Origin: a virus
Virus record (IMG/VR): IMGVR_UViG_3300046522_000272
Coordinates: 1 to 39,780 of that record
DNA length: 39,780 nt
Reading direction: 5' to 3' (one strand)
In this document: positions 1-39,780 of the stretch, piece after piece
How the letters are laid out: every line of letters starts with the position of its first letter
Numbering within the stretch: position 1 is the stretch's first letter
Made by a program: the position numbers and the translations under genes
Notes under the pieces: generated by a model
The model's input: the letters and a program-made list of their open reading frames with translations, nothing else
Told to the model about the DNA's origin: nothing
Databases searched by the model: none

Positions 1-26
1 ACCCGCATGGCTGCTCAAATTCCGCA

Positions 27-51
27 GGTTCGATTCCCTCCGCCTCCACCA
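27..51 (+). other. attP: attP core, matching a tRNA/tmRNA 3' end
   Basis: The 25 bases contain a T-loop (GGTTCGATTCC), an acceptor strand (CGCCTCC) and the terminal ACCA of a tRNA-like gene. CGCCTCC would pair with GGAGGCG, or with GGGGGCG through a G3-U pair as in tmRNA, so the host ssrA gene is a good candidate. The bases 5' of the core (GCAGG) do not pair properly with CCCTC, so there is no T-stem. This is expected if identity with the host gene begins only at the T-loop and phage sequence lies upstream. The integrase gene ends 103 bp away. The second copy is at 39680-39704. Confidence 0.8.
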
Positions 52-66
52 GTACACTGTTTTAAA

Positions 67-86
67 TCAAGTACTTAGGTGCTTGA
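67..86. repeat. Inverted repeat beside attP
   Basis: TCAAGTAC and GTGCTTGA flank a 4-base spacer and are reverse complements at 7 of 8 positions. Position between the att core and the integrase gene suggests an integrase or excisionase arm-binding site; this is inference. Confidence 0.45.
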
Positions 87-117
87 AGCTGTCGCCAAAT
101 GGGATGAAATGGTGCTG

Positions 118-131
118 TTCTGGCACCAGAA
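118..131. repeat. Short perfect inverted repeat beside int
   Basis: TTCTGG-CA-CCAGAA is a perfect 6-bp inverted repeat just past the integrase stop codon. There is no T-run, so it does not look like a terminator. It may be a protein-binding site of the attP complex. Confidence 0.35.
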
Positions 132-153
132 TGCCAACATAATGACAGCGTGA

Positions 154-1344
154 TTAGGACGCCCCGGATATCTTCGCGGCGTCCTTTTTCTTTCCATAGA
201 CGGCTTCCGCGCGGCTGCCGGCCTGGCTGTCGGCGTCAGGCATCCACCGGCCGTACCGGCGAATGATCATCGACCAGTCAGCGTGGCCCATCTGCTGAGC
301 GACCCACATCGGGTGTTCGCCCGACGACAGCATCATGCTGGCGTAGGTGTGGCGCGTCTGGTACGGGTAGCGGTAGCGCACGCCCGCGCGCTTGATCGCC
401 CATTGCCACAGCGTCTTCCGGATCGGCTGGTCGCCGGCCCAGCGCTCCAGCGTCTGTGGGTTCTGGAATACCTCGTCCCCCTTCAGGTACGTGTGCGCCT
501 TCTGCGCGGTCAACGCTTCGAGCGCCGGCTGCAGCAGCTTCACCTCTCGGCGCCCGGCGGAGGTCTTCGTCGCCTCGGCCTCGTCGGCGTGCTGGGTCTG
601 CGCGCGCGCCACGCGCACAACCCCGCGCAGGAAGTCGACGTCGCCCCAGTCCAAGGCTACCAGCTCGGACGTGCGCAGCCCGGTCCAGAACGCGAACTGC
701 ACCAGGTTGCGCCCCTGCCCTTCCAGCGCGGCCAGGATAGCGGCCTGCTCATCCCGGTCGAACGGGTCGATCTCGTCGTGTTCGTGCGTGGTTGCCGCTT
801 TCTTCCGGTAGGTGTAGCCCGCGAGCGGATTCACCTCCAGCAGTTCGTCGTCGACGGCGGCGTCGAGCGCGGCGCGTAGCACGCTTTGGATGTTCCCCAG
901 TGTCTTGTTGCCAGCAGGGTAGCTCGCCAACTTGTCGCGCACGTGCTTGCGCTTCAGCTCCGTCAACTTCATTTTGCCGAACCAGGGATCCAGCTTCCCC
1001 ATGACGATCTTCCGGTAGGTGTCGTAGCTGCTGGCCTTGCGCTCCAGCTTCTGCCGGTCAAGCCATTTGTCCAGGTAGTCGCCCACCAGCATCAGGTCGC
1101 CCGGCGCCGCGGCCGCCTCCTCGAACCGGGCCGCGATCTTCGACTCGGGGAACGTCGCCCGATAGTCGAAGGTGCCGCTGGCGATCGCGTGCAGGATCGC
1201 CGCGCGGTGCTGCTCAGCCCGTTTTAAATTAGTGGGCGAGGGCTTGAGCTGGACCCTTTCCCGGCAGCGGACGCCCCGGTACATGAAGCTGATTTCGATG
1301 CTGCTTTCCGACGCAGCTTTAACACCCCTCCCGTTTCGACCCAT
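154..1344 (-). CDS. int: Tyrosine-recombinase integrase
   Basis: Catalyses site-specific recombination between attP and the host attB. 396 aa. The N-terminal ~70 residues resemble the DUF3596 arm-binding domain (basic and aromatic, MYRGVRCRERV), followed by a SAM-like core-binding domain (~85-175) and the catalytic domain (~195-375). Visible active-site residues are Arg224 (GLRTSEL), Lys260, Arg331-His332 (QTRHTYAS), His354 (MGHADW) and the nucleophile Tyr364 (RRYGRW). It is the last gene of the leftward operon, its 3' end facing attP. Its start lies inside the excisionase gene, so the two overlap by about 120 bp and are probably translated from one message. An internal ATG at 1284 is a possible alternative start. 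Confidence 0.95.
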   Translation of the reverse strand: MGRNGRGVKAASESSIEISFMYRGVRCRERVQLKPSPTNLKRAEQHRAAILHAIASGTFDYRATFPESKIAARFEEAAAAPGDLMLVGDYLDKWLDRQKLERKASSYDTYRKIVMGKLDPWFGKMKLTELKRKHVRDKLASYPAGNKTLGNIQSVLRAALDAAVDDELLEVNPLAGYTYRKKAATTHEHDEIDPFDRDEQAAILAALEGQGRNLVQFAFWTGLRTSELVALDWGDVDFLRGVVRVARAQTQHADEAEATKTSAGRREVKLLQPALEALTAQKAHTYLKGDEVFQNPQTLERWAGDQPIRKTLWQWAIKRAGVRYRYPYQTRHTYASMMLSSGEHPMWVAQQMGHADWSMIIRRYGRWMPDADSQAGSRAEAVYGKKKDAAKISGAS

Positions 1345-1505
1345 TCCTCATACCCTTCCACAATGATAACGATGCGCCCGTCAGGCGCCTTCTTCCAGAC
1401 TTGGCCCTCCATCCAGATCCCGTCGCGGATCTTCGAACGGATGGCGTCCTCGGTGTATCCGGACTCAACCGAAAATTTCGGGATTGTCACATAGCGCAGC
1501 ATCAC
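1224..1505 (-). CDS. Excisionase-family protein
   Basis: 93 aa. Residues ~5-55 match the small winged-helix excisionase type common in Burkholderiales prophages: an N-terminal helix (FSVESGYTEDAIRSKIRDG) followed by VWKKAPDGRIVI and YEEWVE. Such proteins bend attP DNA and bias the integrase towards excision. It sits directly upstream of int and overlaps it in another frame. The C-terminal ~35 residues (Ser/Ala/Lys rich) lie entirely in the overlap and probably have little function. Assignment rests on motif and position. Confidence 0.8.
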   Translation of the reverse strand: MMLRYVTIPKFSVESGYTEDAIRSKIRDGIWMEGQVWKKAPDGRIVIIVEGYEEWVETGGVLKLRRKAASKSASCTGASAAGKGSSSSPRPLI

Positions 1506-1511
1506 TCCTCC

Positions 1512-1691
1512 CTATTCCAGTCCCGCGTCTGGAAGCACGCGGCGCTCGCCGTACACCCGCTCGCCACGCGTTGGCGCCGGCCTGGCCGGAACCGTCCCAC
1601 GTCGCTCGAACTGCGGCCGACGCCGGTCATTCACCGGACTGGTGAAGTACGACGACACGCCGCGGCGGCGGTCTTTTCCTCGTTCGATCAT
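1512..1691 (-). CDS. Small basic hypothetical protein
   Basis: 59 aa, Arg-rich (MIERGKDRRRGV at the N-terminus). The start at 1691 is chosen because its ATG overlaps the stop of the upstream gene (ATGA), the usual coupling in this operon; the frame stays open further upstream but only inside that neighbour. No family recognised. Confidence 0.5.
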   Translation of the reverse strand: MIERGKDRRRGVSSYFTSPVNDRRRPQFERRGTVPARPAPTRGERVYGERRVLPDAGLE

Positions 1692-2296
1692 CGGTCGATC
1701 CTCCTGAATTCCACGACCCACACCCACGGGTTTGTCGCCCAGCTGCCAGCGCCGTTGATCTGCTCCCAAAGATACATGTACCAGTCACGCGCCGCATCGG
1801 CATGCACCTGCGAGTCATCAGAGACTTCATGGCGGCGCGACCAGCCCTCGGCCGCAGCATCGGCCTCGCTGATGTCCTGCAGCCGCTCGACGCGCACGTC
1901 GGTGATCTCCAGCAGGATGCGGCTGTCCTTCCTGAACATGTGGATCGACGGCTTCCACGTGATCTCATCGACCGGCGGCAGGTTCGTGAAGCCGGCCGCG
2001 CACGCCGGATAATCGGCCCGGTAGAAAGTCGGGCCCGGGTCGAGGGTAGTCGGCTGCGCCCACGTCTCGCGCACCCACAGGCGATCACCGGGCACACCGA
2101 ACTTGCAGCGGAAGACCGTGCCGGCCGGCTTCGGCTGGCGCTCCATCAGGCCAACCCACTCGCGGTCGGCCTTGTCGCCTTCCATCGGCAGGACATCGAG
2201 CGGCTGCACGCGCAGGGCGCGCCGCGTCTGCGTCTTCGTGCCGGCCAGCAGCGCGCGCACCATCGGCGCCGAGAACAGAATGCCACGTTCAGTCAT
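1688..2296 (-). CDS. ASCH-like phage protein
   Basis: 202 aa. The N-terminus (ILFSAPMVRALLAGTKTQTRR) and the later GVPGDRLWVRETW are typical of a widespread prophage family with an ASCH/PUA-like fold, sometimes annotated as morphogenetic protein. The fold is associated with RNA or modified-nucleotide binding, and no catalytic residue can be assigned here. It overlaps its upstream neighbour by 8 bp. It lies among early recombination genes, so a DNA/RNA metabolism role is more likely than a structural one. Confidence 0.7.
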   Translation of the reverse strand: MTERGILFSAPMVRALLAGTKTQTRRALRVQPLDVLPMEGDKADREWVGLMERQPKPAGTVFRCKFGVPGDRLWVRETWAQPTTLDPGPTFYRADYPACAAGFTNLPPVDEITWKPSIHMFRKDSRILLEITDVRVERLQDISEADAAAEGWSRRHEVSDDSQVHADAARDWYMYLWEQINGAGSWATNPWVWVVEFRRIDR

Positions 2297-2594
2297 GGTG
2301 GCCGCCCTCGCTGTCGACCTGATCGGGCACCTGCCCCTCGTCCTGCTCGGCAGCCGCGTACGCGCTCCAATCCGGCTCGCGGCCGTCGTTCGTGAACGCC
2401 ACTTCGCCCGCGCACGCCGGCGCCGGGCCCAGCAGCGCGCGCACCTGCGCCGGCGTCCCGATCGCGATCACGCGGTCGCCGCCAGGGATGGGGATGGCTG
2501 CGCTGGCGATACCTTCCAGCTGCAGGTGCTCCAGCGCGAGCCCGATCAGGCGGTTGCGGTTCTGCTCGCGCAGGTGTTCGATGGGTTGGGTCAT
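2289..2594 (-). CDS. Hypothetical protein
   Basis: 101 aa. The N-terminal half is helical (EHLREQNRNRLIGLALEHLQ) and the C-terminal third is acidic (AAEQDEGQVPDQVDSEGG). It overlaps the next gene by 8 bp and is probably translationally coupled. No family recognised; coding is supported by tight packing and codon use. Confidence 0.65.
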   Translation of the reverse strand: MTQPIEHLREQNRNRLIGLALEHLQLEGIASAAIPIPGGDRVIAIGTPAQVRALLGPAPACAGEVAFTNDGREPDWSAYAAAEQDEGQVPDQVDSEGGHHD

Positions 2595-2615
2595 GTGGTC
2601 CTCGTTGTTGTCGGG

Positions 2616-3671
2616 TTAAGCTGCCGCGAGCATCGCGGTGATGACGTCTCGCGCCGCCGGCGGACAGACCGCGTTGCCGAGCATGTGCACGGCGTCCCGG
2701 TGCGTGGCCGGGAGGATGTAGTCGTCGGGGAAGCCCATGGCCGCGCGGCACTCCTGCGCGGTCAGCATGCGCGTGCGGTCGCCGTCGACGATGCCCCAGC
2801 GGTCCCGGGTAGTGATGGTGCCCAGCGGCCGACTCAGGCAACGCCCAGTCAGGCCCGAGCCGCCGCCGTAATACGGCATGACGAAGCGATCGCCATGCGC
2901 GCGCCGGCCTGCCTGGACCCTGCGCAGCGTCGCCGCGGCGCGGCCCGGTTTCTCGATCTGCTGCCAGCTCCCGGCGCCGAAGTCGATAATGCTGCGCGCC
3001 GGGAGGTGCGGCCGCTTTGGCAGTTCGACCATGATCGGATGCTTCGCCCGCGCGGCGACGATGAACAGGCGCTCGCGATGCTGCGGCGCGCCGTGGTCCG
3101 CCGCGTCGACGATCATCGGCGTCAGGGCGTAGCCCAGTGCGTCCATCGCCGCGCACCAGGCCGGATACAGCGCCCAACGGGTGAACTCGGGCACGTTCTC
3201 GATCACGGCGAACGCTGGCCGGTGGTATTCGGCAGCAGAAACCACGGCCCAGGCGGTGGAGCGGCTGGCGTCATGTTGCGGGTTGCCGTTGGCCTTCCCG
3301 CGCGCCTTGCTGTGCCCCTGGCAGCAGGGCGACGCCATCAGCAGGTCGTGCGCCGGCACCTCCGCCCAGTTGGCCTGGCGAAGGTCCTGGCATGCATGCT
3401 CTGCGCCGGGGTGGTTCTGCGCGTGGATCGCGACGGCGCTTTCCCAGTGGTTCGCCGCCCACACAACGTCGATGCCGGCCATCTTGGCGCCAGTGCTGAA
3501 GCCCCCGGCACCGGCAAACAAGTCGATCGCCTTCATGCCGAAGCTCCCGGCGCCGCCGGCATTGCGGAACGCGGGCCACACATCGTCATCGTTCAACGCG
3601 ACGAGCACCAGGGCGTCGTCATCGGGCAGCGCCGCTGCCGTATCGGTCCATTCGGGCATCAGCGCTACCAT
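2616..3671 (-). CDS. C5-cytosine DNA methyltransferase with DUF551-like N-terminus
   Basis: Transfers a methyl group from SAM to C5 of cytosine, probably protecting phage DNA from host restriction. 351 aa. Motifs in order: DLFAGAGGFS (I, ~50-59), SPCCQGH with nucleophile Cys116 (IV), ENVPEF (VI, ~158), QHRERLF (VIII, ~197) and GNAVCPPAARDV (X, C-terminus). No restriction endonuclease lies nearby, so it is an orphan enzyme. Residues 1-45 are not methyltransferase; they resemble a DUF551 domain (EWTDTAAALPDDDALVLVAL, then a Trp). The catalytic domain has its own Met46 (start 3536) preceded by GGGAG about 7 nt upstream, so both a fusion and a shorter enzyme could be made. Confidence 0.92.
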   Translation of the reverse strand: MVALMPEWTDTAAALPDDDALVLVALNDDDVWPAFRNAGGAGSFGMKAIDLFAGAGGFSTGAKMAGIDVVWAANHWESAVAIHAQNHPGAEHACQDLRQANWAEVPAHDLLMASPCCQGHSKARGKANGNPQHDASRSTAWAVVSAAEYHRPAFAVIENVPEFTRWALYPAWCAAMDALGYALTPMIVDAADHGAPQHRERLFIVAARAKHPIMVELPKRPHLPARSIIDFGAGSWQQIEKPGRAAATLRRVQAGRRAHGDRFVMPYYGGGSGLTGRCLSRPLGTITTRDRWGIVDGDRTRMLTAQECRAAMGFPDDYILPATHRDAVHMLGNAVCPPAARDVITAMLAAA

Positions 3672-3673
3672 GA

Positions 3674-4414
3674 TCAGGCCTCAGCGCCCAGCAGGGATTT
3701 CTGATCCGGCTCCACGGCCAGCGCGTCACCCTCCTGCAGCAGCTTCGAACGCTCCTCGATGACGATCGTGACGAACCCGCCCTCGGCGTCGGCCAGGCTG
3801 TGCGCCCAGTCGCCCTTGGCCAGCGTCAGCACCGCCTTGACGCCATCCTTGAACACGACCTGGTCGACGGCGGCCTGGAAGGTCACGCGCGCATTGCTGG
3901 CGATGATGTCGACCGCGTCGCGCACGGCCACACGGCAATCCTGCTGCACGGTGGCCAGTACCCGCTTCTGCTCGCCCTCCTTCATGTCGATCCACGGCTT
4001 CGACAGCGTCTTCATGTGCTTCGTCGCTGCCTTGATCATCGCGCCGAGCAGGTATTCCTGCGCATAGGCCTTGCCGGTCAGGACGCCGTGCACGCCGGGC
4101 TTCGCGAATACCGCGTACGGGCCCTCCTCGTGCTCGAGCACCGCGGACAGCGTCCAGCCGTCGCCGTCCGGCACGGTCGGCATCCATGCGCTGACGGCGT
4201 TGTCGCCGCCGAGCCAGCGCGCGGCTACTTCCTTGGCGCTGGTGTCGTCGACGAGGCGCAGCACGTGGACCTCGTGGCCGTTGACGACGGCACCGGGCGC
4301 CAGCTCCTCTTCTGGCAGCGCGAAGTCTTCGAAGCCCGGCAGTGCGCCGTAGCCGTTCGCGTCGCGATGCAGCGTGTTCAGGGTGGTCTGTTCTTTTTTC
4401 GAGGTGGCATTCAT
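3674..4414 (-). CDS. Hypothetical early phage protein
   Basis: 246 aa, acidic, no signal peptide or membrane segment. The central part (~115-175, KAYAQEYLLGAMIKAATKHM then EGEQKRVLATVQQDCRVAV) is predicted helical and the C-terminus has alternating hydrophobic strands. It lies between the methyltransferase and the exonuclease and recombinase genes, so a DNA-metabolism accessory role is plausible. No family recognised. Confidence 0.75.
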   Translation of the reverse strand: MNATSKKEQTTLNTLHRDANGYGALPGFEDFALPEEELAPGAVVNGHEVHVLRLVDDTSAKEVAARWLGGDNAVSAWMPTVPDGDGWTLSAVLEHEEGPYAVFAKPGVHGVLTGKAYAQEYLLGAMIKAATKHMKTLSKPWIDMKEGEQKRVLATVQQDCRVAVRDAVDIIASNARVTFQAAVDQVVFKDGVKAVLTLAKGDWAHSLADAEGGFVTIVIEERSKLLQEGDALAVEPDQKSLLGAEA

Positions 4415-4432
4415 TCGTTACATCTCCTGGTC

Positions 4433-4666
4433 CTATTGGTGGTTGGTGGGGTGCTGCTTTTGATAGTTCAGGTACGCGCGCCGGATCCGCTCATCCCAGC
4501 GCGCCTGCGCGGCCGCGTCGCGGTCCAGCTCGGCGCGCGAGCCGACTTCGCACATCTCTTTCACGCGGCGCGCGGCGGCCTGCTCGCCGTCGACGCCGAG
4601 GAAGCGCTGGAAATCCTGCTCACGGCAGCGCAGGATCGTCCACAGAAAGGCGCTCTGGCCGGCCAT
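4433..4666 (-). CDS. Small hypothetical protein
   Basis: 77 aa, charged and probably all-helical (EQAAARRVKEMCEVGSRAEL, then RWDERIRRAYLNYQKQH). Its ATG follows the upstream stop codon by one base, supporting the start. No family recognised. Confidence 0.65.
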   Translation of the reverse strand: MAGQSAFLWTILRCREQDFQRFLGVDGEQAAARRVKEMCEVGSRAELDRDAAAQARWDERIRRAYLNYQKQHPTNHQ

Positions 4667-4667
4667 G

Positions 4668-5309
4668 TCACGCGGCCGGCTTCAGGTGGTTCTTGATGCC
4701 GTAGTACACGGCCTTCGCTCCGCGCACGTCTACCATCGCATCGTGGGCGCCTTCCAGCTTCTGTCCGGTGAAGAATTCGTAGGCCTCGCCGAGGTTCGGA
4801 GATTTCGGGCCGCGGCGTCCGGCAGCGACCATCCGCGGTGTCGGCGGCAGGTTCACGATCTTCGTGCTGTTGGTCTGTGTGCAGTAGGCCGGCGCAGCCT
4901 TCCAGTAGTCTGCGAACGGGGCGGCCGGGTCGCCGATCGACTGCATGCTGTAGACCGGGCTGCGCATGATTTCGATGCGCAGCATGCGCATATCGAACGA
5001 TTCGTTGTGGCCACTGCGCAGGTCCGCGTCCGTCCACAGGTCGACGAAGTGCTCGAGCACGTGGCCGGCGGCGATGCCCTCGTCCATAGCGCGCTCGGTG
5101 GTGATGCCGTGCACGGCCGCTACCTCGTCGGGGACCGTCCAGCCTTCCGGCAAGATGATCATGTTCATCTGCTGCAGATCCTCGCCGGTCTCCTCGTCGC
5201 ACAGCAGCGCCGCCAGTTGCACGACGCGCGGCTGGTCGGGATGCTCGCTCGGCTGGCTCCAGATCGGCAGGCCAGTGGTCTCGGTGTCGTAGAACAGAAT
5301 CTTTTTCAT
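4668..5309 (-). CDS. DnaQ-like DEDDh 3'-5' exonuclease
   Basis: 213 aa. Exo I is FYDTETTG (Asp8, Glu10), Exo II is GHNESFDMRM (Asp106) and Exo III is HDAMVDV (His189, Asp194). All five DEDDh residues are present, so the enzyme should remove nucleotides from 3' ends with two metal ions. It lies next to the YqaJ/RecT pair and probably trims ends for recombination or repair. The start at 5309 is chosen because the family begins at the first beta-strand (MKKILFYDTE); the frame is open further upstream but would run into the neighbouring gene. Confidence 0.92.
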   Translation of the reverse strand: MKKILFYDTETTGLPIWSQPSEHPDQPRVVQLAALLCDEETGEDLQQMNMIILPEGWTVPDEVAAVHGITTERAMDEGIAAGHVLEHFVDLWTDADLRSGHNESFDMRMLRIEIMRSPVYSMQSIGDPAAPFADYWKAAPAYCTQTNSTKIVNLPPTPRMVAAGRRGPKSPNLGEAYEFFTGQKLEGAHDAMVDVRGAKAVYYGIKNHLKPAA

Positions 5310-5332
5310 GGTTCGCTTTCGTGGGTGGGTAA

Positions 5333-6943
5333 TCAGGCAGCCTGCTGGGCTTGGGCAACAGCGTTGATATGGTCGATCAGGGCGGCGCACATCGAGGGAA
5401 AATCTCGCTCGTGATACAGTCGGGCCGACTTGTCGGTGGCAGCCGGCGCGAAGCCCAGCTTGCCGAGGAACTCTCCGGTCAGCGGGAAGCCGAGGCGCTC
5501 GCTGATTTGGCCCAGGCGCAGGCTTGGTGGCGTGCTGCTGACTGCGGCCGGGCGCGCAGCCACGATGCGCGTAACCTGCGCGGCGGGCGCCGGTGCCGGC
5601 GCAGACTCCATGGCAGCGGCGGCCGCCGGCGCGGCGTCGAACTGCGCATCCTGGCGCGCCTTTTCCGCCGCGGTGCGCTTGTGGGTATCGATGCGCGTGT
5701 GCACGACCATCTGGAAGTCCTCGTCAGGCTTCTGGATGATGGCCTGCAGATCGGCGAATAGGAACTCGTGATCTGCGGCGTTCTCGCGGTACCAGGCCAG
5801 TCGGCCGCGCACGGCGGCTGCCAACGCATCGACGGCGATCTTGCCATTCGCCAGCTCCGTGTCGACGGCGTCCTGCAGCGTAGCCAGCGTCCGTTTGTTC
5901 TTCATGGCGCCGGCAAAGTCGCGCGCCTGGAACACGAGGCGCAGCGGCGCGATTTCCTTTTCCAGCGTCGCGACGTGGTCGGCGAAAGCCTGCTTCGCGT
6001 TCGCCAGGATCCCGGCCTTGATCAGCTCCTTCTTGTCCTTTACGGTGCGCTCCAGCACGAGACGCTTCGCGCGCAGCTGCTCGCGCACGTGGTCGATCGT
6101 GCGCATCACCTCAGCAATATCGGCGGTCTGTTCGAGCACGGCGCGCTTCGAGACTTCGAGGTCGCTTTCGGCCTTTTCGCAGAACCTCACAGTTGCTTCC
6201 GCGTTGGCGAAGTCCTCGTCGGTGACCAGATCCGTTTTGATGCTGGCGATGAAGCGGTCGGCGCGGGCCTGGAACGCCGGCAGGTTGCTGGCGGCCACCT
6301 CGCCGCGGATCTGGATAGCCAGCGCCGGCAGCGACATGATCGGCTCGGCCTCTGGCTTCGGGGTGTACTGGCGCGGCTCGTACGCGGCCAAGTCGGCGGC
6401 GAACTGTGCCCAGCCAGCGCGGATGCGCTCCTGCCACGCCGGATCCGGCAGCACGTCGATGTGCACGAAGTTGTCGAGCGTACCGTCCGAGCACACGAAC
6501 ACGACCTTGCTGCAACCGGTGACCATCATGATCTGTTGTGGCTGGGGCATGTACTCTTCCGGCAGCTGCGCGTCGGCGATGGCGGCGGCCAGCGCTTCGT
6601 TCCACTGTTTGTGCTCGAAGGCTACGTCTTCAGCCATGGTCAGGCCGTCGCACGACGCGGACAGCAGCCCGTCGGAGCACGTCACCGGATAAAGCTCGGT
6701 GCCGATCATGTCCTCGACGAGCGGGCGGGCCAGCGCTTCGACGTAGTGGCCGTGGTCGAGGATGTGTTCCTGCACCCAATCGCTGAACTCCTGCGCGGTG
6801 CCGGTGTGCTTCATGTGCAGCAGCTCGGTGCGCTTGACGCGCGACGAGATGCCCAGCATCGCGGCGGCTTCACTGGCGCCGAAGTGCTCGAGGCGGAAGG
6901 CCTGCCATTCGGGCGAGCCCTGGACGAGATTGTGGATCTGCAT
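5333..6943 (-). CDS. YqaJ-type viral recombinase exonuclease
   Basis: 536 aa. Residues ~8-180 form a lambda-exonuclease/YqaJ-type nuclease: GSPEWQAFRLEHFGASEAA, Glu69, Asp99 (SASCDGL), the E-x-K pair Glu110/Lys112 (FEHKQW), then MPQPQQIMM. It degrades one strand of double-stranded DNA so that the neighbouring RecT can anneal the exposed strand. Residues ~240-400 are a long charged helical region resembling DUF1351-type phage proteins, followed by an Ala/Pro linker (~440-480) and a small C-terminal domain (~490-536). The enzyme is much longer than a stand-alone YqaJ protein (about 200-300 aa), so it looks like a multidomain fusion. Confidence 0.9.
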   Translation of the reverse strand: MQIHNLVQGSPEWQAFRLEHFGASEAAAMLGISSRVKRTELLHMKHTGTAQEFSDWVQEHILDHGHYVEALARPLVEDMIGTELYPVTCSDGLLSASCDGLTMAEDVAFEHKQWNEALAAAIADAQLPEEYMPQPQQIMMVTGCSKVVFVCSDGTLDNFVHIDVLPDPAWQERIRAGWAQFAADLAAYEPRQYTPKPEAEPIMSLPALAIQIRGEVAASNLPAFQARADRFIASIKTDLVTDEDFANAEATVRFCEKAESDLEVSKRAVLEQTADIAEVMRTIDHVREQLRAKRLVLERTVKDKKELIKAGILANAKQAFADHVATLEKEIAPLRLVFQARDFAGAMKNKRTLATLQDAVDTELANGKIAVDALAAAVRGRLAWYRENAADHEFLFADLQAIIQKPDEDFQMVVHTRIDTHKRTAAEKARQDAQFDAAPAAAAAMESAPAPAPAAQVTRIVAARPAAVSSTPPSLRLGQISERLGFPLTGEFLGKLGFAPAATDKSARLYHERDFPSMCAALIDHINAVAQAQQAA

Positions 6944-7001
6944 GTCGGTTTCCTTGGTGGAGTTGGAGGTGCGTTCCCGCGTGCACGGGAACGCCGCGGA
7001 G

Positions 7002-7997
7002 TCAGTCGTTTTCGTGGGCCCAGGCGTCGATCGTGAGCTTCTGCTCTTCGGTCAGCAGTTGGCGGGTCTCTATCATCGCGACCAGTTCGGCCACGGTTTT
7101 TTTCTTCGAGACGATCTGTTCGCGCCAGGCCTTCTTGTTCTGCTCGAACTTCTCGGGCGTGCACATCGGCAGATCGCCGCGAGCCGGTGCAGCGTGCGCG
7201 GTGCTGGTGGTTGCGCCGTTGGCGTTGATGACCTCGCCTGTGTCCTGGTCGACCGTGCCCTGGTCATCCGCGCGCTCGTCGATGACGACCATGTCGCTGT
7301 CGATCGTGAACGGCTTGCCGGCGTCCACCGCGTTCGCGACGTCGACTGCGCGCTGCACCTCGATCGACTTCGGCATGTACTTGAGCACCTGGAGCAGCAC
7401 GACCTTGCGTGCGTACATCTCCATGTTCTGGCCGTTCTTTTCCAGCGCGTAGTGGCGGCCGCCGACCTTGTTGAACTTGTTCAGGTGCTTCACGACGCGA
7501 TCCATCGTCCACACCTCGATCACCGGGTATTCGCTGCCGTTCACGCGGCCGACGGCGTACACGTGCGAAATGTCCTTCCAGCTGTCGCCGCCGGCGCCCG
7601 GGCGGTGCTTGATGAACGGGCGATCGCCCAGCGCCCAGTCGAACTCGTCGCCGTTGTACACGGCGCCAGTCCAGACCGTGGCGCGGCCGGCGCGCGACAC
7701 CAGGTCGACGAGGCCCTGCCAGCCGGGCACGAACGTAGCCTTGCCGCCGTACGGCACCAGGTAGCCCTGACCGCCGACACCGATCTCCAGGCCCAGCTGC
7801 GCCGCGACGACGACCGAGCCGAAGATGCTGTGCAGGTCGCACTTCTGCAGGGCCGGGTTCTGGCTGAACGCCGTCATGGTGAGACGGACCATGCGGTCCG
7901 GGCTGATGTGCTTCGGCAGCGCGTTGGCGATCTGGCCCTTGTACTTGTCCAGGAACGTGCTGAGGCTCTTGGCCGGGCTGGCGACTACTTGATTCAT
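7002..7997 (-). CDS. recT: RecT-family single-strand annealing protein
   Basis: 331 aa. The core (~20-240) carries RecT hallmarks: RMVRLTMTAFSQNPALQKC, SVVVAAQLGLEIGVGGQGYL, VPYGGKATFVPGWQGLVDL and the later MEMYARKVVLLQVLKYMPKS. It binds single-stranded DNA and anneals complementary strands together with the adjacent YqaJ exonuclease. The C-terminal ~70 residues are charged (KKKTVAELVAMIETRQLLTE) and probably regulatory or an SSB/exonuclease contact. It starts 53 bp before the YqaJ gene in the same operon. Confidence 0.95.
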   Translation of the reverse strand: MNQVVASPAKSLSTFLDKYKGQIANALPKHISPDRMVRLTMTAFSQNPALQKCDLHSIFGSVVVAAQLGLEIGVGGQGYLVPYGGKATFVPGWQGLVDLVSRAGRATVWTGAVYNGDEFDWALGDRPFIKHRPGAGGDSWKDISHVYAVGRVNGSEYPVIEVWTMDRVVKHLNKFNKVGGRHYALEKNGQNMEMYARKVVLLQVLKYMPKSIEVQRAVDVANAVDAGKPFTIDSDMVVIDERADDQGTVDQDTGEVINANGATTSTAHAAPARGDLPMCTPEKFEQNKKAWREQIVSKKKTVAELVAMIETRQLLTEEQKLTIDAWAHEND

Positions 7998-8015
7998 GGG
8001 GTGATTCCTCTCTGG

Positions 8016-8120
8016 TTAAAAACCGAAAACGTAGGTGCGCACGGCGCGGGCGGCTGCCTTGCGCGGACGGAAGCCGGCGCGCAGGGACAGGCGGTACTGG
8101 TTCAGGATGTGGCGGATCAT
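8016..8120 (-). CDS. Very small basic protein
   Basis: 34 aa, with a net strong positive charge (many Arg/Lys, e.g. RAGFRPRKAAARAVR). A Shine-Dalgarno-like GAGG lies 5 nt before the ATG at 8120, and the gene fills the gap between recT and the next gene. No family recognised; it may bind nucleic acid. Confidence 0.55.
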   Translation of the reverse strand: MIRHILNQYRLSLRAGFRPRKAAARAVRTYVFGF

Positions 8121-8135
8121 GTTTTCCTCGTGGGG

Positions 8136-8342
8136 TTACCAGTTGCGGATTTCGTTGCGGCGCGCGACCAGCACGACGGCGTGCACGCGCATGTTCTTTT
8201 CCATGCCGACCAGGTCTGCGCGCAGCTGCATGTAGTGCTCCGCGTGGGCCTCGGCCTCGGCGATCTGCAGCTCGGCCAGCCACAGGGCCGCGGGCTTGAT
8301 CAGCTTGCGCACCAGGCGGCGCGCGATTCGGGCGGCGATCAC
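8136..8342 (-). CDS. Small hypothetical helical protein
   Basis: 68 aa, Ala/Arg/Leu-rich and probably one or two long amphipathic helices (WLAELQIAEAEAHAEHYMQL). Its start overlaps the stop of the upstream gene (ATGA). No family recognised. Confidence 0.65.
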   Translation of the reverse strand: MIAARIARRLVRKLIKPAALWLAELQIAEAEAHAEHYMQLRADLVGMEKNMRVHAVVLVARRNEIRNW

Positions 8343-8716
8343 TTGGCACGCTCCGCGAGCAAAGCGTCGGCCACGGCATAGGCGTTTGCGGCGATCTTCT
8401 GCGCTACGGTTTGCTCGCCATCCGGATAGGCGTAATCGGGCATCATGTAGCTGGTATCTGCGCTGGTGGCAACGGACTGCGCCGCCGCGATCTTGGCCGC
8501 GAAGTAGTCGCGCAGCGTCATCCCGCCTTCCACGGCGTCCGCATCGTTCCGGACCACGTGCGGGAACGCCGGGCCGCCAGCCTGGGCAAGCGCGATGGCG
8601 CGCGAGGTTGCCGTGTCACCGTTCTCGTAGTGACCCGATTTGCCGCATGGGCAGATATAGGGCGTCGGCGTACTTTCCGGTGCTCGCTTTCCGCAATGCC
8701 TGCACGTGATGATCAT
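8339..8716 (-). CDS. Zinc-ribbon-like phage protein
   Basis: 125 aa. An N-terminal CRHCGK...CPCGKSG gives four cysteines in C-x2-C and C-x-C pairs, a probable zinc ribbon. The middle (GGPAFPHVV, then GGMTLRDYFAAKIAAAQ) is a motif seen in many small prophage proteins of unknown role. The start at 8716 is supported by GAGGAG about 8 nt upstream and by the position of the zinc ribbon. Confidence 0.7.
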   Translation of the reverse strand: MIITCRHCGKRAPESTPTPYICPCGKSGHYENGDTATSRAIALAQAGGPAFPHVVRNDADAVEGGMTLRDYFAAKIAAAQSVATSADTSYMMPDYAYPDGEQTVAQKIAANAYAVADALLAERAK

Positions 8717-9096
8717 CCTGCTGCTCCTCGTTCTGGCCGGCGCCGCCGGCGGTTGTTGTTCGGTCGGGCTTTCACCATGTCCCGCATGGGCCTGTGCGCC
8801 TACAGGCTGGCGTCCCACTGCATGGCTTTGCCTTTACGCGGAACTGTGCTGCCCCATGCTTCCCCGCGGCCGGTCTCCCCCGGCTGCCACCGATCTCTGC
8901 GCAGGTTCGGTATCGCTGGCCCTTCGTGGACATTTAGAGACCGTCTTGAAGGGCGAAGTCATCCAGTCTTTCGGCACTGCTGCTGTTCGGTGCCGTCTGT
9001 TCCGGCTGCCAGGGCATTCGAGATCCCACTCCCTCAATTTGCTGACCCGAGTGCAGGGCAAGGCACGCGTTGAAGGGGCGCGCCGCTCCTATTCGG
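8717..9096. other. 380-bp stretch without a supported gene
   Basis: No reading frame here has convincing codon use or a ribosome binding site. A 75-codon frame on the minus strand (8834-9061) has a Cys/Arg/Ser-rich, low-quality translation. I see no clear promoter or terminator. It may be a decayed gene or untranslated leader within the leftward operon. Confidence 0.5.
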
Positions 9097-9489
9097 TCAA
9101 GCGGGCTCTCGTGTGAAGAAGTGGTTCCAGACGCGCTGCTGGATGCGTTCGTCCTGCGCAGCCTCGGCGCGGCGCTTCTCGGCGTCTTCGAGATCGCCCT
9201 GGGCCAGCGGCAGGACGTATGCGTAGATGGCGAAGTTCACGACTTCGGCGATGCGCGTGCCCACCAGAACGGACTTGCCGACCACGGCGGCGCGAACCAG
9301 TGCTTCGGCCTCGTCCTCGTCACAGTTCAGGCTGCGGTCGCCGCGCAGCACGCTGGCCAGCTCGGCCACGGCGCGCACGATCGTCTTGCGGCCGGCGAGG
9401 ATGTCGTTTTCGGTTGCGTGGATTCGGGCGTCGATCAAGCGCTGCAGCTGCTGCTCGCGCGCCTCGGCGTCGTAGGGGAAGCGGTCCAT
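9097..9489 (-). CDS. Hypothetical helical protein
   Basis: 130 aa, largely helical and charged (AEAREQQLQRLIDARIHATE, later LEDAEKRRAEAAQDERIQQR), with a mildly hydrophobic stretch near 78-95 (IAEVVNFAIYAYVLPLA). The ATG at 9489 is one base after the upstream stop codon, which decides the start. No family recognised. Confidence 0.7.
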   Translation of the reverse strand: MDRFPYDAEAREQQLQRLIDARIHATENDILAGRKTIVRAVAELASVLRGDRSLNCDEDEAEALVRAAVVGKSVLVGTRIAEVVNFAIYAYVLPLAQGDLEDAEKRRAEAAQDERIQQRVWNHFFTREPA

Positions 9490-9490
9490 G

Positions 9491-9688
9491 TCAGGATCCC
9501 TTACGGCCAAACGCGTGCCAGATACCTGGGGCGAAGAACATCAGCACGTAGACATAGAAGCCGCTGACAAAGCCCACGAAACCGAGCTTGCCGATCTGCG
9601 CGCCGAAAAGCTTGACGATGAGCCCGCCCGCCAGAACCATCAGTGGGTTCCAGATGAGAAGGACGAAGAGGGTAAAGCTGCTGGACAT
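9491..9688 (-). CDS. Small two-helix membrane protein
   Basis: 65 aa with two hydrophobic segments (~4-30, FTLFVLLIWNPLMVLAGGLI; ~38-57, LGFVGFVSGFYVYVLMFFA). It is the first gene behind the leftward promoter, so it should be expressed immediately after infection or induction. The start at 9688 has GGAG about 9 nt upstream. The size recalls holins, but lysis genes lie elsewhere in the genome; superinfection exclusion or host modification are alternatives. Function unknown. Confidence 0.7.
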   Translation of the reverse strand: MSSSFTLFVLLIWNPLMVLAGGLIVKLFGAQIGKLGFVGFVSGFYVYVLMFFAPGIWHAFGRKGS

Positions 9689-9731
9689 CGTGGGTCTCCA
9701 TCTGCCCTGCTGGGCTCGTTGCGATGGAGTT

Positions 9732-9760
9732 ACTTTAGTTCTTACTAAACCAAGTGTCAA
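9732..9760 (-). promoter_or_regulatory. Leftward early promoter (PL-like)
   Basis: Reading leftward, TTGACA (9760-9755), a 17-bp spacer, then TAAAGT (9737-9732). The -35 box is perfect and the -10 box matches 4 of 6. Transcription should start near 9725 and run through all leftward genes to int. Both operators listed at this site overlap it. Confidence 0.85.
9733..9750. promoter_or_regulatory. Repressor operator at PL, site 1
   Basis: CTTTAGTTCTTACTAAAC: half-sites TTTAG and CTAAA around a 6-bp centre, the same 6-6-6 pattern as the sites at 11666 and 11704. It lies between the -10 and -35 boxes of PL, so binding would block transcription. Confidence 0.75.
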
Positions 9761-9773
9761 GCATTTACTAAAC
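9756..9773. promoter_or_regulatory. Repressor operator at PL, site 2
   Basis: GTCAAGCATTTACTAAAC: the right half-site is perfect and the left one matches 4 of 6. It covers the -35 box of PL. Its centre is 23 bp from site 1, about two helical turns, which suits cooperative binding on one face. Confidence 0.65.
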
Positions 9774-9832
9774 TACTGTGCGAAAATTGCTCTGCCCGAA
9801 TACCTCGAGCGCGCCGGCCCGGCGTCAGGGCG

Positions 9833-9856
9833 AAAAAAAGCCGGCTCGTGGCCGGC
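9833..9856 (-). terminator. Terminator for leftward transcripts of the lysogeny genes
   Basis: On the minus strand GCCGGC-CACGA-GCCGGC is followed by seven T. It would stop messages running left from the repressor and cargo genes before they reach the PL region, keeping lysogenic transcription out of the lytic operon. Confidence 0.75.
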
Positions 9857-9868
9857 ATGGAGGATGGG

Positions 9869-10048
9869 ATGAAGCGAAGTGAACTGGATCAGGTGTGCGA
9901 CGCCGGAACGAGCGAGGCATTGAAGGAAAAGCTGGATACGGTGCTACGCGCCCTTGCGGGCCTGAGTGCTGGGGATGCGAGGCGCGTGCTGCGCTTCGCA
10001 AACAATGCAGTAGACGAACTGCCGGTAATGCCTATTTGTGAGCCTTGA
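9869..10048 (+). CDS. Small hypothetical protein
   Basis: 59 aa, helical and charged (SEALKEKLDTVLRALAGLSA, then GDARRVLRFANNAVDELP). GGAGG lies 5 nt before the ATG at 9869, a strong ribosome binding site. It is the only rightward gene between the two control regions. Its 3' end overlaps the neighbouring leftward gene by 17 bp. No family recognised. Confidence 0.65.
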   Translation: MKRSELDQVCDAGTSEALKEKLDTVLRALAGLSAGDARRVLRFANNAVDELPVMPICEP

Positions 10049-10214
10049 CGAATTCCGTTGCGTGCTGGAGGTCCTGCTGTAAATCCTTCCAGTTGTGCAT
10101 GGATATCCGCCCCGTCTTCATAACAAGCGCCTGGACATTTCGGCTTATTGATTGCAGCATAGCCAATTGCGCAGCCTGCATTGCCATAAACTTTTCGAAT
10201 TGTTCGTCAGTCAT
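10032..10214 (-). CDS. Small hypothetical protein of the lysogeny region
   Basis: 60 aa, Gln/Met-rich and predicted helical (EQFEKFMAMQAAQLAMLQSI). GGAG lies 5 nt before the ATG at 10214. GC is clearly lower than in neighbouring lytic genes, as for the two exported-protein genes upstream. No family recognised. Confidence 0.65.
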   Translation of the reverse strand: MTDEQFEKFMAMQAAQLAMLQSISRNVQALVMKTGRISMHNWKDLQQDLQHATEFVKAHK

Positions 10215-10235
10215 ATTCACTCCATAGTTTGGATT

Positions 10236-10265
10236 ATTCCCCGCCGCGAGCGGGGATTATTTTTA
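10236..10265. terminator. Probable bidirectional hairpin terminator
   Basis: ATTCCCCGC-CGCGA-GCGGGGAT is followed on the plus strand by TATTTTTA. It would end the rightward gene at 9869-10048; on the minus strand the T-run is weak. It sits directly downstream of the exported-protein gene at 10263. Confidence 0.6.
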
Positions 10266-10625
10266 CTTAACCTTATTAGTCGTGCCGAGGATTCCTTTAA
10301 CTGAATCCTCGGTATCTTGAATAGGGAAAGCAGACATTTTGTCATTACTGTCTATGAACATCGTCGACTGAAGCACTTGGCGCGGCGACCCAACCGGTTT
10401 TCCGTCCTTATCCATAGGAGTGTAGTTAACTAACTGCCAGACCCGCCCAGTCTGAGTGTCCAGCAAGAATCGATCGGCGCGCACGTCAGATAGTTGGCCC
10501 AAAACGAAACGGCCATTCTCAGAGGACAGGACTTTTTGCGCCGAAGCCACTGTTTTCATTGGTTCCGCTGCAAGTACGTAGGAGCTAAGTGCAACAAGCA
10601 ATCCAACTGCGAAAATTCTTTTCAT
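10263..10625 (-). CDS. Exported protein, candidate lysogenic conversion gene
   Basis: 120 aa. Residues 1-19 are a typical signal peptide (MKRIF, then a Val/Leu/Ala core ending VLAAEP) with probable cleavage after Ala-Ala. No lipobox cysteine. The mature part is hydrophilic (RFLLDTQTGRVWQLVNYTPM), suggesting a small periplasmic domain. The start at 10625 follows GAAAGAGAA. Base composition is AT-rich relative to the rest of the phage, a sign of separate acquisition. It lies downstream of the repressor on the same strand, so it is probably expressed in lysogens. Exclusion of related phages is one possible role. Confidence 0.75.
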   Translation of the reverse strand: MKRIFAVGLLVALSSYVLAAEPMKTVASAQKVLSSENGRFVLGQLSDVRADRFLLDTQTGRVWQLVNYTPMDKDGKPVGSPRQVLQSTMFIDSNDKMSAFPIQDTEDSVKGILGTTNKVK

Positions 10626-10687
10626 TTTTCTCTTTCGGGTCAATCACATGCATGCTATGGCGTCTCTATCTACAAGCAGATCTATAC

Positions 10688-10960
10688 TTATGCGCACTTG
10701 AATACTAGGTCGACTGTATGCATTCCGTCCGTCCAGGTCGGTGCTTTTGCATTTTCCGATACGACGTTGACGGAGCCGCCATGTTTGGCGCATTCACGCT
10801 CAGCATCAGCATAGGCCGCCCCCTTCGCTTTTGCGCTACCGCCTGCACCTGGAGACGCTGTTGTCGTCACGGTGTAAGTGTCCGGCCCGGATTTAAATAC
10901 GCCGGACGTTGATGCGCAGCCAGTCAATAACACCGCCGTAAGAAATACGATTCGTTTCAA
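10688..10960 (-). CDS. Outer-membrane-type lipoprotein, candidate lysogenic conversion gene
   Basis: 90 aa. Signal peptide with lipobox LLTGC (Cys15), no Asp at +2, so outer-membrane sorting is likely. The mature domain has strands (DTYTVTTTAS), AAYADAERECAKHGG, VNVVSE and a C-terminal FKC; two cysteines may form a disulfide. The arrangement resembles small phage and host lipoproteins of the YgdI/Cor type only in general shape. It begins with TTG at 10960, 13 bp after the repressor stop codon, so it is probably co-transcribed with the repressor. Confidence 0.75.
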   Translation of the reverse strand: MKRIVFLTAVLLTGCASTSGVFKSGPDTYTVTTTASPGAGGSAKAKGAAYADAERECAKHGGSVNVVSENAKAPTWTDGMHTVDLVFKCA

Positions 10961-10973
10961 AATTTAGCCCCAT

Positions 10974-11657
10974 TCAAATGTGCGTACTTTCTTTCCGAAC
11001 CACGCGTCCAATTACGATGCATTCGGCGCCCTTGCATAACTTCCGATGATATTTTCGTTGATCGGCATTATCAGAGGCGAGCCACCATTGCCCAGCATCA
11101 CGAATCATTCGCTTAACGACCGCTTCGCCTTCGTAATTCACGACATACACCGCGCCATCGACGAGCTTGGTATCGCGGGTGTTCACGACGATCACATCGC
11201 CGTCGTACAGAGCCGGCTCCATGCTTTCGCCCTTTACGACAATCGAGAGCAGCGCATCCTGCGATAACCCCTCGCGTAAGACCCACTTCCTCGGTACGCC
11301 CTGCGTCTCGCCGTCGTAGTGCTCGGGCTCGACCTGGAAACCGGTAATACCCGCCTGCACCTTCAACCTCACCTTCATGATCTGCACCAAGTCAGGGTCG
11401 TCGGGCCCGACTGCGCGGACACGCATGGCGCCCGGGATCAGATCAATCACGCCGGATACCGCGTCAGCAGCTGCACCTGGGTCGCGGTCCAGATAACCCG
11501 CGCCCATCCCGTACTGCTCCTCCAGGCGGCGAGCGACCTTCTCACCGAACGAGCCGTTCGCCTTCAGCTGAGAAAACAAGCTTTTTTCGTTCGGAGGCGT
11601 GCCGTGCTCAGCAACCCATCGGCGCAGGTTCTGCCTGCGGATTTCAATAATGTCCAT
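10974..11657 (-). CDS. cI: S24-type self-cleaving phage repressor (CI-like)
   Basis: 227 aa. The N-terminal ~60 residues (IEIRRQNLRRWVAEHG, then KSLFSQLKANGSFGEKVARR) form a DNA-binding domain. The C-terminal domain (~95-225) is LexA/S24 peptidase: Ser145 in KGESMEPAL and Lys182 in VVKRM, 37 residues apart as in the family, with a candidate Ala102-Gly103 cleavage bond (VQAGITG). RecA filament should trigger cleavage and prophage induction. The ATG at 11657 is preferred to an in-frame GTG at 11693 because the domain starts there, and a -10-like TAAACT ends only 7 nt upstream, implying a leaderless message. Confidence 0.93.
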   Translation of the reverse strand: MDIIEIRRQNLRRWVAEHGTPPNEKSLFSQLKANGSFGEKVARRLEEQYGMGAGYLDRDPGAAADAVSGVIDLIPGAMRVRAVGPDDPDLVQIMKVRLKVQAGITGFQVEPEHYDGETQGVPRKWVLREGLSQDALLSIVVKGESMEPALYDGDVIVVNTRDTKLVDGAVYVVNYEGEAVVKRMIRDAGQWWLASDNADQRKYHRKLCKGAECIVIGRVVRKESTHI

Positions 11658-11664
11658 CCGCAAC

Positions 11665-11693
11665 AGTTTAGAGATTTCTAAATTAGTATTCAC
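11665..11693 (-). promoter_or_regulatory. Repressor promoter (PRM-like)
   Basis: Leftward GTGAAT (11693-11688), 17-bp spacer, TAAACT (11670-11665). The -35 is poor (3 of 6), as expected of a maintenance promoter needing activation. The ATG at 11657 follows the -10 box by 7 nt, so the transcript probably has no leader. The operator at 11666-11683 covers the -10 box. Confidence 0.6.
11666..11683. promoter_or_regulatory. Operator over the repressor promoter
   Basis: GTTTAGAGATTTCTAAAT: 6-6-6 inverted repeat with one mismatch (GTTTAG / CTAAAT). It overlaps the -10 box of the repressor promoter, so binding by Cro (or excess repressor) would shut off repressor synthesis. Confidence 0.75.
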
Positions 11694-11722
11694 TTGACTT
11701 TAGGTTTAGCACTTACTAAACT
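11694..11722 (+). promoter_or_regulatory. Rightward early promoter (PR-like)
   Basis: TTGACT (11694-11699), 17-bp spacer, TAAACT (11717-11722): strong consensus match. The cro ATG at 11729 begins 7 nt after the -10 box, where transcription would start, so cro appears to be read from a leaderless transcript. Confidence 0.85.
11704..11721. promoter_or_regulatory. Operator over PR
   Basis: GTTTAGCACTTACTAAAC: a perfect inverted repeat of 6-bp arms around CACTTA, the best match to the operator consensus in the genome. It covers the -10 box and spacer of PR. Its centre is 38 bp from the operator at 11666. Confidence 0.85.
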
Positions 11723-11728
11723 CCGGAC

Positions 11729-11977
11729 ATGGACCTCAAAACGTATATCTCAGCCGAACGCGGACGCGCTGCAGCTTTGGCTGCCGACCTGGGCGTCTCC
11801 CCTTCCTACCTCTCGCAGATGGCCAGCGGGAAGGCGCCTATCTCTGCCGAACGATGCGTCGAGATCGAGCAGAAGACCCACGGCGTCGTTACACGGAAGC
11901 ACCTCAAGCCGGACGACTGGCAGCGCACTTGGCCCGAACTCGTCGAGAAGTCTCATCCCGAACCCCAGCCGCAGTAA
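11729..11977 (+). CDS. Cro-like helix-turn-helix regulator (YdaS type)
   Basis: 82 aa. The helix-turn-helix is RAAALAADLGVSPSYLSQMA (~12-32) followed by GKAPISAERCVEIEQKT, characteristic of the YdaS/Cro family in prophages. It is the first gene of the rightward operon, divergent from the repressor, and should compete for the same operators to favour lytic growth. No Shine-Dalgarno is present and the start lies at the predicted transcription start. A terminator overlaps its stop codon. The Pro/Gln tail (PEPQPQ) is probably disordered. Confidence 0.88.
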   Translation: MDLKTYISAERGRAAALAADLGVSPSYLSQMASGKAPISAERCVEIEQKTHGVVTRKHLKPDDWQRTWPELVEKSHPEPQPQ

Positions 11978-11992
11978 CCCCTGCGGTTTTTT
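11969..11992 (+). terminator. Terminator after cro (tR1-like)
   Basis: CCGCAG-TAACCC-CTGCGG followed by six T; the hairpin includes the cro stop codon. It separates cro from the replication genes, as lambda tR1 does, and would need readthrough or antitermination for efficient expression downstream. I recognise no N-like gene. Confidence 0.8.
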
Positions 11993-12104
11993 GTGCCCAT
12001 AAAGTTGCACACAGGCAGTTGCCCTTGAGCGATTGCACCGAATCACCCCGGCCACATGGCCGCCTCAACCCGAAGTCCTGTTTCACGAACATAGGAGAAG
12101 CACC

Positions 12105-12353
12105 ATGAAAGACCCTCGAACCATCGTAGTGAAGACGCTGTTCAACGCTGACGAGTTCGTCGCATTCAGCACGCAATGCGAAGCCGACGACGTCCCTCAG
12201 AGCAAGAAGCTGCGCGACCTCGCGCGGAGCTGGCTTGCTGAACGGAATCGTACTGCGACGCAGCATCAGCCGAAACGGCCAGCACGTGGCCATGTGATGG
12301 CCATGGTGTTGCCGAGCCGTGGCGCCCGCCCGGCCTTCTACGTGCGCAACTGA
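12105..12353 (+). CDS. Ribbon-helix-helix-like protein
   Basis: 82 aa. RTIVVKTLFNADEFVAFSTQ then VPQSKKLRDLARSWLAER has the strand-helix-helix pattern of RHH (Arc/MobC-like) DNA-binding proteins found in phages and plasmids. AGGAGA lies 7 nt before the ATG. The C-terminal 30 residues are basic and loosely structured. It is the first gene past the cro terminator, the position of cII in lambdoid phages, but there is no sequence basis for a CII assignment. Confidence 0.7.
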   Translation: MKDPRTIVVKTLFNADEFVAFSTQCEADDVPQSKKLRDLARSWLAERNRTATQHQPKRPARGHVMAMVLPSRGARPAFYVRN

Positions 12354-12377
12354 AGGCGCCACAAAAGGAACGTAACC

Positions 12378-12560
12378 ATGCAGGACCAAGAGACCCACAA
12401 GGCCACGCCGGAACAGAAGATCGTCCGGCAGGCCTACACCTGGAGCGACGCCCGCAAGGCGTACCTGGGTGATAAACAGGACGGGGACAAGCAGCGCGCG
12501 GAGTACCGGGAGCGCACAACCCTGGCCAAGATCATCGACGACGCGCGGGGGACTCGCTGA
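12378..12560 (+). CDS. Small charged hypothetical protein
   Basis: 60 aa, hydrophilic (Lys/Glu/Asp/Gln rich). AAGGAA lies upstream of the ATG, and its stop overlaps the next start (TGATG). No family recognised. Confidence 0.65.
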   Translation: MQDQETHKATPEQKIVRQAYTWSDARKAYLGDKQDGDKQRAEYRERTTLAKIIDDARGTR

Positions 12561-12766
12561 TGGATAACATCGTCTCCCGCGAAACCATTCGCGAGCGCGC
12601 ACGCGCGGCGTTTGCCCGCGGCGCCGGCCGCGACGACCACGGCATGAACTGGTTCGCGCCGGCCGTCGTCGACTGGCAGGCCGAGTGGGACCGCTGCGCA
12701 GCTGCGGAAGCGGCCGTGCTGAAGGTCAAGCCCATGCTGGCCCAGGCGGGGAGCACGCCGCCATGA
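12560..12766 (+). CDS. Small hypothetical protein
   Basis: 68 aa. An Arg/Ala-rich N-terminus (RETIRERARAAFARGAGRDD) is followed by WFAPAVVDWQAEWDRC, a pattern seen in small prophage proteins of unknown role. It overlaps both neighbours by one to four bases, so it is translationally coupled. Confidence 0.65.
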   Translation: MDNIVSRETIRERARAAFARGAGRDDHGMNWFAPAVVDWQAEWDRCAAAEAAVLKVKPMLAQAGSTPP

Positions 12767-13647
12767 CGACCACCACCGACGTGCTCGAGGCGCCGGCGCG
12801 GCCGGTGCTGCGCTACCACGGCGGCAAGTTCCGCCTGGCGCCGTGGATCCTGTCCTTCTTCCCCCGCCACTCTGTCTACGTCGAGCCGTTCGGCGGCGCC
12901 GCGTCCGTGCTGCTCCAGAAGCAGCGCGTGGGCGCCGAGTGCTACAACGACCTCGACGGCACGATCGTCAACCTCTTCCGCATCCTTCGGGATCCGGAAC
13001 GCGCGCTCGAGCTGCAGCATCTCGTCGAGCTGACCCCGTTCGCCCGCGACGAGTTCGATTGGGCCTACGAGCCGGCCGCCAGCGACATGGACCTCGCGCA
13101 CAAGACCATCATCAAATCGTTCATGGGCCACGGTTCCGACTCGGCCACCCGCGGCTGCCGCACCGGCTTCCGTTCGAAGCTGACCGACGGGCGCGTGCTG
13201 CCGGCCGTGGAGTACTCCACCTGGCCCGAGGCTATCCCCAGCTTCACACGCCGCCTGCGCGGCGTCGTCATCGAGAATCGCAACGCGCTGGAGGTCATTG
13301 AGCGCATGGATTCGCCGTCGACCCTGATCTACGCGGACCCACCGTACTGCCACAGCACCAGGTCGGCCATCATGGGCCGCTCGGCGAAGACGCACGGGTA
13401 CCGCCACGAGATGACGGACGACGACCACCGCGCGCTCGCGGCAGTATTGCACAAGGCACAGGGCATGGTCGTTCTGTCCGGATACCCGAGCGATCTGTAC
13501 GACCTCGAGCTGTTCCCCGACTGGATCCGCCACGAGCGCCGGCACGTCGCCGACGGCGGTCGCCAGCGCACCGAGGTCGTGTGGATCAACGAGGCCTGCG
13601 CCGCCGCGCTCGAACAGCAGTCCGCGCAGCAAAGGATGTTCGCATGA
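12763..13647 (+). CDS. Dam-like N6-adenine DNA methyltransferase
   Basis: 294 aa, class D12. RYHGGKFRLAPWI at ~18 and VEPFGGAASVLL at ~43 form the SAM-binding region, and YADPPYCHSTR (~186) holds the catalytic DPPY. It methylates adenine N6, probably in a short palindrome, to evade host restriction or time DNA events. No endonuclease accompanies it, so it is the second orphan methyltransferase here. The start at 12763 overlaps the upstream stop (ATGA). It is coupled to the replication gene downstream. Confidence 0.93.
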   Translation: MTTTTDVLEAPARPVLRYHGGKFRLAPWILSFFPRHSVYVEPFGGAASVLLQKQRVGAECYNDLDGTIVNLFRILRDPERALELQHLVELTPFARDEFDWAYEPAASDMDLAHKTIIKSFMGHGSDSATRGCRTGFRSKLTDGRVLPAVEYSTWPEAIPSFTRRLRGVVIENRNALEVIERMDSPSTLIYADPPYCHSTRSAIMGRSAKTHGYRHEMTDDDHRALAAVLHKAQGMVVLSGYPSDLYDLELFPDWIRHERRHVADGGRQRTEVVWINEACAAALEQQSAQQRMFA

Positions 13648-14639
13648 ACTACTTCGAACTCCACATCGGCGACTATGCCGAGGCCACGGCCCACCTCACG
13701 TTCGTCGAAGACGCCGCTTACATCCGCCTGCTGCGCAAGTACTACGCGACCGAGAAGCCGCTGCCCGCCGATCTCAAGGCCGTGCAGCGCCTGGTCGGCG
13801 CTCGCTCAAAGGAAGAAAAAAATGCCGTGCAGGCCGTGCTCGAAGAATTTTTTTCTTTGCAGGGCGACGGCTGGCACAACGCGCGCTGCGACGCTGAGAT
13901 CGCAAAATTTCAGGATGGCGAACCCGAACGTGAAGCGAAAAAGTCGAACGAAGAAGCCCGCCTGAAACGCCATCGAGAGGAACGCGCGCGTCTGTTTTCA
14001 CTCTTGAATAAGGCGGGTTTGCACGCCCCTTGGAACATCAGCATGGCCGAGTTGCGGGAGATGGTAAAAGCGTTGCCTGCAACACCACCTGAAACACACG
14101 CGCCGCCGTTACCTGCAACGGCACCTGCAACGCCTGCAACGGCTACCCAGTCACCAGTCACCAATCACCAATCACCAGTATTAAAACCTAATCCATCGTC
14201 GTCGTCTCAAGCCTCAACCGAAGTTGGTGCCGGTCAGCAACGTGACGACGACGACCACCCCCGAGAGTCGAAGCGGGTCACCGCCATCGTCGGGATGCTG
14301 CGGGACGAGAGCATCGAGGCAACGACGGGGGACGCCATCGTGCTTGCTTGGGCTGCCGAACCCCGGGTCACCAAGGACGTGCTGACCGCAGCGATCGAGA
14401 GAGCCCGGAAGTTCAAGCCGGGCGAGGCCATCGGGATCGTCTACCTCGACAAAGCCGTGCAGACCGTCCTGCAGCGGCAGAGCGCACCGGCTGCGTCGCT
14501 ACCAGCTCCTGTCCCGCAGGCTGCACCGCGCAAGCCCCAGGGCCTCGACCCGAAAGGCACCGACGAGAGCTACGAGGACTGGCAAGCCCGTGTCACGGCG
14601 TTCGAGCTGGCCCAGCGCAACGGAGGCCGAGCCGCATGA
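13644..14639 (+). CDS. DUF1376/YdaU-type replication protein
   Basis: 331 aa. Residues 1-~95 (MNYFELHIGDYAEATAHLTF, YIRLLRKYYATEKPLP, VLEEFF) are the DUF1376 domain found in putative phage replication initiators such as YdaU. A Pro/Thr/Ala/Ser linker (~145-190) is encoded by iteron-like DNA repeats. The C-terminal half (~205-300) is a helical domain (VTAIVGMLRDESIEATTGDA, AIERARKFKPG) ending in YEDWQAR. It probably binds the origin and recruits host helicase functions, but I see no separate DnaC-like loader. The start overlaps the upstream stop (ATGA). Confidence 0.85.
   Translation: MNYFELHIGDYAEATAHLTFVEDAAYIRLLRKYYATEKPLPADLKAVQRLVGARSKEEKNAVQAVLEEFFSLQGDGWHNARCDAEIAKFQDGEPEREAKKSNEEARLKRHREERARLFSLLNKAGLHAPWNISMAELREMVKALPATPPETHAPPLPATAPATPATATQSPVTNHQSPVLKPNPSSSSQASTEVGAGQQRDDDDHPRESKRVTAIVGMLRDESIEATTGDAIVLAWAAEPRVTKDVLTAAIERARKFKPGEAIGIVYLDKAVQTVLQRQSAPAASLPAPVPQAAPRKPQGLDPKGTDESYEDWQARVTAFELAQRNGGRAA
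14076..14181 (+). repeat. Iteron-like repeats, candidate replication origin
   Basis: CCTGCAAC occurs four times (14076, 14112, 14124, 14133). It is followed by five tandem 7-bp units (CCAGTCA twice, CCAATCA twice, then CCAGTAT) at 14147-14181, and then AT-rich DNA (TTAAAACCTAAT). This lies in the middle of the replication-protein gene, the position of the lambda origin inside gene O. Origin function is inferred from repeats, AT-richness and location. Confidence 0.55.
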
Positions 14640-14914
14640 ACCGCGAGCCCCTGCCCTGCCGCGTGTGCGCCAGGTTCCTGCCGACCGGTGGCCAGAAGGC
14701 GCACGAGGACGGCCCGGGCTATTGCGAGGGCTACGAACGGCCCGCGCACTCGACCGACCCGCGATGCGTCCTGTTTAACGAGCAGGGAGCGTGGGAGACC
14801 CGAAAAGCGCAGATGCCACCGGAGCAGCGTAAGAGGCCAGCGCCGGCCAACGAGACCATTTCGCGCGCGAGCGCACCAACCGTCCCCGCTGTGGCGGGCA
14901 TGACAACAACCTGA
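14636..14914 (+). CDS. Small cysteine-containing protein
   Basis: 92 aa. PCRVCARFLP, then GYCEGYERP and DPRCVLFNE provide four cysteines that may bind zinc. The C-terminal half is Pro/Ala-rich and probably disordered. It overlaps the replication gene stop (ATGA). Small zinc-binding proteins of this layout are common beside phage replication genes; function unknown. Confidence 0.65.
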   Translation: MNREPLPCRVCARFLPTGGQKAHEDGPGYCEGYERPAHSTDPRCVLFNEQGAWETRKAQMPPEQRKRPAPANETISRASAPTVPAVAGMTTT

Positions 14915-14923
14915 AAGGCAGAC

Positions 14924-15304
14924 ATGAACTATCCCACCGAACAAATGATGGCCGACAAACAGCACGCGATGAAGATGGCCGCCGCATCGGCGTACACCGG
15001 CCAGATCCTCGGTACCGGCCCCCTCTCGCAGCACGACGCCATCCAGCCCAGCCGCCCCAGCACCGAGATTGAGGGCTGCCTCAGCCGCGCCAACAACGCG
15101 CTGGAGCGCCTGCATGGCCGCATCGGCGCCGTCGAAGACCGCGTGCGGCCCGTGCTGCGCAGCGTCGCCATGGGCCAGAAAGGCAGCGCCGGCGCACCGA
15201 CGGAAGCGCTGTCCCCGCTTGGCGACGCGATCACCAGCATCGAGAGCCGCATCGACAGCGCGTGCGACCGCCTGGAAGCGCTGCTGCTCGGCCTGGCCCT
15301 GTAA
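14924..15304 (+). CDS. Hypothetical coiled-coil protein
   Basis: 126 aa. Residues ~46-80 (EIEGCLSRANNALERLHGRI) and ~100-122 (ITSIESRIDSACDRLEALLL) have heptad-like hydrophobic spacing. AAAGG lies before the ATG. This type occurs in many Burkholderiales prophages between replication and late genes, with no known role. Confidence 0.7.
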   Translation: MNYPTEQMMADKQHAMKMAAASAYTGQILGTGPLSQHDAIQPSRPSTEIEGCLSRANNALERLHGRIGAVEDRVRPVLRSVAMGQKGSAGAPTEALSPLGDAITSIESRIDSACDRLEALLLGLAL

Positions 15305-15331
15305 TCCCTCACCAACCTGAAAGCCATACCC

Positions 15332-15991
15332 ATGAACGACCAAGCAATCGAGCAGGAAATCCAGGCCAAGGGCAAGACCGCGCCGCGCGTCACGCCGACG
15401 GACATCGAGGCGAACATCGCCAGCGAGCACTATTTCACGGCTGACGAGGGCGTGTGCGGTTCGTATCGCGAGATGGTCGAGCAAGGCCGCAACCAGCAGC
15501 CGCCGGTGCCGTCGCTCGCCCTGCTGACCTTCTGCGTGCTGGTCCTGCGTAACGGATTCACAGTCACCGGCGAGAGCGCGTGCGCCAGCCCGGAGAACTT
15601 CGACGCAGAGATCGGCCGCAACATCGCACGCCAGAACGCCGTGCAGAAGATCTGGCCGCTGATGGGCTACGCGCTCAAGGACCGGCTGCACGAGGAGGCA
15701 CGCCTGGACGAGCACGTCCGCATAGTCAAGGAATCGGGCTGGACGCCGGGCGACGGCGCCGGCCAGCAGGCCGCCAGCACGCTGCAGCCGCACCAGCAGC
15801 GCGTCGTCGACGAGAAAGCCGACCTGGACGAGAAGGTCGGCAAGCTGGTCAGCTTCATCAGCGAGAACCCGACATTCCGCATGCTCTCGGCTTCCGAGCA
15901 GGATCGCATGCGCGAGCAACTGGGCTACATGCGCAACTACTCCGACATCCTCGGCGAGCGCATCGCCGCGTTCGCGACGGCCGCCGGCTGA
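15332..15991 (+). CDS. N4 Gp49/Sf6 gene 66-family protein
   Basis: 219 aa. The first ~120 residues match this phage family: RVTPTDIEANIASEHYFTA, LTFCVLVLRNGFTVTGESAC, FDAEIGRNIARQNAVQKIWP. Function is not established. The C-terminal ~90 residues (EKADLDEKVGKLVSFISENP, AEQDRMREQLGYM-like helices) form an extra helical domain resembling small phage proteins that are often separate, so this may be a fusion. Confidence 0.85.
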   Translation: MNDQAIEQEIQAKGKTAPRVTPTDIEANIASEHYFTADEGVCGSYREMVEQGRNQQPPVPSLALLTFCVLVLRNGFTVTGESACASPENFDAEIGRNIARQNAVQKIWPLMGYALKDRLHEEARLDEHVRIVKESGWTPGDGAGQQAASTLQPHQQRVVDEKADLDEKVGKLVSFISENPTFRMLSASEQDRMREQLGYMRNYSDILGERIAAFATAAG

Positions 15992-16050
15992 CCGCACCAC
16001 CCCGCCCGGCCGCCGGGCGGCAACAACAACGACACGGGAGAACCTGAACC

Positions 16051-16482
16051 ATGATGACCACCTTCACCATCCCCGGCCAGCCGGTCGCCAAGGGCCGGCC
16101 CAAGTTCGCACGCCGCGGCGCCCACGTCGTCGCCTACACGCCGGCCAAGACGGCCAGCTACGAGAACCTGGTGAAGCTCGCCGCCAGCACGGCCATGCGC
16201 GGCGTCGAGCCGACGGGACGCCCAGTGGCCCTGTCCGTGACGCTCAACCTGCAGATCCCAGCGAGCTGGTCGAACAAGCGCCGCGCGGCCGCCGTAGCCG
16301 GCACGATCTGCGCCACGAAGAAGCCCGACGCGGACAACGTCCTGAAGGGCATCAAGGACGGCTGCAACGGCATCGTGTGGGCCGACGACGCCCAAGTCGT
16401 GCGCATCACGATCGACAAGCGCTACGCCGAGGTGCCGTGCGCGGTCGTGCACGTGGTCGAGGTGGCTGGGGAGGCCGCATGA
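16051..16482 (+). CDS. rusA: RusA-family Holliday junction resolvase
   Basis: 143 aa. The N-terminal strand (TIPGQPVAKGRPKF) and KPDADNVLKGIKDGCNG...WADDAQV are RusA hallmarks; Asp93, Asp95 and Asp112 are the likely metal ligands. The enzyme cuts four-way junctions symmetrically and would resolve recombination and replication intermediates before packaging, complementing the YqaJ/RecT system. Two adjacent ATGs are possible starts; GGGAGA lies 10 nt upstream. Confidence 0.93.
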   Translation: MMTTFTIPGQPVAKGRPKFARRGAHVVAYTPAKTASYENLVKLAASTAMRGVEPTGRPVALSVTLNLQIPASWSNKRRAAAVAGTICATKKPDADNVLKGIKDGCNGIVWADDAQVVRITIDKRYAEVPCAVVHVVEVAGEAA

Positions 16483-16802
16483 AGACCGACCGCGATTTGC
16501 AGGCATGGATGGAGAAAGCGCAGTACCTGCCGCCCGAGCTGCGCGATTTCCACGACCAGAAGGACCTGTTCAAAGCCGTCCACGAGATCATCAGCGAGAA
16601 CGACGGCACGAAGGCCATCACCTGGCGCGACGCGCACATCTACACCATCGACGTCTTCCTGTGGTTCATGGCTCGCCGCGGCTACACGCTGCAGCGCAGC
16701 CGCGCGCGCATGCCGTTCGTCAGCCTGGCCGATACTCTGAAAGCGTGGGCAGAGGAGCGTACGGCGCGCATCGTGGCAGCGTTGAAGGGCGGTACGCCAT
16801 GA
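16479..16802 (+). CDS. Hypothetical protein
   Basis: 107 aa, mixed charge and probably helical (WMEKAQYLPPELRDFHDQKD, TIDVFLWFMARRGYTLQRSR). It is coupled to rusA by an ATGA overlap and to the next gene by another. No family recognised; similar proteins accompany rusA in other prophages. Confidence 0.7.
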   Translation: MKTDRDLQAWMEKAQYLPPELRDFHDQKDLFKAVHEIISENDGTKAITWRDAHIYTIDVFLWFMARRGYTLQRSRARMPFVSLADTLKAWAEERTARIVAALKGGTP

Positions 16803-16975
16803 CGCCCGAGCAAACCGCCCTCACCTGCCTGGCCTGCTTCGCCATCGGCTTCATCGGCGGGTTCGCCGGCGGCTTCCGCGTCGCGGCCATGATCATGACC
16901 GGCGTGCGCAAGGTGCGCGGCGTCCAGCTGCGCGTTGTCGCGTCGGACGGCCGGCTTCGGGAGGGTGTAGCGTGA
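16799..16975 (+). CDS. Small single-span membrane protein
   Basis: 58 aa with one glycine-rich hydrophobic segment (~8-33: LACFAIGFIGGFAGGFRVAA) and a basic C-terminal tail. It overlaps the upstream stop (ATGA). Function unknown. Confidence 0.6.
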   Translation: MTPEQTALTCLACFAIGFIGGFAGGFRVAAMIMTGVRKVRGVQLRVVASDGRLREGVA

Positions 16976-17148
16976 GCATGGCCGAAAAGACCGACGCCGA
17001 GCTGGCGGCCGATGCGCGCATGATCGTGGCCGCGCTCACCAGGATCCGCACCGAGGCCGCAAAGCGTGGAATCGAGATCGACCTTCTCACCTACTACGAC
17101 GGCAAGGTGGAAGTGCAGATCGAACGTGTGAAGAGGGAAAAGCTTTGA
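16972..17148 (+). CDS. Small hypothetical protein (GTG start)
   Basis: 58 aa, charged and helical with a C-terminal beta-hairpin-like stretch (IEIDLLTYYDGKVEVQIERV). GTG at 16972 overlaps the upstream stop (GTGA) and has GGGAGGG 6 nt before it. An ATG at 16978 is the alternative, giving 56 aa. No family recognised. Confidence 0.65.
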   Translation: MSMAEKTDAELAADARMIVAALTRIRTEAAKRGIEIDLLTYYDGKVEVQIERVKREKL

Positions 17149-17660
17149 CCGAACGCCGCACTACGATCACCCTGAAGTGGCGCCCTGCTGGCCCGCCAGC
17201 GCGGCGCCTGGACGATTTCGTCGAGGTCCGAGCGGAGTCGGCGCAGGCACCGTATCGCCAACGGCCGGCCGAGCGCCAGGTCGAGCGACGCAGCATCGGC
17301 CGCCGCCTGGAGAACTGGGGCGCATGGGCCAACGCAGGGCCCAGTCGCGGTGGCGGCGCCGACAACATGACGGCCGTCATCTGCGAGAACATGCGGCGCC
17401 ACGCTGTGGGCGAGCTGCACCCCCCCGCCCCGGTGAACGATCGCATCGACGTGCTGGACGCAGAGCGCATCAACCGCGCGTTCATCAAGCTTCCGGAAAT
17501 CCACCGTGGCGTGCTGCACTGGACATACGTCGTGTGCGCGAAGCCCTGGGCGGTCGCCGGGGCCTGCGGATTTCCGACACGCGAGTACGGCGTGCGGCTG
17601 GGCGATGCCCAGGCAGCCATCGAGAACGCGGCCGGCGGCATTGGCGAACAACATGCCTGA
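17145..17660 (+). CDS. Putative late-gene antitermination regulator (Q/ArpU-like)
   Basis: 171 aa from a TTG start that overlaps the upstream stop (TTGA). Residues ~52-75 (RLENWGAWANAGPSRGG) and ~100-165 (DAERINRAFIKLPEIHRGVL, then CGFPTREYGVRLGDAQ) resemble sigma-region-4-like phage late regulators, the second part reading as a helix-turn-helix. It is the last gene of the rightward early operon, directly before a promoter followed by two terminators, exactly where a Q-type antiterminator works. Assignment is from weak similarity plus strong context. An internal ATG at 17367 would remove the N-terminal half. Confidence 0.65.
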   Translation: MTERRTTITLKWRPAGPPARRLDDFVEVRAESAQAPYRQRPAERQVERRSIGRRLENWGAWANAGPSRGGGADNMTAVICENMRRHAVGELHPPAPVNDRIDVLDAERINRAFIKLPEIHRGVLHWTYVVCAKPWAVAGACGFPTREYGVRLGDAQAAIENAAGGIGEQHA

Positions 17661-17670
17661 GCGAAATTTC

Positions 17671-17699
17671 TTGACTGCAAGCGGACTCAGCAGTAAATT
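17671..17699 (+). promoter_or_regulatory. Late promoter (PR'-like)
   Basis: TTGACT (17671-17676), 17-bp spacer, TAAATT (17694-17699). Transcription would start near 17706 and meet two terminators before the first virion gene. This is the layout of lambdoid late promoters controlled by Q. Confidence 0.8.
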
Positions 17700-17774
17700 C
17701 CGCGTGTAAACATTTTCCGATCGGACAGCAGTGGGTTGCCTTGTGGCAGCCCTTTCCACGTCCGAACGCATCCG

Positions 17775-17809
17775 AAGCCCTGCGATCAGCAATGACGCGG
17801 GGCTTTTTG
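17775..17809 (+). terminator. Late-leader terminator 1
   Basis: AAGCCCTGCG and CGCGGGGCTT pair over 10 bp (one T-G pair) around an 11-base loop, followed by a T-run. It lies about 70 nt after the predicted late transcription start, so it would stop unmodified polymerase. Confidence 0.85.
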
Positions 17810-17854
17810 CTTTCCGTACCGTGTCTCCTCTGTCGGCGCTCCACCGGCAGCTTC

Positions 17855-17877
17855 GCCCGCCTCGCGCGGGCTTTTTT
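17855..17877 (+). terminator. Late-leader terminator 2
   Basis: GCCCGC-CTCGC-GCGGGC followed by six T, in tandem with terminator 1 and 18 bp before the first virion gene. Two terminators in series make the late operon dependent on antitermination. Confidence 0.88.
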
Positions 17878-17894
17878 ATTCCCGAAGGTGAACC

Positions 17895-18362
17895 ATGGCC
17901 GCAGGCGCGATCATCATCCCCAACAAGGCGAAGCTGAACATGTTCAGCGCGACCGACCTGCTGAACCCGGCGAACACGTTCAAGCTGGCACTCGTCTCGT
18001 CGGCCTGGACGCCGGACAACAGTGATACCGGCAACGAGGTCTGGGGCGACGTCTCCGCCAACGAGATCGCGGCGGGCAACGGCTACACCGCCGGCGGCAT
18101 CGCCCTGTCTGGCGTGGCCCTGACGCAGGCCGGAGGCACGGTGAAGTTCACCAGCTCCGCCGCCCAGTGGACCGCGAGCGGTACCGGCATCCCGGCCTGG
18201 CGCCGCGGCGTGATCTACGCCGTGGGCACGCTGAACGGCAAGGTGAACCCCATCGTGGGCCACTTCCTGGGCGACTCGACGCCTGCCGACATCCCGGCCA
18301 CGACGGCCGGTAACACGCTGACCGTCACTCCGAACGCGTCCGGCATCATCTCCGCGACCTGA
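17895..18362 (+). CDS. Structural-type hypothetical protein
   Basis: 155 aa, rich in Ala/Gly/Thr/Ser with alternating strands (GGIALSGVALTQAGGTVKFT, then TLTVTPNASG at the C-terminus). The composition is that of a virion or decoration protein. It is the first gene of the late operon, preceded by GAAGGTG. Phage families with this N-terminal pattern (IIIPNKAKLNMFSATDLL) exist, but no function is known. Confidence 0.7.
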   Translation: MAAGAIIIPNKAKLNMFSATDLLNPANTFKLALVSSAWTPDNSDTGNEVWGDVSANEIAAGNGYTAGGIALSGVALTQAGGTVKFTSSAAQWTASGTGIPAWRRGVIYAVGTLNGKVNPIVGHFLGDSTPADIPATTAGNTLTVTPNASGIISAT

Positions 18363-18364
18363 TC

Positions 18365-18778
18365 ATGGGACTGAAAGAAGACATTCTGGCGCGCGCTGAC
18401 CTGATCGATGCGGTCGGGCGCCGCGACCTGGACGAGATCGCCGCCGGTATATCCATCGGCCGCACGAAGCGCGTGTTGGTCCCCATCGCGGACATCCAGG
18501 CGAAGCTGATGGCCAACGGCGAATGGTGGCGCATCAAGCAGGCCGCGAGCCAGGGCAATGCATCCGCCGTGATCGTGGTCGACATGGCCGCCGCGCGGTT
18601 CGCGAATGTGGATTACTCGCTGCCGCTGGTCGGTGAGCAGTGGGATGCACTGGTAGCCGACGGACTAATTGCGCAGTCGACGCGTGACGAACTGCAGAAA
18701 CTGTCCGTGGCCCCCGATCCGGTCGATCGGCTGGAAGTCGAGGGCGCCCTCTTCAACCCTGACGGTACGATGAAATAA
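18365..18778 (+). CDS. Hypothetical late protein
   Basis: 137 aa. It combines helices (MGLKEDILARADLIDAVGRR) with a WWRIKQAA motif and an acidic C-terminus. No signal or membrane segment. Its stop overlaps the next start (TAATG). No family recognised; it probably belongs with the neighbouring structural genes. Confidence 0.7.
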   Translation: MGLKEDILARADLIDAVGRRDLDEIAAGISIGRTKRVLVPIADIQAKLMANGEWWRIKQAASQGNASAVIVVDMAAARFANVDYSLPLVGEQWDALVADGLIAQSTRDELQKLSVAPDPVDRLEVEGALFNPDGTMK

Positions 18779-19155
18779 TGGCGATCACGAAATCGAAAGT
18801 CGCCGGCATTGCCTATTCGGCCGGCAACTGCGCGGCCGGGACCACGAAGGCGTCTCCAGGCGTGACCTCGGGCTGGATCGACTTGACGGGCAAGGACGGC
18901 GTAGACCTGGGATACCGGATCGTGAATGGCAGCAGCGCGCCAGGCGCGGCGCCGACTCTCGTCATTCAGGAATCGCCCGACAATGGCACGACCGTGTACG
19001 ACTACGCGACAGTCGGCGGCGACACGACGGCCAGCAGTGACAATTCGGGCACGATCTGGATCGACCGTGCGGTGATGTATGCGCGCGTGATCGCCTACGG
19101 CAATACCACCAATGCAGTCGGCATCGGTGCGGACTTCTCGACCGTGGCGGGCTGA
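18778..19155 (+). CDS. Structural-type hypothetical protein
   Basis: 125 aa, Gly/Ala/Thr/Ser-rich with beta-strands (GVDLGYRIVNGSSAPGAAPT, LVIQESPDNG, VMYARVIAYGN). This resembles a small beta-sandwich such as phage tail-associated or decoration proteins. Context supports a virion role; no specific family. Confidence 0.7.
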   Translation: MAITKSKVAGIAYSAGNCAAGTTKASPGVTSGWIDLTGKDGVDLGYRIVNGSSAPGAAPTLVIQESPDNGTTVYDYATVGGDTTASSDNSGTIWIDRAVMYARVIAYGNTTNAVGIGADFSTVAG

Positions 19156-19158
19156 TCG

Positions 19159-20463
19159 ATGGCTTCCGGCGCACGTAGGCAGCCTCAGGGCCTGGTGCGG
19201 CTAAACCGCACGTGTTCACTCGTTTCCGGGCTATCCGATCTGTGGGTGGCCTCAAGCATCGCTACTGTCGTCAAAGGTACGAAAACGACGCGCACCGGTA
19301 CGACCGTTGATGGCGCTGGTCCTGGTGGCAAGTTCATGCGCGGCAATGGGGTTACCACAAACAGCGGAGTGCAGTTTGCAGGTAACTCGAACGACCTACT
19401 GAACAATCTGAACACCACGTGGTTCGTTGTGCGCAGGTGCCGCGACACGACTGTTCGCTCCAGCTACATGATGTACGGCTATGACGCCGGTGGCAGTAAT
19501 CGCGCCTTCCTCGGGGCGCCTGACGGGTCGAATATAACTTGGGACTACGGCAACGCTACGGCGGGTTCGGGGCGACTCCAGGCTGCGTACACAAAGGACA
19601 CACAGCTTGAAACGCTAGTGGTTGTTGCCGGCCAGACCAAGGGGCGGGAAATCTGGCGCCGCGGGGTAAAGATCGCCAGCAACGCGTCCGCCAAGGCCGC
19701 GCGCCCATCGGATGCTAACCCGTTTGGCATCGGGCCGATTGGCAATACCACGCCGTTCGATGACGTCGAAACATACGTATTCGGTGTCGTCAACCGAGAA
19801 TGGACCGACGCTGAAATTATCAGGTGGTGCGCTGATCCTTGGCAGATCCTCGACGATCCATCGTTGGTGTCGGCGCGGGCGGCCGCGAGCGGGACGACCG
19901 ACACGCCCGTAAATCCGGCGGCCGGCGCGCTTGCCCTGACGGGCTTTGCCCCGGTGGTGACGCAGTCGATCACGACCAACGTCTCGCCAGGTGCTGGGGC
20001 GCTGTCGCTGAGCGGCTACGCGCCGACTGTGACGCAATCGTCGACGACGAGCGTCGCGCCGCAGGTCGGTGCGCTCACCCTGGCCGGTTATGCGCCGGCC
20101 GTCGCCCGCACGACGAACGGCAGCGTTTCGCCCAGCGTCGGATCGCTGTCCCTCGCGGGTTACGCCCCAACGGTGGCGCGCACCGCAAACCAGTCGGTGC
20201 AGCTGGGCGTCGTCGGCCTGACGCTGACCGGATATGCACCGCTGATCTTCCAGGGCCCTGACAACGCGCCGCGCGTGTACATGGCCACGATCATGCGCAT
20301 CACGACGACGAACCGCGTGACCGCGCTGGGCGCCGTGCTGAACGCGGCTGCGCCGATCAGGTCGACCGGGCCGAACGCGGCCACGATTCTCGACGCGGGC
20401 GCCGTGAACCGCGCGGCCGATGTCGGCCCCGCAACCTTGAACCGGACAGTGAGTTTTCCATGA
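19159..20463 (+). CDS. Virion protein with LamG-like domain and 24-residue repeats
   Basis: 434 aa. Residues ~25-240 look like a concanavalin/LamG-type beta-sandwich (SGLSDLWVASSIATVV, WFVVRRCRDTTVRSSYMMYG, GPIGNTTPFDDVETYVFGVV). Residues 251-366 are five tandem ~24-residue repeats with the core GALxLxGYAPxV. The C-terminal ~65 residues contain AATILDAGAVNRAADV-like segments. Such a lectin-like plus repeat architecture suits a surface or receptor-contact protein. Its unusual location, before the terminase, separates it from the tailspike. It overlaps the next start (ATGA). Confidence 0.75.
   Translation: MASGARRQPQGLVRLNRTCSLVSGLSDLWVASSIATVVKGTKTTRTGTTVDGAGPGGKFMRGNGVTTNSGVQFAGNSNDLLNNLNTTWFVVRRCRDTTVRSSYMMYGYDAGGSNRAFLGAPDGSNITWDYGNATAGSGRLQAAYTKDTQLETLVVVAGQTKGREIWRRGVKIASNASAKAARPSDANPFGIGPIGNTTPFDDVETYVFGVVNREWTDAEIIRWCADPWQILDDPSLVSARAAASGTTDTPVNPAAGALALTGFAPVVTQSITTNVSPGAGALSLSGYAPTVTQSSTTSVAPQVGALTLAGYAPAVARTTNGSVSPSVGSLSLAGYAPTVARTANQSVQLGVVGLTLTGYAPLIFQGPDNAPRVYMATIMRITTTNRVTALGAVLNAAAPIRSTGPNAATILDAGAVNRAADVGPATLNRTVSFP
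19909..20256 (+). repeat. Tandem 72-bp coding repeats
   Basis: Four full 72-bp units and one partial unit (60 bp), each encoding a 24-residue repeat with the core GALSLSGYAP. The DNA copies have diverged while the protein core is kept, so selection has maintained the repeat. Confidence 0.85.
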
Positions 20464-20768
20464 CCATGAACGTCGGCGAGTACGGCCTCGTCTTCAACTT
20501 GAACGTCAACTTCGACATCTCGACCGCGACGTCGCTGCAGTTGGCGATCACCCGCCCCGACGGCACGACGATCAACACCGTGCCAACGGCCGGGCTCGTC
20601 GATCTGGTCACGCCCGACCAGGGCACGTTCCTTGCGAAGCAGTACTGCAAGTACGCCTTCGCCAACGGCGACCTAAACCAGGCCGGCGAGTATCTCGCCC
20701 GCCTGACCTACCAGGACGCCACGAAGCGACTGATATCGGACCCGACGAGCTTCACCGTCAGTCCGTAA
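20460..20768 (+). CDS. Small Ig-like structural protein
   Basis: 102 aa with a beta-sandwich pattern: YGLVFNLNVNFD, TSLQLAITRPDGTTI, then AGEYLARLTYQDATKRLISD and FTVSP. This is typical of small phage virion proteins. It is coupled to the upstream gene by ATGA overlap. No specific function. Confidence 0.7.
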   Translation: MTMNVGEYGLVFNLNVNFDISTATSLQLAITRPDGTTINTVPTAGLVDLVTPDQGTFLAKQYCKYAFANGDLNQAGEYLARLTYQDATKRLISDPTSFTVSP

Positions 20769-20839
20769 CCATCTCTGCCCGCCAAGGCACGGCGAGCGTG
20801 AGGCGCACACGTAAAAACGCACCAATTCATGAGGCGATG

Positions 20840-21283
20840 ATGAGCAACACCACCTATACCCCCGAGCTGGCCGCCAAGTTCTGCGCCGCCATCGCGGACG
20901 GTGGCTCGCTCCGCTCCGTCTGCAAAAAGGCAGGTATGCCCAGCAAGGCCACGGTGTATCGCTGGCTGGCAGACCACCCCGAGTTCCGGCCGATGTACGA
21001 GAAGGCGACGGATGACCGCGCCGACGGCCAGGTCGACGAGATCGTGGACATCGCGGACAACTGCAAGCCTGATCCGGACTCGGTGCGCAAGGCGCGCCTC
21101 CAGATCTACGCTCGCATTGAGGCAGTCCAGAAGATGAAGCCGCGCAAGTATGGCCGCCAGCTGCAGCTCACCGGCGAAGGCGGCGGGCCGATCGATCATC
21201 GCGTGCAGCAGATGTCGGACGAAGAACTGGACGCGGCGATCGCGAAGGCCTCCGCGGCGACGAGCCATGACGGCAACGAGTAG
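20840..21283 (+). CDS. terS: Terminase small subunit
   Basis: 147 aa. TPELAAKFCAAIADGGSLRS, VCKKAGMPSKATVYRWLADH forms the N-terminal helix-turn-helix of the Sf6/phage small-terminase type, which binds the packaging site. A helical central region (RADGQVDEIVDIADN) drives oligomerisation and a C-terminal DEELDAAIAKA contacts the large subunit. GAGG is 5 nt before the ATG at 20840. The large-subunit gene starts inside its 3' end (17-bp overlap). Confidence 0.88.
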   Translation: MSNTTYTPELAAKFCAAIADGGSLRSVCKKAGMPSKATVYRWLADHPEFRPMYEKATDDRADGQVDEIVDIADNCKPDPDSVRKARLQIYARIEAVQKMKPRKYGRQLQLTGEGGGPIDHRVQQMSDEELDAAIAKASAATSHDGNE

Positions 21284-22727
21284 GGCCGAAAAGGAACGGC
21301 TCCTCGCCCTGCTCCAGGAGAAACAGCGCCGCGCATTCGTGTACCGGTACCGGACGATGCACGCGAACCTGTACCCATGGCAGCGCGAATTCAACGCGAA
21401 CACGGCGGCCTATTCTCAGGTCTGCCTGATCGCCGCCAACCGGATCGGCAAGACGTACACCGGGACCTATATCGACGCCGTGCACGCCCTGGGTGACTAT
21501 CCGGCCGGGTGGGAAGGCCACACGTTCGAGCACCCGCCGCTGATCTGGTGCCTGGGCTACTCGGGCGAGAAGATCCGCGACCTGCTTCAGGAGCCCATCG
21601 TCGGCAAGAAGGACGGTACAAAGTTCAGCGGTGGCCTCATCCCTCCGGAGCACATAAAGGACTACGAGTCGATGGCGGGCACGCCAAACGCGCTGCGCAC
21701 CGTGTACGTCCGCCAGGTGGGCGGCGGCGACGTCCAAGGTGGCGACGCGGCGATCCAGTTCTGGTCGTACTCACAGGGCCAGCACGCCCTGATGGGCGAC
21801 AGCGTGGACTGGTTCCACATCGACGAGGAGCCGCGCGACGCCGCGATCTTCCCGCAGGTGTTGACGCGTACCGCAACCGGCGACAAGGGCCGCGGCGGGC
21901 GCGGCATCCTGACCTTCACCCCGGAAAACGGCCGCACGGACCTGGTCATCCAGTTCATGGACACCCAGTCGCCGGTCCAGAAATACATACAGAAAGGCTG
22001 GGACGATGCGCCGCACCTGAGCGCGACGGTCAAGGAAGGCCTGCTCTCCAGCTACCCCGCGCACCAGCGCGACATGCGAACGAAAGGGGTCCCGATGCTG
22101 GGGCATGGACGAATTTACGATCTGCCGGAAGACGCGATCACCTGCAAGGCCTTCGACATCCCGCGCCACTGGGCCGTCATCGACGGCATGGATTTCGGCT
22201 GGGATCACCCGCAGGCGCACGTGCAGCTGGCGTGGGATCGCGACAACGACGCGTTCTACGTCACCCGGGCCTGGAAGAAGAGCTTGGCCAAGCCGATCGA
22301 GGCGTGGGGCGCGGTTAAGGTCTGGGCCGAAGGCGTGCCGACGGCGTGGCCACACGACGGCCTGCAGACCGAAAAAGGCAGTGCGACGGAGCTGAAGAAG
22401 TATTACGTCGACGCCGGATTCACGATGTTGCCGGAGCACGCCACGTGGCCGGATGGCGGCAACGGCGTCGAGGCGGGTCTCTTCGAGATCCGCGACCTGA
22501 TGCAAAAAGGGAAATTCAAGGTCTTCGAAGGCCTGCGCGACTGGTTCGAGGAATTCCTACAGTACCACCGGGACGACACCGGCAAGGTCGTGAAGATCCG
22601 CGACGACTTGCTGAGCGCGACCCGCTACGCCTACATGATGCGGCGCTACGCCGTGTCGAAGAAGGACACCGAGAACCTGGCCCCGCTGACCCTGGCCCTA
22701 CCTGACGACGACGGACTCTATTTCTGA
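21267..22727 (+). CDS. terL: Terminase large subunit
   Basis: 486 aa. The ATPase domain has a Walker A-like ANRIGKT (~57-63) and Walker B WFHIDEEP with Asp186/Glu187. The nuclease domain shows Asp309 (DGMDFGWDHP) and a C-terminal acidic DDLLSATRYAY. It pumps DNA into proheads and cuts it. The similarity is to headful-packaging podovirus terminases (P22/Sf6 type), which agrees with a circularly permuted genome. The start at 21267 overlaps the small subunit; the portal start overlaps its stop (TGATG). Confidence 0.95.
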   Translation: MTATSRAEKERLLALLQEKQRRAFVYRYRTMHANLYPWQREFNANTAAYSQVCLIAANRIGKTYTGTYIDAVHALGDYPAGWEGHTFEHPPLIWCLGYSGEKIRDLLQEPIVGKKDGTKFSGGLIPPEHIKDYESMAGTPNALRTVYVRQVGGGDVQGGDAAIQFWSYSQGQHALMGDSVDWFHIDEEPRDAAIFPQVLTRTATGDKGRGGRGILTFTPENGRTDLVIQFMDTQSPVQKYIQKGWDDAPHLSATVKEGLLSSYPAHQRDMRTKGVPMLGHGRIYDLPEDAITCKAFDIPRHWAVIDGMDFGWDHPQAHVQLAWDRDNDAFYVTRAWKKSLAKPIEAWGAVKVWAEGVPTAWPHDGLQTEKGSATELKKYYVDAGFTMLPEHATWPDGGNGVEAGLFEIRDLMQKGKFKVFEGLRDWFEEFLQYHRDDTGKVVKIRDDLLSATRYAYMMRRYAVSKKDTENLAPLTLALPDDDGLYF

Positions 22728-24874
22728 TGAACGACGCACCCCAACACAACGCCCTGGCCGCCATGCTCCACGAGTGGCTGACCGCCTGGGAGCAGGCGCG
22801 CAAGCCGCAGGAGCTGAAGATGCTGGAGTGCTATCAGGACGTGATGCGCATCCCGCGCGATAACGACACCAGTGGCACCGGCGCAGCCCGGGCAAAGAAG
22901 GCCGCCAGCCTGTTCATCGGCTCCAGCCGCAACAAAGTGCGCGCCGCGCGTGCCAAGATCAACGATGCGCTCTTCGGCGCCGGCAAGATGCCCTTCGACA
23001 CCTCGCCCACGAACGAGCGGCTCGCCCCGTTTGCGGACGCCGTCGAGGACATCCTAACCGAGCAGTTCGACCGGATGGGCCTGAAAAGCCTGCTCAAGAC
23101 CGGCGTCAACACGCTGGCGACGTACGGCACAGGCTTCATGTTCGGCCCGTTCGTTCGCAAGGAATCGATCACCGAAACGAGCGTGGACAACGGCTTGGGC
23201 GTTCCGCAGTTGGTAGAGACGAAGTACGAGTTCGATTTCCCGTATTTCGAACTGGCCAACACGCTCGACGTCATCCCCGACGCAGAGGCGCGCGACGTAT
23301 GCAGCGGCCGCGGCGTCTTCTGGGCGACGATGGAATCTCCGGAGACCGTGCGCGCATGGAAGGCCGATAAGCGTTACAGCAACATCGATCTCGCGCTGCA
23401 GGCGCCCGGCGAAAACGCGGTCAGCGGCGGCAGCGAGCAGGCTTCGCAGTTGCGCGCGAACGTCGACTACTGGCACAAAAACAGCCGCATCAAGGTCGCG
23501 CGCTTCTTCGGCAAGATTCCGAAATCTGCCTTGCCGGCCAAAGCCGCAACCGATGGCGTCGACGCACCGACCGAGGCGGCCGAGTTCGACCGAAACGGCG
23601 AGACGGTCGACGCGATCGTGATCATGGCCGGCGGGGTCGTGGTCAAGGTCGATCCCTCACCGTACGGGAAAAACCCGACGTTGCGCGCCGTGTACGAGGC
23701 TGTCGAGCACGAGATGTGGGGTGTCGGCGTCGCCGAGAACAACGCACCGCACCAAAAAGTGGTGAACGCTGCTTTCCGCCTCGTCATGGAAGGTAAAGGG
23801 ATGGCCCTGCTGGGCACGGCCAGCGTCGACCGTTCGAAGTTCCGCCAGACCGAGGACTTCCGCAAGTTCCCTGGCAAGATTTACGACTTCAAGCCCGGCC
23901 TGTCGCCCGAGGAGCGCCAGACCGCGATCATCCACCACGTGGAGCCGGACGTCACAGAGGGCTGGCGCGACATGATCGCCATGTCCGAGCAGTTCAGCGA
24001 CGACGACACCGGCATCACGAAGTACACGCAGGGCGACGACAGCAGCCACCTGAACAAGACGGCGACCGGCATCAGCATGATCATGTCCGCGTCATCCCTG
24101 CCGATCAAGGAAGTCATCCAGAACATCGACGAGATGTGGATCGAGGAGATCGTCGAGCGCACAGTCCAGTGGAACCTGAAGTACCTAGACGTCGAGACGG
24201 TCCGGAAGATCCACGGTGACGACATCGCCCAGAAGTGGGAGGCGATCAAGCAGTTCGGCAAGACCTCGTTCATGGAATGGAAGGCGACCGGCACTGCGTC
24301 GTTCATGCAGAAGGAGATCCTGACGAACAAGATCCGCGCCTTCGCCGACTTCGCCCTGTCGAACCCGAACACCGCGCCGCTGGTCGACGCCCGTGAGCTG
24401 CTCGAGCAGACCTGGGACGTCATGGAAATCGGCCGCGAGAGCCCGGTCCTGAAAGACGAGGATGGCCAGAATCTGCCGCCACAGGTGAAGCAGAAGATGC
24501 AGGCCCTGCAGGAGCAGATCAAAAACATGGGCGACGCGCTGAACAACGCGCACGAGGAAGTGAAGCAGCTGGAAGCTGCGGCCGGCGCCAAGGATGCAGA
24601 GCTGGGGATCAAGGCTTTCGACGCAGACACGAAGCGCATGCAGGTGGTCGGCGCAGCAATGACCTCCGAGCAGGTTGCCGCCGTAGTCCAGCAGACGGTG
24701 TTGCACTTGCTGTCGCAGCCGGCGCCACTGGCCGAGCCCGACCCGGTCTCGCAACCGATGCCGATGCCCGCCGAACCTATGTCCCACGAACTGGCGCCAC
24801 AGCCGGAAGCCATGGCGTCGCCGGACTTGCTCGACACCGATCCGATGATGGGAGCACCCGATGCGCAGCCCTGA
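22727..24874 (+). CDS. Portal protein (P22/Sf6-like)
   Basis: 715 aa, the length of P22-type portals. The N-terminus (LTAWEQARKPQELKMLECYQ), then FIGSSRNKVRAARAKINDAL and GKMPFDTSPTNERLAPFADA, and the central stem region are typical. A C-terminal coiled coil (~590-640: QEQIKNMGDALNNAHEEVKQ) matches the barrel helices of P22 portal. The extreme C-terminus is Pro/Met-rich. The dodecamer forms the DNA channel and docks terminase and the gp4-like factor. Confidence 0.93.
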   Translation: MNDAPQHNALAAMLHEWLTAWEQARKPQELKMLECYQDVMRIPRDNDTSGTGAARAKKAASLFIGSSRNKVRAARAKINDALFGAGKMPFDTSPTNERLAPFADAVEDILTEQFDRMGLKSLLKTGVNTLATYGTGFMFGPFVRKESITETSVDNGLGVPQLVETKYEFDFPYFELANTLDVIPDAEARDVCSGRGVFWATMESPETVRAWKADKRYSNIDLALQAPGENAVSGGSEQASQLRANVDYWHKNSRIKVARFFGKIPKSALPAKAATDGVDAPTEAAEFDRNGETVDAIVIMAGGVVVKVDPSPYGKNPTLRAVYEAVEHEMWGVGVAENNAPHQKVVNAAFRLVMEGKGMALLGTASVDRSKFRQTEDFRKFPGKIYDFKPGLSPEERQTAIIHHVEPDVTEGWRDMIAMSEQFSDDDTGITKYTQGDDSSHLNKTATGISMIMSASSLPIKEVIQNIDEMWIEEIVERTVQWNLKYLDVETVRKIHGDDIAQKWEAIKQFGKTSFMEWKATGTASFMQKEILTNKIRAFADFALSNPNTAPLVDARELLEQTWDVMEIGRESPVLKDEDGQNLPPQVKQKMQALQEQIKNMGDALNNAHEEVKQLEAAAGAKDAELGIKAFDADTKRMQVVGAAMTSEQVAAVVQQTVLHLLSQPAPLAEPDPVSQPMPMPAEPMSHELAPQPEAMASPDLLDTDPMMGAPDAQP

Positions 24875-25043
24875 CACGACAACCGACGTCGCCGCCTGTC
24901 TGGCGCGCATCAGCGTGCTGGAAGACGAGCGGCGCGCCGCGCTGCTGGCAGGCTGCGATTCGGCTGACGGTGTGACCGTTCGCGCGATCACCGCGCGGCA
25001 GCAAGCCGACGCCCTCGCCTTCGCACGGCGGGGTGCATCTTGA
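24861..25043 (+). CDS. Small hypothetical protein
   Basis: 60 aa, Ala/Asp/Arg-rich and helical (ACLARISVLEDERRAALLAG). It begins inside the end of the portal gene (14-bp overlap) and overlaps the next start, so it is translationally coupled. No family recognised. Confidence 0.55.
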   Translation: MRSPDTTTDVAACLARISVLEDERRAALLAGCDSADGVTVRAITARQQADALAFARRGAS

Positions 25044-25273
25044 GGAGCCAACGCATCGAGCAGATTGACGCCACGCTGAAGGCCATCCAACCCGGGTGGT
25101 CTTTTTTGTTGGCCGAGATCACCACTCAGGTCGACCAGCTCGTGGTCAGCCTGATCGCCCAGAACAACGAGGAAACGCGGGGCCGCATCAAGGCACTGCG
25201 CGACCTGATGAATTTGCCCGAGCTGCTCGAAGCTGAGCGCCAGGGCATTCTCGCAGCCGAACTACCCGAATAG
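25040..25273 (+). CDS. Small hypothetical protein (TTG start)
   Basis: 77 aa. TTG at 25040 overlaps the upstream stop (TTGA), the same arrangement as the late regulator. Helical (IEQIDATLKAIQPGWSFLLA, ETRGRIKALRDLMNLPELLE). Position between portal and scaffold suggests a head-assembly helper; unproven. Confidence 0.65.
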   Translation: MRSQRIEQIDATLKAIQPGWSFLLAEITTQVDQLVVSLIAQNNEETRGRIKALRDLMNLPELLEAERQGILAAELPE

Positions 25274-25327
25274 GGCTCGGCACCTTGACCACGTGGATTA
25301 GCGCGCATGCGCCCCATAGGAGCACAA

Positions 25328-26176
25328 ATGCCACACAACTACACCCCCGAGCAACAGCGCGAGTACGACGAAGCAGCAGCAGCGCTCGACGCGGCGGCCA
25401 ACACGGCCACTACCGCGCGCGACGCTGAAGGCCGCTTCGCTCCTGCCGCTGCTCCCGCGCCCGCACCTGCCGTCGCACCTGTGGCGGAACCGACTCCGCA
25501 TCCAGCCGCGGCGCCGGACGTCGCAGACCAGCAGACCAACCCGCCGGCCAGCCAAGCGGCTGACGCGCCTAAGCCTGTCGACGAGCTCGCCGAGCTGAAG
25601 GCCCGCGTCGAGCGCGCCGAGAAGGTCGCCCGCGACAACCAGGCGTGGGCGACGAAAGCGGCGCAGGAAGCCGCGGCGCTCCGCCGCGCGCAGGAGCAGC
25701 GCGACCGCGAGGCGGCCAAGCCGGCCATTCTGGATGCGAATCCGGACCTGGCCGACGCCATCCGCTACGTTGCCGGCGACCCCGCACCTCAGCAGCAGGT
25801 GGAAGCCGCGCGTGCGGCGTACCAGTCGACTATCGAAAAGGCTCACCCTGATGCCTTCGCGACTGACATGGACCCCGAACTGCAGGAAGCGATCGCCAAA
25901 GCATGGCAGGGCCTGGGCGAAGCCGCGCAGGACCCGTTGGAAGTGGTTCGTGTGATCACGCAGGAAAAGCTGGCGTTCACCGAACGCCAGGTCGGAAAGC
26001 GCTTCGCCGCCGAAGCCGCCCGACAGCAGGAAAAGTCCGCGATGAGCGTCCCCGGCGCAGGCAAATCGACCGTGGCAACAGCCCCTGTCGACAAGCAGCT
26101 CGAGGAAGTGAAGCGCATCCAAAACATGAGCGACGCCGACTTCGCGGAAGAAGTCCGCCGCGTCAAAGGCTATTAA
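25328..26176 (+). CDS. Scaffolding protein
   Basis: 282 aa, low-complexity and charged: Ala/Pro/Asp-rich N-terminus (~30-90), a long coiled region (~85-140, AELKARVERAEKVARDNQAW), and a basic/acidic helical C-terminus (LEEVKRIQNMSDADFAEEVR). This composition and the place between portal and coat identify a scaffold that guides prohead assembly and then leaves. AGGAG lies 6 nt before the ATG. Confidence 0.82.
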   Translation: MPHNYTPEQQREYDEAAAALDAAANTATTARDAEGRFAPAAAPAPAPAVAPVAEPTPHPAAAPDVADQQTNPPASQAADAPKPVDELAELKARVERAEKVARDNQAWATKAAQEAAALRRAQEQRDREAAKPAILDANPDLADAIRYVAGDPAPQQQVEAARAAYQSTIEKAHPDAFATDMDPELQEAIAKAWQGLGEAAQDPLEVVRVITQEKLAFTERQVGKRFAAEAARQQEKSAMSVPGAGKSTVATAPVDKQLEEVKRIQNMSDADFAEEVRRVKGY

Positions 26177-26189
26177 ATAGGAGTTTCAC

Positions 26190-27179
26190 ATGCCGACTAC
26201 CACTACCTCGCAGGTCGCACCGGGCAATCAGGCCTTCTACGACCGCAATCTCCTGACCCGCGCCGTTCCGGCTGACGTCCACGGCCGCTTCGGTCAGAAA
26301 CGCCCGATCGCCAAGAAAAACGGCAACCAGATCAAGTTCCGCCGCTACTCGGCGCTGACCCCCGCCCTGACCCCGCTGACCGAGGGCGTGACGCCGTCCG
26401 GCTCCAGCCTGGCCGTCACGGACATCGTCGCCACCCTGGCGCAGTACGGAGATTTTGTCGTCCTGTCCGACGTGGTCGACATGGTGAACCAGGACCCGGT
26501 GATTACCGAAGCCACCGAAGTGCTGGGCGATCAGGCCGGCATCACCATCGACCAGGTGCGCCGCGACGTGCTGGTGGCCGGTACGAACGTGGCCTATGCC
26601 TCCGGTGTCGCCAACCGCGCCTCCCTGGTCAACAAGATCACCGCGACGGACCTGGACAAGGCCATTCGTTTCCTGAAGAACCAGAACGCCAAGTTCATCA
26701 AGGAAGGCATCGCGGGTTCGGACAAGGTGGGTTCGGGCTCGGTTCGCAAGTCGTATATCGCCCTGGTGCACCCGGACGTCGAATTCGACCTGGAGCAGAT
26801 CACCGGCTACCGCGCGGTCTCGGACTACGGTTCGCAGGAATCGGTGATGGAAGACGAGATTGGCTCTTACAAGAACATCCGCTTCGTCTCGTCCACCAAC
26901 TGCAAGGTGTTCGCGGACGCAACGACGGTCCTCACGGCCGGCTTCAAGAGCACCTCGACGAAGAACGACGTCTACGCGACGCTGATCCTGGCCGACAACG
27001 CTTACGGCGTGTGCCCGCTGGCCGGCGCCGCCATGGAAACCATCGTCAAGGCGCTGGGTTCGGGCGGCACGACCGACGCACTGAACCAGCGTTCGTCGGT
27101 CGGCTGGAAGGCCATGACCACGACGAAGATCCTCAACGAGGCGTGGATGCTGCGCATCGAGTCGCTGGCCACTGCGTAA
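26190..27179 (+). CDS. Major capsid protein, N4-gp56 type
   Basis: 329 aa. The pattern NQAFYDRNLLTRAVPADVHG, GNQIKFRRYSALTPALTPLT, EGVTPSGSSL, DQVRRDVLVAGTNVAYASG and VALVHPDV-like IALVHPDVEFDLE is typical of the N4-gp56 coat family with an HK97-type fold. It forms the icosahedral shell. GGAG lies before the ATG and a strong terminator lies 34 bp after the stop codon, limiting coat transcripts from running on at full level. Confidence 0.95.
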   Translation: MPTTTTSQVAPGNQAFYDRNLLTRAVPADVHGRFGQKRPIAKKNGNQIKFRRYSALTPALTPLTEGVTPSGSSLAVTDIVATLAQYGDFVVLSDVVDMVNQDPVITEATEVLGDQAGITIDQVRRDVLVAGTNVAYASGVANRASLVNKITATDLDKAIRFLKNQNAKFIKEGIAGSDKVGSGSVRKSYIALVHPDVEFDLEQITGYRAVSDYGSQESVMEDEIGSYKNIRFVSSTNCKVFADATTVLTAGFKSTSTKNDVYATLILADNAYGVCPLAGAAMETIVKALGSGGTTDALNQRSSVGWKAMTTTKILNEAWMLRIESLATA

Positions 27180-27212
27180 TCGAACGGGCGCTTGCGCCCA
27201 CCTGCAATAACG

Positions 27213-27242
27213 AAGGCCCGGCCACAAACCGGGCCTTTTTTC
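27213..27242 (+). terminator. Terminator after the coat gene
   Basis: AAGGCCCGG-CCACAAA-CCGGGCCTT followed by a T-run. It probably allows partial readthrough under antitermination, making coat message more abundant than downstream tail-gene message. Confidence 0.88.
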
Positions 27243-27261
27243 TTTCCCAACGGAGAAAACC

Positions 27262-27528
27262 ATGGCAGCAGCCAAAGAAGCAGCAGCACCGAAGAAGTTC
27301 AAGGTCACCATCCACAGCGAGCCGGAAGGCGGCGACAAGGGCGACGTGATCATCGGCCACAACTTCCGCCTGGTGCAGATCAAGCGCAACGTCCCGGTCG
27401 AGATCGACGAGCACATCCTCGACGTCCTGAAATCGTCTGTCATCGACACCCACGTCAAGGGCGAGGACGACAAGATGCAACCGGTGCAAATCCCGCGCTA
27501 CTCCTTCACCAACCACGGCGAGGTGTAA
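27262..27528 (+). CDS. Small head-region protein
   Basis: 88 aa. Lys/Ala-rich N-terminus, then FKVTIHSEPEGGDKGDVIIG and VPVEIDEHILDVLKSSVI. It lies between coat and the gp4-like gene. GGAGAAA precedes the ATG. Homologues occur at this place in related podoviruses, but no function is known. Confidence 0.75.
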   Translation: MAAAKEAAAPKKFKVTIHSEPEGGDKGDVIIGHNFRLVQIKRNVPVEIDEHILDVLKSSVIDTHVKGEDDKMQPVQIPRYSFTNHGEV

Positions 27529-28176
27529 ATGTCGACCGCCTGGACCCTCGCCGCGACCGACGTCTGCACCGACGCGCTCGAGCACCTGGGCGTCATCGGC
27601 GCCGGTGAGGCGGCCAGCGGCGAAGACATGCAGGTCGTCCTGCGTGCGCTCGACGGCATCCTCAAAGAGCTGCCGATCAACGGTTACGCCTGGCCGGAGC
27701 TGTCGGCCGAGACCGCGCTCACGTGGACGGCCGGCCAGACCATCCCGCTGCCCACCGACTACTTCGGCTCGCCGGTGGCCTGGCGCGTCGTCGACGGCAA
27801 GAAAGTGCCGCTGACGCAGGTACCGCACGCGCGCTGGGTGCAGATGTCGGACCGCAGCAGCGCGGCCGGCATGCCGACGCACTTCTACATCGGGCCGGAC
27901 AGCACGCTCTACCTGTGGCCGGTACCGGATGCGAATCCTGCCGTGACGCTGCAGTACCAGCGCATCGTGAGCGATGCCGACAGCACGGCCCAGCCCGACG
28001 TCCCGCAGTACATGCTGAACGCGCTCGGCTACGGCGTCGCCCACGAGTGCGTGCTGAAGTTCGACACGCCGCCCGCCCGCGCGCAGGAGATCGCCCAGCG
28101 CTGGATGTCGAAGCGCGCCGCGGCGTTGGAGTACGCAACCGAGTCCGCCCCCATCTGCTTCGAAGTGAGAGACTGA
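27529..28176 (+). CDS. P22 gp4-like tail accessory factor
   Basis: 215 aa. WTLAATDVCTDALEHLGVIG, ALDGILKELPINGYAWPELS and the C-terminal helices (PQYMLNALGYGVAHECVLKF) match the P22 gp4 family. It is the first factor to join the portal after packaging and provides the ring onto which gp10 binds. The start follows the preceding stop with no gap; its stop overlaps the next start (TGATG). Confidence 0.9.
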   Translation: MSTAWTLAATDVCTDALEHLGVIGAGEAASGEDMQVVLRALDGILKELPINGYAWPELSAETALTWTAGQTIPLPTDYFGSPVAWRVVDGKKVPLTQVPHARWVQMSDRSSAAGMPTHFYIGPDSTLYLWPVPDANPAVTLQYQRIVSDADSTAQPDVPQYMLNALGYGVAHECVLKFDTPPARAQEIAQRWMSKRAAALEYATESAPICFEVRD

Positions 28177-29609
28177 TGCGCACGAAACTGCCCTTCGTAG
28201 GCCCGTCCTACCAGGCGCGCAGCCTGAACGCCGACGCCCAGCGCACGCTGAACTGCTACGTTGAACTGGACAACACCAGCCCGCGCGCGCCTCTCGCGCT
28301 ATACGGCACGCCGGGCCTCGCGCGGCGCCTGACGTTCCCGACGGCCCCGGTGCGCTTCGCAATCAAGGAAGGTGCATATAGCTGGTGGGTAGCCGGGAAC
28401 ACGGTCTATCGCGTGGACAGCGCCTACCAGAAGACGGTCGTCGGCACGATCAGCAGCTACACGGGCCCGGTCGATATCGCGTCGAATGGCGGCCAGTTGC
28501 TGATCGTCGACGGCGTGCACGGCTGGATCGTCGACGTCAAGGCCTCCACCCTGGCCGCGATCACGGACGGCGGCTTCCCGAGCGGCGTCACGCGCGCGGC
28601 GTACCAGGATGGCTGGTTCCTCGTCACCGGCGACGGCACAGGCAAGTTCTACATGAACGAGACGCCGAACGACGGCAAGCAGTGGAATGGCCTGGACTTC
28701 GCCTCGGCCGAGGGATCTCCGGACAACACGATCGGCATCGTCTCGGACCACCGCGAGCTCTGGCTATTCGGCGGACTGTCGGCGGAGGTTTGGGTGAACA
28801 CCGGCAGCGCCGACATGCCGTTCCAGCGCAGCGGCAACGTGTTCATCGAGCACGGCTGCGCGGCGGCCGGCACCGTGGCGAAGGCGGACAACACCGTGTT
28901 CTGGCTGGGCGCCGACGACAAGGGCGCAGGCATCGTGTGGCGCGCGGACGGCTACACGCCGCTGCGGATCTCGACGCACGCCGTGGAGCGCGCGATCGGC
29001 AGCTATTCGACGATCTCGGACGCCTACGCCTTCACGTACCAGCAGGAAGGCCACATCTTCTACGTGCTGACCTTCCCCACCGCCGGCGCGACGTGGTGCT
29101 ACGACGCAGCGACGCAACTGTGGCACGAACGCGCCTGGCGGGATCCGGACACTGGCCAGATGACGCGCTGGCGCCCAAGCTGCCACGTGTACGCCAACGG
29201 CGAGCACCTCGTCGGCGACTTCGAGACCGGGGCCGTGTACGCGCTAGACCTGGACGCGTACAGCGACGATGGCGCGCCGATCTTGCGTCTACGTCGCACG
29301 GCCGCGAGCGAGAACTTCCAGCAGCGCATGTTCTACAGCCGTCTGCAGATCGACATGGAAACCGGCGTCGGCATCGCTGACGGCCAGGGCTCGGCGCCGC
29401 TGCTGATGCTGCGCTACTCCAGCGACGGTGGCCACACGTGGAACCCTGAGCGCACGGCGACCGTCGGCGCGGCCGGACAGTACGGCGCGCGGGCCGCGTT
29501 CAATCGGCTCGGCTCCGGCCGCAACCGGGTGTGGGAGATCAGCATGACGGACCCCGTCAAATTCGCCGTCTTCGGCGCGGTCCTCGACGTCGAGCCGGGG
29601 GCGGCATGA
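28176..29609 (+). CDS. P22 gp10-like packaged-DNA stabilisation protein
   Basis: 477 aa, close to P22 gp10 (472 aa). The N-terminal MRTKLPFVGPSYQARSLNAD and a series of beta-propeller-like blades (YSWWVAGNTVYRVDS, GGQLLIVDGVHGWIVD, ELWLFGGLSAEVWVNTGSAD) are typical. It plugs the portal vertex below gp4 to keep DNA inside the head. It is coupled to the gp4-like gene and to the downstream gene by overlaps. Confidence 0.92.
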   Translation: MRTKLPFVGPSYQARSLNADAQRTLNCYVELDNTSPRAPLALYGTPGLARRLTFPTAPVRFAIKEGAYSWWVAGNTVYRVDSAYQKTVVGTISSYTGPVDIASNGGQLLIVDGVHGWIVDVKASTLAAITDGGFPSGVTRAAYQDGWFLVTGDGTGKFYMNETPNDGKQWNGLDFASAEGSPDNTIGIVSDHRELWLFGGLSAEVWVNTGSADMPFQRSGNVFIEHGCAAAGTVAKADNTVFWLGADDKGAGIVWRADGYTPLRISTHAVERAIGSYSTISDAYAFTYQQEGHIFYVLTFPTAGATWCYDAATQLWHERAWRDPDTGQMTRWRPSCHVYANGEHLVGDFETGAVYALDLDAYSDDGAPILRLRRTAASENFQQRMFYSRLQIDMETGVGIADGQGSAPLLMLRYSSDGGHTWNPERTATVGAAGQYGARAAFNRLGSGRNRVWEISMTDPVKFAVFGAVLDVEPGAA

Positions 29610-30121
29610 GCGTCCTGAGCCTCTTTCCCGCGCGCATCCGCTTCGTAAACCAGGACGGCACCCTGACGCAGGAAGCGCTGCGCATGCTCGAGGTACTGGT
29701 GGAACGCTCCGGCGGGATGCTGGGCGACGTCGGGGCCGACGTCTTCGCCTCGCAGGTCGTGCAGCCGGCCGCGCCGGTCGACGCCATGCTGGCGCAGCAG
29801 ATGCCCGTCGACGCACCGCAACCCGACCTGGTCATGCAGCCGGTGCCGCGAGACAACGTGCCGGGCGACATCGTGCAGCAGCCGCTCGACTATTCGCCCG
29901 GTACGGGCATCAGCCTGTCCGGCAACCAGTTCGCGCTGAAGGACACGGCCGTGGCGCCAGGAACGTACGGCAACGCGACCAACATCGCGCAGTTCACGGT
30001 CGACCAGCAGGGACGCATCACCAACGCACAGAACGTCCCGACCGGGGGCGTGAACTTTTCCGGCAGCTTCACCGGTAAGACGGTGACTGTCGCCAACGGC
30101 ATCATTACTTCGGTGGTTTAA
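29606..30121 (+). CDS. Tail needle/fibre-position protein
   Basis: 171 aa. The N-terminus (FPARIRFVNQDGTLTQEALR, MLEVLVERSGG) is the short tail-anchoring segment seen in many podovirus tail proteins. The C-terminal part contains YGNATNIAQFTVDQQGRITN, a fibre-type repeat unit. It directly follows gp10, where P22 has its needle gp26, but no long coiled coil is present, so a short fibre is equally likely. Start 29606 overlaps the upstream stop (ATGA). Confidence 0.7.
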   Translation: MSVLSLFPARIRFVNQDGTLTQEALRMLEVLVERSGGMLGDVGADVFASQVVQPAAPVDAMLAQQMPVDAPQPDLVMQPVPRDNVPGDIVQQPLDYSPGTGISLSGNQFALKDTAVAPGTYGNATNIAQFTVDQQGRITNAQNVPTGGVNFSGSFTGKTVTVANGIITSVV

Positions 30122-30123
30122 CC

Positions 30124-30453
30124 ATGCAACGACTCCCAAAACAAATCGTCTGCGTCGAACTGGCCGCGGCGGCGACGGACCTGTACACCGCGCCGGCGAA
30201 CACAAAGACCACGATTTCCGCCTGCTCGGCGACAAACAAGACGGGCAGCGCGCGCAACTTCACGTTGACCATCAAGCCGTCCGGCGGCACCGCGCGGAAC
30301 CTCGCCTACCAGATGACGCTGGCGGCCGGGGAAACCCGCGTTGTGCACGGTGCTCTGGGCCAGACCATCGAGGCGGCCGGCGTGTTGGCCGGGAACGCGG
30401 ACGCGGCGACTGCCGTCGACCTGGTCATCTCGGCGTACGAGACGAATCCATGA
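30124..30453 (+). CDS. Small beta-rich virion protein
   Basis: 109 aa, Ala/Thr/Asn-rich with a beta-sandwich pattern (DLYTAPANTKTTISACSATN, NFTLTIKPSGGTARNLAYQM). Similar proteins occur beside tail genes of other phages and are probably decoration or tail components. Its stop overlaps the next start. Confidence 0.7.
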   Translation: MQRLPKQIVCVELAAAATDLYTAPANTKTTISACSATNKTGSARNFTLTIKPSGGTARNLAYQMTLAAGETRVVHGALGQTIEAAGVLAGNADAATAVDLVISAYETNP

Positions 30454-30911
30454 TCAAGGTGACCTACAGCGGGGCGCTCGCGCCGGCGCGAAGCATGCGC
30501 GAAAAGGTCGAGCGTCTGCAGCGCGAAGTAAGCGCCCTTCCGCAATACGAGCCTGAGACGAAGCATTACTTCCACGGCGGTATGTACTGCCGCGAAGTGT
30601 GGCGCCAGGCCGGCGTGCTCGTCGTCGGGAAGGTGCACAAGAAGGAACACTTCTACCTGATCGTGAGCGGCACGGTCTCGATCACAACCGACGATGGAGT
30701 ACAGCGGGTCACCGGGCCGCATTTGCTGAAATGTGCTCCTTGCACGAAGCGCGCCGTGTTCAGCGAGACGGACGCGCTGTGCATGACCTTTCACGTCGTC
30801 GGCGCCCGAACTGTCGAGGAAGCTGAGCAGGAACTGGTTGAGCCCGACGCGGCGGAGATGTACGCGCCCGGGAATCAGCTACAACAACAATCTCAAAAGG
30901 TACTGCCATGA
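30450..30911 (+). CDS. Cupin-fold phage protein
   Basis: 153 aa. Residues ~55-115 read as a cupin barrel: VGKVHKKEHFYLIVSGTVSI, then GPHLLKCAPCTKRAVFSETD. The His/Glu residues could bind a metal, but the usual G(X)5HXH motif is not intact. It occupies the place of P22 gene 14, an assembly and infectivity factor of unknown fold. Whether it is enzymatic or structural is not clear. Confidence 0.75.
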   Translation: MIKVTYSGALAPARSMREKVERLQREVSALPQYEPETKHYFHGGMYCREVWRQAGVLVVGKVHKKEHFYLIVSGTVSITTDDGVQRVTGPHLLKCAPCTKRAVFSETDALCMTFHVVGARTVEEAEQELVEPDAAEMYAPGNQLQQQSQKVLP

Positions 30912-31711
30912 CATTCTGGGTAGCAGGCGCCGTCGTCGTCGGCGCAGGGGTCAATGCTTACGCTTCGAACAAAGCAGCGAAAGCACAGCAGCAATCCGCA
31001 AGCGACGCAAATGCCGTCGCTAAGCAAACCAGCGATGACCAAATTGCACTGCAGCGCGAGATGTTCAACAAGAACGTCGAGCTGCAACAGCCGGCAATCG
31101 ACGCCGGCAATACGTCGCGCAATCGCCTCCTCCAGTTGCTCGGCCTGTCGGCCGGCGGCGCCGACAACGGCTCGCTGATGAAGGACTTCAGCATGGGCGA
31201 CTTCCAGGCCGACCCGGGCTACCAATTCCGACTCGATCAGGGCCAGAAAGCCCTCGATCGCAGCGCGGCCGCACGCGGCAGCCTGCTGTCGGGCGCGGCG
31301 CTGAAGGACGCCAACAATTACGCGCAGGGCCAAGCGTCCCAGGAATTGCAGGCCGCTTACGACAGGTTCAACACGAACCGTACGAACAAGATGAACCCCC
31401 TGCTGTCGCTCGCCGGCTCGGCGCAGACCGCGTCGGGAGCGCTCGGTGCAGCTGGTCAAAATTATGCGAACGGCGCCGGAAGCGCACTCAGCCAGTACGG
31501 CGCGGCCGTCGGCCAGAACCTGACCGGCGCCGGCAACGCCCGCGCATCCGGCTACGTGGGCACGGCAAACGCCGTAGGCAACGGTCTCAGCCAGTATCTG
31601 AATTACAACCAGAACCAGAACCTGCTGAGCAAGCTTTCGAGCAACAGCAGTGTCGGGGGCTATAACGACGAGATGGCGCGGATCAACGCCCAGCTCTACT
31701 CCGGAGGATAA
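30908..31711 (+). CDS. Ejection protein, gp7-like position
   Basis: 267 aa. A hydrophobic N-terminus (FWVAGAVVVGAGVNAYASN) is followed by a helical Ala/Gln/Asn-rich body (KAAKAQQQSASDANAVAKQT, SRNRLLQLLGLSAGG, QFRLDQGQKALDRSAAARGS). This is the common internal-virion (DNA transfer) family of podoviruses. It should leave the virion before the DNA and help span the cell envelope. Synteny with P22 gp7, the first of three ejection proteins. Confidence 0.82.
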   Translation: MTFWVAGAVVVGAGVNAYASNKAAKAQQQSASDANAVAKQTSDDQIALQREMFNKNVELQQPAIDAGNTSRNRLLQLLGLSAGGADNGSLMKDFSMGDFQADPGYQFRLDQGQKALDRSAAARGSLLSGAALKDANNYAQGQASQELQAAYDRFNTNRTNKMNPLLSLAGSAQTASGALGAAGQNYANGAGSALSQYGAAVGQNLTGAGNARASGYVGTANAVGNGLSQYLNYNQNQNLLSKLSSNSSVGGYNDEMARINAQLYSGG

Positions 31712-31713
31712 GC

Positions 31714-33030
31714 ATGCCCATCGATCCGAACATCGCCCTTAGCCTCAAGCCGATCCAGCTGGCCAATCCGCTCGAGCAATACATGCAGGCACAGCAGATC
31801 CAGGCCAGCCAGAATCAGAATCGTCTGGCCGATCTGATGTATACGGAAAAGCAGCGGGACACGGACCAGAACATCCTGCTGAATAACCTGTACAAGAGCG
31901 CTGTCGGCTCCGATGGCAGCCTCGACCGCAGCAAACTCTACACCGGCGTCGCTGGGGCCGGTCTCGGCTCGAAGCTGCCGGGCATCCAGAAATCCTTCGC
32001 GGATGCCGACAAGGTGCTGGCCGACGTCGAAGAAAGCAAGGCGAAGACTGGAAACTACAAAGCCGAAACGGCCGGCAAGCAAGACGATCTGCGGGAGAAA
32101 AAGCGACAGCGCGCGATCACCGATATTGCAGCCTTCAAGACGCCCCAGGAAGCGCTGGCCAGCCTAGCCGCGCACGAGCAGGCAGGCGACCTGGCGCCCG
32201 ATGCTGCAGCGGCTGTGCGTGCCACGATTCCGCAGAACCCGGCCGACTTCCCGAAATGGCAGATCGGCATGCTGCAGCGGATCATGTCGGCAGGTGAGGG
32301 AATGAAGTACTTGACCCCGGATGCAAACACGGTTTCCAACAACGCGACCTCGCGCGCCAATAACGCGGCCACGAATGCCACAACGCGCCGCGGCCAGGAC
32401 ATGACCGATGCCCGCGCCCGCGAACTGGGCCAGCAAGGGCAGTACGACTCCGAGCGCGGCGTGGTGGTCGACAAGACGACAGGTGTCGCGCGGCCGGTCG
32501 TCGGCGCCGACGGCAAGCCGCTGCAGGCCGGCGGCAAGATGACCGAGGACCAGGCCAAGGCGACCGGCTGGCTGGTGCAGGCCGAGAACGCGTGGAAGAA
32601 CATGCAGGCTGTCGGCCTGAAGAACGGGAAGCCGACCGATGCCGCGAAGCCGGGCCGAGTCGAAGCCGCCTTGTCTGCGGCGATTCCGTTCGGCGCGGGC
32701 GAGGCGGCGGCCAACTCCTGGCGCGGCGCCGACCGTCAGAAGTTCCTGCAGGGTGCCTCGTCGCTCTCCGAGGCGCTGCTGCGCGCGGCCACCGGCGCCG
32801 GGGTGAACAAGGACGAGGCGGCGCAGAAGGTGCGCGAGCTCACCCCGGTGTGGGGTGATACCGACGAGAACATCAAGCAGAAGATGGACTCGATCCCGCT
32901 CTACATCGAGTCGCTGAAGGTTCGATCGGGGCCTGGCGCGGCGAAAGCAGCGGCCGTGCTGAAGGCGCCCGCGGCCGCCGGCGTACCCGACGACATCGCA
33001 GCGCTGCTGCAAAAACACGGAGGTAAATGA
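31714..33030 (+). CDS. Ejection protein, gp20-like position
   Basis: 438 aa. The N-terminus (NPLEQYMQAQQIQASQNQNR) is a Gln-rich helix typical of internal virion proteins. A charged middle (~105-150) and an Ala/Asn/Thr-rich segment (ATSRANNAATNATTRRGQDM, ~205-235) follow. The C-terminal domain (~295-425) is helical with DEAAQKVRELTPVWGDTDEN. No lytic transglycosylase motif is evident. Its stop overlaps the next start. Confidence 0.78.
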   Translation: MPIDPNIALSLKPIQLANPLEQYMQAQQIQASQNQNRLADLMYTEKQRDTDQNILLNNLYKSAVGSDGSLDRSKLYTGVAGAGLGSKLPGIQKSFADADKVLADVEESKAKTGNYKAETAGKQDDLREKKRQRAITDIAAFKTPQEALASLAAHEQAGDLAPDAAAAVRATIPQNPADFPKWQIGMLQRIMSAGEGMKYLTPDANTVSNNATSRANNAATNATTRRGQDMTDARARELGQQGQYDSERGVVVDKTTGVARPVVGADGKPLQAGGKMTEDQAKATGWLVQAENAWKNMQAVGLKNGKPTDAAKPGRVEAALSAAIPFGAGEAAANSWRGADRQKFLQGASSLSEALLRAATGAGVNKDEAAQKVRELTPVWGDTDENIKQKMDSIPLYIESLKVRSGPGAAKAAAVLKAPAAAGVPDDIAALLQKHGGK

Positions 33031-34715
33031 TGCCCACGCGCGAAGAGCTCTACACAGCGCTGCGCAACGCCGACAAGGCCGGAGACGTCGACGGCGCGCG
33101 TAAGCTCGCCGCATACATTCAGGCGCTGCCGGCTGAGACGCCGACGGTGGCCGCGCAGCCGGCGCCGAAGGACGAAAGCATCGGCGCCACGCTGAAGAAG
33201 GCGGCCGAGGGCGCCGCGCTGGGCGTATCCGACATTGGCAACACGGTACTGAACGTGGCCACCTACCTGCCAGGCAAGGTCGTGCCCGCGATCGCGCAAT
33301 GGAACCGCACGCGCAACGCTGACTTCGACGCGCTGACCGAGCAGAACAAGGACTCGACAGCGTTCAAGCTCGGCCGCGTGGGCGGGAACATCGCGGCCAC
33401 GATCCCGGTCGGAGGGACGCTGGCTGCTGGTGCACGCGCGGCTGGAGTGTCAGCGCCGCTCGTTTCCGCTCTCGCGACTAGCGGCATGAGGGCTGGCGGC
33501 GTTTCCGGTGCCGCAGGCATGGGCCTGCGCATGGCCGGGGGCGCCTCTACGGGCGGGGTCTCGGCCGCATTGGTCAATCCGGACGACGCGCTCGTTGGTG
33601 CTGGAATTGGTGCGGCGTTGCCGCCAGCACTCGCAGGTGTAGGTAGAGTTGCGCGCGCCATCGGCGCGAAGATGGCTGGCCCGGTAGTCGCGCCGGAGCT
33701 GCGACAAGCGGTCCTGAATGCCCGCGATGCCGGTTACGTGATCCCGCCAAGCCAGGCCAAGCCAACCTTGCTGAACCGTGCACTCGAAGGGTTCGCAGGC
33801 AAGCTGAGCACGGCGCAGAACGCCAGCGCGAAAAACCAGCCGATCACGAACGAGCTGGCGAAGAAGGCCATCGGAGCCGCCGACCTGTCTGAAGCCGGCA
33901 TCGCGCAAGTGCGCGCACGAGCGAATCAGGCGTATGACGCTCTTGGCCAAGTCGGGAAATTTCAGGCCGATGGCGATTTCGTGCAGGCGTTGGACGATGC
34001 GGGCGCGTCAACGGCGGCAATGCGTCAGAATTTCCCGGAGCTCGTACACGGCGAAGTGGATGCCTTGATCGATGGACTCAAGACCAGAGCGGAATTCGGC
34101 GCGCAGCCGACCATCGAAGCGATCAAGCAGTTCCGGGCAGACGCTGCGACGAATCGCGCGGCCTTGGATCCGGCAAAGAAGGCGCTCGGCCGGGCGCAGG
34201 GGAAGATCGCGAACGCGCTCGAGGACCTGATCGATCGGAATCTCCAAGCCACTGGCAACGAAGCGCTGCTCGACGGCTACCGCGCCGCCCGCCAAACGCT
34301 GGCGAAAACATACGACGTCGAGAAAGCCCTCAACGTCACCAGCGGGAACGTGGACGGGAACAAACTTGCCCAGTTGCTCAAGAAGGGGCGCCCTCTTTCT
34401 GGGGAACTGCGGACCATCGCGGATTTCGCTGCCCAGTTCCCGAAAGCAGCTCAACCGATAGAGCGCATGGGTAGCCTGCCCGGCGTAAGTCCGCTTGATT
34501 TTGGAGCTTTGGGGGCGGTGAGCGCGGCGACGTCGAATCCGCTAGTCATGGCTGGTGTACTTGCACGCCCAGCAGCTCGTGCCGCAGTGCTGTCCGGGCC
34601 GATCCAGAACCGCTTGGCAACGGCGCCGACAACGAATCGGCTCACGCAGCTCTTGGCCATGCCTGAAACTGAGCAGCTTATCTATCGCGCGGCCCCGGTC
34701 ACCCTCGACCGCTGA
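33027..34715 (+). CDS. Ejection protein, gp16-like position
   Basis: 562 aa, close to P22 gp16 (about 609 aa) in length. The N-terminus has a helix (TREELYTALRNADKAGDVDG); residues ~110-220 contain Gly/Ala-rich hydrophobic stretches (GGNIAATIPVGGTLAAGARA, GAAGMGLRMAGGAST, GAGIGAALPPALAGV) that could insert into a membrane. The C-terminal half is long and helical. It is the last of three genes ordered as P22 7-20-16 and is likely to act at the inner membrane during DNA entry. Two ATGs occur at the start. Confidence 0.8.
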   Translation: MMPTREELYTALRNADKAGDVDGARKLAAYIQALPAETPTVAAQPAPKDESIGATLKKAAEGAALGVSDIGNTVLNVATYLPGKVVPAIAQWNRTRNADFDALTEQNKDSTAFKLGRVGGNIAATIPVGGTLAAGARAAGVSAPLVSALATSGMRAGGVSGAAGMGLRMAGGASTGGVSAALVNPDDALVGAGIGAALPPALAGVGRVARAIGAKMAGPVVAPELRQAVLNARDAGYVIPPSQAKPTLLNRALEGFAGKLSTAQNASAKNQPITNELAKKAIGAADLSEAGIAQVRARANQAYDALGQVGKFQADGDFVQALDDAGASTAAMRQNFPELVHGEVDALIDGLKTRAEFGAQPTIEAIKQFRADAATNRAALDPAKKALGRAQGKIANALEDLIDRNLQATGNEALLDGYRAARQTLAKTYDVEKALNVTSGNVDGNKLAQLLKKGRPLSGELRTIADFAAQFPKAAQPIERMGSLPGVSPLDFGALGAVSAATSNPLVMAGVLARPAARAAVLSGPIQNRLATAPTTNRLTQLLAMPETEQLIYRAAPVTLDR

Positions 34716-34794
34716 GGCCCTTGCAGAAGTTGATGATAAAGGCAAGCACCAGCAGAACGCCGGCCTTGATCAGTAGGTAGTCAGTGTAGTCCAT
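34699..34794 (-). CDS. Tiny antisense membrane peptide (possible)
   Basis: 31 aa read leftward from 34794, with one membrane span (LLIKAGVLLVLAFIINF) and a basic tail. It overlaps the end of the ejection gene. A -10-like TATACT sits 6 nt before the ATG but no good -35 is seen. In P22 the immI region occupies this place between genes 16 and 9. Codon use fits coding, but evidence is limited. Confidence 0.4.
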   Translation of the reverse strand: MDYTDYLLIKAGVLLVLAFIINFCKGLSGRG

Positions 34795-34805
34795 GTAACA
34801 AGTAT

Positions 34806-34835
34806 AGCCCGCCCTTCATCCGGCGGGCTTTTTTT
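34806..34835. terminator. Terminator before the tailspike gene
   Basis: AGCCCGCC-CTTCATCC-GGCGGGCT followed by seven T on the plus strand. It ends the virion operon and leaves the tailspike gene to be reached by antiterminated readthrough. Confidence 0.88.
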
Positions 34836-34858
34836 ATGCCCATACAAGAAGGCCCACC

Positions 34859-36985
34859 ATGACCGGCGTCATCGCGACCATCCCTCGATTGCAGTTCTAC
34901 ACGCCTGCCGGCGCGCCGCTCGCGGGCGGCAAGCTGTACACCTATTTGGCCGGCACGACCACGCCGGCGACAACGTATCAGGACCAGGGCCTGACGACCC
35001 AGAACGAGAATCCGATCCTGCTGGACTCCACTGGTTCATGCTCGATCTGGCTCGACCCGGCGAAATCCTACAAGTTCGTGCTGAAGAACGCCCAGGGCGC
35101 AATCCAGCCGGGCTGGCCGATCGACAACGTCAGCGGCGCGGCGAACGTCATCTCGCTGCAGCCGACGCTGAGCGCCTTCGCGAAACTGGTCGTGCTGGCG
35201 GCGGCCGGCGGTTCGGCGCTCGTCGGCTTCGCGCAGAGCCTGGCCGGCACCGTTCAGCGCACCCTCGCCGACGTGCTGAGCGACACCATCAGCGTGAAGG
35301 ACTTCGGGCTCGTCGGCGACAACACGACCGGCAACAGCTCGGCGATCACGGAGATGTGCACAAATCTGGCTGTCTCGAATTACGAAGTCGTGCTGCCGAA
35401 GGGCGACTATCTGATCGATTCCAACGTCGCCATCCCGACGAACCTCTCGCTGCGCTTCCGCGCTGGCGCGCGCCTGGTCATCCCGAACGGCGTGACACTG
35501 ACCCTCAATAACGCCGAGCTGCTCGCCGGCCGCCAGCAGATTTTCAGCTGCATTGGCACGGGCAAGGTGATCGGCACGATCCGCAACGAGTTGATCTTCC
35601 CGGAATGGTGGGGCGCGATCGCCGACGGCCTGCACCCGCCGACCGGCTCCGACTTCTCTGAACGGGCCGCCGCGGCCGCGCGCAACGCCCCTGCCCTCCA
35701 GGCTGCACTGACGTTCGCCGGGTACTCGTATTCGCTGAACGGCTTGACCAGCACCTTGTCGCTCACGTACGGCTACTACGTCTACGACACGACGCTGTCG
35801 ATCCCGCTCAGTGCCAACGTCGTTGGCTATGGCATCGGCAGCGCCTTGTTTTTCTACTCGGCCACTGGCAACGCCCTCGAGTGCGTTCCTCCGATCGGCG
35901 GCAACAACACGATGCTCAAGGACTTCTTCATCGCGCCGCTGGCCGGGCCGACGTGGAACCAGAGCAGCGGGTATGGCCTCTACATGAAGAATGTCAGCAC
36001 GCCTATCGTGGATAACGTGTGGTCGTCCGGCTTCGGTCCGGGCGGCAGCGGCGGCGGCACGTTCTATTTTGAGAACGTCATCGAGGGGCGCGTCCGCGGC
36101 CTCATCTCGGATAACTCGAACGGCCCGGCCTACACGATCCGCGGCGTTTGCCAGGGCACCATCATTTCAAACTGCATCAATGCGGGGACGAAGTACGGCG
36201 CCGCATTCGACATCCAGAGCGGTTACGACCTGACCATTATTGGGTGCACCGGCAAGGGGGGCTATACCGGCTTTACCAACGGCTTTTACGTCAATGCCTG
36301 GGAAGACCTCAACCTGATCGGATGCAGCACGTACCGGGTGAACCGCGAAGGTATCGTCACGACCGCTTCTACCCTGAACTGCAATATCGCGAACCTGACT
36401 GTGAACGATGCCAGCTCGGACAGCCCGGGCACGTACGCGGGAATGAGCATCTCGGGCAGCCGCAATACGCTGACAGCGCCGAAGGTCACGTCGAACACGC
36501 CGCAGTACTCGTACGGGATCCAGCTGCTGGGCGGCGCCACGGACTGCACGGTGTCGAACCCGAACGTTACGCCGGGCACGGTTGGCGCCATCCTCGACGC
36601 CCAGCCGACCGGAACGAACACCTACCCGGTTCGCAAGGTGACGACGACCACGGCCGCCGTGACGACGATCTGGCAGAAGTCGCTGAACAACAATGCCGGC
36701 GCCTACGTCGAGGCCGCGGTGAATATGAAGCAGCGCGGCGCCACGGGCGAGACGGCCGTCTTCAAGATCTGGGCGCGCGCGGCAACTGGCACGAGCGGCA
36801 CGACGATCACGACCGGATCGATTGTGTCCAGCAAATCGAACGTGAGCTCGACGGTGAACGCGGCCTGGGTGCTTTCGAACAGCGGCGCAAACACCGGCGT
36901 TGTCGACCTGCAGATTACCGGCCTGGCCTCGGGCAGCGCGATCGACTGGTCGGCCATCGTTACCACGGCTTCCTCCACAGGTTAA
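34859..36985 (+). CDS. Tailspike, beta-helix receptor-binding protein
   Basis: 708 aa. Residues 1-~100 (IPRLQFYTPAGAPLAGGKLY, TYLAGTTTPATTYQDQG, KFVLKNAQG) are a head-binding domain found on many podovirus spikes. A linker (TISVKDFGLVGDNTTGNSSA, ~140) leads to a parallel beta-helix (~155-590) with turns such as NAGTKYGAAFDIQSGYDLTI. The C-terminal ~110 residues (AAVNMKQRGATGETAVFKIW) are a trimerisation or carbohydrate-binding cap. It should bind and probably cleave a surface polysaccharide of the host. Catalytic residues cannot be assigned by eye. Confidence 0.9.
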   Translation: MTGVIATIPRLQFYTPAGAPLAGGKLYTYLAGTTTPATTYQDQGLTTQNENPILLDSTGSCSIWLDPAKSYKFVLKNAQGAIQPGWPIDNVSGAANVISLQPTLSAFAKLVVLAAAGGSALVGFAQSLAGTVQRTLADVLSDTISVKDFGLVGDNTTGNSSAITEMCTNLAVSNYEVVLPKGDYLIDSNVAIPTNLSLRFRAGARLVIPNGVTLTLNNAELLAGRQQIFSCIGTGKVIGTIRNELIFPEWWGAIADGLHPPTGSDFSERAAAAARNAPALQAALTFAGYSYSLNGLTSTLSLTYGYYVYDTTLSIPLSANVVGYGIGSALFFYSATGNALECVPPIGGNNTMLKDFFIAPLAGPTWNQSSGYGLYMKNVSTPIVDNVWSSGFGPGGSGGGTFYFENVIEGRVRGLISDNSNGPAYTIRGVCQGTIISNCINAGTKYGAAFDIQSGYDLTIIGCTGKGGYTGFTNGFYVNAWEDLNLIGCSTYRVNREGIVTTASTLNCNIANLTVNDASSDSPGTYAGMSISGSRNTLTAPKVTSNTPQYSYGIQLLGGATDCTVSNPNVTPGTVGAILDAQPTGTNTYPVRKVTTTTAAVTTIWQKSLNNNAGAYVEAAVNMKQRGATGETAVFKIWARAATGTSGTTITTGSIVSSKSNVSSTVNAAWVLSNSGANTGVVDLQITGLASGSAIDWSAIVTTASSTG

Positions 36986-37022
36986 TCGATCCATCAACCA
37001 GAGCGCCGCGGCGCACACAACC

Positions 37023-37415
37023 ATGAAAGTCCAAAACATGAGCGAACCAATTTCCGGCGCGGCGGCCGGCGTAGCAGGCTGGAAGATCCTCGGCGGCCTG
37101 GCCGGTACCGGCGTTGGCGCCGGATTGGCCGCCTACATCGTGATGTCCATGACGAAACCGCGCACCAATCAGGAATGGCACGTCGCGCTGATTTGCACGC
37201 TGGCCGGCTCGATTGGCGGCGGCGCCGCGCTCATAAGCTGGCTCGGCATCCAGCGCTGGGCCGACGACGTGTTCGGCCTCGTTGGCATGTTCGGCATCGC
37301 GTTCGCGTGCGGGCTGCCGGCCTGGCTGATCGTGCGCGCGCTGTTCGCGTACATCGAAAAGAAGCGCGACGCCGACATCACCGAGATCGTCAAGGACGTG
37401 AAGGAGATGATCTGA
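37023..37415 (+). CDS. Holin with three membrane spans
   Basis: 130 aa (from 37023) or 125 aa (from 37038). Three hydrophobic segments (LGGLAGTGVGAGLAAYIVMS, ICTLAGSIGGGAALISWLGI, VGMFGIAFACGLPAWLIVRA) and a charged C-terminus (KKRDADITEIVKDVKEMI). Position before the endolysin and the topology identify a holin that times membrane opening. The two ATGs, with an extra Lys in the longer form (MKVQNM), recall dual-start holin/antiholin genes. Confidence 0.82.
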   Translation: MKVQNMSEPISGAAAGVAGWKILGGLAGTGVGAGLAAYIVMSMTKPRTNQEWHVALICTLAGSIGGGAALISWLGIQRWADDVFGLVGMFGIAFACGLPAWLIVRALFAYIEKKRDADITEIVKDVKEMI

Positions 37416-37870
37416 TGCCCCCTAGCGCCTTCATCGGCATGCTGGCCCAGGCCGCGCAGGACTGCCAGCGCAGGACCGGAATTCCGGCATCCATCACCCT
37501 GGCCCAGGCTGCGCTCGAATCCTCGTGGGGCGCGCGCGCCATCGGCAACAACCTGTTCGGCATCAAGGCGGACAAGTCGTGGACCGGGCCCACCGTCACG
37601 TTCCAGACCACCGAGCACCTGGGCGGCAAGGACGTGAAGTTGCCCGACCAGTTCCGCCGCTACCCGAGCTGGCTGGATAGCATGGTCGACCACGCGCAAT
37701 TCCTGCTGAAGAACCCGCGCTATGCGGCCTGCTTCAAGGAGACGACGGGGCCCGGCTGGGCGCGCGCGCTGCAGGCGGCCGGCTACGCCACCGATCCGGA
37801 CTACGCGAAGAAGCTGATCGACATCATGCGCGGCCGCAACCTCGCCTTCTACGACGAGGTGCATTCATGA
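37415..37870 (+). CDS. Endolysin, FlgJ-type glucosaminidase (GH73)
   Basis: 151 aa. PPSAFIGMLAQAAQDCQRRT, LAQAALESSWG (with the catalytic Glu), NNLFGIKADKSW, RFYxS-like RRYPSWLDSMVDHAQFLL and AGYATDPDYAKKL form a complete GH73-like domain that cleaves N-acetylglucosaminyl bonds of peptidoglycan. No signal peptide, so release depends on the holin. The ATG shares a base with the holin stop; the spanin gene overlaps its end. Confidence 0.93.
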   Translation: MPPSAFIGMLAQAAQDCQRRTGIPASITLAQAALESSWGARAIGNNLFGIKADKSWTGPTVTFQTTEHLGGKDVKLPDQFRRYPSWLDSMVDHAQFLLKNPRYAACFKETTGPGWARALQAAGYATDPDYAKKLIDIMRGRNLAFYDEVHS

Positions 37871-38373
37871 CCGCGCTGGAACGCCTGCTGATCGGCGCCG
37901 TGGTGGCCGCCCTGCTCGCGGTGGGCGCCTGGCGCGTGGCCATGTATTACGGCGACACGCGGTATGACGCCGGGTACGACGCCGCCGTCGCCGCCGGCCA
38001 GAAGCAGCGCGACCGGGAAGCCGACGAGAACCGCAAAGCCGAATCGGACCTGCGCGCCCAACTGGCCGCGCGCGACGTCGAAGCACAACGAAAGGAAGAG
38101 AAATATGCCGAAAGTCTCGATGCTGCTCAGCGCCGCGTGCGCACTGGCACTGACCGGCTGCACTGCCCCGCGGCCAGTCCCGTACAGCCCGCCGCCGCGC
38201 CCGGTGATCGACCCGCTGCCGCCGGCGCTCCAGCTGACGGACAAGGACCGGACGTTGTGCCGGAGGCTGCTGCAGACCTTCTCGGCATCGCCGCAGACGT
38301 TGCAGGACTCGTGCGGCGATACGACCAGGTCGTCGAGCGCTTCGAAAACTGCAGGGCCGTGAACGCGAAATGA
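37867..38373 (+). CDS. Rz: Rz-like inner-membrane spanin
   Basis: 168 aa. An N-terminal signal anchor (~7-27, LLIGAVVAALLAVGAWRVAM) is followed by a periplasmic helical segment with heptads (~45-95, RDREADENRKAESDLRAQLA) and a Pro/Ala linker. A second helix is at the C-terminus (DVAGLVRRYDQVVERFENC). It pairs with the nested lipoprotein to disrupt the outer membrane at the end of lysis. Start overlaps the endolysin stop (ATGA). Confidence 0.88.
   Translation: MTALERLLIGAVVAALLAVGAWRVAMYYGDTRYDAGYDAAVAAGQKQRDREADENRKAESDLRAQLAARDVEAQRKEEKYAESLDAAQRRVRTGTDRLHCPAASPVQPAAAPGDRPAAAGAPADGQGPDVVPEAAADLLGIAADVAGLVRRYDQVVERFENCRAVNAK
38105..38362 (+). CDS. Rz1: Rz1 outer-membrane spanin lipoprotein, nested in Rz
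   Basis: 85 aa in the +1 frame, wholly inside the Rz gene. Signal peptide MPKVSMLLSAACALALTGC with lipobox LTGC (Cys19), then a Pro-rich mature start (PRPVPYSPPPRPVIDPLPP), typical of Rz1. GGAAG lies upstream of the ATG. It would anchor in the outer membrane and bind the Rz periplasmic domain. Confidence 0.88.
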   Translation: MPKVSMLLSAACALALTGCTAPRPVPYSPPPRPVIDPLPPALQLTDKDRTLCRRLLQTFSASPQTLQDSCGDTTRSSSASKTAGP

Positions 38374-38633
38374 CTGACTACCACGTCATCACGGCGGCCG
38401 GCACCGACCACGTGATGACCGTGGACAGTTCCGGCCTCACCATCATCCCATCGCAAGGAATACCACATGGACGAAATCACGCAAGACGAAATCCCGGCGC
38501 CAGATCCGGACCTCATTCAGGACCAGGGGCGCATCCGCCTGGAGCAACTGCTGGAGAACGGCAATCGGTCGCTGCTGGATGCGCAATCGATCGACACGAC
38601 GAAGATTCCGCCGCCGAAGGCGCCGTGACTTGA
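38370..38633 (+). CDS. Doubtful small protein after the spanins
   Basis: 87 aa from an ATG overlapping the Rz stop (ATGA). The first ~30 residues (DYHVITAAGTDHVMTVDSSG) read like a real protein, but the rest is shared in another frame with the gene at 38467 and is Gly/Arg/Pro-rich. Either only the N-terminal part is meaningful or the frame is decayed. Confidence 0.35.
   Translation: MTDYHVITAAGTDHVMTVDSSGLTIIPSQGIPHGRNHARRNPGARSGPHSGPGAHPPGATAGERQSVAAGCAIDRHDEDSAAEGAVT
38467..38628 (+). CDS. Small acidic protein
   Basis: 53 aa, Asp/Glu/Gln-rich (MDEITQDEIPAPDPDLIQDQ, then a helix and IPPPKAP). AAGGA precedes the ATG by 9 nt. The strong acidic bias and codon use support coding. No family recognised. 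Confidence 0.6.
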   Translation: MDEITQDEIPAPDPDLIQDQGRIRLEQLLENGNRSLLDAQSIDTTKIPPPKAP

Positions 38634-38779
38634 CGCCGCCGCGTCGGCTCGGCCACGACCCGGCAGATGAGCGCGAAGCCCGCGCCGTGGTCGGCCAGGT
38701 AGGCGGCCGCGACGCGCGCGTCATCCATGGCCAGCGCCTCGTCGACAGCGCGGGCAAGTTCGGTGTTGGGCCGGTCCAT
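38513..38779 (-). CDS. Small protein divergent from imuA
   Basis: 88 aa. Residues 1-~50 (TELARAVDEALAMDDARVAA, AYLADHGAGFALICRVVAEP) have strong GC-rich codon use and read as a helical protein; similar short proteins occur in Burkholderiales. From ~51 on, codon use is random because the frame becomes antisense to the acidic-protein gene, so the natural C-terminus may have been lost. No Shine-Dalgarno is seen. It points away from imuA across the LexA box. Confidence 0.5.
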   Translation of the reverse strand: MDRPNTELARAVDEALAMDDARVAAAYLADHGAGFALICRVVAEPTRRRQVTAPSAAESSSCRSIAHPAATDCRSPAVAPGGCAPGPE

Positions 38780-38847
38780 GCCGACATCATGCCGTTGACG
38801 CACGGTATGCCGGTGACGTTGATCAAACTTCAATTCGATCCTTGATA

Positions 38848-38867
38848 TACTGTACACATATACAGTA
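38848..38867. promoter_or_regulatory. Perfect LexA (SOS) box
   Basis: TACTGTACACATATACAGTA contains the consensus CTGT-N8-ACAG with extended TA flanks on both sides. It overlaps a -10-like TATACT at 38846-38851 and lies 13 bp before the imuA ATG. LexA should repress imuA until DNA damage. The box is symmetric, so it may also control the divergent small gene. Confidence 0.92.
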
Positions 38868-38880
38868 TTGCAGGACGACA

Positions 38881-39615
38881 ATGACCGCCCTTCCCGACCC
38901 CGAAGCACTTCATCCGTCGCTGTGGCGCGCCTCTCAGCTCGCTCGCAGCCAGACGCGCTGCATCGACACTGGGTTTCCCAGCCTGTCAAACCAGCTGCCG
39001 GGCGGCGGATGGCCGGTGAGCACGATGGTTGACCTGCTGCTGAAGCAGAACGGGATCGGAGAAATGCGGCTGCTCGCGCCTGCGCTGCGCACGGTGGCTG
39101 AGCGCCGCGTCGTGCTGCTGCAGCCGCCGCACGCGCCGCAGGCGCTCGCCCTGGCCGCGCTGGGTCTGCCGCCGGCGTCCGTGATCTGGCTCCGCGCCGA
39201 GCGCACTGGCGACATGATGTGGGCGGCCGAACAGGTGCTGCGCAGCGGGAGCTGTGGCGCGCTCCTGTTCTGGCCGGATCAAGTCGGATCGGGCAGCGCG
39301 CGGTACCGGCCTGTGAGGTCGGACAACCTGCGCCGCCTGCACCTGGCCGCCCAGGCCGGCGAGACACTGTTCTTCATGATGCGCCCGCTGGCTTCCGCGA
39401 CGGACCCGTCGCCCGCGCCGCTACGCCTGAGTCTGGAGCCGACCAGTGGAGGGATCAACGTCGGGTTCGTGAAGCGGCAGGGCCCCGTGCGCGACGAGCC
39501 GTTGTTCTTGCCGATGCAGATCGGGCACGTCCGGCCTGCTCAGCCGCGGCGCGACGTGGTGCCAGAACGAGCGGTTTACAGTGCGGCGCAGGTGGCCGCG
39601 ATGGCGAATGCCTGA
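38881..39615 (+). CDS. imuA: ImuA, SOS mutagenesis RecA/SulA-like protein
   Basis: 244 aa. The ImuA pattern is clear: PEALHPSLWRASQLAR, IDTGFPSLSNQLPGGGWPVS, IGEMRLLAPALR, ASVIWLRAERTGDMMWAAEQ, VLRSGSCGALLFWPDQ, LRRLHLAAQAGETLFFMMRP and LRLSLEPTSGGINVGFVKRQ. It has a RecA-like fold without a Walker GKT. In hosts ImuA works with ImuB and DnaE2 in error-prone lesion bypass; neither partner gene is here. AGGA lies 6 nt before the ATG at 38881, and a perfect LexA box precedes it. It ends 65 bp before the att core, so it would sit at one end of the prophage as cargo. Confidence 0.92.
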   Translation: MTALPDPEALHPSLWRASQLARSQTRCIDTGFPSLSNQLPGGGWPVSTMVDLLLKQNGIGEMRLLAPALRTVAERRVVLLQPPHAPQALALAALGLPPASVIWLRAERTGDMMWAAEQVLRSGSCGALLFWPDQVGSGSARYRPVRSDNLRRLHLAAQAGETLFFMMRPLASATDPSPAPLRLSLEPTSGGINVGFVKRQGPVRDEPLFLPMQIGHVRPAQPRRDVVPERAVYSAAQVAAMANA

Positions 39616-39653
39616 CGGTGGAATGGCGGCTTTTTGCCAACATGCCGCCTGAA

Positions 39654-39780
39654 ACCCGCATGGCTGCTCAAATTCCGCAGGTTCGATTCCCTCCGCCTCC
39701 ACCAGTACACTGTTTTAAATCAAGTACTTAGGTGCTTGAAGCTGTCGCCAAATGGGATGAAATGGTGCTGTTCTGGCACC
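39654..39780. repeat. Terminal direct repeat, right copy
   Basis: Exact copy of bases 1-127. It begins 38 bases after the imuA stop codon and carries the second copy of the attachment core at 39680-39704. See the left copy for the interpretation as a circular closure. Confidence 0.95.

Follow-up and report, generated by a model that had tools for sequence, protein, structure and literature searches.

The nearest described relatives of the gene reported here are the chromosomal imuA-imuB pairs, with or without dnaE2, of Massilia and other Proteobacteria. Their ImuA belongs to the proteobacterial ImuA1 group, in which the Walker motifs are absent (PMC12926913). In mycobacteria the RecA-NT motif of ImuB binds ImuA, and the docking has been predicted (PMC11791113). 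SOS-type mutagenesis genes can also be mobile: imuABC cassettes occur on the symbiotic plasmid of Cupriavidus taiwanensis (PMC4151985) and on other Burkholderia and Cupriavidus plasmids, and are able to act, and to raise mutation, in a new host. Other mobile-element proteins that enter the host SOS network include gp7 of phage GIL01 (PMC4551915) and Ref of P1 (PMC4713147), neither of which is an ImuA or known to be related to one. A literature search for ImuA with phage, prophage or Massilia, in a collection outside which most subscription papers lie, brought up no description of an orphan ImuA on a phage. Plasmid PsiB, directed at LexA or RecA, is a further mobile-element protein that is not an ImuA.

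The window, by which we mean the whole stretch of DNA analysed here, is a complete IMG/VR record of 39,780 b. It begins and ends with a 127-b direct repeat (1-127 = 39654-39780), so that the map, once closed, is circular and measures 39,653 bp. The features referred to below are as follows.

1-127, no strand: 127-b terminal direct repeat, left copy; the attP core lies inside it at 27-54
154-1344, minus strand: tyrosine integrase (PHROG 1, E 1.9e-59, and Pfam PF00589), across attP from imuA
10974-11693, minus strand: CI-type phage repressor with an S24 peptidase domain (PF00717, E 7e-20)
37415-38373, plus strand: lysis module of endolysin (37415-37870) and Rz-like spanin (37867-38373), just 5' of the cargo slot
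38513-38779, minus strand: small ORF of 88 aa (dORF), divergent from imuA, with the SOS box in the shared intergenic region
38850-38865, plus strand: LexA-type SOS box CTGTACACATATACAG; 15 bp separate its end from the start codon of imuA
38881-39615, plus strand: imuA, encoding an orphan ImuA of 244 aa (ATG at 38881, stop at 39615; NCBIfam NF033429)
39654-39780, no strand: 127-b terminal direct repeat, right copy, closing the circular map
39680-39707, no strand: attP core; its 28 bp match exactly the 3' end of the Massilia tmRNA (ssrA) gene and 3 further bp

Judged from its sequence, the window is a temperate tailed phage of Massilia, with recombination genes (YqaJ, RecT), a terminase, portal and head-tail proteins, and a Cro-like gene opposite the repressor gene. 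The repressor, which the initial annotation had called RecA-cleavable, is of the autocleavable S24 type and has the Ala-Gly site, the GESM serine and the VVKR lysine; its RecA-stimulated cleavage we infer from these residues. A phage-borne C5 cytosine methyltransferase gene lies among the early genes (2616-3671, minus strand). The core sequence GGTTCGATTCCCTCCGCCTCCACCAGTA, found within the terminal repeat, is common to the 3' end of Massilia tmRNA genes and the three bases beyond it, and on this account marks attP. Scans of the window for tRNAs, tmRNA and Rfam families gave no match, since it holds the 3' end of ssrA only. The gene order round the circle is lysis genes, dORF, SOS box, imuA, attP and integrase. 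The placement of imuA beside attP at a prophage end thus held in its first part, the gene adjoining an attP core of the tmRNA type, but not in its second, because the record closes to a circle and the site is the attP of the circular form rather than a host junction. After integration, host DNA would follow directly on imuA as the last prophage gene.

The imuA product matched NF033429 (ImuA_translesion, an equivalog model) over model positions 1-181 of 181 with 210.4 bits against a cut-off of 150 (E 1.9e-62); no family in Pfam or PHROGs matched it. A mechanical ORF call begins at TTG 38842, 5' of the box, a start that we judge unlikely. An AlphaFold2 model based on an alignment of 51 homologues had a mean pLDDT of 78.8, superseding a model of pLDDT 63.5 from a shallower alignment, and its best match in the PDB was RecA (Z 17.8, rmsd 4.3, 199 aligned, residues 1-216). 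Compared with RecA both Walker motifs are lost: GKT is missing from the stretch aligned with GPESSGKT, and W131 stands in place of the Walker B Asp. An insert of 9-10 residues (about residues 132-145) follows the Walker-B strand. By sequence and predicted fold the protein is of the ImuA1 type, a RecA fold without ATPase motifs, and it resembles the chromosomal ImuA1 proteins in family, in its LexA box and in the conservation of the putative docking face as well.

The initial annotation also proposed a SulA-like action on cell division. A division inhibitor of this kind would block FtsZ and delay division during prophage induction. SulA shares its RecA-like fold and LexA control with ImuA, a weak SulA match had an E of 2e-5, and Pseudomonas SulA (PA3008) appeared at the edge of a profile search of solved structures. 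The three SulA models nevertheless scored the window ImuA at 24, 21 and 13 bits, far under their respective cut-offs of 150, 162 and 150, and its clade is nested among ImuA proteins (see below); we regard this activity as very unlikely.

No imuB match was found anywhere in the window, nor an ORF of DnaE2 size (the longest has 715 aa), in agreement with the earlier description of imuA as standing alone; no sigma-70 promoter or terminator was scored near the gene. The plasmid imuABC cassettes that were checked carry imuB and dnaE2 and so bring a polymerase with them, whereas the phages described here bring the RecA-like subunit only and must rely on host partners. In Massilia the usual layout is imuA-imuB with dnaE2, where it is on the same contig, 24-56 kb away (L198-L207 against L126-L145), so that the imuA-imuB-dnaE2 cassette presented as the normal chromosomal setting proved correct for the imuA-imuB pair but not for dnaE2.

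The box CTGTACACATATACAG is the sole exact CTGT-N8-ACAG in the window. As 23 of 100 shuffled sequences contain at least one such motif, its weight comes from position and conservation and not from mere occurrence. An exact match precedes imuA at 49 of 50 viral loci and the looser CTG-N10-CAG at all 50, the motif beginning 31-71 bp before the imuA match; the box is likewise present at each of the seven complete chromosomal orphan copies, and the same motif is found at the lexA promoter in six of six Massilia genomes. The SOS box claimed for this gene is therefore borne out, and imuA is, by its promoter motif, a predicted member of the LexA regulon.

ImuA proteins of the window's kind are encoded by 50 IMG/VR contigs, the window included, and by prophages of isolated Massilia. 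Two scans of IMG/VR gave the 49 further contigs, with relatives of 62-95% identity; some of these form identical or near-identical pairs, so that the distinct proteins number 46 when that of the window is counted, and many of the contigs are metagenomic fragments rather than independent samples. When IMG/VR was scanned a third time, with an alignment spanning the Burkholderiaceae, essentially the same set was recovered along with four more contigs: L235, which falls inside the phage clade, and L226, L252 and L255, which do not. The scans used short conserved peptides and may miss distant relatives. No imuB lies beside imuA in the window or in the examined flanks of the 49 other viral loci. Among cultured phages, tblastn against 50,697 deposited genomes in INPHARED gave no match at E 1e-3.

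ImuA was above the cut-off in 60 of the 62 Massilia genomes examined. Nine second imuA copies without imuB were spread over eight of them, and all eight (8/8) also have the chromosomal imuA-imuB and dnaE2. An environmental Massilia lysogen, strain YIM B02443, carries two orphan copies in addition to its chromosomal imuA-imuB. Several of these orphan copies are flanked by tail, lysis or integrase genes. One (L138) is incomplete; another (L130; L308:11983-12702, NZ_CP019036.1), of the same clade, is carried by a mobilizable plasmid of Massilia putida and has no recognisable box. The idea that extra Burkholderiaceae imuA copies are generally orphans was rejected, as imuA is followed by a complete or almost complete imuB at 18 of the 20 loci taken from other genera, the exceptions being L173, without imuB, and L182, with a partial one.

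Maximum-likelihood analysis of 138 ImuA proteins placed the 46 viral and eight orphan genome copies in a single clade of 54 rows (ultrafast bootstrap 100, SH-aLRT 98), which is separate from the Massilia-type chromosomal imuA-imuB copies and adjoins their clade. When the tree was rerun with four rows added and two gappy rows dropped, there were again 54 such rows with zero intruders (SH-aLRT 95). Tree and NF033429 score (210 bits against 150) together identify the protein as a true ImuA and not a member of a non-ImuA RecA-like group, and the search of phages and prophages that the initial annotation had proposed revealed a phage-specific clade rather than an isolated curiosity. One clade of mobile copies speaks for a single capture followed by long persistence on mobile elements. 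The protein family is known; what is new is the phage-specific lineage without partners.

The gene is under strong purifying selection, and its SOS box is kept with it: Nei-Gojobori dN/dS of the core is 0.127 within the subclade to which the window belongs and 0.149 within a second one, compared with 0.176 for a chromosomal group. At the C-terminal tail selection is relaxed (dN/dS 0.45). This is to be expected, as in chromosomes the tail shares about 70 bp with the start of imuB, an overlap that the phage copies lack. The insert, a feature of the window's subclade, occurs in 31 mobile copies, that of the window among them, and in none of 80 chromosomal copies; about two fifths of the phage clade do not have it. 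With both insert and relaxed tail, the window's ImuA is not simply a second host ImuA, which counts against the reading that we prefer below.

Comparison of the viral loci indicates that the gene moves. The window's terminase was found in only one of 43 other imuA-bearing viral records, some of them fragments, and several unrelated integrase types adjoin imuA, which argues that imuA passes between phage backbones. Contig L274 shares 93% identity with the window in its attP-integrase DNA, beginning at 39622, 7 bp past the imuA stop; the small divergent ORF and a LexA box are present too, but a gene for a 98-aa protein stands in the place of imuA. This clean substitution points to imuA as exchangeable cargo at one slot. 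The 98-aa protein was noted at L272, L273, L275 and L279-L307 as well, and its gene has relatives on 29 viral contigs, whose examined flanks contain no imuA. A box of this kind was counted at 11 of the 29, significantly fewer than at imuA loci (Fisher p 2e-9), which suggests that the box goes with imuA. The replacing gene itself lies at L274:2110-2553 on the minus strand, with the start likely inside this interval; its product reads MYGKVKRLRDHGRRLSNREINQMP... and weakly matches phrog_5560.

With its own promoter region and box, its exchange in a near relative and its presence on unrelated backbones, imuA has the marks of a moron, and on these comparisons it is an old, selected and exchangeable SOS cargo between the lysis genes and attP. 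Its position beside attP, where host DNA picked up by imprecise excision collects, might instead suggest a hitchhiking fragment of no use to the phage. The age of the clade, the dN/dS of 0.13, the unrelated backbones and the gene-for-gene exchange all oppose this, and the purifying selection and conserved box contradict it outright; of the explanations considered it is the least credible.

Viruses of this lineage probably use their orphan ImuA to steer the copying and repair of DNA in a damaged host. In the reading that we prefer, to which we assign a probability of about one half, phage ImuA takes host ImuB as its docking partner and supplies the host's error-prone polymerase, or retunes it, changing lesion bypass. 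In a damaged lysogen RecA* would bring about LexA cleavage, and phage imuA would be switched on at the same time as imuA-imuB and dnaE2 of the host. A conserved acceptor face of phage ImuA (about residues 99-126) would then bind the RecA-NT motif of ImuB, and this docking would alter lesion bypass. The face corresponds to residues 112-139 of RecA, which receive that motif in the RecA filament. ImuA is predicted to dock ImuB there (PMC11791113). Mean pairwise identity among the phage copies is 0.777 in the docking face and 0.762 in the rest of the core, and W103, W114, E117, Q118, V119, L120 and G126 of the face are fixed, conservation that may merely reflect the fold. Co-occurrence with host ImuA or imuB is uninformative here, since nearly all Massilia have them.

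The main rival to docking on ImuB is direct modulation of RecA, whereby phage ImuA would bind RecA and damp recombination or its co-protease function, tuning the extent of the SOS response and the timing of induction of its own or competing prophages. Myxococcus xanthus ImuA is reported, as related in PMC11791113, to bind RecA and inhibit recombination, and GIL01 gp7 (PMC4551915) provides a precedent for LexA-directed phage proteins. A lone ImuA without imuB also fits a target other than the mutasome, and the insert, present in mobile copies only, sits in the loop after the Walker-B strand. The M. xanthus protein, however, belongs to the ATPase group ImuA3, whereas the proteobacterial ImuA1 proteins have no Walker motifs (PMC12926913), and the ImuB-docking face shows no release from selection. 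We consider modulation of RecA rather unlikely.

The same insert, with the released C-terminal tail, could spoil contacts beyond ImuB, and in a published model an extended ImuA loop contacts the DnaE2-ImuB interface (PMC12926913). The phage protein might on this basis act as a dominant-negative brake that fills ImuB without activating DnaE2, so that a damaged lysogen acquires fewer mutations. About two fifths of the clade do without the insert, which therefore does not account for the gene throughout the clade, and a brake seems improbable.

Docking on ImuB remains the most likely action. The broader proposition, that this phage-only lineage is a viral SOS effector which seizes a mutasome subunit, or host RecA, and thereby sets mutation and repair in the lysogen, we hold tentatively, at a little short of even odds; if true, phages control the mutability of their hosts without a polymerase of their own. 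If mutation is changed, lysogeny would alter the evolvability of soil bacteria exactly when their DNA is damaged. A natural, long-detached ImuA that comes with or without an extra loop is a tool for asking whether ImuA serves as a partner of ImuB, a modulator of RecA, or both.

The divergent ORF probably shares the LexA box with imuA. A family HMM found matches next to imuA at about 40 of 58 imuA loci; the proteins have about 55-90 aa and a motif ...ALRELGVPxExAxRVLxxPxxRR, and no match in Pfam or NCBIfam nor a convincing one in PHROGs. The alignment has no conserved stretch, and viral contigs were scanned for dORF with a single sequence. At some loci a second divergent family, of 102 aa, replaces dORF.

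Further imuA arrangements were seen. In L226 and L252 (~8000), contigs of 79 kb and 279 kb classed as viral and perhaps plasmids, an orphan imuA with a LexA box, outside the phage clade, lies beside a DNA-ligase-like gene. A diverged orphan imuA with a box is present in another Burkholderiaceae genome, where it is not in an obvious prophage (L219; G156 C7, ~9939-10790). On a 24-kb viral contig (L255:7977-10977), imuA is followed directly, with no imuB, by a dnaE2-like gene.
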